NCBI GenBank assembly: GCA_903847415.1
Contig: CAINDR010000017.1
Location: 1 to 40,966 of the forward strand
Reading direction: 5' to 3'
DNA: 40,966 bases
Source: Candidatus Falkowiibacteriota bacterium
GTDB taxonomy: Bacteria > Patescibacteriota > Patescibacteriia > Patescibacteriales > UBA12465
A program made the translations under genes and the position numbers. The notes below the pieces were generated by a model. The model was not told the DNA's origin. It saw only the letters and a program-made list of their open reading frames with translations, and made no database searches. The first letter of the stretch is position 1. The number at the start of each line of letters is the position of its first letter. Positions 1 to 40,966 of this stretch are shown in pieces.

Positions 1-357
1 AATATGGTTTGCGGTGATCAATTGAATTTCTACTTGAAAATTAATAAAGGAAAAATTAAAGATGTAAAATTCTTATCTTTTGGCTGTGCTTCTAATATTG
101 CGACTGCATCTGTTATGACTGAGAAAATAAAAGGAATGACTATTGAAGACGCCAAGAATTTTAAATGGAAAGAAATTGTTGAAGATCTTGGTGGCTTGCC
201 TCAGCAAAAAGTTCATTGTTCGATTATGGCTGTTGAGGGACTGCAAAAAGCAATTAAAAATTACGAAAAAAATATCAGCGAAGATCCGAAGCCAGAAGTC
301 CAAGAAGAAGTTAAAAAAGCAAAAAAAATGATCAGCAAAAAGAAAACTAGTAAATAG
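1..357 (+). CDS. iscU: Fe-S cluster scaffold protein, IscU/NifU N-terminal family (5' end cut by window)
   Basis: IscU-type scaffolds assemble a [2Fe-2S] cluster from sulfur given by a cysteine desulfurase and pass it to target proteins in the cytoplasm. The three ligand cysteines of the family are visible, counted from the ATG at base 4: VCGD (C3), GCAS (C28) and VHCS (C72), with the family Asp following the first Cys. The reading frame is open to base 1 and the family normally has about 30 residues before the CGD motif, so that ATG is internal and the gene starts outside the window. A Lys/Glu-rich tail of about 25 residues follows the domain and has no family role I know. The gtrA-like gene starts directly after the stop. 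Seen: motifs and open left end. Inferred: partnership with an upstream iscS outside the window. Confidence 0.9.
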   Translation, partial: NMVCGDQLNFYLKINKGKIKDVKFLSFGCASNIATASVMTEKIKGMTIEDAKNFKWKEIVEDLGGLPQQKVHCSIMAVEGLQKAIKNYEKNISEDPKPEVQEEVKKAKKMISKKKTSK

Positions 358-360
358 TTG

Positions 361-768
361 ATGAAAAAAGTAGTCTTAAAATTTTTTAAAAAGTTTTGGA
401 GCAGGGAATTTTTATTTTATTTTTTGACTGGTTTTTCGGCGTTTGTTTTTGATATTAGCACCCTCCTTTTGTTAAAGGAGGGTTTTGGTTTTTCACCAGT
501 TTTCGCGGTGGTTGTTAATCAGATTTTGATTACTAGTTTTGTTTTCTTTGTAAATAAAATTTGGACTTTTCACTCTAAAAGTCTGGTTAGTAGAGAAGCT
601 TTTCGTTTTTTGGTTGTTGCTATTTTTAATTATTTTGTGGCAATCATTTGGATGTCCTGCTTTTTCGATTATTTTGGCTTTAACTATCTATTAGTTCGTT
701 TGGCGAATGTAGTTTTGGCGGTTTCGTGGAATTTCTTGTTGTATAAGTTTTTTGTTTATCGGAGATAA
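361..768 (+). CDS. GtrA-family membrane protein
   Basis: A 135-residue polytopic protein with four predicted membrane segments (roughly residues 17-37, 46-68, 83-103 and 108-130) in the GtrA pattern, including the conserved FxxNKxWTF stretch between helices 2 and 3. GtrA proteins are thought to flip or help transfer polyprenyl-phosphate-linked sugars across the membrane for polysaccharide or teichoic-acid decoration. The ATG at 361 follows the scaffold gene's stop at 355-357 with three bases between; a TTG at 358 is an alternative start. A GT2 glycosyltransferase of the kind often paired with GtrA lies at 2673-3398 on the other strand. The family call is firm; the sugar is unknown. Confidence 0.85.
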   Translation: MKKVVLKFFKKFWSREFLFYFLTGFSAFVFDISTLLLLKEGFGFSPVFAVVVNQILITSFVFFVNKIWTFHSKSLVSREAFRFLVVAIFNYFVAIIWMSCFFDYFGFNYLLVRLANVVLAVSWNFLLYKFFVYRR

Positions 769-789
769 AATGATTTTTTAGATATAAAA

Positions 790-821
790 AGAGCTTAACT
801 GGTTAGTTAAGCTCTGTTTTT
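790..821. terminator. Bidirectional rho-independent terminator
   Basis: Perfect 11-bp inverted repeat (AGAGCTTAACT at 790-800, AGTTAAGCTCT at 805-815) with a GGTT loop, followed by a T-run on the plus strand and preceded by an A-run that serves as the T-run on the minus strand. It sits between the convergent gtrA-like gene and the Asp-box protein gene and can end both. Confidence 0.9.
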
Positions 822-2059
822 TATTGTTTACAAATTTTTTTTGTTTTCTCGTTTATTTTGATAATATACATTCTTTTTGGGAAATCAGCGGTGAAAATTT
901 TTATTTCTTCGTCAGCCTTAATGCTTTCAAAAACAATTTTTCCATCAATACTGTAGATTTGGAGGATTCCTTTTTCGTAAGATTTTATTTTCAATTCTTC
1001 GGAAAAAGGATTCTGGCAGATTATTTCAGGGGTGCTATTTGGATTTTCTGAAATACTAGCTGTTACCCAGGTGTTGTTTGTTTTTGCGAGTCCATAGACT
1101 CCAACGGCATATGTAAATCCGTTAACAACATCTACACTGACAAATTGGTCACCCTGGTTATAGTAATTATTTTGGATCATGGTGTTTCCAATATCTCCAG
1201 ATAAATTAATAGAATTAATTTGTCCTTGAAAATTTGAAAAAACAGCCTCATAATTGTTTGATACGTATAAGTTAGATGCCCAATTTAATGATAAGGAATT
1301 AAAGTATGTTTCTGCTTGATTTAAATTATCTTTAATATTTTTTTTACCAATACATCCTGTCATTGATGAATTGACTCCATAGATAATTAAATCATCATGT
1401 AGAATTTGCAATGATTTCAAGTAGAGAAGATGGGAACTTAAGGTATCAATTAATACCGAAAAAAATGGACCTGACAACCTGGCAAGTAGAGATATTTGCT
1501 GGTTATTATTATTTTTTGCTCTAATACCCACGTAGGCTGTGTCATTTTTCCAACACATACTAACTGGGATATAATTTTGCCAGATACAACTGTTGATATT
1601 ATTCCAAGTTACTCCATAATCAATACTTTTTAAAATATACCCTCCGTTTCCACTGGAATCCTCCACCAAGAGAAAAGCTTCATTTTGATTAGGACCAAAG
1701 CAAATATCTTGTAGACTTGTGTACTGTCCATTAATTTGTATTTCGTTCCAAGAATCACCGCCGTTATTTGTGCAAAATATAGTTTTTTCAGAACTCAATG
1801 CTAACCCGACATTTCCAGAAAAGATTATCTTATTTATGTAAAAGAAAGGATTGTTATTCACAATTAGCGATTGTTGCCACGTGACTCCCAAATCATTACT
1901 TCGAATAATCTTTTTGTTTGTCCCTATAAATATATTATTACCGCAATGGCTAATACTGGAAAAAACATCACTTGGACCGGTGTTCATTTGAAAAAATACC
2001 TGTCCATTTGCTATAAAAGCAAATGAAATCATAAATACTAAAAATACTAACTTTTTCAT
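821..2059 (-). CDS. Secreted Asp-box (BNR) repeat protein with a type IX-secretion-like C-terminal domain
   Basis: A 412-residue secreted protein. Residues 1-19 are a signal peptide (Lys-Lys, hydrophobic core, cleavage near ANGQ). Asp-box motifs of sialidase/BNR beta-propellers (S/T-x-D/N-x-G-x-T/S-W) occur near residues 54-61, 97-104 and 145-152. The last 65 residues match the Bacteroidota Por/T9SS sorting domain (TIGR04183 type): an NPF start, a strand ending in IYSIDGK, and a final KRMYIIKIN strand with a basic end. Such proteins are exported through PorSS and anchored or released. No T9SS gene is present here and Patescibacteria are not known for this system, so transfer or contig chimerism should be considered. 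The start context (A-run before ATG) is Bacteroidota-like and unlike the T at -1 of most neighbours. Domain calls are good; function unknown. Confidence 0.8.
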   Translation of the reverse strand: MKKLVFLVFMISFAFIANGQVFFQMNTGPSDVFSSISHCGNNIFIGTNKKIIRSNDLGVTWQQSLIVNNNPFFYINKIIFSGNVGLALSSEKTIFCTNNGGDSWNEIQINGQYTSLQDICFGPNQNEAFLLVEDSSGNGGYILKSIDYGVTWNNINSCIWQNYIPVSMCWKNDTAYVGIRAKNNNNQQISLLARLSGPFFSVLIDTLSSHLLYLKSLQILHDDLIIYGVNSSMTGCIGKKNIKDNLNQAETYFNSLSLNWASNLYVSNNYEAVFSNFQGQINSINLSGDIGNTMIQNNYYNQGDQFVSVDVVNGFTYAVGVYGLAKTNNTWVTASISENPNSTPEIICQNPFSEELKIKSYEKGILQIYSIDGKIVFESIKADEEIKIFTADFPKRMYIIKINEKTKKICKQ

Positions 2060-2090
2060 TTTTTTGTTATTTGTTTGTTTTTAAATGATT

Positions 2091-2138
2091 TGAATTATCA
2101 GTTAAAAGCCGAATTTCAGCTTCTAAATAGATAATTCA
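2091..2138. repeat. Inverted repeat in the leader of the Asp-box protein gene
   Basis: TGAATTATC (2091-2099) and GATAATTCA (2130-2138) are perfect 9-bp inverted arms; the 30 bases between hold a second near-palindrome (AAGC/GCTT ends around a GAATTTC core). On the minus strand this lies 32-79 nt before the start codon, inside the probable 5' untranslated region. Confidence 0.55.
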
Positions 2139-2202
2139 AGGTTCAGATAAAACAAATTTTTTCAAAGGGCGGGGCGCTACTATTTTCTAGATACGCTCAG
2201 AA

Positions 2203-2231
2203 ACTGTATCATATTATTAATACTTTGTCAA
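2203..2231 (-). promoter_or_regulatory. Probable promoter of the Asp-box protein gene
   Basis: Minus-strand TTGACA (2231-2226), 17-bp spacer, TACAGT (2208-2203). The leader would be about 140 nt. This is a sigma70-like promoter and not the Bacteroidota -33/-7 form. The -10 is weak. Confidence 0.45.
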
Positions 2232-2234
2232 CAA

Positions 2235-2263
2235 TAATTACATTATTGTTAATTACATTATTG
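2235..2263. repeat. Tandem 15-bp direct repeat
   Basis: TAATTACATTATTG occurs at 2235-2248 and again at 2250-2263, 15 bp apart. It lies upstream of the TTGACA of the Asp-box gene promoter and downstream of the RRM gene terminator. It could be a regulator site or simple-sequence drift. Confidence 0.5.
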
Positions 2264-2272
2264 ACTAAAAAC

Positions 2273-2300
2273 AAAAAAACACCCCTCGCGGAGTGTTTTT
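2273..2300 (-). terminator. Rho-independent terminator of the RRM gene
   Basis: Minus-strand hairpin with arms ACACTCC and GGGGTGT (one G-U pair), a GCGA loop, flanking A/T pairs and a T-run after the stem. It lies 26 bases beyond the RRM stop codon. Confidence 0.85.
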
Positions 2301-2325
2301 TCTTTATTTTTGAATTGAGCTGTTC

Positions 2326-2580
2326 TTAGCGTCTTTCAAGTGGGCGAGCTTCGTTAACAACGATGCGACGACCTTCGAATTCCATTCCATTGAACATCGA
2401 AATTGCTTTTTGAGCTTCTTCTTCTGTGGTCATTTCCACAAAACCAAAACCTTTTGAGCGATTAGTCATGCGGTCCATGATGACCACTGCTGACTCGATT
2501 TCTCCGGCTTGAGCGAACAAACTGCGTAGACCTTCTTCAGTAGTTTTGAAAGCAAGTCCACCAACGAATAATTTCTTCAT
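2326..2580 (-). CDS. Small RNA-binding protein with a single RRM domain
   Basis: 84 residues, almost all one RRM. RNP2 is LFVGGL (4-9) and RNP1 is KGFGFVEM (about 43-50), both with the aromatic residues that stack on RNA; the C-terminus is a short basic tail (RPLERR). Stand-alone bacterial RRM proteins of this size (Rbp type) bind single-stranded RNA and often respond to cold. The gene is monocistronic, with its own promoter overlapping the end of the upstream glycosyltransferase gene, a 5' leader of about 65 nt and a good terminator, which suggests strong separate expression. The targets cannot be read from sequence. Confidence 0.93.
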   Translation of the reverse strand: MKKLFVGGLAFKTTEEGLRSLFAQAGEIESAVVIMDRMTNRSKGFGFVEMTTEEEAQKAISMFNGMEFEGRRIVVNEARPLERR

Positions 2581-2651
2581 CTTATTTTTGTATTTTCGCG
2601 TGAGCGGTTAATTTTTAGCGTAAGAACGACCTTTCTGGCCTTACAAGAGGA

Positions 2652-2680
2652 ATATTAGCAATTTCTGAAAAGCTAGTCAA
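2652..2680 (-). promoter_or_regulatory. Promoter of the RRM gene
   Basis: Minus-strand TTGACT (2680-2675), 17-bp spacer, TAATAT (2657-2652). It overlaps the last codons of the upstream GT2 gene. The transcript start would fall near 2645, giving a leader of about 65 nt. Confidence 0.8.
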
Positions 2681-3398
2681 TCTTTTTTCTGAGGCGTAAT
2701 TCAATTAGTTTTTGAATAAACAAGAGACTGTCTCGAAAAACATTTACTTTACTTTTTCGAAATCCAAAGCGATTTTCTGACCAATTGACTGGAATTTCTA
2801 GAATTCTTCCTTGGCTTTCTTTGGTGAAATAAATTAATTCTGTATCAAAAAACCAAAAATTGTCTTTTATTTTTGGGGCAATTTTTTCAAAAAAAGATCG
2901 TCTGATTCCTTTAAAACCGCATTGCAAATCAGAGTAATCATGTTTTAAAATTAAGCGAGACAAGAGGACATAAATTTGTGAACTGGCTTCACGGGCTAAG
3001 GAACGATCTCTTTTTGAGCCAGGCATCATTCGAGAGCCAATTGTGAGATCGTGGGTATTTTGAATAATTGGATTAATTAAATTTGGAATGTTGTCGAGTG
3101 AGACCGCTAAATCAACGTCCATATATACTAAAATATCGGCCAAGCTAGAGAGCCAATATTTTTTAACTGCTTGACCGCGACCCTTTTCTTTATAGATGAT
3201 CGTTTTTACTTGACTTGGTTGTTTCTGCGCTATTTGAAAAGCGAGATTCTCAAATTCAGTAGATGAGCCGTTCACAATAATAATAACTTGCCAATCAAAA
3301 GAAAAGTTTTGTTTTTCGCAATAATTTAAAAGGGCGTCCAAATTTTTTTGGAGAATCAGGGACTCGTTATAGACTGGCAAACAAAATTCAATCTTCAT
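2673..3398 (-). CDS. GT2-family glycosyltransferase, polyprenyl-phosphate sugar synthase type
   Basis: 241 residues with a GT-A fold pattern: LPVYNES at the N-terminus (6-12), YMDVDLAVS carrying the DxD metal/nucleotide-sugar motif (about 92-100), and the GSRM plus LQCGFKG motifs typical of dolichol- or undecaprenyl-phosphate glucose/mannose synthases. There are no C-terminal membrane helices, so it would act at the inner face of the membrane. It makes the lipid-linked sugar that GtrA-like proteins are thought to flip, and a GtrA gene lies 2 kb away. It follows rplA but is separated from it by a strong terminator and has an extended -10 element only six bases before the ATG. Donor sugar and acceptor are not determined. 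Confidence 0.87.
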   Translation of the reverse strand: MKIEFCLPVYNESLILQKNLDALLNYCEKQNFSFDWQVIIIVNGSSTEFENLAFQIAQKQPSQVKTIIYKEKGRGQAVKKYWLSSLADILVYMDVDLAVSLDNIPNLINPIIQNTHDLTIGSRMMPGSKRDRSLAREASSQIYVLLSRLILKHDYSDLQCGFKGIRRSFFEKIAPKIKDNFWFFDTELIYFTKESQGRILEIPVNWSENRFGFRKSKVNVFRDSLLFIQKLIELRLRKKID

Positions 3399-3404
3399 GA
3401 AGTT

Positions 3405-3413
3405 ATTATAGCA
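3405..3413 (-). promoter_or_regulatory. Extended -10 promoter of the GT2 gene, probably giving a leaderless mRNA
   Basis: Minus strand reads TGC then TATAAT (3410-3405), six bases, then the ATG at 3398. The usual 7-bp distance puts the transcript start on the A of the ATG. No good -35 is present; the rplA terminator T-run lies there. Confidence 0.6.
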
Positions 3414-3424
3414 TTTTTGGTCAA

Positions 3425-3471
3425 TAAAAAAAACGGCCGGTCCAAACCACGGAAATGGTCTAGACCGGCCG
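3425..3471 (-). terminator. Rho-independent terminator of the secE-nusG-rplK-rplA unit
   Basis: Perfect 9-bp GC-rich arms CGGCCGGTC (3434-3442) and GACCGGCCG (3463-3471), an inner ACCA/TGGT pairing, and a minus-strand T-run at 3433-3425. It lies 27 bases after the rplA stop. Confidence 0.92.
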
Positions 3472-3497
3472 CTCTTTATCGGAGCGGTGCGGTTTGC

Positions 3498-4211
3498 TTA
3501 GGAAATAGTTACTCTAATACCAGGACCCATCGACGAACAGATGGCTACATTTTTTAAATAAGAACCCTTGGCTGTTGGCGGTTTTGCCTTTTTAACAGTG
3601 TCCAAAAGTGTCTGGTAGTTTTCCATGAGCTTAGCGCTATCAAAGCTTACTCGCCCAATAACTGCATGCAAGTTCCCGGTGTCATCATTTTTGAAAGAAA
3701 TTTTTCCTTTCTTTAATTCCATGACTGCTTTTGCTGGGTTCAAGGTGACAGTATCGTTTTTAGGTGAAGGCATTAAACCTCTGGTTCCTAAAATTTTGGC
3801 GATTGAAGCCAAACTTTTCATCATATCAGGAGTAGCAACAGCGACTTGGAAATCAGTCTTTTCAGATTTTTTGATTTCTTCAATCAACTCTTCTCCCCCA
3901 ACATAATCAGCTCCCGCATCTTTCACCTCTTTCTCCTTATCGGTGGTGACAAAAGCGGCAACCTTGACGGTTTTTCCGGTACCATGAGGCAAACTTACTG
4001 CGCCTCTGACCTGTTGGTCTCCTTTTTTTGGATTGATACCAAGACGAAAATGCACTTCAATTGAAGCATCAAATTTCACCGTACTAGATTTTTTAGCAAT
4101 TTCAATCGCTTCTGCTAAAGTGTAAACTTTGTTGCGATCGAACAATTCAGCATTTGCAGCTTTCTTTTTGGCTACATTTGCGCTCGTCTTTTTTCCTTGT
4201 TCTTTTTTCAT
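3498..4211 (-). CDS. rplA: 50S ribosomal protein L1
   Basis: 237 residues from the ATG at 4211. L1 forms the mobile L1 stalk of the 50S subunit, helps release E-site tRNA, and in many bacteria represses its own operon. Diagnostic parts are the two-domain L1 layout and the stretch LGTRGLMPSPK (family signature) in domain II, plus GTGKTVKVAAF and ADYVGG. I chose 4211 over the farther ATG at 4256 because the latter would add 15 residues absent from the family, and because both rplA and rplK then share the same AAATAT context before ATG. A short basic extension (KKEQGKKT...) precedes the domain. It follows rplK with a 62-bp gap containing a hairpin. Confidence 0.96.
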   Translation of the reverse strand: MKKEQGKKTSANVAKKKAANAELFDRNKVYTLAEAIEIAKKSSTVKFDASIEVHFRLGINPKKGDQQVRGAVSLPHGTGKTVKVAAFVTTDKEKEVKDAGADYVGGEELIEEIKKSEKTDFQVAVATPDMMKSLASIAKILGTRGLMPSPKNDTVTLNPAKAVMELKKGKISFKNDDTGNLHAVIGRVSFDSAKLMENYQTLLDTVKKAKPPTAKGSYLKNVAICSSMGPGIRVTIS

Positions 4212-4222
4212 ATATTTTTGAT

Positions 4223-4256
4223 CGTGGTAAACGTTAGTCAATCGACTAACTCCCAC
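4223..4256 (-). promoter_or_regulatory. Two-tier hairpin in the rplK-rplA gap, possible L1 binding site
   Basis: On the minus strand GTTAGTC and GACTAAC (4250-4244 and 4239-4233) form a perfect 7-bp stem with a GATT loop; outside it GTGG (4256-4253) and CCAC (4227-4224) pair, leaving an asymmetric internal loop. Two helices around an asymmetric loop is the general form of L1 sites on mRNA and 23S rRNA. The GUGGGAG and UACCAC strands also resemble the base of the 23S L1 stalk as I recall it. That resemblance is from memory. Confidence 0.5.
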
Positions 4257-4273
4257 AAATCATTAATTAATAA

Positions 4274-4699
4274 TTACTTGATTTCTACTCCCATATTGCG
4301 GGCAGTACCAGCGATAATGTTCATTGCTCCTTCAATACTGTTAGCATTTAGGTCGGACATTTTAGTTTTTGCGATTTCTTCTAACTGTTCTTTGGTGATT
4401 AAACCAACCTTATCACTCTTTGATTTTGCTGAACCTTTTTTGATGCCAGCAGCTTTCTTGATTAATTCAGAAGCTGGAGCAGTTTTCAGGATAAAATCAT
4501 AAGTTCTGTCCTCGTAAACAGTGATTTCAACTGGCACAACATCGCCCATGCGAGTTGCTCTAGTTTGGTCATTGAATTTTTGGCAGAACTCGGCAATGTT
4601 TAAGCCATGTTGACCCAAAGCTGGACCGACTGGAGGAGCAGGGTTTGCTTGTCCGCCGGTGATTTGTAATTTAATTTTTGTCTTAATTTTCTTCGCCAT
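4274..4699 (-). CDS. rplK: 50S ribosomal protein L11
   Basis: 141 residues, the usual length. L11 binds the GTPase-associated centre of 23S rRNA with L10/L12. The N-terminal domain with the flexible proline-rich switch ([18 protein letters not shown]) and the C-terminal RNA-binding domain ([17 protein letters not shown]) are intact. Order secE-nusG-rplK-rplA is the ancestral one, but rplJ-rplL do not follow here. A hairpin lies in the 65-bp leader between nusG and rplK, the position of the L1 control site in other bacteria. Confidence 0.97.
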
Positions 4700-4708
4700 A
4701 TATTTTTA

Positions 4709-4749
4709 CTTTTTCCGGAGAAGCATCGAAAATCACGAACCGGAAGAAG
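4709..4749 (-). promoter_or_regulatory. Hairpin in the rplK leader, candidate L1 autoregulatory site
   Basis: Minus-strand CTTCTTCCGG (4749-4740) and CCGGAAAAAG (4718-4709) pair in 9 of 10 positions around a 21-nt loop that contains GTGA and GATGC. The site is just before rplK, where L1 represses translation in well-studied bacteria. The stem is seen; L1 binding is inferred. Confidence 0.5.
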
Positions 4750-4764
4750 TTTATTTATAAATAA

Positions 4765-5307
4765 TTATTTTTTAATCTGTAAGAAATCGAGTTCAACTGG
4801 TGTTTCGCGACCAAAAATAGTGACGGAAACCTTTACTTTACCCTTAGCCTCATCGATTGAGGTAATTTTTCCTTCCATATTTTTGAATGGTCCTTCATTA
4901 ATGGTAACTGGATCACCAATTGCGACATCCATTTTGAACTTAGGATCCTCAACACCCATTCTTTTCTGAAGAGATTTAACTTCTTCTTCACTAATTGGGG
5001 TTGGAATAGTACCAGTACCGATAAAGCCAGTGACATTTGGAGTATTTCGCACAATATACCAAGATTCATCAGTTACTTCCATTTCTACCAAAATATAACC
5101 TGGGAAAATCTTTTCTTCGGTTACTTTTCTTTTGCCATTCTTGATTTTAATTTTTTTTTCGGTTGGAATCAAGATATTAAAAATCTTATCTTCCATGTCG
5201 AGAGACTCAATTCTTTGTTTAAGATTTTGAGCGACATTTTCTTCGTAGCCGGAGTAAGTATGAAGAACATACCAGCGACGACCTTGGTTTAAGAGCTGTT
5301 TGGCCAT
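4765..5307 (-). CDS. nusG: Transcription termination/antitermination factor NusG
   Basis: 180 residues from the ATG at 5307. NusG binds RNA polymerase through its NGN domain (WYVLHTYSGYE at the start, then FPGYILVEM) and couples it to Rho or ribosomal S10 through the KOW domain (GDPVTINEGPF...GKITSID). Both are complete. The longer frame to 5346 would add 13 hydrophobic residues not found in the family, so 5307 is preferred. It lies 65 bp after secE in the standard order. Confidence 0.96.
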   Translation of the reverse strand: MAKQLLNQGRRWYVLHTYSGYEENVAQNLKQRIESLDMEDKIFNILIPTEKKIKIKNGKRKVTEEKIFPGYILVEMEVTDESWYIVRNTPNVTGFIGTGTIPTPISEEEVKSLQKRMGVEDPKFKMDVAIGDPVTINEGPFKNMEGKITSIDEAKGKVKVSVTIFGRETPVELDFLQIKK

Positions 5308-5372
5308 AACGGTCAATGGGGCACAAAAGAAATAAATAATTTCCAATTGTTAGCCCGGGTTAAAAAGAACGA

Positions 5373-5561
5373 TTAGTATTTTGTAATAATTTGTGCTAAT
5401 CCAAGACTAAAAATGAAATCAAGAGCACCAAGAAATAAAGCAACTGCTAAACTGAAAACAATTACCAAAATAGTGTAATTGGTGGTTTCTTTCTTGGTTG
5501 GCCAAGTGACTTTTTTCATTTCCTCAATAGAGGCTTTGATGTAGGTAATTAACTTGTTCAT
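5373..5561 (-). CDS. secE: Preprotein translocase subunit SecE
   Basis: 62 residues, the short single-membrane-segment form. The amphipathic N-terminal helix ends in the conserved EMKKVTWPTKKET (14-26), and one transmembrane helix follows (about 30-55). SecE clamps SecY in the SecYEG export channel, needed here for the signal-peptide proteins of the window. First gene of the secE-nusG-rplK-rplA unit, with its own promoter upstream. Confidence 0.96.
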   Translation of the reverse strand: MNKLITYIKASIEEMKKVTWPTKKETTNYTILVIVFSLAVALFLGALDFIFSLGLAQIITKY

Positions 5562-5593
5562 AATGTTTGCAAAATATTGGGTAAAGTAATTAA

Positions 5594-5612
5594 AAACAGC
5601 CTTGTCGGCTAT
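5594..5612 (-). promoter_or_regulatory. Short attenuator-like hairpin in the secE leader
   Basis: Minus strand AGCC, GACA loop region, GGCT, then TTTTT, between the secE promoter and start codon. The stem is only 4-5 bp, so it may pause rather than stop transcription. Confidence 0.35.
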
Positions 5613-5630
5613 CTTTATTAATCTATTAGT

Positions 5631-5659
5631 ATTTTAGGGAAAATAGACAAGGTTGTCAA
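5631..5659 (-). promoter_or_regulatory. Promoter of secE-nusG-rplK-rplA
   Basis: Minus-strand TTGACA (5659-5654), 17-bp spacer, TAAAAT (5636-5631). The leader to secE is about 65 nt. Confidence 0.85.
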
Positions 5660-5704
5660 GGTCTTAAGATTTATTTAATAATCAGATATTTTGTTGAAAT
5701 TAGT

Positions 5705-5733
5705 TTGTATTTTTATTACAAAACTTCTATTAT
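5705..5733 (+). promoter_or_regulatory. Promoter of the APH-like kinase gene
   Basis: TTGTAT (5705-5710), 17-bp spacer, TATTAT (5728-5733). It overlaps the first codons of the longest possible reading frame, which is why the start at 5756 is preferred. Confidence 0.6.
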
Positions 5734-5755
5734 ATTAGTAGTTAATTTATATTTT

Positions 5756-6565
5756 ATGACAATTAAATTAAATCAAAAAATTAATAAAATAATTAGTTTA
5801 TATTTCCCGAACATTGATTTAGAAAAAACCCAATTTTATGAGGGATTTGATTTTGTAACGGTGATAATCGATCAGCTTGCCTTGAGATTCCCAAAGAATC
5901 AGGATTCTGTTAAAAAATTGAAAACAGAAAAAATGTTGTTGAAATTCTTAGCGGAAGAGGCAAATTTTTCGATTCCAGAATATCAAGCAAATTCAAATAA
6001 GTTTTTTAGTTGTTATCCGGTAATTCGGGGGGAGGAACTCACTCTAGATTTTTATAATAGTTTGACAGAAATAAAAAAAAATAAATTGTGTGAAGACCTG
6101 GCTGTATTTATGTTAAAAATCCATTCCTTGAAATTACCAGAAAATATTTCCAGTAAAATTCCAATTGCAAATTGGTCAAAAATATATCTTGAAATCAAAA
6201 AAGACATAGATGTTTATTTGTATCCCAGTAAAAGTAATGAGAAGTTTCTTGCTTTATTTAAAGATTTTTCCTCGGGAAAAAGAAGGGTGGCGCTTGTCCA
6301 CTCTGATTTAAGTGGTGATAATATTATAATTAATAAGACAAAGAAAAGAATAGAAGGAATAATAGATTTTAGTGATATGTGTTTCTCTGATCCAGATGTT
6401 GATTTCGCTCATTTCTGGTATTTTGGCGAGAAAATGGTTAAAAAGGTAGTATTTTTTTATACAAAAGATAAAAATGAGAGAAAATTAATTCTTAGGAACT
6501 CCAAGCTTTACAGCACTTATATTAAATATTTAATGATGATTATAGAAAATAAAAAAGGCGTTTAG
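5756..6565 (+). CDS. Aminoglycoside phosphotransferase (APH)-fold kinase
   Basis: 269 residues from the ATG at 5756. The catalytic loop is HSDLSGDN (H182, D184, N189), the APH form of the Brenner motif, and the metal-binding Asp follows in GIIDFSD (D204). An N-lobe pattern (a LRFPK Lys region and a Glu about 13 residues later) precedes. APH-fold enzymes phosphorylate small hydroxyl compounds: aminoglycosides, macrolides, choline, homoserine, sugars. Nothing visible picks the substrate. The gene is alone between its own promoter and a terminator, and diverges from secE. Because of the low GC and lone position it could be acquired. Antibiotic resistance should not be assumed from the fold alone. 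Confidence 0.82.
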   Translation: MTIKLNQKINKIISLYFPNIDLEKTQFYEGFDFVTVIIDQLALRFPKNQDSVKKLKTEKMLLKFLAEEANFSIPEYQANSNKFFSCYPVIRGEELTLDFYNSLTEIKKNKLCEDLAVFMLKIHSLKLPENISSKIPIANWSKIYLEIKKDIDVYLYPSKSNEKFLALFKDFSSGKRRVALVHSDLSGDNIIINKTKKRIEGIIDFSDMCFSDPDVDFAHFWYFGEKMVKKVVFFYTKDKNERKLILRNSKLYSTYIKYLMMIIENKKGV

Positions 6566-6640
6566 GAAAATGGTCACTTTCCGCGCAGGTTATATTTTAC
6601 GACTATCCAGTATTTTCTCGTTAGATTTTTTCCAAATTTT

Positions 6641-6676
6641 TCCCTTCAAGCTGGTTAAGCGGAGGGGATTTTTTAT
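6641..6676 (+). terminator. Rho-independent terminator after the APH-like gene
   Basis: TCCCTTC (6641-6647) pairs with GAGGGGA (6662-6668), one T-G pair, followed by TTTTTT. Confidence 0.65.
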
Positions 6677-6690
6677 TTTTACCCCGCCAA

Positions 6691-6719
6691 TTGCCTTTTT
6701 TTGCTAAACATCCTAAAAT
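6691..6719 (+). promoter_or_regulatory. Promoter of the large membrane protein gene
   Basis: TTGCCT (6691-6696), 17-bp spacer, TAAAAT (6714-6719); the transcript start would be about 20 nt before the ATG at 6746. Confidence 0.65.
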
Positions 6720-6745
6720 AGACATAGATAATTAGCTCTAAAATC

Positions 6746-8500
6746 ATGCTGTCGCTTTTTTGGCCAGCTAGGTTTTATTTTTTTATGGTTAGTCCAACTT
6801 TGATGCGCCGTAACGATTCAACGCGTGGTGCTGAACTTAATTTAGAAGCCAAACATCTTTTTCAATTGATTCATCTTGAAAAAAAAGGCAAAAACGATGC
6901 TGGTGATGACACACCAAAGATTAGCGTTTCAGAAATGATTTCTAAGCTTTCTTTTGTGTATGAAAAGATTCGCAATGCAGTTGATTACGAAGAAGATCAT
7001 TTATTGAGAAAGAATGCGATTATTCGGATTTTGAAAAGACAAGTAATGATCGAGGGAGTTCTCAAGGAATCAAACAGTGAACAGCTCGCCACCCATCTCC
7101 TTGCTGAATTAATTCGTGCTGGTTATTTGCCGAATAATAAATTACCCGAAACCAAAATCAAAGAAACAGCTTTGTTGTTGGAAAAATATATTCGCCTCAA
7201 AAATCATAGTGTTGCTCAAATTAATGCCCAATTAAATCTAAAAACTGATTTAAATCAAGCAAAAATATTAATTGGAGAGAAAAACACCATGGTTGGCTGG
7301 TTGTTATCTTTGGCGGCTTGTGAAATTGAAGAAAATTTTGATTTAAATCGGGTAAAACATGCGGTTGTTTCAAGTATGTTTGGTATTTTATCAAAAAACT
7401 TAGAATTACCAGCGAGCCTTCCTTATCAAGAAGATTTGGAAATCCAGACTTATTTGAGTATTAGTCGTGTGTTTATGCGCTATGACGAAGCGATGCTTTC
7501 TTTGGTGCTTTTTAAATATTACAACGCTTCTTGGGCTGGTGCAGAAAAAGATAATTTATCCGATCAAGAGATTATTAATATTGCGAGCACATTAGCAGTT
7601 TTAAAAAACAGAATTGACGAACAACTAACGCATCCGCTTGTGAAGCAACTGGATCGCTTAGTAAAGGTTTATTCTTTGTATTACAACATTCTTTTAGAAA
7701 ATGTGCAGAGCGATCCCGTGAAAGCTTTTGAGGATCTAAGTCGTGATGAAAATAAGTTTATTGGCAATATTCGCAAGACTTGTGCTGCCAAATATCATCG
7801 TGAAAATAATCGTTTGTGGCGAAAAGCTTTGCGAAGTATTATTTATATTTTTCTAACCAAATCAATTTTTGTCTTTTTAATTGAAGTCCCAGCAATTAAA
7901 TGGTTTAAAGAACCATTAAATATTACTTCTTTAATTATTAATGTTTCCTTTCCAGCAGTACTGTTATTTTTGATTGTTCTTTTATCTCGAACTCCTGACA
8001 AGAAAAATACTGAAAAAATTGTCTCAGGGGTCAAAGAAATTGCCTTGGTTGGCATGGGACGCAAACAACCAATTTTAATCAGAGCGCCCAAGAGACGTCA
8101 TAGTGCAACCGATTTTTTCTTTAATTTTCTTTATACCGCCGCCTTTTTTGCCTCTAGTTATGGTATTTTAAAAGTATTGGCCTGGGCTCATTTCAATTGG
8201 GTGAGCATGATTATTTTCATGTTCTTTTTAGCTTTTGTTAGTTTTTTTAGCATCATTGTTACTAAAGATATTAAGGATTTGATTATTGTTGAGAAGAGAG
8301 AAAATTTAATTGGTTTCTTGCTAGACCTTTTTTATATGCCGATTATCGCAGTAGGTAAGTGGCTTTCTGAAAAAGCCTCCAAAGTTAATGTCTTTGTCTT
8401 TTTCTTTGACTTTATTATTGAAGCGCCATTTAAAATTTTTGTCGAAATTGCTGAAGACTGGACTCGTTATGTTAAAGAACGAAAAGATAACATGCTTTAG
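6746..8500 (+). CDS. Large conserved-type membrane protein of unknown function
   Basis: 584 residues, no family recognised. Residues 1-350 are mostly charged and helical with no clear motif. A second half with about four to five hydrophobic helices follows (near 365-385, 395-415, 450-475, 480-505 and possibly 555-575), separated by a basic loop (RAPKRRHSA near 448-456). The protein therefore looks like a large helical cytoplasmic domain joined to a membrane bundle. The first ATG (6746) fits the promoter distance; ATGs at 6785 or 6803 are alternatives and would remove a hydrophobic N-terminal stretch. No signal peptide and no catalytic pattern. It stands alone between the APH-like gene and rsmI. 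Confidence 0.7.
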   Translation: MLSLFWPARFYFFMVSPTLMRRNDSTRGAELNLEAKHLFQLIHLEKKGKNDAGDDTPKISVSEMISKLSFVYEKIRNAVDYEEDHLLRKNAIIRILKRQVMIEGVLKESNSEQLATHLLAELIRAGYLPNNKLPETKIKETALLLEKYIRLKNHSVAQINAQLNLKTDLNQAKILIGEKNTMVGWLLSLAACEIEENFDLNRVKHAVVSSMFGILSKNLELPASLPYQEDLEIQTYLSISRVFMRYDEAMLSLVLFKYYNASWAGAEKDNLSDQEIINIASTLAVLKNRIDEQLTHPLVKQLDRLVKVYSLYYNILLENVQSDPVKAFEDLSRDENKFIGNIRKTCAAKYHRENNRLWRKALRSIIYIFLTKSIFVFLIEVPAIKWFKEPLNITSLIINVSFPAVLLFLIVLLSRTPDKKNTEKIVSGVKEIALVGMGRKQPILIRAPKRRHSATDFFFNFLYTAAFFASSYGILKVLAWAHFNWVSMIIFMFFLAFVSFFSIIVTKDIKDLIIVEKRENLIGFLLDLFYMPIIAVGKWLSEKASKVNVFVFFFDFIIEAPFKIFVEIAEDWTRYVKERKDNML

Positions 8501-8555
8501 TTTTCAGTTTTTATTTTGAGCGAACTGCTTCGTCAGGTACCGTCATTGTTCGTTC

Positions 8556-8575
8556 GCCGTATGAATTAATACGGC
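8556..8575. repeat. Inverted repeat upstream of rsmI
   Basis: GCCGTAT (8556-8562) and ATACGGC (8569-8575), perfect 7-bp arms, 6-bp loop, no T-run after it, so it is not a terminator. It lies 67 bases before rsmI and may be an operator or leader hairpin. Confidence 0.5.
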
Positions 8576-8641
8576 CCACTCCAATACCGGCGCCTTCCTC
8601 ACATTTCATCTCAAAATTTAAACTGAATCATACATCTATTT

Positions 8642-9331
8642 ATGCCTTTATTTGTCGTTGGAACACCAATTGGTAATTTGGAAGATCTCAGTTTTCGGGC
8701 GGTTCGCATCCTAAAGGAAGCGGATTATGTTTTGTGTGAGGATACTCGCATCACTCGAACATTGTTGGCACACTATGAATTAAAAACACCAACTGTTTCC
8801 TATCATCAACATTCAGGACTTAGTCGGACTGACCAAATTGTTTCTTGGTTAAAAGAAGGGAAGAGTTTAGCACTTGTTTCTGATGCTGGAACACCAGGAA
8901 TCTCTGATCCAGGCGCCGCCTTAGTCGAATTGGTGCGCAATGAATGTGGTGATGAAGTGAAAATTGAATCTGTTCCTGGTCCGAGTGCTTTGGCGACCGC
9001 AATTTCCATTGCTGGAGTCGGCTGTGAAAGATTTTTATTTCTAGGTTTTTTGCCTCATAAGAAGGGAAGACAAACGATGTTAAAACAGATTATTGCCAGC
9101 GAATATCCTGCCGTGGTTTATGAATCAAAGCATCGAGTTTTAAAATTATTGAATGAATTAATTGTTTTGGGAGAAAATTTTCAAGTGACTATTTGTCGCG
9201 AATTAACTAAGAAATTTGAAAGTGTTTATCACGGTTCACCATCCGAGTTGTTAGCGCTATTTGATGCCGATGCTCTAATGGGGAAGGGTGAATTTGTGGT
9301 GATTATTAGAAAAGAAAAAAAGAAAAAATAA
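8642..9331 (+). CDS. rsmI: 16S rRNA (cytidine(1402)-2'-O)-methyltransferase RsmI
   Basis: 229 residues. RsmI adds the 2'-O-methyl group to C1402 of 16S rRNA at the ribosomal P site, using S-adenosylmethionine. Family signatures are VGTPIGNLEDLSFRA (6-20), CEDTRITR (32-39), VSDAGTPGISDPG (79-91) and VPGPSA (110-115). The protein is shorter than the E. coli enzyme (about 286), lacking much of the C-terminal extension, as small genomes often do, and ends in a Lys-rich tail. Confidence 0.95.
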   Translation: MPLFVVGTPIGNLEDLSFRAVRILKEADYVLCEDTRITRTLLAHYELKTPTVSYHQHSGLSRTDQIVSWLKEGKSLALVSDAGTPGISDPGAALVELVRNECGDEVKIESVPGPSALATAISIAGVGCERFLFLGFLPHKKGRQTMLKQIIASEYPAVVYESKHRVLKLLNELIVLGENFQVTICRELTKKFESVYHGSPSELLALFDADALMGKGEFVVIIRKEKKKK

Positions 9332-9370
9332 GAAATAAAACTTTATTATCGAAAAAATGACGTTTAAAAT

Positions 9371-9426
9371 GAAAAAGGCTCCCATGCGGGACTAACCCCG
9401 CAGAGAACCTAATTCGTCGTAATTCT
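9371..9426 (-). ncRNA. Candidate small RNA of about 55 nt in the rsmI-metG gap
   Basis: The minus strand has a perfect consensus promoter (9461-9433), and only about 20 nt after the expected start (near 9426) a strong terminator hairpin begins. Arms are 9410-9403 and 9383-9376 (8 bp with G-U pairs), one bulged base, then TGCGGG/CCCGCA (6 bp) with the loop GTTAGT, followed by TTTTT. No open reading frame fits. On the plus strand the hairpin has no T-run, so it cannot be the rsmI terminator. A short abundant RNA is the simplest reading; function unknown. Confidence 0.65.
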
Positions 9427-9432
9427 ATTGTT

Positions 9433-9461
9433 ATTATATCTTGAATAATAGATTATGTCAA
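9433..9461 (-). promoter_or_regulatory. Consensus sigma70 promoter of the small RNA
   Basis: TTGACA (9461-9456), 17-bp spacer, TATAAT (9438-9433): both hexamers perfect, the best promoter in the window. It points away from metG and towards the 3' end of rsmI. Confidence 0.88.
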
Positions 9462-9504
9462 TAAAATACTTTTTGTAAAAATCTCTAAAATTAAATAATT
9501 TTGT

Positions 9505-10938
9505 ATGTCAAACAATTTTTATATCACAACTACCCTGCCATACACCAATTCCGATCCGCATATCGGTTTTGCGGCAGAAATTATTAAGGCCGATGTGATT
9601 GCACGGATTGAAAGAAATCTCGGCAAAGAAGTCGTTTTTAATACTGGCACCGATGAACATGGTTTAAAAATTTATCAAAAAGCTCAAGAAGCTGGAATGG
9701 AGCCTCGTGCTTTTTGTGATTCTTATGCCGATAAATTCCGATCCCTTAAAGAGGCCCTTGATTTGAGTTTTACCAATTTTATTCGTACTTCCGATAACCA
9801 CCATATTCAGGCGGCTCAGGAATTTTGGCGTCGTTGCGCTACTAATGATGATATTTATAAAAAAACTTATCAAGTTAAATATTGCGTTGGTTGTGAAATG
9901 GAGAAGACTGATTCCGAACTAATAGACGGACATTGTCCCCTTCATCCTCACCAAGAGTTAGAGTTAATTGATGAAGAAAATTATTTTTTCCGTTTTTCAA
10001 AATATCAAGAAGCGCTTTTGAAACTTTATTCAAGTCGACCAGATTTTGTTATTCCCAGTAATCGCTTAACGGAAATTAAGAATTTTGTCGCTGGTGGTTT
10101 GCAAGATTTTTCGATTTCTCGCTTGGCTAGTAAAATGCCAAACGGTGTTCCAGTGCCTGGTGATGAAGCTCAGGTGATGTATGTTTGGTTTGATGCTTTA
10201 GCAAATTATATTTCCACCCTTGGTTGGCCAGAAGATCAAAAAAACTTTGCAGATTTTTGGCCGGCAGTGCAAGTTTGTGGCAAGGATAATTTACGTCAGC
10301 AAAGTGCGATGTGGCAAGCAATGCTGGCTTCGGCTGGATTGCCATTTTCAGAGCAAGTCTTGGTGTTTGGTTTCTTGTCGTTAAATGGTCAGAAAATTAG
10401 CAAGAGCACCGGAAACACTATTGATCCCTTTGAAATGGCTGAAAAATACGGGGCTGACGCTATTCGTTACTATTTGTTAACAGAAATTCCAATGTTTGAA
10501 GATGGTGATTTTTCTGAAGAGCGTTTGGCTCAAAAATATAATGCCGATTTAGCTAATGGACTTGGCAATTTAGTGGCGCGAGTTTCAAATTTGTTAGAAA
10601 AAAATAATATTAAGACCAATTTTGATGTTAATAAAGCTGAATCATTCGCAAAAGATTTTTATTTGACTTATCGCCAAGATAATTATCGATTTGGTTTTTT
10701 GCTGCAAAAAATTTGGCAAGAGATTGCTAAGAATAATGAACAACTCTCCAGCACAACTCCGTGGAAATTAACTGATCAAAAAGAAATTGAAAATATTTTA
10801 GTGCCAATTACTGAAAGTATTTTAGGAATTGGTTACTTGTTGCTGCCTTTCATGCCTTCTTGCGCTGAAAAAATTGTGTCACAATTCTCAGAAGAGCAAA
10901 TTATTAAAGGTGAGTCTTTGTTCCCACGTTTAAGTTAA
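9505..10938 (+). CDS. metG: Methionyl-tRNA synthetase
   Basis: 477 residues, the short single-chain form without the C-terminal tRNA-binding domain. Class I signatures: HIGF at 19-22, where HIGH is usual, and KISKS at 297-301. A zinc knuckle is CVGC (127-130) with C144 and H147, where the fourth ligand is commonly Cys. YVWFDALANY (226-235) and the anticodon-binding helical domain follow. The enzyme charges tRNA-Met in the cytoplasm. It heads a run metG-cvpA-tsaC-ctpA with small gaps, probably one transcript. The promoter was not clear. Confidence 0.96.
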   Translation: MSNNFYITTTLPYTNSDPHIGFAAEIIKADVIARIERNLGKEVVFNTGTDEHGLKIYQKAQEAGMEPRAFCDSYADKFRSLKEALDLSFTNFIRTSDNHHIQAAQEFWRRCATNDDIYKKTYQVKYCVGCEMEKTDSELIDGHCPLHPHQELELIDEENYFFRFSKYQEALLKLYSSRPDFVIPSNRLTEIKNFVAGGLQDFSISRLASKMPNGVPVPGDEAQVMYVWFDALANYISTLGWPEDQKNFADFWPAVQVCGKDNLRQQSAMWQAMLASAGLPFSEQVLVFGFLSLNGQKISKSTGNTIDPFEMAEKYGADAIRYYLLTEIPMFEDGDFSEERLAQKYNADLANGLGNLVARVSNLLEKNNIKTNFDVNKAESFAKDFYLTYRQDNYRFGFLLQKIWQEIAKNNEQLSSTTPWKLTDQKEIENILVPITESILGIGYLLLPFMPSCAEKIVSQFSEEQIIKGESLFPRLS

Positions 10939-10955
10939 ATTTAAAATAAATTTAT

Positions 10956-11471
10956 ATGTCTATTTTTGACATTATCTTGTTGCTTATTATCGCTGGCTTC
11001 GTTTTTAACGGTTTGAGCAAGGGTTTAATCAGGCTGCTTGGTAATTTGGTTGGCTTAATTGTTGGGGCATTTATTGCTAGCCATTTTTATTTAACCTTCT
11101 TTGAGTGGAGTAAACATCTTTTGAAGGGCTATGATAATATCGGTAAAGTGCTTTCTTTTATTATTATCTTCACTGTATCTGCTAAAGTCACAGATTGGGT
11201 CTTTGTTTGGATTGAGAAGCTGTTTGATCTAGTTTCCTTTATTCCATTCACTAAATTAATTAATCGTCTTCTAGGGGCAGTTTTAGGGCTTGTGGAGGGA
11301 TCATTATTTTTGGGATTAATTATTTTTGTTTCCTCTCGTTACGCTATTATTGGTTCCTTGTTTGGTGATCAATTACTGACCTCAAAAATCTCACCATTAC
11401 TCCTGAAAGTGGTTAGTATTATTATGCCAGTTCTACCGCAAGCCTTGAAAGCTTTGCAATCTATCTTATGA
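10956..11471 (+). CDS. CvpA-family membrane protein
   Basis: 171 residues with four predicted membrane helices (about 3-22, 28-48, 62-82 and 100-125) in the CvpA/colicin V production pattern, including the N-terminal FDIILLLII and the NGLSKGLIR loop. The cellular role of the family is not well defined; it is linked to colicin V export and to cell envelope stress. Its TGA stop overlaps the ATG of tsaC (ATGA), so the two are translationally coupled. Confidence 0.82.
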   Translation: MSIFDIILLLIIAGFVFNGLSKGLIRLLGNLVGLIVGAFIASHFYLTFFEWSKHLLKGYDNIGKVLSFIIIFTVSAKVTDWVFVWIEKLFDLVSFIPFTKLINRLLGAVLGLVEGSLFLGLIIFVSSRYAIIGSLFGDQLLTSKISPLLLKVVSIIMPVLPQALKALQSIL

Positions 11472-12079
11472 AGTATTTAAAATTAAATTTAAATTCTCCA
11501 GAACAAGAGGTGCTTTTAGAGATTGCTTCTTATTTAAAAAAAGGCAAAGTGGTGGTGATGCCAACGGACACTATTTATGGTTTAAGTTGTTTAGCAACTT
11601 CTCAAAAAGCGATTCAAAAAATTGCTTTAATTAAAAAAAAACCACTAGATAAAGATCATCCTTTTTTGGTGTTAGTTTCCTCTCTTGTTCAAGCAAAAAA
11701 AGTGGCAACAATCAGTGAAAGAAAAAATAAAATTTGGAAAAATTTTAGAGAAACAGGTAGACCGGTTACGGTTATTTTTCCGAGTCGTTGTGTATTGGCC
11801 AAAGATTTAGAGAATAAACAAGGTGGTTTGGGTTTGCGTTTGCCAGTAAGCAATTTTTTGCGTAAACTGATAAAGTTGAGTAATGAGACACCGCTAGTTT
11901 CGACTAGCTTCAATCTTCATCAACAAGAGCCGTTTACGGACATGACTCAGGCTATTCGTTTTTTTGAGAATCAGGAGTTTCGACCAGACTTAATTGTTGA
12001 TGGTGGGCCACCGCTTTCTTCCAGGTCATCTCAACTCCTGGATCTATGTGGTGAAAAAGAAATCATTTTAAGGAAATAA
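11468..12079 (+). CDS. tsaC: L-threonylcarbamoyladenylate synthase (TsaC/YrdC/Sua5)
   Basis: 203 residues, the short TsaC form. It makes threonylcarbamoyl-AMP from Thr, bicarbonate and ATP, the first step of t6A37 tRNA modification. The YrdC core is visible: VVMPTDTIYGLSC (about 30-42), KKKPLDKDHPF (56-66), GLRLP (120-124) and STSFN (140-144; the family has STSAN). tsaD, tsaB and tsaE are not in the window. Start overlaps cvpA by 4 bp. Confidence 0.93.
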   Translation: MKYLKLNLNSPEQEVLLEIASYLKKGKVVVMPTDTIYGLSCLATSQKAIQKIALIKKKPLDKDHPFLVLVSSLVQAKKVATISERKNKIWKNFRETGRPVTVIFPSRCVLAKDLENKQGGLGLRLPVSNFLRKLIKLSNETPLVSTSFNLHQQEPFTDMTQAIRFFENQEFRPDLIVDGGPPLSSRSSQLLDLCGEKEIILRK

Positions 12080-12091
12080 AATTATAAGCAT

Positions 12092-13342
12092 ATGTCTAAT
12101 TATAAAAAAATCATTACCATCGCTTTAGTTTTGGTAATTTCAGGAGTGTCTTTCTTCGGTGGTTTCTATTCTGGCAAAAATATTCAAAAAAACACTTGTT
12201 TTGCTGGTCAAGATTTTGTTTATTTAGGTAATGGGAATAAATCAGAAAATTCTTCAGAAAACGCTTCTAGTACCAAATCAGAAAATCTTGATTTCTCACT
12301 TTACGGACAGATATGGTCTCTTTTGAATCAAGATTTTATTAACAAAGATACTTTGGATTCTCAAAAAATGTTTTATGGTTCTTTGCGGGGATTAGTGGCT
12401 TCATTGGATGATCCTTATACCACTTTTATGGACCCCAAAGAAACAGAAGATTTTAATGCTGATATGGCTGGTACTTTTGAAGGAATTGGTGCTGAAATTT
12501 CTAACAAAAACAATATCATTACTATTGTTGCTCCTCTTGATGACATGCCTGCCCAAAAAGCTGGCCTTAAGGCTGGTGATAAAATATTTTCAATCAATGG
12601 TAGCTCGACAGCTGGCTTAACAACCGAAGGAGCAGTGCGCTTGATTAGGGGGCCAAAAGGGACAAAAGTTAAGTTAACAATTATGCGTGATGGTTTTGAG
12701 AAACCAAAAGATTTTGAAATTGTTCGCGGAATTATTATTGTTAAAAGCGTTAAGATTGAATTTCGAAAAGATGGTTTGGCAGTTTTGAGAATCTCTAGTT
12801 TTGGTGATGACACTTTAACTCTTTTTGAAGACGCGGTTAATCAAATTCAAGCTAAAAAACCGAAAGGCCTGATTTTGGATCTTCGCAATAATCCTGGAGG
12901 ATATTTGGATGCCGCTGTCGCTATTTCTAGTGAGTGGGTGTCTTCTGGACGAGTGGTTACAGAAAAGTTTTCCGATGGTAGTTTAAAAAATTACAATTCA
13001 AATGGTAATGGACGCCTAGAAAATATTCCCACCGCAGTCTTGGTGAATGGTGGAAGTGCTTCAGCATCAGAAATTGTTTCCGGAGCACTACTGGATTTGA
13101 AAAAAGGAGTAATTATTGGAGAAAAAACTTTCGGAAAAGGGAGCGTGCAATCAGTTCGGGATCTACCAGATGGGTCATCAGTGAAGGTAACAATTGCTAA
13201 GTGGCTTACTCCGGCAGGAAATTCGATTAATGACACTGGGATTAATCCGAATATTGAAATTAAATTGAGTGCTGATGATTTTAATAAAAATCTTGATCCT
13301 CAATTAAAGAAAGCAGTGGAAGTTTTATTGAAAAAAAAATAA
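12092..13342 (+). CDS. C-terminal processing protease, S41A family
   Basis: 416 residues. An N-terminal membrane anchor (6-27) puts the enzyme outside the membrane. A Ser/Asn-rich linker, a PDZ domain (about 125-205, GIGAEIS...AGLKAGDKIFSING) and the S41 protease domain follow. The Ser-Lys dyad is S324 (GGSASASEI) and K349 (TFGKGSVQ), spaced 25 residues as in E. coli Tsp. It cleaves exported proteins near C-termini. Last gene of the metG run, followed by a strong terminator. Confidence 0.94.
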   Translation: MSNYKKIITIALVLVISGVSFFGGFYSGKNIQKNTCFAGQDFVYLGNGNKSENSSENASSTKSENLDFSLYGQIWSLLNQDFINKDTLDSQKMFYGSLRGLVASLDDPYTTFMDPKETEDFNADMAGTFEGIGAEISNKNNIITIVAPLDDMPAQKAGLKAGDKIFSINGSSTAGLTTEGAVRLIRGPKGTKVKLTIMRDGFEKPKDFEIVRGIIIVKSVKIEFRKDGLAVLRISSFGDDTLTLFEDAVNQIQAKKPKGLILDLRNNPGGYLDAAVAISSEWVSSGRVVTEKFSDGSLKNYNSNGNGRLENIPTAVLVNGGSASASEIVSGALLDLKKGVIIGEKTFGKGSVQSVRDLPDGSSVKVTIAKWLTPAGNSINDTGINPNIEIKLSADDFNKNLDPQLKKAVEVLLKKK

Positions 13343-13349
13343 AAAAATA

Positions 13350-13377
13350 AGGACAACTTTTGTTGTCCTCTTTTTTT
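13350..13377. terminator. Bidirectional terminator between ctpA-type gene and the 13376 gene
   Basis: AGGACAAC (13350-13357) and GTTGTCCT (13362-13369), TTTT loop, T-run after the stem on both strands. Confidence 0.9.
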
Positions 13378-13834
13378 AGCAGTACTCCCGATCGTAGGCT
13401 ATTCTGGTCACAGAATAGTCTAATCGATTTCGGCTAATTGCTAATTTTACTTTTTCCAGGTCATTAACCTTGAAAAAAATCTCGTTAGATTCGAATGAAT
13501 CCACTAAGCATTCGTTGACATATTCAACTAAAGCTGAAAGATTCGGCAGAGTTTGTTCTTCGTCATCTTGTTTCACGTGGTATTCTCCGTTAAACTCAAA
13601 GATTGCTGGCTCAGGAGCATTTTGAAATTCCTTGCGAATTGCAAGATCTTCTAAGGAATTTTCAATTCTCTCTCTGGCGAGCAAAGAGATTTTTGAGTAG
13701 TTAATCTTTGCTTCTGGGTATTCCCGGTGTAGGTAGTTTGCTACTTCACTAGGAGGAATATTTGCAACCTCTTTGTCTGAGGTTTTAATTGAAATTCTTC
13801 GACCACTTTTTTCTAAAAAAATTTTTTTGTCCAT
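13376..13834 (-). CDS. Hypothetical protein, 152 residues
   Basis: I do not recognise this protein. It is acidic and soluble, without signal peptide or membrane helix; the middle (75-110) has an FEFNGEYHVKQDDEE stretch that looks like beta strands, and the end is predicted mixed. It is a real gene by context: a divergent promoter region shared with pyrG, a terminator after its stop, and coding density like neighbours. A cytoplasmic role is likely; nothing more can be read. Confidence 0.7.
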   Translation of the reverse strand: MDKKIFLEKSGRRISIKTSDKEVANIPPSEVANYLHREYPEAKINYSKISLLARERIENSLEDLAIRKEFQNAPEPAIFEFNGEYHVKQDDEEQTLPNLSALVEYVNECLVDSFESNEIFFKVNDLEKVKLAISRNRLDYSVTRIAYDREYC

Positions 13835-13848
13835 CGTTTGTTATTTAG

Positions 13849-13877
13849 TTGTTAATACCTATAAGTTAACATATTAT
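13849..13877 (+). promoter_or_regulatory. Promoter of pyrG
   Basis: TTGTTA (13849-13854), 17-bp spacer, TATTAT (13872-13877); the transcript start would be about 14 nt before the ATG at 13898. It overlaps the divergent promoter of the 13376 gene almost completely. Confidence 0.65.
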
Positions 13878-13891
13878 TTATTTTAAGTCAA
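13863..13891 (-). promoter_or_regulatory. Promoter of the 13376-13834 gene
   Basis: Minus-strand TTGACT (13891-13886), 17-bp spacer, TAACTT (13868-13863). The -10 is weak. Confidence 0.5.
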
Positions 13892-13897
13892 TAGTTT

Positions 13898-15562
13898 ATG
13901 TCTACAAAAAAAACCAAAAAACAACCAACAAAGTATATTTTTGTGGTTGGCGGTGTTATGAGTGGGGTTGGAAAGGGGATTACGACGGCCTCAATTGGTG
14001 AGATTCTCCAGAATCAAGGTTTCTTGGTGAGCGCCATTAAAATGGATCCATATATTAACGTCGATGCCGGGACAATGAACCCAATTGAGCATGGAGAGGT
14101 TTTTGTGACTGATGATGGCGATGAAACCGATCAGGATATCGGTAATTATGAAAGATTTCTGAACCAAAACATTTATAAAGAGAATTACATGACCACTGGC
14201 CGTGTTTATCGTTCAGTAATTGAGAAAGAACGTAATTTGGAGTATCAAGGGAAATGCGTTCAGGTGGTGCCGCATATTCCTCAGGAGATTAGAGGGCGAA
14301 TTGAGAAGGCGGTGGAAAAAACTGGTGCGGAAATCATGATTATTGAAATTGGGGGGACGGTTGGTGAGTATGAAAATCTTTTATTTTTGGAGGCGGCAAG
14401 AGTAATGAAATTATATAGCCCAAAAGATGTTTTGTTTGTGATGGTCTCTTATTTGCCTATTCCTAATAAAATTGGCGAAATGAAAACAAAGCCAACTCAA
14501 CATGCGGTTCGAAATCTGCAAGCTGCCGGTATTCAACCTGACTTCTTGGTAGCACGTAGTGAATTGCCGATTGATATGGCTCGAAAAGAAAAAATTGCGA
14601 TTAATTGTAATGTGGCAGTTGAAGATGTGATTGCTGCTCCAGATGCAGATTCAATTTATGATATTCCTTTGAATTTTGAAAAGGATCATTTGGGAGAAAG
14701 AATTCTGAAGAAATTTAATCTTAGATCACGGGCTAATGATGGTAATGTTGCCTGGCGAAAAATGGTTTCTGATTTAAAAAATCCGAAAGATACTATTGAG
14801 ATTGGAATTGTTGGAAAATATTTTGCTAGTGGTGATTTTTGTCTCACCGATTCTTATATCTCAGTGATTGAAGCTGTTCGTCATGCTGGCGGAAAAAATC
14901 AGACAAAGGTCAATTTGCATTGGCTTTCAGCGGAAGAGGTTGGTGAGCAGGGATCAAAAATGCTGAAGAAATTTGATGGTCTAATTATTCCTCAAGGTTG
15001 GGGTGGTCGTGGTAGTGAGGGAAAAATTGAAGCAATTCGTTATTGTCGAGAGAAAAAGATTCCTTATTTCGGGCTTTGTTATGGAATGCAAATGGCTGTG
15101 ATTGAATTTTCCCGCAATGTTCTTGGTTGGAAGGATGCTAACTCTGAAGAAGTTGATCAAAAAACAAAGCACCCAGTTATTCACATTATGCCAGATCAGC
15201 AAGAATTGATTGCTAAAAATGGTTATGGTGGCACAATCCGCTTGGGATCTTGGCCTTGTTCCTTAAAACCAGGATCACATTTGGCAAAAGCTTATGGAAA
15301 AGTGACAACTGAAAAAATTATCAAAGAACGCCATCGTCATCGTTATGAATTTAACAATGAATATCGCGAAGCGCTTGAAAATAAGGGTCTAGTTATTTCG
15401 GGAACTTCTCCGGATGGGAAAATTGTGGAAGCAATTGAAATTACGAATCATCCATTTTTTGTGGGAGTGCAGTTTCATCCCGAATATCTTTCTCGACCGT
15501 TAGCGCCACATCCATTATTTGTGGAATTTGTGAAAGTTTGTCGAGATTTAAAGAAAAAATAA
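13898..15562 (+). CDS. pyrG: CTP synthase
   Basis: 554 residues, normal length. It converts UTP to CTP using ATP and glutamine-derived ammonia. The N-terminal synthetase domain has SGVGKGITTAS (P-loop) and IEIGGTVGEYE; the C-terminal class I glutamine amidotransferase domain has the nucleophile elbow FGLCYGMQ and the catalytic His-Glu in VQFHPEYLSRP. All expected motifs are present. Single gene with its own promoter. De novo pyrimidine genes are not seen in the window, so UTP may be salvaged. Confidence 0.98.
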   Translation: MSTKKTKKQPTKYIFVVGGVMSGVGKGITTASIGEILQNQGFLVSAIKMDPYINVDAGTMNPIEHGEVFVTDDGDETDQDIGNYERFLNQNIYKENYMTTGRVYRSVIEKERNLEYQGKCVQVVPHIPQEIRGRIEKAVEKTGAEIMIIEIGGTVGEYENLLFLEAARVMKLYSPKDVLFVMVSYLPIPNKIGEMKTKPTQHAVRNLQAAGIQPDFLVARSELPIDMARKEKIAINCNVAVEDVIAAPDADSIYDIPLNFEKDHLGERILKKFNLRSRANDGNVAWRKMVSDLKNPKDTIEIGIVGKYFASGDFCLTDSYISVIEAVRHAGGKNQTKVNLHWLSAEEVGEQGSKMLKKFDGLIIPQGWGGRGSEGKIEAIRYCREKKIPYFGLCYGMQMAVIEFSRNVLGWKDANSEEVDQKTKHPVIHIMPDQQELIAKNGYGGTIRLGSWPCSLKPGSHLAKAYGKVTTEKIIKERHRHRYEFNNEYREALENKGLVISGTSPDGKIVEAIEITNHPFFVGVQFHPEYLSRPLAPHPLFVEFVKVCRDLKKK

Positions 15563-15634
15563 TTAAAGAGTTATTTCTTATTTTTGCTTTTGGCGTTATA
15601 CTGTTATTAATTAATTCTTGATTACTAAAATTAT

Positions 15635-16414
15635 ATGGAAAACAATTTATGTTCTTGTGGCAGTGAATGCCATTGTAAGGGAAAAGGGAAGTTAGTCGTC
15701 TCTGTTGTGGCCATGCTGTTATTGGCAGGCATCGTGACAATCGCAATTTTGCGTGATCGGATTGTTAATCAACAATTTCGACAAATCACAGTTACTGGTC
15801 AAGGAAAAGTAGCTTATACCCCAGATATAGCGGTGATTAATTTGGGAGTTCAAATTGATAAAGCTAAAACTGCCGAAGAAGCTTTGACTCAACTCAATTC
15901 GAAAATGACTTCAGTCGTGTTAGCAGTAAAAGCTGAAGGGATCGCAGATGGCGATATTGAGACCCAGAATTATAATCTTTCACCACAAATTGAATACGGC
16001 AACAATAATATTGCCTCCACCACCGGTTATAACGCTAATCAGCAGTTGAGTGTTAAGGTAAAAGCGTTTGATCAAAATAAAGAGAAACTGAATCAAGTTA
16101 TTGGAGCGGCTAGTAAAGCTGGAGCGAACCAAGTTAACAATTTATCTTTTGATTCTTCTCAACTTAACGATTTAAAACAACAAGCTCGCTTACTTGCTCT
16201 GAAAGATGCAAAAGAAAAAAGTTCTTTAATGGCCAATGCTGCTGGGGTAAGTATCAAAAATATTGCTGGTTGGTATGAGAATTTAATTCAGCCACAACCA
16301 GTTTACGGAATGGCCTATGGCGCTGGAATGGGTGGAAACGGAGCGGCGCCTCAGGTTTCTGCTGGTAGTCATGAAGTTATTATTGAAATCGGTGTAAATT
16401 ATAATATTGAATAA
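15635..16414 (+). CDS. SIMPL-domain (DUF541) membrane-anchored protein with an N-terminal Cys cluster
   Basis: 259 residues. The first 20 carry CSCGSECHC, four cysteines and a histidine within 9 residues, on the cytoplasmic side of a single membrane helix (about 20-38). The extracytoplasmic part is a SIMPL domain (about 50-259; ITVTGQGKVAYTPDIA at its start and the Ala-rich LNSKMTSVVLAVKAEGI helix). SIMPL proteins are periplasmic or surface proteins of poorly known role, some tied to oxidative stress. The Cys cluster could bind metal or form a thioether or disulfide contact. Terminator follows. Confidence 0.85.
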   Translation: MENNLCSCGSECHCKGKGKLVVSVVAMLLLAGIVTIAILRDRIVNQQFRQITVTGQGKVAYTPDIAVINLGVQIDKAKTAEEALTQLNSKMTSVVLAVKAEGIADGDIETQNYNLSPQIEYGNNNIASTTGYNANQQLSVKVKAFDQNKEKLNQVIGAASKAGANQVNNLSFDSSQLNDLKQQARLLALKDAKEKSSLMANAAGVSIKNIAGWYENLIQPQPVYGMAYGAGMGGNGAAPQVSAGSHEVIIEIGVNYNIE

Positions 16415-16437
16415 ACTCTAAGAAGTAGAAATTAAAA

Positions 16438-16470
16438 AAGCCCTGACATAAAATGTTGGGGCTTTGTTAT
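16438..16470. terminator. Terminator between the SIMPL gene and the receiver-like gene
   Basis: Plus-strand arms AAGCCCTGACA (16438-16448) and TGTTGGGGCTT (16454-16464), 11 bp with two G-U pairs, then TGTTATT. Read on the minus strand the stem has two mismatches but a better T-run, so it probably serves both convergent genes. Confidence 0.82.
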
Positions 16471-16778
16471 TCGATTAATACTTTTTTGATTGCTTCTTCT
16501 AATTCCTTTTTTTTAAAAGGGATTGGTAAAAAATTGATTCGTGGATATTCTATTTTATCTTTTGCTAAGCGTTCTGGCACTCCTGAGTGGTAGACAATGA
16601 TTTTCATTTCTTCTCCTTGATATTTAATCAAGTTGTGTTCACCAATTATATCTGCAATAACCAGAGAAGCTTCGCTTTTTTCTTCGACAATTTCCAAACC
16701 GAGTTGTTTTAAAATTATTTTAGTATATTCTCGATTAGAGAATTCGTGAAAGTTTAAAAATATTTTTTTATTTTTCAT
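16467..16778 (-). CDS. Receiver-like protein, degenerate response-regulator fold
   Basis: 103 residues with the alternating strand/helix rhythm of a receiver domain: LVIADI (about 39-44) where the phospho-acceptor strand would be, KIIVYHSG (59-66) in place of beta4, and a FLPIPFKKKELEEAI end (about 84-98) matching beta5-alpha5. The conserved Lys before PF is Ile (IPF), so classical phosphorylation switching is doubtful. No output domain. It could be a stand-alone signalling adaptor or an unrelated Rossmann-like protein. It is divergent from HU with its own promoter. Family call is tentative. Confidence 0.6.
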   Translation of the reverse strand: MKNKKIFLNFHEFSNREYTKIILKQLGLEIVEEKSEASLVIADIIGEHNLIKYQGEEMKIIVYHSGVPERLAKDKIEYPRINFLPIPFKKKELEEAIKKVLIE

Positions 16779-16803
16779 TTTTTAAAGAATTTTTTGTTTT
16801 TTC

Positions 16804-16832
16804 ATTGTATTATTTTCGAACATAAAAGTCAA
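16804..16832 (-). promoter_or_regulatory. Promoter of the receiver-like gene
   Basis: Minus-strand TTGACT (16832-16827), 17-bp spacer, TACAAT (16809-16804). Confidence 0.75.
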
Positions 16833-16900
16833 TAAAATTAGTTAAAATGTAAGTAAATAAAGGCTAAAATTTTATTAAAGACTTCCTTCTCCTTTGTTTA

Positions 16901-16929
16901 TTGGCAAATTATTTTCACTATGCTATAAT
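16901..16929 (+). promoter_or_regulatory. Promoter of the HU gene
   Basis: TTGGCA (16901-16906), 17-bp spacer, TATAAT (16924-16929). Start near 16936, giving a 5' leader of about 90 nt. Confidence 0.82.
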
Positions 16930-16977
16930 AAGCTTATAAATAAAAGGATTATATCCATTTAATTTAGGAATTATTAT

Positions 16978-17004
16978 TCTACTTCATCTTTAGGTGTAAG
17001 TAGA
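16978..17004 (+). promoter_or_regulatory. Hairpin in the HU mRNA leader
   Basis: TCTACTT (16978-16984) and AAGTAGA (16998-17004), perfect 7-bp arms around a 13-nt loop, 24 nt before the ATG. It may affect stability or translation. Confidence 0.5.
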
Positions 17005-17027
17005 GTAGTGAGCCCCATGCAATTTTT

Positions 17028-17309
17028 ATGTCAAAAATGACAAAAGCACAGATGGTTGCCAGCTTAGCTGAAACCGCCGGTATGAGTAAAAAAGATGTCG
17101 CTGCTTTTATTGAAGCAATGTCTGACATGGTTTACAAAGAAGTAAAAAAGAACGGCGAATGCTTAGTTCCTGGCTTCGGTAAATTAGTAAAGGCAAAAAG
17201 AAAAGCTCGCGAAGGTCGCAACCCAGCAACTGGTGAAACCATCAAAATCCCAGCGAAGACAGTTGTAAAATTCCGTCTTGCAAAAGCTGTGAAGGATGCT
17301 GTTCTCTAA
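17028..17309 (+). CDS. HU-family nucleoid DNA-binding protein
   Basis: 93 residues, full length. HU dimers bend DNA and compact the nucleoid. The helical N-terminus (MTKAQMVASLAETAGMSKKDV), the GFGKL turn, and the DNA-binding arm with the RNPATGE motif (about 65-71) and Pro in IPAKTVVKF are all present. A second ATG at 17037 (residue 4) fits the family start equally well. Strong promoter, long leader and strong terminator suggest high expression. Confidence 0.96.
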   Translation: MSKMTKAQMVASLAETAGMSKKDVAAFIEAMSDMVYKEVKKNGECLVPGFGKLVKAKRKAREGRNPATGETIKIPAKTVVKFRLAKAVKDAVL

Positions 17310-17329
17310 TTGATAGAATCTTTTCTCAC

Positions 17330-17361
17330 AAAAAACCACCTACGGAATCAGGTGGTTTTTT
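17330..17361. terminator. Bidirectional terminator between HU and the HTH gene
   Basis: AAAAAACCACCT (17330-17341) and AGGTGGTTTTTT (17350-17361), perfect 12-bp arms, T-run on both strands. Confidence 0.93.
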
Positions 17362-17379
17362 AATATAAACTTTTTGCAT

Positions 17380-17679
17380 CTATTTTTCACTTTTTAGATA
17401 TTGACCAATCCCGTAGTTAATATATTTGTTTAGTAGTTTTTTGGTGGAATGAAGATAGAGTAGCAGGGAACTGAGTTCAATTTGATAACGGTTTTTGATA
17501 ATTCTGAATTTTAAATCAGAAACTCCTTGATCATCATTGGTCTTTTCTAATTTTAAAGCGCGACGAATGGTCTTGGTTTGGACTCCACCAAATTTAGCGG
17601 CTTCTGAGACTGAAAGCCAGAGAGGATTTTGAATTATTGTTGCTGAGCTTTCAATTGAGGCCTTGCTCAAGTTTTTCAT
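17380..17679 (-). CDS. Small helix-turn-helix DNA-binding protein (excisionase/HTH_17-like)
   Basis: 99 residues. Residues 22-45 (LSVSEAAKFGGVQTKTIRRALK) fit a winged-helix MerR/excisionase-type HTH in which the second helix contacts DNA; LKFRIIKNRYQIELSSLLLYL (56-76) fits the wing and following helix that read a target in this family. No effector or enzyme domain. A perfect 8-bp inverted repeat lies 26 bp upstream in its own promoter region and is a natural operator candidate. It could be a remnant of a mobile element or a chromosomal regulator. Confidence 0.72.
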   Translation of the reverse strand: MKNLSKASIESSATIIQNPLWLSVSEAAKFGGVQTKTIRRALKLEKTNDDQGVSDLKFRIIKNRYQIELSSLLLYLHSTKKLLNKYINYGIGQYLKSEK

Positions 17680-17705
17680 ATTTTTTTTGCTTATCGATGA
17701 AAGAT

Positions 17706-17732
17706 AAGTCTAGGCTAGTCTAGACTTAAGTC
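17706..17732. promoter_or_regulatory. Operator-like inverted repeats upstream of the HTH gene
   Basis: AAGTCTAG (17706-17713) and CTAGACTT (17720-17727), perfect arms with a 6-bp spacer; GACTTAAGTC (17723-17732) is a second palindrome sharing the right arm. The site overlaps a weak minus-strand promoter (TTAAGT, 17 bp, TATCTT). Autoregulation by the HTH protein is inferred. Confidence 0.5.
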
Positions 17733-17864
17733 CGGTTTTTTTTCTTGTTTGTATCTTATATAATATTCTTTTTTTCGTACAGGGGGTCTTTTTTGTCCTT
17801 TTATTTTGCTTTGCAGGGTGAAGTATTTTTAGAAACTGGTCTTAGCCAAAGTACCTATGATAGC

Positions 17865-17893
17865 TTGCCTAAAACATTCCAATTTGCTAAGAT
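17865..17893 (+). promoter_or_regulatory. Promoter of the sigma factor gene
   Basis: TTGCCT (17865-17870), 17-bp spacer, TAAGAT (17888-17893); leader of about 40 nt to the ATG at 17939. Confidence 0.65.
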
Positions 17894-17938
17894 AATTTGG
17901 TTAAGATGCGGGGTTAATTCCGCTTGTCTTTATTATTC

Positions 17939-18529
17939 ATGTCTGACAGTTTACTCACAAAATGGCAGGAAAAGAAAAACCTTTCTCGTTTAAAAAGTGG
18001 AGATAAGGAAGCCTTTATTAAGGCTTATGATGATTTCGCGGACGATTTATATCGTTTTGCGTTTTTTAAGTTGGGCAGCGAAGATGAGGCTAAGGATTTG
18101 GTTTCAATTATCTTTTTGAAAGCCTGGAATTACATTCAAACTAATTCTTTGAAAGATGCTAAAACTTTGCGAGCTTTACTCTATAAAATTGCCAGAAACG
18201 CCATTATTGATCATTATCGCGATAAAGGAGCTGCTGCTGAAATTTCTTTGGAGGACGCCCCTCAGGCTCTTGAATTGCCAGATGAGAGCCAAAATCAAGA
18301 TGATTTGTTGGACAAAAAGGCAAATTTGGGCTTAATTCAGGAAAAACTGATGCTTTTAAAGGACGAATATCGAGAAATCATTATTTGGCGCTTTATCGAT
18401 GATCTGAGTATGGATGAAATTGCGAATATTACTGAAAAAAAGAAAGGAAATGTGCGAGTTTTGCTTCATCGAGCAATTACTGCTCTTAAGGAGTTAGTTA
18501 ACGAAGAAGATGAATCAGAAAAAGAATAA
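17939..18529 (+). CDS. ECF-type sigma-70 family RNA polymerase sigma factor
   Basis: 196 residues. Region 2 (about 20-85: DLYRFAFFKLGSEDEAKDLVSIIFLKAW) binds core polymerase and the -10; region 4 (about 135-190: LKDEYREIIIWRFIDDLSMDEIA then a recognition helix GNVRVLLHRA) binds the -35. Regions 1 and 3 are missing, as in ECF sigmas. The ATG at 17939 is chosen over a TTG at 17924. The membrane protein at 19842 is the kind of partner that follows such sigmas in Patescibacteria, so surface or envelope control is likely; the S-layer-like gene is next. No promoter consensus for this sigma could be derived. Confidence 0.92.
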   Translation: MSDSLLTKWQEKKNLSRLKSGDKEAFIKAYDDFADDLYRFAFFKLGSEDEAKDLVSIIFLKAWNYIQTNSLKDAKTLRALLYKIARNAIIDHYRDKGAAAEISLEDAPQALELPDESQNQDDLLDKKANLGLIQEKLMLLKDEYREIIIWRFIDDLSMDEIANITEKKKGNVRVLLHRAITALKELVNEEDESEKE

Positions 18530-18534
18530 CAAAG

Positions 18535-18563
18535 AGCAGAAATGACAGGTTTCTGTTTTTTTG
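18535..18563 (+). terminator. Terminator of the sigma gene
   Basis: CAGAAA (18537-18542) and TTTCTG (18550-18555), extended by G-U and A-U pairs, followed by TTTTTTT. It separates the sigma gene from the ATPase gene. Confidence 0.8.
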
Positions 18564-18592
18564 TTGACAATATACTTTTAGTAGTATACAAT
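18564..18592 (+). promoter_or_regulatory. Promoter of the DUF4143 ATPase gene
   Basis: TTGACA (18564-18569), 17-bp spacer, TACAAT (18587-18592). Confidence 0.82.
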
Positions 18593-18608
18593 ATTAAGCA
18601 TAATATTG
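18589..18608. promoter_or_regulatory. Operator-like inverted repeat over the start of the ATPase transcript
   Basis: CAATATTA (18589-18596) and TAATATTG (18601-18608), perfect 8-bp arms, AGCA spacer, overlapping the -10 and expected +1. A repressor bound here would block initiation. Confidence 0.55.
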
Positions 18609-18643
18609 TATAGTGTAGTATATAAAATTTAGCTTTATTTTTT

Positions 18644-19786
18644 ATGGTAAAAATTATAAAAAGAGCGATAATGGAGCCAATATTAAATAATTTATCAAAA
18701 ACAAATAAAATTGTGATAATTTATGGCGCTCGCCAGGTTGGCAAAACAACCTTGGCTAATCAAATTATTGAAGAGTTAGGACTAAGGACTCTAAAGATTA
18801 ATGCTGATGAGCTGAAATATCATGATGTTTTAGGTGGTCGGGATTTGGATAAAATGAAGTCACTGGTAAGCGGTTACGAATTGTTATTTATTGATGAGGC
18901 TCAAAGGATAGAAAATATCGGTATCAATCTGAAAATTTTAGCCGATGGCTTGCCAAATCTAAAAATAATTGTTACTGGATCATCTTCGTTTGAGTTAGCA
19001 AACAAAATAAACGAGCCGCTGACTGGGAGAACTTGGACCTATAATCTTTTTTCTTTGTCATTTTTGGAATTATCGGCGCAGTATAATGAGTTTGAACTCA
19101 AGGGTTTTTTTGAAAATGTTTTAATTTATGGAGCGTATCCAGAAGTGTTTACTACTCAAAATTTAGTGGACAAAAAGAAGTTATTGGAAGAGGTTTCTAA
19201 TGCCTATCTTTATAAAGATATTCTGGCGCTGGACAAGATTAAAAAGTCCGAAAAAATTGCTAAACTGCTTAAATTATTGGCTTTTCAGATTGGACAGGAA
19301 GTTTCTGTTCATGAATTAGCATTAAATTTAGAGCTGAATCAAGAGACAGTCAGAAGGTATTTGGATTTACTAGAGAAGTCGTTTGTTATTTTCCGCTTAG
19401 CCGCTTTGGCAAAAAATCCACGCAAAGAGATTGCCAAAAAGGATAAGATATATTTTTATGACTTGGGTGTCAGAAATGTCTTAATTGATAACTTTAATTT
19501 ACTTGCTAACCGTAATGATTTGGGAGCTTTATTTGAGAATTTTTTGGTTGTTGAAAGAATGAAAAAATTAATATACCAACAGAAAACAACAGCGGGGTAT
19601 TTTTGGCGGTCTTATACAGGCGGAGAGGTTGATTATATTGAGGAAGATGCTGGAAAGTATTCTGCGTACGAGTTTAAATACGGGAAAAAAACCTCAAAAT
19701 TACCAAATAAACTTGTAGAAGACTATGGTAGTCCTGATTTTAAGTTAATTAATCGCGATAACTATTTAGATTTTATTGGGGTTTAA
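18644..19786 (+). CDS. AAA-family ATPase with DUF4143
   Basis: 380 residues. Walker A GARQVGKTT (28-36), Walker B LLFIDEAQ (80-87), sensor TGSSSFEL (111-118), a GRTWTYNL arginine element (about 128-135), and a C-terminal DUF4143 part ending in a nuclease-like VDYIEED/EFKYGKK pattern (about 330-355). These ATPases are common, sporadic in genomes, and of unknown role; links to defence or toxin-antitoxin have been proposed. It has its own promoter and operator-like repeat and splits the sigma gene from its likely partner, so it looks inserted. A start at codon 10 (18671) is possible. Confidence 0.9.
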   Translation: MVKIIKRAIMEPILNNLSKTNKIVIIYGARQVGKTTLANQIIEELGLRTLKINADELKYHDVLGGRDLDKMKSLVSGYELLFIDEAQRIENIGINLKILADGLPNLKIIVTGSSSFELANKINEPLTGRTWTYNLFSLSFLELSAQYNEFELKGFFENVLIYGAYPEVFTTQNLVDKKKLLEEVSNAYLYKDILALDKIKKSEKIAKLLKLLAFQIGQEVSVHELALNLELNQETVRRYLDLLEKSFVIFRLAALAKNPRKEIAKKDKIYFYDLGVRNVLIDNFNLLANRNDLGALFENFLVVERMKKLIYQQKTTAGYFWRSYTGGEVDYIEEDAGKYSAYEFKYGKKTSKLPNKLVEDYGSPDFKLINRDNYLDFIGV

Positions 19787-19841
19787 ATTATTTTTCAGCT
19801 TTACTGTAACAATTTTTTGTTCAGTTCGTATACCTTAGTGT

Positions 19842-20588
19842 ATGAAGGAAAGGGATTTGTTAAAACAATTAAATAATTTGCGTAATATTCGCCCTGATGA
19901 TACTTGGAAGCAAAGTCAGAGAACTTTGTTATTAACGCAAATTTCCAATTCTGCCCCAAGAGAACTTTCTTCTTGGGAGGGTTTTGTTATTGTTTTTAAG
20001 ACCTCGGTTAAGACTTTTTCTCAGCCAGCAGTCGCTTTTGCCTCCTTTGTGTGTCTGATGTTTGTCTCAGCAATCTTTGGTCATAATTGGCTGAATAATG
20101 CCAAGCCAAATGACACAATGTATGTTGCTAGGGTAATTAGTGAAAAAGTAAAATTAAATACAGTTATTGATAAAGAGGCCCGTGAAAAAATGGAGGCCCA
20201 GTTTGCCGCTGAACACGCAACTGATATTGCCACTGTTCTTGCTGATCCAAAATTTAATACTCCCGATAATCAAGTTGAAGTAGCAAAATTAAACAGTAAC
20301 TTTAATCAAGAGATTGAAACGGTTAAGACTCGCCTGATCGCTATTGCGCCAGCAACAGTAGTTGTTCCAGAAAAAGTTGAAGAAAAGGTGACAAGTGCTT
20401 CTTCGGGCAAGGATGATAGCGGTGTGCAATTGTTTATTCCGGAAAAAGTAGCCACTAGCACAGCCACTAGCACTGCTAGTTCCACTCAAGAAAAAACAAT
20501 TGTTGACCAAGCTCAAGATTCTTTTCAGAAAAAAGATTATCAAAAAGCTTTGGATAATCTCCAAAAAATAGACGAGTTGATCAAATAA
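19842..20588 (+). CDS. Membrane-anchored protein, probable anti-sigma or sigma-partner (DUF5667-like)
   Basis: 248 residues: a cytoplasmic N-terminus (1-60), one membrane helix (about 63-83), an outside helical region with acidic/basic heptads (about 95-175), a Ser/Thr/Ala linker (SSGK...TATSTASSTQ) and a short C-terminal helix. Topology and place fit a regulator of the sigma at 17939, although a zinc-binding anti-sigma motif is not seen. A TATACC hexamer ends 7 bases before the ATG with GTAACA 17 bp upstream, which would give a leaderless mRNA; weak. Function inferred from context. Confidence 0.6.
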   Translation: MKERDLLKQLNNLRNIRPDDTWKQSQRTLLLTQISNSAPRELSSWEGFVIVFKTSVKTFSQPAVAFASFVCLMFVSAIFGHNWLNNAKPNDTMYVARVISEKVKLNTVIDKEAREKMEAQFAAEHATDIATVLADPKFNTPDNQVEVAKLNSNFNQEIETVKTRLIAIAPATVVVPEKVEEKVTSASSGKDDSGVQLFIPEKVATSTATSTASSTQEKTIVDQAQDSFQKKDYQKALDNLQKIDELIK

Positions 20589-20600
20589 TATGATGCGTAT

Positions 20601-20980
20601 TTACTAGGCGATTGTTGTCGCTTAATAAATCCGAATCATATATTCATATATATGTATATATGAAACGGATGAACAAAGCCTGCGAAAGGTTGAGTCGCGT
20701 TTCGACGCGATGGCATTGTTTCTTAATTAATTTTATTTCAAAAGAGGACTTATAACCTCAAAGAAAAGCGAGAGACGATTGAAGTAGAACTGATTTCTAT
20801 TTAGCTCCGAAAAGTTGCTAGACCAAAATCAGCGCCCACTTAGATCGATTTAGCTTTTCTCCTTCATTATTTATTTAATGAGCGGGGAAGCGGGATTCCG
20901 ATTGATTTAAGCTAAGTGCTTTTAAAGTCAAAATGACTTAACGAAGCAAAGCTAGTAATCAAAACGAAAAAATCGTTTTC
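20601..20980 (+). ncRNA. Densely structured leader or independent RNA before the surface-protein gene
   Basis: The 498 bases between 20588 and the ATG at 21087 hold no gene but at least seven helices. ATCCG and CGGAT (20629-20633, 20666-20670) with TCATATAT and ATATATGA (20636-20643, 20656-20663) form a long stem with an AA/AA internal loop. GAACAA/TTGTTTC (20671, 20716) encloses GTCGCG/CGCGAT (20694, 20706). GAGG/CCTC pairs at 20744. AGAAAAGC/GCTTTTCT (20762, 20853) encloses CTGATTT/AAATCAG (20790, 20826) and TTTAGC/GCTAGA. A nested hairpin at 20902-20962 has four collinear stems, and AAAACG/CGTTTT follows. I match it to no known family. It is probably the 5' untranslated region of the highly expressed surface protein. 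Confidence 0.6.
20902..20962 (+). other. Long nested hairpin within the structured leader
   Basis: Four collinear pairings on one axis: TTGATT/AATCAA (20902-20907, 20957-20962), AGCT/AGCT, TGCTT/AAGCA and AAGTC/GACTT, closed by an AAAAT loop. This is the strongest single helix of the region and has no T-run after it. Confidence 0.65.
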
Positions 20981-21086
20981 CGTGAATTATTTGGAGTTTT
21001 ATCCCTTTTGAATCTATTTTATTGTCAATCGTCGGCTCGTACTACTATTGTCCGGCGCCACGAATGATAATTTCCTTAAAACAAAT

Positions 21087-24000
21087 ATGTTTAAATTACG
21101 CAAAAGTTTGACTGTTGGCGTGATGGCATTAACTGTTTTTGTAATGAGTGGCATGGGATCTTTGGTCTCCGCTGCTTCTGCTCAACCTGGCGATTTAGTT
21201 AAGGCTGCAGGTGCAAAGACTGTTTATTACCTCGGTTCTGACAGCAAATTGTACAATATCCCAAATGAAGGTACTTACTTCTCTTGGTATAAGGATTGGA
21301 GCGGTGTTATCACTGTTTCAGTTAACGACTTAAATTCTTATGGCAACGGCATCCCTGCTGGATTCGTTACTATGAGACCAGGTACTAACTTGGTACAACG
21401 CGATGTTACTACTGATTCTACTGTTTATGCAGTTGAACCAAATGGTACTCTTCGCAAAATTGAGACTGCTAACGCAATTGCTCTCTATGGTTCAACTTGG
21501 GCTAAGAAAGTGACTAAAGTGTCTGATCAAAATTTTGTTTCATACACAGTTGGCGCTCCATTACCAACAGGTCAATATCCAGTAGGTTCTTTATTAAAGA
21601 AAACCACTGGTGCTAACTTGTATTACTTCGATGGCGTAAACTATCGCCTCGTTGCTTCTGAAGCTGCTTTCAATGCAAATCGTTTCAATGCAAAGTATGT
21701 TGTAAAAACTAGCATGAATTTCACTGCTGGTGGTAACGACATCACTGGTATGGAATCTGCTTTGATCAACGCTGCTCAGAATGGTGGCACTATCGTTACT
21801 CCTCCAGTTGTTGTAACTTCTTCTGGCGTAACAGTTGCTTTGAATGCTAACACTCCAGTCGCCACAACCATCCCAACTGGTTCACCTGCTTCTTTTTTTG
21901 CTGTTAATTTGACCGCTGCTAATGATGGCGCTGTTAATATTTCCGGCTTAAAATTGACAGCTTATGAATTAGGTGATGCTTTGAATATCGATGATGTAAC
22001 TATCTATGATGGTGCTGTTAAAATTGGTAATTCCAAGAATGTAAATTCTGACAGAGAAGTTATCTTTACATTTGCTTCTCCAATCGCTATTGCTGCTGGC
22101 ACAACAAAGACTTTAACCGTCAAGGCCACAGCTGCTCAACCTGGAGATTACGCTTTGGGTATTGCAAAAGCTTCTGACGTGACTGCGTCTAGCGCTTCTG
22201 TTAATGGCTCTTTTTCTTCCCCAATTCGTGGTAATAAAATAACTTCCGTTACTTCTACTAATGTTGGTTATTTAGAAATTACTAACACACCTGACGCAAC
22301 CGCAGCTAATGCTAACTTTGGTGATGACAGTGTTTTATTGGCCGGCTTCAATTTGAAGGCAACCAACGAAACAGCTCTAGTTAACTCTGTTAGATTTAAG
22401 AATAATGGTACTAACATTGCTGACATTGTTTCTAACTTAAAGTTAGTTATTGATGGAAACGAAGTTTCTACCGGTTCTTATACTAACGGATACGTGACTT
22501 TCTCCTTGAATAATTTCAAAATCGAAAAGAACATGTCTGTTAACCTAGAAGTTCGTGGTGATATGGGTACTACAAATGTCAACGATACAGTAAATCTTTA
22601 CATTAAAGATCGTTCTGATATCATGGCCGTTGGTGCTACTTACGGCTACGATTTGCAACTCGCATCAACAAGTTACACCAAATTTGATACTGGAGCTGAA
22701 GGTATTACCGTTACTTTGAAAACCAGCGATTTTGCAATCGACATGGACAAGGCAGCTACTCCATCTAAGGATGTAAAAGCTGGTGATACCAGTGTTGTTT
22801 TAGCTACTCTTTCCTTTAAGACAAATGGCGAAAATGCCACTATTAAAGAAATCAAGGGTGCTAATAAATTCACCATCACTGGCACAGGTTTGACTTTAGA
22901 CGAAGTAAAGAACGTAAGAATGGTTGACTTGGTGACAGGTGCCACTTATGATCTTGATGCATCTATTGTTGCTGGACGTTACGATCTGACTTTATCTGAT
23001 GAAATCTCATTAGTTAAGGGTGTTATGAAAAAGTTTGCCGTTAAAGCAGACTTGAACGACACAACTGGCAGCGAAATTGATGCCAACGACACCTTGAAGG
23101 TTAATTTGGATGCTTCTGGCATGACCGTAACTGGTGATGTCTCAAATTCTAGCATCACAGTTATTACTCCAAGTTCAGTTTCTGGTTCTTTGATGACTGT
23201 TAAAGCCGCTTCTTTGACTTCTAATGTAACTAATATGACAGCAAAAACTGTTGTTACTGGTTCTTCCGATGTTGAAGTTTATGCTGCTAAATTAAAAACA
23301 GGTGCAGCTGATGGAGTTAAATTGAATTCCGTCAAGTTTACTACTACAGCTAATAATCAATTAGCTTTTAGTGACAACAACATTACTAAATTAGATTTGT
23401 ATGTTGATGGTAAATTGTTAAAATCTGTTTCCAACAATATTGTAGAAGCAACCGCTGGCACAAAGGGAACTATTACTTTTAATTCCTTAAATGACAACGA
23501 AATTTTAGCGAATAAAGAGGTTAATTTGGTTGTTAAGGCTACTTTTTCCTCCAACTTCACTAACGCTGGTACATTTAATCTAGAGTTAGCTGCTGCTGGT
23601 GATATGATTGTTAGATCAAAAACTGGTAGCAAAACAGTAACCGTGACTGGCGGCATCACAGGTGGTGCTCGTGCAGTTACATTGGCGAGTGTTGGTACTT
23701 TGAAAGTTGAATTACTTACAACTGATACCAAAACTAACCAGGATCAGTACATTTTAGCTGGTGCAACAAGTACTTCTAAATACTTGGGTGAATTGAAGTT
23801 CACTACCGCCAACGAGCCAATCACAGTTAAAACTTTGACTTTGACTCAGTTAGGTTCAGCTAGAAGTTCTGATATTGCTGAAGTCAGATTAGTTAAGGCT
23901 GATGGCACAACTGTTATCTCTAAGTCCGCTGAAGCTAATGGTGATATCGTTTTTGATACCTTTGAAATAACTTTTGAAGCTGATAAATCAACATCTTTGT

Positions 24001-24701
24001 TTGTTGCTGTTATCGCTAAGGGTATTAATGCAGAAAACGATGCTTCTGCTACTGGCATTCAGGGTAGAACTAACCAATTTAATTTGTCTGCCGCTGCTAT
24101 CACAGCCAAGGGTGCTCTTTCTAGCACTGACATTGTCATGACCGGAATCAACACTATCGCCGCTGATAACCAATGGGATAATGACGCCACAACAAAAACT
24201 TTTGTTACTTCTGGCGTTGTTCTTAATACAATTACCTCAGCTATGGGTAATGGTAAATTATCTTCCGGAAGACAGGATATTGGTAAATACACTTTAACAT
24301 TCGAACATGGTGCTAATAGGGTGTCTAACAATGACGCTTATTTAGCTCAATTGGATTATCTTAAAGTATCCGTGAACGAAAGTGGTGCTACTACAACCAA
24401 TTATTCCTTGAGAGTTGAAGGTACAAACCGTGAAGTTGCGGATTCAGCAACTGCTGGCGTTTGGACCAATACTGAATTACAGAACGCTACAACTGGTTTG
24501 TTGAATACAGCTAAATTAGACAATTCCGTTGTCTTGGTTGTAAGTGCTGATGTCGCAATCGATTCAGCTGCTAATAACTACAGTGTGCAAACAAGAATTG
24601 CAGACCTCAATGGTACTGGCAATGATGATCTACGTTTCAGTAGTTTAGTAAACATGTATTTGCCTTACACCAGTGTTACTGGTGCAAATTTAACCAACTA
24701 A
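21087..24701 (+). CDS. Large secreted surface (S-layer-like) protein
   Basis: 1204 residues from the ATG at 21087 (a TTG at 21048 would add a non-signal stretch). Signal peptide 1-32, cleavage near VSAAS-AQ. Residues 35-220 hold repeats of a short YYL.SD.KLY.IP / VYAVEPNGTLRKI / LYYFDGVNYRLV unit, seen in Patescibacteria surface proteins. The rest is about eight beta-sandwich repeats, rich in Thr, Ala, Asn, Val and Asp, of about 110-120 residues, with a recurring pattern of A-G-x-T-S/T-x-x-L and N-x-x-D-x-x-x-K-L-x-x. There is no membrane anchor at the end. C-ending codons appear more frequent than in neighbours (by eye), as expected for high expression. A structured leader precedes and a strong terminator follows. 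Surface-layer role inferred. Confidence 0.8.
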   Translation: MFKLRKSLTVGVMALTVFVMSGMGSLVSAASAQPGDLVKAAGAKTVYYLGSDSKLYNIPNEGTYFSWYKDWSGVITVSVNDLNSYGNGIPAGFVTMRPGTNLVQRDVTTDSTVYAVEPNGTLRKIETANAIALYGSTWAKKVTKVSDQNFVSYTVGAPLPTGQYPVGSLLKKTTGANLYYFDGVNYRLVASEAAFNANRFNAKYVVKTSMNFTAGGNDITGMESALINAAQNGGTIVTPPVVVTSSGVTVALNANTPVATTIPTGSPASFFAVNLTAANDGAVNISGLKLTAYELGDALNIDDVTIYDGAVKIGNSKNVNSDREVIFTFASPIAIAAGTTKTLTVKATAAQPGDYALGIAKASDVTASSASVNGSFSSPIRGNKITSVTSTNVGYLEITNTPDATAANANFGDDSVLLAGFNLKATNETALVNSVRFKNNGTNIADIVSNLKLVIDGNEVSTGSYTNGYVTFSLNNFKIEKNMSVNLEVRGDMGTTNVNDTVNLYIKDRSDIMAVGATYGYDLQLASTSYTKFDTGAEGITVTLKTSDFAIDMDKAATPSKDVKAGDTSVVLATLSFKTNGENATIKEIKGANKFTITGTGLTLDEVKNVRMVDLVTGATYDLDASIVAGRYDLTLSDEISLVKGVMKKFAVKADLNDTTGSEIDANDTLKVNLDASGMTVTGDVSNSSITVITPSSVSGSLMTVKAASLTSNVTNMTAKTVVTGSSDVEVYAAKLKTGAADGVKLNSVKFTTTANNQLAFSDNNITKLDLYVDGKLLKSVSNNIVEATAGTKGTITFNSLNDNEILANKEVNLVVKATFSSNFTNAGTFNLELAAAGDMIVRSKTGSKTVTVTGGITGGARAVTLASVGTLKVELLTTDTKTNQDQYILAGATSTSKYLGELKFTTANEPITVKTLTLTQLGSARSSDIAEVRLVKADGTTVISKSAEANGDIVFDTFEITFEADKSTSLFVAVIAKGINAENDASATGIQGRTNQFNLSAAAITAKGALSSTDIVMTGINTIAADNQWDNDATTKTFVTSGVVLNTITSAMGNGKLSSGRQDIGKYTLTFEHGANRVSNNDAYLAQLDYLKVSVNESGATTTNYSLRVEGTNREVADSATAGVWTNTELQNATTGLLNTAKLDNSVVLVVSADVAIDSAANNYSVQTRIADLNGTGNDDLRFSSLVNMYLPYTSVTGANLTN

Positions 24702-24727
24702 TTCTAGTTGTTTAAAAGGTGAAAAGC

Positions 24728-24756
24728 AAAGAGCCCCCGCAAGGGGGCTCTTTTGT
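24728..24756 (+). terminator. Strong terminator of the surface-protein gene
   Basis: GAGCCCCC (24731-24738), GCAA loop, GGGGGCTC (24743-24750), extended by AAA/TTT, followed by TTTT. Confidence 0.95.
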
Positions 24757-24820
24757 TATATACGACTTTTTTCGGAAGGGATTGAAGGCAATTTCTTTTT
24801 TACCTCGTATCTATAATCTA

Positions 24821-24882
24821 TTAGTAAATAGTTTATCTTTCTTTTTATAAAATAAGACTATTAATATTTAGTTTGATTATTT
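24821..24882 (+). repeat. Direct repeat A, left flank of the KilA-N island
   Basis: About 62 bases starting TTAGTAAATA, about 80% identical to repeat B at 25992-26054 in the same orientation. Shared blocks include TTAGTAAATA, TTTATCTT, TAAAAT and AGACTATTAATA. It ends at the ATG of the broken KilA-N gene, so it also serves as that gene's promoter region. Confidence 0.75.
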
Positions 24883-24883
24883 T

Positions 24884-25669
24884 ATGAAGAATAAGAAAAT
24901 AATGGTGCTAGGGTTTGAAGTCAATTCTCTTACCGACATGCTAAAAGCAAAAGACGGGGATTTCTATATAGCAGACTGGCTTCGTAATAGAAATACGATT
25001 GAATTTCTAGGTATTTGGGAACAGGCAAATAACCCTAAGTTTAATTATGGCGAATTCGCCATAATTAAAAGTCTAGTTGGCTTGAATAGCTATAAAATAA
25101 GCGTAAAAGAATAGCAAAATAAAACTAGAGCAATCGGCTTACGAGCCATTGCTGGAAGATATGGAGCAACTTATGCTAATAAAGATATAGCTTTTGAATT
25201 TGGAATGTTGATTAGTCCTGAATTTAAAATATATCTAATTAAAGAGTTTCAACGTTTAAAAAAGGAAGAAAATGAGAAATTATCACTCGGTTGGGATGTT
25301 AAAAGAATGTTAACCAAAATTAATTACAAGATACATACAGATGCCATTAAGGAAAGCATTATTTTGCCCTCAAAATTGTTGGCAGGCGAAATATTAGAAA
25401 CTTACGCCAACGAAGCTGATGTTTTAAATAAAGCCCTTTTTGGTGTAACAGCAGCTGAATGGAAAAGTGAAAACAGAAATAAAAAAGGTAATATGCGAGA
25501 TTACGCTGATGTGGCACAATTGGTTTGCTTGGCAAATTTAGAAAGTCTTAACGCTGAATTTATTAAAAACAAATTGACTCAGAAAGATCGTTTAGTAAAA
25601 CTAAATGAAATTGCAATTTGGCAAATGAGGTCATTGCTAAATAATATTAGCGTTGACCGGTTGGAGTAG
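24884..25669 (+). pseudogene. KilA-N domain protein gene interrupted by one in-frame TAG
   Basis: Codons 1-76 encode the first half of a KilA-N DNA-binding domain (ADWLRNRNTIEFLGIWEQ, FNYGEFAIIKS). A TAG at 25112-25114 stops it, yet the same frame continues without another stop: QNKTRAIGLRAIAGRYG, then KDIAFEFGMLISPEFK and a C-terminal region of about 150 residues to 25669. The usual family sequence has Trp where the TAG is (SVKEW), so TGG to TAG is likely. Everything else looks intact, so the mutation is recent, or the TAG is read through. KilA-N proteins occur in phages and in bacterial accessory loci as DNA-binding proteins. A start at 25205 could make a C-terminal fragment. Confidence 0.88.
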
Positions 25670-25729
25670 AATGTTTGTGTAAGGGGAAAGAGGAATAAAC
25701 TAAAAAAAATTTTAAGATAGATAATAAAC

Positions 25730-25757
25730 AAAAATCCGCCTATTGGCGGATTTTTGA
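25730..25757 (+). terminator. Terminator after the KilA-N gene
   Basis: AAAAATCCGCC (25730-25740), TATT loop, GGCGGATTTTT (25745-25755); perfect arms with a T-run. Confidence 0.93.
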
Positions 25758-25774
25758 GATATGTGATTGTCTTG

Positions 25775-25906
25775 TGTGGTTACAAATTATTTGACCAGGC
25801 TTAACTATACTATTATAGCAAGTTGATGGTGATAGTCAACTGGCTGTGGACCCGAAGAGAATTGGACTCTTAAGACGCAGATGTTAAGCCTGGTCTTGTA
25901 ACCATA
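25775..25906. other. Multi-branched structured element closed by a 22-bp stem
   Basis: Outer arms GGTTACAA (25778-25785) and TTGTAACC (25896-25903); then GACCAGGCTTAAC (25793-25805) and GTTAAGCCTGGTC (25883-25895), perfect. A 7-base bulge lies on the left. Inside are two hairpins, AGTTGA/TCAACT (25821-25826, 25836-25841) and AAGAG/CTCTT (25855-25859, 25867-25871). The whole is a three-way junction. It could be an RNA, a replication or recombination site, or a folded end of a mobile unit. No coding potential seen. Confidence 0.72.
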
Positions 25907-25912
25907 CCGGGC

Positions 25913-25930
25913 CCATAGCAGTAATTATGG
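25913..25930. repeat. Small inverted repeat after the structured element
   Basis: CCATA (25913-25917) and TATGG (25926-25930) with an 8-base loop. Weak. Confidence 0.3.
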
Positions 25931-25959
25931 CATAGGGTTAATAAATAATTTGTAAGCGG

Positions 25960-25969
25960 TTAGTAAATA
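25960..25969 (+). repeat. Extra copy of the TTAGTAAATA block
   Basis: TTAGTAAATA, the first ten bases of repeats A and B, occurs again here, 32 bases before repeat B. Three copies in 1.2 kb suggest a protein-binding sequence rather than chance, though the window is AT-rich. Confidence 0.45.
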
Positions 25970-25991
25970 TATTATCAAGGCAAATTTTTCC

Positions 25992-26054
25992 TTAGTAAAT
26001 AATTTATCTTCTTATGGCTAAAATTAGACTATTAATAAATTAGTCTGATTTTTT
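25992..26054 (+). repeat. Direct repeat B, right flank of the KilA-N island
   Basis: Partner of repeat A at 24821-24882. Differences are scattered substitutions and two small indels. Length about 62 bases is too long for a target-site duplication of a simple IS, so recombination or integration between homologous flanks is more likely. Confidence 0.75.
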
Positions 26055-26085
26055 AGAAATTTAGAATAACTTTTTTTGAAATCAT

Positions 26086-26114
26086 TTCACGTCTCTCAAA
26101 ATAAATGTTATAAT
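26086..26114 (+). promoter_or_regulatory. Extended -10 promoter of the CARDB-like gene
   Basis: TTCACG (26086-26091), 17-bp spacer ending in TGT, TATAAT (26109-26114). A 13-bp palindrome TGAAAT-C-ATTTCA covers 26077-26089 at the -35, a possible operator. Confidence 0.7.
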
Positions 26115-26155
26115 TAAATTATCAATAACTCGATAATCTTAATTCCATTATCAAT

Positions 26156-27163
26156 ATGAAAAAATCTTTTGTGATCATCATCCCAGGATTGGTGCTTTCA
26201 CTTTTTGTGAGTGTCTCAATCGTTGCTGCTGCCGGAACAGCCAGTTCAACAGTCGAAATTAATCCAGTTTCTGCGCCAGAAGTTTTGGCTAGCACCACTT
26301 CTTCTCAGGGTTCAAGTACCGCCCCGATTGTCCCACCAGTTGCGCCACCAGTGGCGGTTAATCCAGGAGCAGTGATGGCTCAACCTTTGCCGGATTTTCA
26401 GATTGAAGCAGTGACAATTAAAGCATCAGAAACTGATTCAAAGATTCTTAATTATTATGCCACCATTGTTAATCGTGGTAGTGATTTTATAATTACCTCA
26501 AACTCCCTTGGTTTATCATTTAGAAATGCTTCCAACGATAATAATGCTGAAAATTCCTCTTATTTCGCAGTTGGTACCGCTGGTGATACTTTTGCCAGGG
26601 AACAGAAAATGAACATTGGCCCCCTCCTTCCAGTTTTAACTGGCAGTCGCTTAGTGAGAGTGGTCATCAACCCACTTTTAACTGTTGCTGAAAAGAAATA
26701 TGATAACAATTATTTTGAGCAAGAAGTTGCTGATCAAAATAGTACCTCCACTCCTTTCGTGAGTACTTCTACTTCATCAATTTCCACTAGCACTTTGCAA
26801 TCAACCAGCACCGCTCCGGTTGCCCCAAAAGTGGACATCAAAAAAGAAGCTCTTCTAGTTTCTCAAAGTGGTTCTTCAGTTGATAAATTAACTGCGTTGG
26901 TCAAGGAATTAAAAGTAGTGAGAAATAATCAGTTAATGACTGACAATTTGAAAAAATTCACTGAAATTCTCAGAAAGCAATTCCCAAAAGAAGCAATTGC
27001 TAAGATTTATGCGATTAATAATTTTGTGACCTATGGAACTCCCAGTACTGTTAAGTTAGCGCCAAAAGACCGTTTCAATTTGGTGTCTGCTTTTGTGAAG
27101 ACTAACAAAAAATTACCAAGCTCAGAAACAGATTGGGCAAAGGTTTTGACCGCAAAAAAATAA
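26156..27163 (+). CDS. Secreted CARDB-like protein with Ser/Thr linkers
   Basis: 335 residues. Signal peptide 1-26 (KKSFVIIIPGLVLSLFVS, cleavage near VAAA-G). Residues 30-75 are a Ser/Thr/Pro linker; 76-195 fit a CARDB-type beta-sandwich adhesion domain (LPDFQIEAVTIKAS...NYYATIVNRGSD...KKYDNNYFE); 196-225 are another STST linker; 235-335 form a helical end that resembles a peptidoglycan-binding-like module (FTEILRKQFP, KLAPKDRFNLVSAFVKT). It is likely at the cell surface. The STST linkers recur in other secreted proteins of the window. Monocistronic. Confidence 0.72.
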   Translation: MKKSFVIIIPGLVLSLFVSVSIVAAAGTASSTVEINPVSAPEVLASTTSSQGSSTAPIVPPVAPPVAVNPGAVMAQPLPDFQIEAVTIKASETDSKILNYYATIVNRGSDFIITSNSLGLSFRNASNDNNAENSSYFAVGTAGDTFAREQKMNIGPLLPVLTGSRLVRVVINPLLTVAEKKYDNNYFEQEVADQNSTSTPFVSTSTSSISTSTLQSTSTAPVAPKVDIKKEALLVSQSGSSVDKLTALVKELKVVRNNQLMTDNLKKFTEILRKQFPKEAIAKIYAINNFVTYGTPSTVKLAPKDRFNLVSAFVKTNKKLPSSETDWAKVLTAKK

Positions 27164-27190
27164 TTAGTTCAAAATTAAAATAAATTCTTC

Positions 27191-27219
27191 AAAAGATGCT
27201 GAAACCAGCATCTTTTGTT
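27191..27219 (+). terminator. Terminator of the CARDB-like gene
   Basis: AAAAGATGCTG (27191-27201), AAAC loop, CAGCATCTTTT (27206-27216), then GTTT. Confidence 0.9.
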
Positions 27220-27246
27220 TACTGTCTAGATTTTTCATGCTAAAAT
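27218..27246 (+). promoter_or_regulatory. Promoter of the O-antigen ligase-like gene
   Basis: TTTACT (27218-27223), 17-bp spacer, TAAAAT (27241-27246); leader of about 25 nt. Confidence 0.62.
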
Positions 27247-27277
27247 AAAGAAAAATTAAAGTTAATAATTATAATCT

Positions 27278-29515
27278 ATGTCTAGTAAAAACTATTTACG
27301 TCTTTTGCAGATTGGAGTCATTGGCTCACTCTTAGTCGTATTTTTTGTGTTTTCTAATTTATTATTTCCCTTTATTTCCTCGAAACAGATTTCCTTTAAT
27401 CTTTTAATGGAATTTCTCCTTCCTTTTTATCTAATTTTAATGCTGAAGGCCCCTGAACTTCGTCCTCGTCGCAGTTTGATAATTTATGGGCTAATTGCTT
27501 ATTTAGCAGTGATTTTGCTTACTTGTTTTACTGGAGTTGATTTTAATCTTAGTTTTTGGGGCAATACTGAAAGAATGCTTGGTTTTTTTCATGTCTTTCA
27601 TTTCTTTTTGCTCTATCTCTATCTTGTTACTGCTTTTCGTGATCGCGAATCTTGGTCGGGATTGTTAGTTTCATCGGTAGTGATTGCCATTTTGGAATCA
27701 CTAAAGGTTTTGAGTGGTATTGCTTATGGAACAATTGGTAACACGGCTTATGTGAGCGGTTATTTAATTTTTAATCTTTATTTTTCAGCTATTTTATTAG
27801 TAAGAACCAAGGATAAGAATTTGCGTTGGCTTTGGATTTTGCCAATGATTTTAATGCTGTTTGCTTTCAATAAAACAAATACCTCTGGAGCAATTATTGG
27901 CTTGGGAATTAGTATTTTAGCGGCGACCTTCTTGATTGGTATTTTTGCGAAAGCGAAGAAAATTAGACGTGGTTCTTTGTTAGTTTTTGGTACTTTATTG
28001 CTAGGAGTAATTATCTTGTTTTCTCAATGGCAACAACCTTGGTTCCAGGAGAATCGTCGCTTGCAGAATCTTACTTCCAAAAAAAGCACTTTTCAGACCC
28101 GTTTAGTTTCTTGGGAGGGAGCAGTGAAGGATTTCAAGAATCATCCTTGGTTAGGGGTTGGTTTTGGTAATTATGCTGACGTTTTTGATCGGCAATTTAA
28201 TTCCCGTTTTTATGATTATTCTCGGGGGGAAACTTATTTTGATCGTGCTCACAACAATATTTTAGACATCATTTCCACCACTGGAGTAATCGGTCTTTTG
28301 GCTTACTTGAGTATTTTCTTTTTTGCAATTCGGGAGCTCTGGAAAACCTTAAGAACAGGAAACTCTCATGTTGGTTGGAATAATGAGGGGCGAGAAAATA
28401 TTGAGGTTATTTTGTTGTTTTGTTTATTAATTGCTTATTTTATTCAAAATTTAGCAGTTTTTGATTCTTTAGTTACCTACGTTGGATTGATGATAACCCT
28501 GGCTTTGATTGCTTTTAATTATTCCAGATTGCAGCCAGGGGAAGAGCCAAAAAAATCTCGTCTTTCAACTGGTTGGGAGCTTGGTGGTTTAACGATTGGG
28601 TTGTTAATGATGCTGCTAATTGCTAATTATGGCAATTTAATGCCTTATCGAATTTTTTCTCAAACAATTCAGGCCTATTCCAAAATTTCTCAAGGACAAA
28701 TCTGGGAAGGTTACCAGGGCTATAAACAAGCTTTTAAAAATCCCCACCCCCTTGCTCGGGATTGCAAGACCACTTTTATTCGCTTGATTTCTTCCAATCC
28801 ACAAGCAGTCGCTACTTTGCCGGCAGAACAAATTGGTGAAATTATTAATTACGTTGTTCAGTTATCCGAAGAGAATTTAGCCGAGAACCCAAAAGATAGC
28901 TTAAAAAATTTAGAATTTGCTCAGTTGATGACCTTGGTGTCTCGTTTTCAGGTAAAAAATTCACCATCACAAAAAGAATATTACCAGAAAGCTTTGGGTG
29001 CTTTTGATCAATCGATTGCCTCTTCTCCTGGACGCGCAACTACTTATTTTGCTAAGAGTCAAATTTTAATTAACGAGGGTCGTTACCGGGAAGCTGAAGA
29101 ATTGATTAATTTTGGCATTACTTTAAATCCAAAATATCCTGAGGGTTATTGTCGTTTGTCAACTTTTTATTATTCTCAAAAAAAATCAAATGAAGCTCTA
29201 GCTAGTTTTAAAAAATGTGCAGAATTAGATGGATTAGAGTATGCAAATATTCCTAGTTTCTTAATGGATGCAGCCAGCTCTAGCGTTGCCGCGAAAGATT
29301 TTCCAGCAGCAATCAAATACACTGAGCGTTTAACAAAAATGATGCCCGGTGATTATCGCTTACAAATTAATCTCGCTCAAATCTATGAACGGGACGGACA
29401 ATACTCCAAAGCAATTGAAGCAGCCTTACTCGTGAAAGAACTTGAGCCAAGCTTGGCTAGTGATTCACTACTGTATATTAAACAATTAGAACAAAAAATT
29501 CTTTTTAGTAAATAA
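27278..29515 (+). CDS. O-antigen ligase/polymerase (Wzy/WaaL) family protein with C-terminal TPR repeats
   Basis: 745 residues. Residues 1-465 have about 11 membrane helices and the Wzy_C signature HPWLGVGFGNYADVF (near 287-301) followed by YFDRAHNNILDIISTTGVIGLL (317-338), whose RAHN His is typical of the ligase active loop. Residues about 530-740 are TPR-like helices (ATTYFAKSQILINEGRYREAEELINFG and similar), outside or at the membrane. Members transfer lipid-linked glycans onto acceptors such as lipid or protein, or polymerise them. With the sugar transferase and glycosyltransferases at 34619-38296 it may build the surface polysaccharide or glycosylate the S-layer-like protein. Substrate unknown. 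Confidence 0.88.
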   Translation: MSSKNYLRLLQIGVIGSLLVVFFVFSNLLFPFISSKQISFNLLMEFLLPFYLILMLKAPELRPRRSLIIYGLIAYLAVILLTCFTGVDFNLSFWGNTERMLGFFHVFHFFLLYLYLVTAFRDRESWSGLLVSSVVIAILESLKVLSGIAYGTIGNTAYVSGYLIFNLYFSAILLVRTKDKNLRWLWILPMILMLFAFNKTNTSGAIIGLGISILAATFLIGIFAKAKKIRRGSLLVFGTLLLGVIILFSQWQQPWFQENRRLQNLTSKKSTFQTRLVSWEGAVKDFKNHPWLGVGFGNYADVFDRQFNSRFYDYSRGETYFDRAHNNILDIISTTGVIGLLAYLSIFFFAIRELWKTLRTGNSHVGWNNEGRENIEVILLFCLLIAYFIQNLAVFDSLVTYVGLMITLALIAFNYSRLQPGEEPKKSRLSTGWELGGLTIGLLMMLLIANYGNLMPYRIFSQTIQAYSKISQGQIWEGYQGYKQAFKNPHPLARDCKTTFIRLISSNPQAVATLPAEQIGEIINYVVQLSEENLAENPKDSLKNLEFAQLMTLVSRFQVKNSPSQKEYYQKALGAFDQSIASSPGRATTYFAKSQILINEGRYREAEELINFGITLNPKYPEGYCRLSTFYYSQKKSNEALASFKKCAELDGLEYANIPSFLMDAASSSVAAKDFPAAIKYTERLTKMMPGDYRLQINLAQIYERDGQYSKAIEAALLVKELEPSLASDSLLYIKQLEQKILFSK

Positions 29516-29553
29516 TTTTTATTTCTTTTTGAACAATTAGAAAAAGTTTCTTT

Positions 29554-29588
29554 ATGCCTCCAGTGTTATGCTGGAGGCATCTTTTTTT
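29554..29588 (+). terminator. Terminator of the O-antigen ligase-like gene
   Basis: ATGCCTCCAG (29554-29563), 7-base loop, CTGGAGGCAT (29571-29580), followed by CTTTTTTT. An ATG at 29568 inside the loop cannot be a real start, so the next gene begins at 29613. Confidence 0.95.
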
Positions 29589-29612
29589 ATTTCGTTAACT
29601 ATTTCTAATTTT

Positions 29613-30551
29613 ATGGGAAACTTAAAAATCATTTTGGCTTGGTTAAAAAAATGGCGTTATTTTTTAGGGCCAATCTTTTTTCTCTTGCTTTTTATCGCCA
29701 TGTTTATTTATTCAGTCACCACCAATCTTTGGCTTCAGTATCCTCTTTTTTTGAAAGCCCCGTTGGCTTTTGAAAAATTAAGTTTATCTGTCTTCAAGGA
29801 ATCGCTTTGTCATGAAGATTGCGCTTTGAAGCGTCTATTGGCTCGTGGCGTGCTGGCAGAATCTTTAAAAGACGGTAATCAAGCTACTGCTCAAAAAATA
29901 ATAAAAACTTTAAAAAACAATGAGATTGATTCCGATTTTAAAATTGAGTTGCTCAAAGTTTGGTTGGAAGTTTTTGGATCGAGGAATTTAGTCCCCGAGA
30001 TGTTAGCTGTTTTTCAAAATAGTTCCGATGAGAAGTTGCGTCATTTTTTTCAAAGAAATTTTGAATTGCCTTTATCTTCCTGGCGAGAGTTGGAACGTGA
30101 AAGAGCTCTCGATCAAAATCTTCTTTTAAAAGATCGCCAATCTTCTCTGAATTTATTAGCTGAGAAAGATCCCGATTTTCGGTCTTGGTCAGAAGAAAAG
30201 AAATTGTTTGAACAAGAGCGGTTAGTATTACCAATGTTAAAATCCCTTTTACTTTTAAAAAATAATTTTATGTTAGATTCTAATTTTTTTGAAAATCTCT
30301 GGCCAAAATTAATTGTTGCTAGTGAAAAAGAAAGAAATATTGCTATCTTTTTGGCACGTAGCACTCTTGATCAAGGAAATCTCTCTTCGGAAAGTTTCTT
30401 AAATCGGGTCTATTCTTCTTCAGAATTTAGTATTTTTTCTCGATCTTTTGCTGCTGAAATTTTAAATCAAAAAAATGCTAATTATAATTTAATAATTCCA
30501 GAAATTCAGGATGTTGATTGGGAAAATTATTTAGCTGCCGATAATTTATAA
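29613..30551 (+). CDS. Membrane-anchored protein of unknown function
   Basis: 312 residues from the ATG at 29613. One strong N-terminal membrane helix (about 15-36) after a short basic stretch anchors it; the rest is a helical, Leu/Glu/Lys-rich extracytoplasmic domain without a recognised family, with two nearby cysteines (CHEDC, about 66-70). Alpha-helical repeats like TPR or HEAT are possible. It precedes the secreted nuclease fusion by 18 bases, so the two are likely co-transcribed and may work together. The start choice is set by the terminator at 29554-29588. Confidence 0.7.
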   Translation: MGNLKIILAWLKKWRYFLGPIFFLLLFIAMFIYSVTTNLWLQYPLFLKAPLAFEKLSLSVFKESLCHEDCALKRLLARGVLAESLKDGNQATAQKIIKTLKNNEIDSDFKIELLKVWLEVFGSRNLVPEMLAVFQNSSDEKLRHFFQRNFELPLSSWRELERERALDQNLLLKDRQSSLNLLAEKDPDFRSWSEEKKLFEQERLVLPMLKSLLLLKNNFMLDSNFFENLWPKLIVASEKERNIAIFLARSTLDQGNLSSESFLNRVYSSSEFSIFSRSFAAEILNQKNANYNLIIPEIQDVDWENYLAADNL

Positions 30552-30569
30552 ACTTATTCTTTATGTTTT

Positions 30570-33500
30570 ATGAAAAAATATTCGCTTATTTTTTTTCTGT
30601 TTTTTCTATTAATTTCTTTTATTTGGCCTCAAAAAGCGCGAGCAATGCCTTTGGGAACTTTGCTCTATCGCACTTCCTCTGATGGTCAAATGTATGGGTA
30701 TAGCGGTCTCGATTTGGTTAAAATTGAGCGTGGAATTTTAAAGCATCTTTATACCGGCCATGTTGGTATTTATGTTGGGCAAGAAAATGGTGTTGATTAT
30801 GTGGTTGAAGCTTTGGCAAATGGAATTGTGAAAACGCCGGCAAAAAACTTTGTGAATCGTGAAAATGGTGAGAAGTTGATTGGCACAAAATTACCGATCA
30901 AAGCTAGTCCTTTGGAAAGAGTAACCGCTGTTTTGTTGGCAAAAAATATTGCCATCACTGCACCTGCTTATGATTTTGATTTTCAAACCCAAAAAGGGCC
31001 GGGAAGCGGCCAGTGGATTTGTTCTGGCTTTGTTGAAAAAATTTATGAAAGCGCAAATACTGGAAATCCTTATGATTTGCGCACCCTGCGCTATAATCCC
31101 CTTGAATATGGAGTTGATATCACTCCAGATGGCTTTGATGATACCAGTGTTGTGAATTCAAGCGGTGATGTTTTGTCTCAGGTTAAGGAATTTTCTCAAA
31201 TTAGCCCTCGAGAAAAAATATTAGTCCCTCTCTCAGAAAAGTTTGGTTATAACATCGGGCTAGAAAAGGCGGGGAAGCGTTATTTCTTTTTGCCATTTAC
31301 TCAATTTTCTCAAGCTAGTCTCACCAATGTTAAGCCCGATATTGTTTTAGATAGTCGTTTTAATGATGAAGAAATTAGAGGGAAGCCAGCCACCTTAACT
31401 TTAATCCTCAAGTGGAGTTTGGTTAATAATCCAGTTTCTAGTCTTAAGCTCATTAGCCAAAAAATTAAAAGTAGTTTTTTCCCCTCACCAATTATTGTTG
31501 ATCGCTCTAATTCGTCAGAGCTTCCAAGCACCTCTTTGAATATCATGCCGGCAGTAGTCCAAAAGGAAACCAATTGGAGCGACTTATTTCCCAACCCCAG
31601 TTATCGGATTATTGATAATGTAACAACTAGCACCAAAAAACAAGCCAGTAGTTCGCCAGCGCAAATTATTCTTGATCCGGTGCTGGACCGGGTTATTGAT
31701 GGCGACACCTTTGTTTTAAAAGACGGCCGAAAAGTTCGTTATTTGGACCTCGATGCTCCAGAAATTGCTTCTGAAACTAGAAAAACAACAGAATGTCGTG
31801 GACCAGAGGCTAAGAAGCTAAATGAACAATTATTATCTTCAGGAAAATTAATTCTGATTGCCGACCCTTTAGCAAAGAAAGATTCTTATTCTCGATGGTT
31901 GTTTTATGTTTATCTTTTAAAGCCTGATGGTTCGACTATTTTTGTCAATCAAGAAATGGTTAAATCTGGATTGGCGGATGTTTTTATTTGTCCATTAGAT
32001 AAACCATCTTGTCCTAAAACTGGTGATTTTGTTCGTCAAAAAATTATTGAAGAAGCGGGGCTTCAGGGAGAAGCCAAAAAAGCAGAGTTCTTGCAAATTT
32101 GTGCTACTGAAAAAGCAGCTGCTAAACTAGCGAGCAGTTCGGTTGTTGAAAAAATACCAACGAGTACGGTAAAAATTGCCACTAGCAGCGCAAAAATTTC
32201 CACCAGTACACCGAAAATTTCCACCAGCACCGTGAAGGTTATAAGCTCGAGCACTGTTGTTGTGGCACCAGTCGTTCAGAAGCCAGTCGTTACTCCAGCT
32301 TCTGGTGGTGGAGGCGGTTCAAACGCACCTTCTTTACCAGTCCTGCCTTCACCTCTAATTACTAAAATTTTTTCCCATGAAAATAATCATTGGTTAGAAC
32401 TATTTAATCCAAACAATCAGGTCTATGATCTTGCTCTTTATAATTATCGCCTGGAAAAAGCAAAAACAACTCTTGATCCGGGAATTATACTGCGGTTTTC
32501 TGAAGCCCTTGATTTTCAAACTAATTCAAGCTTAAAAATTCCCGCTCGGCAGAGCTATTTAGTAGTTGGGGAAAAATCTGATCCAGTTTGGCTTTCTAAG
32601 GCGGATGTGGTGGTTTTGAATCCTGATTTTACTTGGGGGAAAAATGGTTACACTTTGTATTCAGCCCTTAACCCTGTTTCTAGTCCAGATGATCAAGATA
32701 TTCTTGAAAAAATTGGTTTTGGTTCCGAGGCTCTTTATTTTTCGGCAACTTCCGCCCCAGCCTTGAGTGAAAACGCTTATTTAACAAGAGTAAAAAATAG
32801 TGATGGGAGTTTCTCTGATACAAGAAATAATTTTTTAGATTTTCAATTATTTTCCTTTGCCACTAGTTCTGCTAGTTCAACGCCAAGCAGCACACCAATA
32901 ACCGATGAGATTGCTTCGAGCACACCAAGTAGCACTGTCCCAATTGCTTCGAGCACACCAACTAGCACTCAACCTCTAGCCTCCAGCACCTCTTTAGCAA
33001 TTAATTCTCCTGACCTAAGTGAGGTTTGGCACTTTGATGATTGCGAAGGGAACTATGCTCAAAATAGTTTGCGATCAGAAAATTCATTGACTTTGCCAAG
33101 TGACTTTTTATTTGATTTTGGTAAGAACGGTTGTGCTCTGAAGCCAACCAGTAATGGTCAAGTTGCAAACGTCACCTTTGGCACCCCTTTTGTACTTGAT
33201 GAAGCCAGTATCGCTTTCTATTATTTGGCGAAGCCAGGGGCAAACTTATCTTTTTGGTTAAATCAACAAAGCGAAACTCCAATGAGAGTTGATTTGCAAG
33301 TAGGTGGTCTGAATTATGTGGCTAGTAGCTCTTTTAGTACTAGCTCAGTTGCTTTGATTCCTGATAATAATTGGCATCAATTAGTTGCGACCTTTAGTTC
33401 GCAGGCTCAGGTAGTAATTTTCTATCAAGATGGTGAAGAAATTGCTCGGTTTTTTTATCCAAATATTTTAACTTTGAATAATTTTGCGATTTCTGGTTCT

Positions 33501-34148
33501 CAAATTTTGATTGATGAATTAGCTTTTTGGCGTCGCCCCTTAGTTAGGGCAGAGTTGTTAGGATTTTTTCAGCTAGGAAAACCGTTCTATAGTTCAGATC
33601 TCTATAATCCGCTAATGATTCCCCAGAAGGCTTATTATTGGCACCTGGGAGAAGTTGAGTCTCATTTTGATTGGTATGACCAACCAAAAAGAAAAGTCTT
33701 GCCAGGTGAGTTTATGCCCAGAGACTTTTCTTATGAATTTTGGTGGCGAAATAGTTCTTATCCTGAGGACGGAAGAATTATGGCGGCTCTTTTGAATGGA
33801 GAAGAGGCTTTGATGACTAGTGTTCTTTCGATGTGGTTTTCAAGATGGAGTTTTGGTTCCGTAGGAGGTTTACTTTACGGGCAAGAACCCTTTATTCCGA
33901 CTGATGATTTGTGGCATCACTTTGCTTTGACCTATAATTCTCAGGACATGATGGGCCGTTGGTATATTGATGGTCAGGAAATCTTTTCAACATTAGCAGT
34001 TTGGTTAAAAAAGCCAGTCAAAGAAATTATGATTAAAGCTGAAAATTACCCCTTTGAACTCAGTGATTTTAGTATTTGGGAGGGAACTCTTTCTCAATCG
34101 GCAATTCAAGAATTGGTCAATCTTGGTCGACCATTTTCTGGTCAATAG
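30570..34148 (+). CDS. Secreted multidomain protein: permuted NlpC/P60-like, thermonuclease, lamin-tail and LamG-like domains
   Basis: 1192 residues. Signal peptide 1-25 (WPQKARA-M). Residues 27-200: a permuted papain-like (YiiX/NlpC-P60-type) domain with TGHVGIYVG (H64) before WICSGFVEKIY (C151). Residues 365-510: a staphylococcal-nuclease domain with VIDGDT (D377, D379), VRYLDLDAPE (R390, D395, E398) and SRW (R442), so all catalytic positions of the family are kept. Residues 525-590: STST and Gly-rich linker. 595-760: lamin-tail domain (KIFSHENNHWLELFNPN). 765-810: Ser/Thr/Pro linker. About 812-1000 and 1010-1190: two LamG/concanavalin-like domains (NWHQLVATFS, LWHHFALTYN). A secreted DNA/RNA nuclease with adhesion parts fits a nucleotide-scavenging epibiont. 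Joint function inferred. Confidence 0.83.
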   Translation: MKKYSLIFFLFFLLISFIWPQKARAMPLGTLLYRTSSDGQMYGYSGLDLVKIERGILKHLYTGHVGIYVGQENGVDYVVEALANGIVKTPAKNFVNRENGEKLIGTKLPIKASPLERVTAVLLAKNIAITAPAYDFDFQTQKGPGSGQWICSGFVEKIYESANTGNPYDLRTLRYNPLEYGVDITPDGFDDTSVVNSSGDVLSQVKEFSQISPREKILVPLSEKFGYNIGLEKAGKRYFFLPFTQFSQASLTNVKPDIVLDSRFNDEEIRGKPATLTLILKWSLVNNPVSSLKLISQKIKSSFFPSPIIVDRSNSSELPSTSLNIMPAVVQKETNWSDLFPNPSYRIIDNVTTSTKKQASSSPAQIILDPVLDRVIDGDTFVLKDGRKVRYLDLDAPEIASETRKTTECRGPEAKKLNEQLLSSGKLILIADPLAKKDSYSRWLFYVYLLKPDGSTIFVNQEMVKSGLADVFICPLDKPSCPKTGDFVRQKIIEEAGLQGEAKKAEFLQICATEKAAAKLASSSVVEKIPTSTVKIATSSAKISTSTPKISTSTVKVISSSTVVVAPVVQKPVVTPASGGGGGSNAPSLPVLPSPLITKIFSHENNHWLELFNPNNQVYDLALYNYRLEKAKTTLDPGIILRFSEALDFQTNSSLKIPARQSYLVVGEKSDPVWLSKADVVVLNPDFTWGKNGYTLYSALNPVSSPDDQDILEKIGFGSEALYFSATSAPALSENAYLTRVKNSDGSFSDTRNNFLDFQLFSFATSSASSTPSSTPITDEIASSTPSSTVPIASSTPTSTQPLASSTSLAINSPDLSEVWHFDDCEGNYAQNSLRSENSLTLPSDFLFDFGKNGCALKPTSNGQVANVTFGTPFVLDEASIAFYYLAKPGANLSFWLNQQSETPMRVDLQVGGLNYVASSSFSTSSVALIPDNNWHQLVATFSSQAQVVIFYQDGEEIARFFYPNILTLNNFAISGSQILIDELAFWRRPLVRAELLGFFQLGKPFYSSDLYNPLMIPQKAYYWHLGEVESHFDWYDQPKRKVLPGEFMPRDFSYEFWWRNSSYPEDGRIMAALLNGEEALMTSVLSMWFSRWSFGSVGGLLYGQEPFIPTDDLWHHFALTYNSQDMMGRWYIDGQEIFSTLAVWLKKPVKEIMIKAENYPFELSDFSIWEGTLSQSAIQELVNLGRPFSGQ

Positions 34149-34155
34149 TTTAAGT

Positions 34156-34183
34156 AAAAACCCCATTTTCTTGGGGTTTTTTG
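34156..34183 (+). terminator. Terminator of the secreted nuclease fusion gene
   Basis: AAAAACCCCA (34156-34165), TTTTCT loop, TGGGGTTTTT (34172-34181), then T. Confidence 0.92.
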
Positions 34184-34192
34184 CTAATAAAT

Positions 34193-34221
34193 TTGCTTTT
34201 TTCAGCCTTTTCTTATATGAT
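34193..34221 (+). promoter_or_regulatory. Promoter of rnpB
   Basis: TTGCTT (34193-34198), 17-bp spacer, TATGAT (34216-34221); +1 would be about 34228, exactly the first base of the P1 stem of RNase P RNA. Confidence 0.8.
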
Positions 34222-34227
34222 TAAGGG

Positions 34228-34604
34228 GTTAGAAGGGCAAGCGGACGGTTGCGCTGGATATTTTTTATTCAGTGAGGAAAGTCCGGACTTCACAAAAAGA
34301 TAGTGGATAACGTCCACCAGGGGAAACCCTAGGGAAAGTGTCACAGAGACAATACTAATTCGTTAATTTAACGGATGAAAGGTGAAAAGTTGCTCGATGT
34401 TGGTTAAACAGCTACGAGTTTCGGCCGTCGGTGACGACGTGCCGTGGTAAACCCTATCTGGAGCAAGAGCAAATTCCAAAGATTTCTTTGGAAAAAAAGT
34501 AGCTCGCTTGATCTAATAAGTAATTATTAGGCTAGATAAATAGCCGTCCAATGAGGTTCGTCCTCGTTGACAGAATCCGGCTTATAGCTTGCCCCAATTC
34601 TAAC
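34228..34604 (+). ncRNA. rnpB: RNase P RNA, bacterial class A
   Basis: The RNA subunit of RNase P removes 5' leaders from tRNA precursors. P1 is formed by GTTAGAA...GGGCAAGC at the 5' end and GCTTGCCCC...TTCTAAC at the 3' end. The universally conserved P4 strands are GAGGAAAGTCCGGAC (about 34273-34287) and ACAGAATCCGG (about 34570-34580). J-segments such as CACAGAGACAATAC and GTAAACCC are also recognised. Length about 377 fits class A. There is no terminator after it; the sugar transferase ATG lies 15 bases on, so the 3' end must come from processing. Confidence 0.96.
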
Positions 34605-34618
34605 TATTTTATAAAATT

Positions 34619-36040
34619 ATGAAAATCAAAAAACCAGAGTTATTTTTTTCGTTTCTTTTAGTCCCAATTGACTATCTCGTTTTAGTTTTAGCTGGGATTA
34701 GTGCTTATTATCTCCGTTTCGCTAGTTTTTACAGAGAAATTCGTCCGGTCATTTTTGACTTGCCGTTTCCCGCTTATTTTCAATCTCTCCTTTTAGTTGC
34801 TTTGTTGTGGTTAGCAGTTTTAATTTTATCTGGTTTATATCGAATCACTTCTGCCAGAAAAACCGTCCAAGAGTTGGCTAAAGTATTTCTAGCTTGTTCT
34901 ACTAGTTTAGCCTTAGTAGCAATCTATATTTTTTTTCAGAGAGAGTTATTTGATTCTCGTTTTATTGTTCTAGTTGGCTGGTTGTTGGCGGTAGTTTATT
35001 TAAGTTTCACACACATTATTATCCGCTTTTTGCAACGAAAATCATTCTTTTTTGGCTGGGGAATCAAAAAAGTTTTAATTGTTGGTAATGGTAAAACTGC
35101 TGATAATTTTATTCATGATTTTTCCGCAAATCGACGATTTGGTTACGAAGTTGTTAAACGGGTGAGGGATTTTTCTTTGGAAACATCTCAAGAAATCGCC
35201 GAATTTATTATTGGTAATCGAGTCGATGAAATTATCCAGTGTGACCCAAATTTAAGTAAAGCTGAATTAGTTCGTCTTTATGATTTTGCAAATGAAAATC
35301 ATATCACCTTTAAATATGTCGCCGATCTTTTAGGAATTAAAGTCTTGCGGAATGAAGTTTTTGATATTGCTGGTGTTCCAGTTATTGAAGTGAAGAGAAC
35401 CACTCTTGAAGGTTGGGGAAAAATTGCTAAAAGAATCATGGATATTATTGGATCAGGTTTATTGATTATTATCTTTTCACCAATCTTATTGCTCGTCGCG
35501 ATTGCTATTAAATTAGATAGTCGTGGCCCAATATTTTTTTCTCTTCGTGATGATGGAAAATGTGTTACTAGAGTTGGTGAAGGGGGAAAGCTATTTAATT
35601 ATTTCAAGTTTCGTTCAATGATTCCGGATTCTGATAACATGCGTTACAGGGAATTAGCTGACAGAAATTTGCGTTCTGATGGCCCGATGGTGAAGATTAA
35701 GGATGATCCGCGCGTGACTCGGGTGGGTCAAATTATTCGTCGCTGGTCCCTTGATGAATTGCCAGAGCTATTTTTGGTCTTTATTGGGCGCATGAGTTTG
35801 GTTGGTCCACGTCCTCACTTGCCAGAGGAAGTTGCAAAATATGAACATCATCATCGCAAATCTCTAACGATTAAACCGGGAATTACTGGAATGGCTCAAA
35901 TTTCTGGACGGAGCGACCTTCTTTTTGAAGAAGAGGTAAAACTAGATGTATTTTATATTGAAAATTGGTCACTTCTTCTTGATTTCACAATCTTATTTAA
36001 AACTCCGCTCGCAGTTTTGAAACATCGTGATGCGGAATAA
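34619..36040 (+). CDS. Undecaprenyl-phosphate sugar phosphotransferase (WcaJ/PssY-type)
   Basis: 473 residues. Four to five N-terminal membrane helices (about 10-125), a Rossmann-like CoA-binding region (VLIVGNGKTADNF near 156-168), and a C-terminal bacterial sugar transferase domain (about 265-473: KRIMDIIGSGLLIIIFSP, YFKFRSM, DELPELFLVFIGRMSLVGPRPHLPEE, KPGITGMAQISGR). It moves a hexose-1-phosphate from UDP-sugar to undecaprenyl phosphate, the first step of polysaccharide or glycoprotein glycan assembly. It directly follows rnpB with no promoter or terminator between, and precedes two glycosyltransferases. Confidence 0.94.
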   Translation: MKIKKPELFFSFLLVPIDYLVLVLAGISAYYLRFASFYREIRPVIFDLPFPAYFQSLLLVALLWLAVLILSGLYRITSARKTVQELAKVFLACSTSLALVAIYIFFQRELFDSRFIVLVGWLLAVVYLSFTHIIIRFLQRKSFFFGWGIKKVLIVGNGKTADNFIHDFSANRRFGYEVVKRVRDFSLETSQEIAEFIIGNRVDEIIQCDPNLSKAELVRLYDFANENHITFKYVADLLGIKVLRNEVFDIAGVPVIEVKRTTLEGWGKIAKRIMDIIGSGLLIIIFSPILLLVAIAIKLDSRGPIFFSLRDDGKCVTRVGEGGKLFNYFKFRSMIPDSDNMRYRELADRNLRSDGPMVKIKDDPRVTRVGQIIRRWSLDELPELFLVFIGRMSLVGPRPHLPEEVAKYEHHHRKSLTIKPGITGMAQISGRSDLLFEEEVKLDVFYIENWSLLLDFTILFKTPLAVLKHRDAE

Positions 36041-36047
36041 AAAATTT

Positions 36048-37160
36048 ATGAAAGTTGCCCTGATTCACGATCATCTCGCTCAAGACGGTGGAGCTGAAAA
36101 GGTGTTGGCCGTTTTTGCGGCAATGTATCCCGAGGCCAAAATCTACACCCTGCTTTATGACCAAAAAAATATTAGTCATTTAAAGGGTCACGAGATTGAT
36201 ACTTCGATTATTCAACGCCTACCTGGCGGAGTGAAACATTATCGTTGGTATTTGCAATTTATGCCAATGGCTGTTGAATTTTTCGATTTGCGGGAGTTTG
36301 ATTTAGTCATCTCTGATACTAGTTCTTTTGCAAAGGGCGTGATTACTTTGCCAGACACCTTGCATCTTTGCTATTGCCATACTCCAACTCGTTATCTTTG
36401 GAGCGATACCCACCAATACTTGAACGAACTTAAATATAATAAGTATTTTAAAAAAATTATTGGTCTAGTTTTAAATCGTCTACGTCTCTGGGATTTTTGT
36501 GCTGCCCAGCGAGTTGATTTTTTTATGGCCAACTCTCAAATGGTCGCTGGTAGAATTAAAAAATATTATCGTCGTGATAGCCAAGTTATTTATCCACCGG
36601 TAGAAACAACCGAATTTCATATTTCGGATCAAATGCCAACAAAAGAAAAAGAATATTTTTTAGCCGGTTGTCGCCTGGTTCCGTATAAGCGAATTGACTT
36701 AGTAATTGAAGCTTTTAATTTATTAGGAGATTCTTGTACTTTAAAAATTTTTGGCGATGGCCTTGATGAAGAACGTTTAAAAAAAATAGCGGCTAATAAT
36801 CCCCGGATTGAGTTTTTAGGGCGCGTGACTGACGAGGAAAAAGCTAGGCTTTATCAAAATGCCCTTGCTTTTATTAATCCCCAAGAAGAAGATTTTGGAA
36901 TCACTCCGGTTGAATCTATGGCTAGTGGTCGCCCGGTTATTGCTTATCGTAAGGGTGGAGTGATAGAAACGGTAGTAGAAGGGAAGACTGGTTTATTTTT
37001 TGATGAACAGAAAGCAGGGGCCTTAGCGGAAGTGTTAAAAAGTTTTAGGAGTGAAGATTTTAATCCACAAGAAATTTGGGAACATGCGCAAAAATTTTCG
37101 GTTGCTCGCTTTAAAGAGCAAATTGAAAAATTTATTGCCGAAAAAAAGGCACAAATATGA
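36048..37160 (+). CDS. GT4-family glycosyltransferase
   Basis: 370 residues from the ATG at 36048 (an ATG at 36027 would overlap the upstream gene). GT-B fold: N-terminal ALIHDHLAQDGGAEKVL with the Gly-rich acceptor loop; C-terminal nucleotide-sugar site with GCRLVPYKRIDLVIEAF, FGDGLDEERL, and the E-x7-E signature EDFGITPVESMASGRPVIAY. It likely adds a sugar, perhaps mannose, to the lipid-linked glycan started by the preceding transferase. The TGA overlaps the next ATG by 4 bp (ATGA). Confidence 0.9.
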   Translation: MKVALIHDHLAQDGGAEKVLAVFAAMYPEAKIYTLLYDQKNISHLKGHEIDTSIIQRLPGGVKHYRWYLQFMPMAVEFFDLREFDLVISDTSSFAKGVITLPDTLHLCYCHTPTRYLWSDTHQYLNELKYNKYFKKIIGLVLNRLRLWDFCAAQRVDFFMANSQMVAGRIKKYYRRDSQVIYPPVETTEFHISDQMPTKEKEYFLAGCRLVPYKRIDLVIEAFNLLGDSCTLKIFGDGLDEERLKKIAANNPRIEFLGRVTDEEKARLYQNALAFINPQEEDFGITPVESMASGRPVIAYRKGGVIETVVEGKTGLFFDEQKAGALAEVLKSFRSEDFNPQEIWEHAQKFSVARFKEQIEKFIAEKKAQI

Positions 37161-38296
37161 AGATCGGGGTTGATATCAGAGCTTTAATGGACGAACGATA
37201 TAGTGGTGTTTCTGCTTACGCCGAGCAACTTTTGCGAGAAATAATTCATCAAGACCAAAAAAACGAATATTATTTATTTTATAACTCTTTTAAAGACCTT
37301 CATCCTCGTTTCTCTTCCTGGGAGAGTGAAAGAGTAAAAGTGCTTGGGACACATTTTCCAAATAAAGTATTTAATTATATTCTGCAAAAAGTATTTGGTC
37401 GTCCTTTCTTGGATGAAGTCCTCGGTGGTGTTGATCTTTTTTGGTCGCCCCATTTTAATTTTTCCCATTTTTCAAAAAATACTAAAAATATTTTAACAGT
37501 TCATGATTTGTCTTTTTTGCGGGCACCGGAATTTTTTTCTTGGCGCAAAAATTGTTGGCACCGTTTACTTGGAATTAAAAACTTAATTAATCGTTCAGTT
37601 AAAATTATTGCTATTTCTGAAAATACAAAGCTGGATTTGATTGATCTCTTTCAGGTACCAAATGAGAAAATTCAAGTTATTTACTCTGGATTTAACTCTT
37701 TAAAATTAAGTGATGGTGAAAATTTCAATACCGATTTTGTTAATAAGCACCAAATTAGGACTGGTTTTTTGTTATTTGTTGGCAATATTGAACCGCGAAA
37801 AAATCTTGATGGTCTCATCAAGGCTTATGAAATTTTGCGAGAACAAAATTTAGAAATTAGCAATCAATTAGTTTTAGCCGGCGCCCCTGGTTGGCGCAAT
37901 CAACATATTTATCAGGCGGCAAAAAACTCAAAATTTTCGCAAGACATTATTTTTACTGGGTATATTCAAGAGGAGGAAAAAGTTTTTCTATATCGTCAGG
38001 CGTCTGTTTTTGTTTTTCCTTCTTTCTATGAAGGGTTTGGTTTTCCTCCGCTCGAGGCGATGTCTTATGGATTACCAGTAATTGCTTCAAATACTTCTTC
38101 GGTGCCGGAGGTGGTTGGTGACGCCGCTCTCTTAGTCAACCCAGCTTTTCCTAGTGAAATTGCTTCAGCACTTAAAATTGTCTTAAGTGATCAAAAAACA
38201 AGAGAAAGTTTGCAGCTTGCTGGCGCAAAAAGATTAGCTATTTTTTCTTGGGAGAAAACAGCAAAAGAATATTTACAATTATTTAATTCGTTATGA
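37157..38296 (+). CDS. GT4-family glycosyltransferase (second)
   Basis: 379 residues. GT-B fold: [21 protein letters not shown] at the start; LTVHDLSFL mid; [19 protein letters not shown]; the E-x7-E motif [20 protein letters not shown] and [15 protein letters not shown], in the style of WbaZ/WcaI-like mannosyl- or rhamnosyltransferases. Overlaps both neighbours by 4 bp (upstream GT4 and downstream dtd), so it belongs to a translationally coupled run. Confidence 0.9.
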
Positions 38297-38733
38297 GAGC
38301 GGTTATTCAAAGAGTTAGTCAGGCAAAAGTAAAAGTAAATCAGGAATTGATAAGTGAAATTAATTCTGGTTTTTTAGTTTTTTTAGCTATCAAAAGCGAT
38401 GATCAAGAAGAGTTGATTGAAAAGTTAGCTGACAAAATTGTTAATTTGCGAATTTTTGAAGATCAGAGTGGAAAAATGAATCTTTCCATTAAAGAAATTA
38501 ATGGTGAAATATTGGTAGTTTCTCAATTTACTCTTTATGGCGATGTTCGCCGCGGTAATCGTCCCAGTTTTATTGAGTCTGCTCGTCCAGAAATTGCCGA
38601 ACCATTTTATGAGAAATTTATTCAAATATTATTAAGCAAGGGGCTTCAAAAAGTAGTTAGTGGTAAATTTGGTGCTCTGATGTCAGTCGAATTGGTAAAC
38701 GATGGTCCAACTACAATTATTATTGATTTATAA
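38293..38733 (+). CDS. dtd: D-aminoacyl-tRNA deacylase
   Basis: 146 residues, full DTD length. It cleaves D-amino acids, and glycine mischarged on tRNA-Ala, from tRNA. Motifs SQFTLYGD (77-84) and the NDGPTT (136-141; usually NxGPVT, Gly-Pro kept) that form the chiral-proofreading pocket are present, along with [14 protein letters not shown] 4-bp overlap with the glycosyltransferase gene couples it to the polysaccharide run; the pairing looks like genome compaction, not function. Confidence 0.96.
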
Positions 38734-38736
38734 ACA

Positions 38737-39822
38737 ATGAGATTAACTTTAAAATCAAAAAAGAAGAAAATTTTAGTAGCAATGTCTGGTGGGGTTGATT
38801 CTAGTGTCGCTGCTCAGTTGCTAGTTAATCAGGGACATCAAGTGGCTGGTGTTTTTTTGCGTTTTTGGAAAGATCCTCAAGCTTCTTCTACTGAAGAAAA
38901 TAAATGTTGTTCTTTGCAATCTTTTTTGGACGCGAAAGCAGTTTGTGGAAAAATAGGAATTCCTCTTTATTCTTTTGATTTCTCTGATCCTTTCAAAAAA
39001 GAAGTTGTTGATTATTTTTTGGATTCTTATGCAAAGGGAGAGACACCAAATCCTTGCATTCGGTGTAATCGAAAGATAAAACTTGGCCGTTTGTTAGAAA
39101 TGATGGCCGGTTTAAATTTCGAATATCTAGCTACTGGTCATTATGCCATTATTAAACATGGTCGCACGAGATCCAAGCTTTATCGGGCAAAAGATAACAC
39201 CAAAGATCAGTCTTATTTTTTATATTCATTTAATCAGGAAAAATTAAAGAAACTTTTGTTTCCTCTTGGTAATCTAAAGAAAACAGAAGTCAGAAAATTA
39301 GCGGCAAAATTCGGTTTGCCGACCGCTAGTAAGCAGGAGAGTCAAGATATTTGTTTTCTTTCTGGCGCTCATCAAGATTTTTTAAAGAGACATTTAACTC
39401 TTCAACCTGGTCCGATAAAAATTTTAGATACTAACGAATTGATCGGCGAACATCAGGGGTTGCCACTTTACACAATTGGCCAACGAAAGGGAATTGAGGT
39501 CGGAGGTATTGGGCCATTTTATGCAGCGAAGTTAGATTATAAGTCAAATACTTTATTTGTAGTTAAAGATTGGAATGGTGAATTGCTTTATCGCTTTGAG
39601 TGCTTGGTTAATGATTTGATTTGGTGTGAAGAAGCGCCATCAAAAAGTTTTAGTTGCTCGGCAGTAATTCGCTATGGGCATCCAGCCGAAGCTTGTTTTG
39701 TGGAGATTTCCAAGAAAACAGTTTTAGTTAAATTTAAGAAAGCGCAACGTGCCGTTACCCCTGGCCAAAGTATTGTTTTTTATCAAAAAACTCGTGTTTT
39801 GGGTGGTGGAATTATTACTTAG
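38737..39822 (+). CDS. mnmA: tRNA-specific 2-thiouridylase MnmA
   Basis: 361 residues. It thiolates U34 of Lys, Glu and Gln tRNAs. The PP-loop is AMSGGVDSS (15-23), the catalytic cysteines are C107 (NPCIRCN) and C206 (SQDICFL), and the C-terminal domains include GLPLYTIGQRKG. Sulfur would come from a cysteine desulfurase, possibly linked to the Fe-S scaffold at the left edge; the relay is unknown. Starts 3 bases after dtd. Confidence 0.97.
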   Translation: MRLTLKSKKKKILVAMSGGVDSSVAAQLLVNQGHQVAGVFLRFWKDPQASSTEENKCCSLQSFLDAKAVCGKIGIPLYSFDFSDPFKKEVVDYFLDSYAKGETPNPCIRCNRKIKLGRLLEMMAGLNFEYLATGHYAIIKHGRTRSKLYRAKDNTKDQSYFLYSFNQEKLKKLLFPLGNLKKTEVRKLAAKFGLPTASKQESQDICFLSGAHQDFLKRHLTLQPGPIKILDTNELIGEHQGLPLYTIGQRKGIEVGGIGPFYAAKLDYKSNTLFVVKDWNGELLYRFECLVNDLIWCEEAPSKSFSCSAVIRYGHPAEACFVEISKKTVLVKFKKAQRAVTPGQSIVFYQKTRVLGGGIIT

Positions 39823-39825
39823 TTT

Positions 39826-39854
39826 TTGTTATACTAATCCAGTATTTATAAACT
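39826..39854 (+). promoter_or_regulatory. Weak promoter of the 39870 gene
   Basis: TTGTTA (39826-39831), 17-bp spacer, TAAACT (39849-39854), 15 bases before the ATG; the leader would be under 10 nt. Confidence 0.4.
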
Positions 39855-39869
39855 AGTGATAATATTTTT

Positions 39870-40226
39870 ATGGCTCAAGATCTCAAAACAATTTTTGTTC
39901 GGTTGGAAGAATACAAGGCGCGTCGGCGAGAATTAAAGAATCGCTATCGTGACGCTTTGTCAGTTCATGGTGAATATCAAGCAATGATCGATGATTTAGA
40001 AGTTTTAAAAGCGAATAAGAAAAAAATTGAGGCGAGCATTCAAAGTGATTTTAAAGAAGAGTTTGATCAGTTAGAGGGCTTGAAATTACATATTGCCAGT
40101 GATTCGCAGCTACTTAGTGATTTAGCGATTAATCAATTAGTGAAGGGAGAGTTGGTTAAGATTATCGATGATCATCAAACGGAGTATGAGCCACAGTTTT
40201 CAGTGAAATTCAAAAAGGCTAAATAA
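39870..40226 (+). CDS. Small coiled-coil protein of unknown function
   Basis: 118 residues, charged and helical: residues 5-75 look like a two-helix hairpin or coiled coil (RLEEYKARRRELKNRY, YQAMIDDLEVLKANKKKIE), then a helix-turn-helix-like end (LLSDLAINQLVKGE). No cysteines, no membrane part. Not recognised. Weak promoter upstream, and 52 bases to the next gene. Confidence 0.68.
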   Translation: MAQDLKTIFVRLEEYKARRRELKNRYRDALSVHGEYQAMIDDLEVLKANKKKIEASIQSDFKEEFDQLEGLKLHIASDSQLLSDLAINQLVKGELVKIIDDHQTEYEPQFSVKFKKAK

Positions 40227-40278
40227 TTTTTTTTAAGTTTAAAAAAATAAAAATAATTAACAACTAAATATTATAATC

Positions 40279-40581
40279 ATGGATCAAAAAGACCAGGACA
40301 TTTTATATTTACTGGACTCTTTAAGGGATCCAGATAAAAACGTTTCGTTTTCTGCTTTAGAAAATCTAATTAAAATGCCGATTAGTAATTTTCAAGAGCA
40401 AGATTTAATTCGACTAAAGAATTGCGATGTTCCAGTTTTCAAAGCTTTCGCAGAGATTATGTTGGTAAAATTTGATTTAGAAATGAATCCCCTTAAGCCT
40501 AGTGAGCAAAAAATTGAGACAACTCTTCTTTGGCCGATTAGCCGAAAGAAATGGTTAGTATTTTTAAAGAGCTGTTTTTAA
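40279..40581 (+). CDS. Small hypothetical protein, 100 residues
   Basis: Helical and acidic; residues 5-65 (LYLLDSLRDPDKNVSFSALENLIKMP) could be HEAT-like helix pairs. No signal peptide. The reading frame ends in the terminator stem at 40568-40600. Its match to a start with C at -1 and no ribosome-binding site is ordinary here. Not recognised; plausible gene by position and coding style. Confidence 0.6.
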   Translation: MDQKDQDILYLLDSLRDPDKNVSFSALENLIKMPISNFQEQDLIRLKNCDVPVFKAFAEIMLVKFDLEMNPLKPSEQKIETTLLWPISRKKWLVFLKSCF

Positions 40582-40600
40582 ATAAACCGCTCTTTTTTGA
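40568..40600 (+). terminator. Terminator after the 40279 gene
   Basis: AAGAGC and GCTCTT arms around a 16-base loop, followed by TTTT; the left arm lies inside the coding sequence's last codons. Confidence 0.75.
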
Positions 40601-40670
40601 TTTAGAAATAAAAAAAGCACTTATTTGAGAGAAGTTGCTTAGAGATATTTTGTAAGTATATCTGATAAAT

Positions 40671-40699
40671 AAAAAGAAGACCTCATTGGTCTTCTTTTT
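40671..40699. terminator. Second strong terminator, probably of the minus-strand transposase
   Basis: AAAAAGAAGACC (40671-40682), TCATT loop, GGTCTTCTTTTT (40688-40699); perfect 12-bp arms and T-runs on both strands. Between 40700 and 40829 I see no gene, only a CAGAAATTTCTG palindrome (40759-40770). Confidence 0.88.
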
Positions 40700-40829
40700 G
40701 ACACTGAAAAAATAATTTAAAAATTTGTATTCAAGTTGAATAATACAGTTGAGCATCCTCAGAAATTTCTGGCAGTAGGAGTGTTTTTTGCTAATAATAA
40801 GCCAGAAGTTATTAACAGCCATTTTTGTT

Positions 40830-40966
40830 TTAGGTACACACATTTTGCACTCTAGCTAAAGCCTCATTTGGGGTGAGGCCATCTAGGGCACAATGTTCTA
40901 AATTATTATAGTAATAGTTCCATTGTCTAATCTTCTTCTTTAATCCTAACACAGTCCTAAACTCAT
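40830..40966 (-). mobile_element. 3' end of an integrase-core (DDE) transposase, IS element cut by window
   Basis: Read from the right edge in the frame whose first full codon is at 40964, the minus strand encodes 44 residues and a TAA at 40832-40830. QWNYYYNNLEHCALDG (14-29) and LTPNEALARVQ (30-40) match the end of rve-type integrase domains of IS3/IS481-like elements, in which an N-x-x-R/E-x-H-x-x-L-x-x-x-T/S-P motif is typical. The catalytic residues lie beyond the edge. No clear terminal inverted repeat could be identified downstream. Confidence 0.82.

Follow-up and report, generated by a model that had tools for sequence, protein, structure and literature searches.

The locus considered here raises the question of why a promoter of perfect consensus should drive a product of only some 55 nt. 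A sequence-only reading of the 40,966-nt stretch of DNA analysed (hereafter the window) had singled out TTGACA-17-TATAAT as its only full consensus promoter, followed by ~55 nt that end in a 14-bp terminator hairpin with a GTTAGT loop, antisense to nothing and containing no ORF, and had proposed a new small RNA. Each of these observations was borne out. An exact TTGACA-N16–18-TATAAT occurs once in the ~41 kb window against 0.05 expected by shuffling, and the whole genome carries 15 exact consensus promoters against 3 for a reversed control pattern. Folding returned the hairpin of 14 bp, which has a GUUAGU loop and a single U bulge and runs into UUUUU; the 61-nt stretch containing it reaches −27.4 kcal/mol (z −4.4), with no shuffle as good. 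A terminator scan skips this hairpin because of the bulge. The RNA lies between rsmI, which ends at 9331, and metG, which starts at 9505, both on the plus strand, and at the locus we found neither a gene antisense to the RNA nor an ORF within it. Its features are listed in Table 1.

Table 1 Coordinates of the predicted small RNA gene and its promoter in the window.
Feature	Position	Strand	Basis or remark
sRNA promoter TTGACA-17-TATAAT	9433..9461	minus	exact consensus
-35 TTGACA	9461-9456	minus	17 nt from -10
-10 TATAAT	9438-9433	minus	
sRNA gene, ~55 nt, orphan member of the NYN-associated RNA family	9372..9426	minus	start inferred from promoter
Unpaired 5' box ATTACGA (family consensus ATYACNA)	9417..9423	minus	at the RNA's inferred 5' end
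Hairpin GGUUCUCUGCGGG-GUUAGU-CCCGCAuGGGAGCC, apical loop conserved	9377..9409	minus	MFE fold
U-tract, completes intrinsic terminator	9372..9376	minus	sequence; kept across family

Several ordinary identities could be set aside. At the window RNA no Rfam 15 family reaches its gathering score; the best sub-threshold match, Srn266, scores 26.7 bits against 63 required and falls on the opposite strand. This and the sub-threshold matches to U5 and the L20 leader are chance-level, ruling out a known Rfam RNA at gathering score. The window contains no tRNA or tmRNA, and a multicopy repeat is excluded because the window’s genome holds one real copy only. A hairpin at 17908–17923 with a similar GCGGGGUUA loop has no family promoter or box and gave no family match. 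Chance coincidence of promoter and hairpin is excluded by the conservation and covariation described below.

The sole Rfam match in the window is a complete bacterial class A RNase P RNA gene (34233–34600, plus strand, 219 bits). A very long terminator-like hairpin at 3429–3476 on the minus strand (GGCCGGTCTAGACC..., 20 pairs counted) is the strongest of the window’s first half. At 5631–5659 (minus) an 11/12 promoter followed by a small hairpin lies upstream of a likely secE–nusG operon; this element was also flagged by the family scan, yet it lacks the conserved loop. Elsewhere in the same genome, contig C18 carries two identical 29-nt consensus promoters (37834–37862 and 38533–38561), 699 bases apart.

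Nucleotide searches recovered a copy 86% identical in a genome of the same genus (G002), likewise beside metG, and one 82% identical in another genus (G032), between a PAS-like ORF and a PIF1-like helicase. The G002 copy retains the −35, the 17-nt spacing and the −10 despite a diverged spacer sequence; over its first 25 nt its RNA is identical to that of the window, and the differences in the stem retain pairing. A covariance model built from three sequences (R1), run on 111 genomes from the order, gave 23 matches with E ≤ 0.1, ~18 of them clearly real and nearly all with their own promoter. A second model built from 18 sequences (R2) had matches in 109 of the 381 class genomes at E ≤ 0.01 and in 35 of 380 genomes drawn from the phylum at E ≤ 0.001. 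The window RNA matched R2 over the full model length in the class-wide search (65.5 bits, E 2.4e-9). The sequence-only reading had suggested a covariance search in related genomes between rsmI and metG: the RNA proved to be conserved, with the G002 copy near these two genes, but not confined to the gap between them. It had also made its proposal depend on conservation of promoter plus hairpin, and both are kept within the genus, the order, the class and other phyla.

Compensatory base changes support the predicted stem. Among 18 members, changes on both sides occur in 10 of 13 pairs, with 35 cells against 11 when shuffled (0 of 500 shuffles). The corresponding counts are 255 against 69 for 104 members, whose alignment had been fitted to the model, and 30 against 7 for a separately aligned set from other phyla. 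A promoter with at least 10 of 12 matches precedes 85 of 102 class members as against 1.3% of mononucleotide-shuffled upstream sequences. Promoter spacing places an unpaired box, AUYACNA, at the inferred 5' end of the RNA; its positions carry 0.6–2.0 bits each, compared with <0.5 immediately upstream, and neither the T at position 2 nor the A at position 7 varies among 92 class members. The apical loop and U-tract are also conserved in the family. When 20 diverse family loci were compared with Rfam 15, none matched at gathering score, so that the family is apparently undescribed and, as tested, missing from that release. By these comparisons the window locus is a real, conserved RNA gene, and the claim of a new small RNA is supported.

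The family has a regular companion. At most loci the other strand carries a gene for a ~170-aa NYN-domain (PIN-like) protein that converges on the RNA, and the two overlap at the gene's 3' end. Three such proteins from relatives (the gene is lost in the window) match Pfam PF01936 at 36–51 bits against a cut-off of 24.2, and four Asp and one Asn of the active site are invariant or nearly so across 87 NYN proteins. An AlphaFold2 model (pLDDT 93.7) has a soluble nuclease fold; among solved structures it is closest to VPA0982 (2qip) and to the NYN domain of the RNase MARF1. Comparison thereby shows the partner to be a predicted NYN-domain protein with a conserved nuclease active site. PADLOC recognised it only through a weak generic NYN match, and NCBIfam has no family for it.

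Of 90 close NYN homologues (≥200 bits) in the class, 75 lie within 1 kb of an RNA match. All 93 adjacent RNA–NYN pairs are tail to tail, and the RNA overlaps nyn coding sequence in 67 of the 69 intact pairs. Most of the inspected NYN loci without an R2 match have a variant RNA in the same place with promoter, box and hairpin, a call made partly by eye. By a count also made partly by eye, NYN occurs without a recognisable RNA in about 3 of ~130 cases, namely L293, where NYN is intact, L272, where its C-terminus is replaced, and L288, which has an internal stop. An NYN reading frame on the complementary strand does not by itself explain why the RNA is conserved, because conservation extends to solitary copies and to the unpaired box. 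In L277 (G143:C3; RNA at 1117–1215, minus), the sole such case seen, the RNA lies downstream of NYN on the same strand with its own promoter. It therefore cannot be antisense to nyn and has no overlap with its coding sequence, making this locus useful for telling antisense from direct action. What comparison shows overall is a predicted ~55-nt RNA with its own strong sigma-70 promoter and terminator, belonging to a widespread family linked to an NYN-domain protein.

NYN loci were also collected outside the class set by a separate NYN-sequence scan of GTDB contigs, which gave 80 loci titled Omnitrophota, Elusimicrobia, Chloroflexi (Chloroflexota), WOR-3, Nitrospirae, Planctomycetes, Aminicenantes and many Patescibacteria groups. 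A mechanical scan for box, promoter, hairpin and T-run placed an RNA at the NYN 3' end in 67 of the 80, against 8 matches at other places in 389 kb, two of them additional members of the family. The typical form outside Patescibacteria is AUCACGAUGAGAGGC-UAUCC-AAAGGG-UUUCGU-CCCGCGG-UAA-UGCCUCUC. As judged from these matches, the RNA is confined neither to Patescibacteria nor to the rsmI–metG gap. Phyla are mixed in the NYN tree, with 29 phylum changes against a minimum of 24 and a shuffled mean of 32.6, which suggests transfer of the module; almost every member was found in a draft or metagenome assembly, where binning errors could inflate the cross-phylum spread.

Viral sequences carry the gene too, with NYN present in nine viral contigs. 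In L315 and L320 it directly follows a CI-like repressor (HTH plus Peptidase_S24) and precedes an integrase, called by a Pfam match in L320 and by resemblance in L315, and in L312 it sits between portal and terminase genes. All three are typical prophage cargo sites, and in each the RNA lies at the NYN 3' end. Searches of plasmid and phage isolate records found no NYN relatives. Patchy presence, the mixing of phyla in the NYN tree and the prophage cargo sites are consistent with the character of a mobile defence element.

A second RNA type, with the apical sequence ACGGYUAACUACCUAAGG or close to it in place of a GGNYYNGUCC loop, goes with a more distant NYN clade that includes several of the prophage members (L301, L302, L304, L305, L307, L314, L315, L317, L319 and L320).

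RNA and protein do not depend on each other equally. The NYN gene is intact beside 69 of the 102 class RNAs, broken beside 18 and absent from 15, so the RNA can outlive the protein. Promoter quality and model score are alike across these three groups, a weak test of function because the model search favours well-kept copies. An RNA that outlives NYN, paired with an NYN that hardly ever occurs without the RNA, would show the pattern expected of an inhibitor and its toxin. The same asymmetry makes it less likely that the RNA is itself the toxin or no more than a cofactor for NYN.

Among individual loci, L057, L067, L068, L078 and L153 have an intact RNA next to NYN genes with large internal deletions, which resembles repeated loss of the protein half. 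In L065 (1511–2527, minus) a PfkB-like kinase frame continues into the RNA hairpin and closes with ...EKAPDADGTAQGSFS, a tail shared with long NYN versions; this frame is apparently a fusion that followed NYN loss.

The window copy belongs with the solitary RNAs. The gene order in G002 is metG–RNA–NYN–membrane protein–rsmI and in the window metG–RNA–rsmI, and the window’s genome (95.6% complete) contains no NYN gene of the RNA-linked subfamily; we therefore regard the window RNA as an orphan. A different NYN gene in that genome (L075, G000:C53:496–942), between apparent rpsO and pnp, was rejected as the missing partner, being of another NYN subfamily with no family RNA beside it. Where G002 has unpaired AA/GA, the window stem reads GCGGG/CCCGC. 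That the promoter matches the consensus fully, the 5' region is intact and the stem has been rebuilt with its pairs suggests that the window RNA still works. That it is instead the decaying relic of a module, its hairpin now serving as a terminator, would fit the loss of NYN from both locus and genome and is compatible with the family-level explanation given below. We consider it doubtful, given the perfect consensus promoter, the 25 leading nucleotides shared with G002 and stem differences that retain pairing.

The RNA is nearly always tail to tail with the NYN gene and therefore probably restrains the NYN enzyme. On balance, and by a small measure, we favour the RNA as an inhibitor (antitoxin) of the NYN ribonuclease in a type-III-like toxin–antitoxin or abortive-infection module, acting by direct binding and possibly as an antisense RNA too. 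We hypothesize that NYN is a growth-inhibiting ribonuclease and that the RNA, presumed abundant, binds it through the unpaired 5' AUYACNA box and the apical loop and so holds it inactive. Shut-off of host transcription or loss of the module would then deplete the unstable RNA and free the nuclease. Pairing of the RNA with the 3' end of nyn mRNA could add a second layer of control, for which the near-constant coding overlap may leave room. In the window species NYN would have been deleted and the RNA left as a solitary antitoxin, either a relic or a protection against incoming NYN modules.

Other accounts of the pairing must be weighed against inhibition by binding. Overlap at the 3' end that is almost universal and tail to tail is also expected of a cis-antisense system, and this speaks against the inhibitor reading. 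The RNA might act solely on the 3' end of nyn mRNA, by RNase III exposure or an expression block, and leave the protein unbound, in the manner of a type I system. The orientation of every adjacent class pair and the coding overlap fit this account, as does the apical loop of many class members, which by our own reading fits a YUNR-like U-turn, a feature of antisense RNAs. A cis-antisense RNA matches its target with any sequence it may have, and would not need the unpaired box and loop to be conserved from phylum to phylum, as they are; box, promoter and hairpin are retained in solitary RNAs, and in L277 the RNA is on the same strand as NYN. We thus judge a purely antisense role unlikely. Direct recognition of the RNA by NYN is favoured over it because of these conserved unpaired bases, the solitary copies and the L277 orientation, and inhibition would probably proceed by direct RNA binding, by analogy with AbiF/RCd22.

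The invariant single-stranded 5' box, the prophage and defence-like settings and the near absence of NYN without RNA would also suit an effector ribonucleoprotein, in which NYN could act, for instance on phage RNA, only with the RNA as its cofactor or fixed guide. A CRISPR-linked NYN protein trims crRNA (PMC11346440). Without its nuclease such an RNA should be useless, yet NYN is broken or missing for 33 of the 102 class RNAs, whose promoters are no worse, and the box does not show the variation of a reprogrammable guide; this role appears quite unlikely. Least probable of all, in our estimate, is a host regulatory RNA that acts in trans on cellular mRNAs and is merely processed or degraded by NYN. 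Solitary copies, that of the window among them, a free 5' end and a strong promoter agree with it, but a core regulator would not be expected to be so patchily distributed, apparently transferred and carried as prophage cargo, and the genes flanking solitary copies have nothing obvious in common.

Hardly any work exists on the small RNAs of Patescibacteria, and only a few protein folds are represented among known RNA-controlled toxins. Should the inhibitor reading be true, RNA antitoxins gain one nuclease fold and a common RNA family, and many ‘hypothetical NYN’ genes and unexplained metagenome hairpins gain a label. It would also mean that a lone perfect promoter with a hairpin can be what is left of a mobile module after its other half has gone. 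More tentatively, and with somewhat less than even confidence, we propose a new class of cross-phylum module in which an NYN/PIN-like RNase is held by a ~55-nt RNA with a 5' AUYACNA box, serving phage defence or addiction in candidate phyla and prophages, with solitary RNAs conferring immunity. In open-licence literature no link between an NYN protein and an RNA antitoxin was found.

Known systems offer partial parallels. In a C. difficile prophage, the toxic protein AbiF is neutralised by direct binding of the adjacent RNA RCd22, which also lowers AbiF expression (PMC12373285). Like the window family, AbiF (Abi_2)/RCd22 is prophage cargo with a small structured RNA, linked to a protein gene, that has its own sigma-70-type promoter and terminator. 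AbiF, however, is unrelated to NYN, and RCd22 lies upstream on the same strand, is co-transcribed and consists of two repeats. The abiF RNA motif (RF03085) matched neither the window RNA nor the 20 diverse loci, whose partner is NYN and not Abi_2. A Bacteroides fragilis NYN ribonuclease in a type III CRISPR locus acts on small RNA (PMC11346440), again pairing an NYN domain with a small RNA in a defence setting, but it has no small RNA gene of its own. VapC and other PIN-domain toxins likewise combine a PIN-like nuclease with a dedicated antitoxin (putative here), but VapB is a protein, whereas the only constant neighbour of NYN is an RNA. In the type I systems TxpA/RatA and BsrG/SR4, a convergent antisense RNA covers the 3' end of the toxin gene and pairs with it, and the toxins are short hydrophobic peptides. 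The convergent overlap is shared with our family; the ~170-aa partner with a soluble nuclease fold and the conserved unpaired bases of the RNA are not.

Type III systems (ToxIN, CptIN, TenpIN, AbiQ) resemble the module in joining an RNase to a small RNA that is encoded beside the protein gene and has its own terminator, and in being mobile and linked to phage defence. Their RNA is upstream, co-transcribed and usually a tandem-repeat pseudoknot, whereas the NYN-associated RNA folds into a plain hairpin with an internal loop and runs convergently from a promoter of its own, an arrangement that speaks against the inhibitor reading; the putative toxin is NYN/PIN-like and not a ToxN/AbiQ-fold endoribonuclease. 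Because toxin fold and gene order differ, the module would be, by function, a new variant of RNA-controlled toxin systems outside the defined type III families. Most family RNAs are single units, and a few are tandem (L105, L245 and L309). A Taylorbacteria contig (L198) holds an array of modules, with three RNA copies within 4 kb (1251–1309, 3003–3062 and 4813–4872), at least two of them with an NYN gene.
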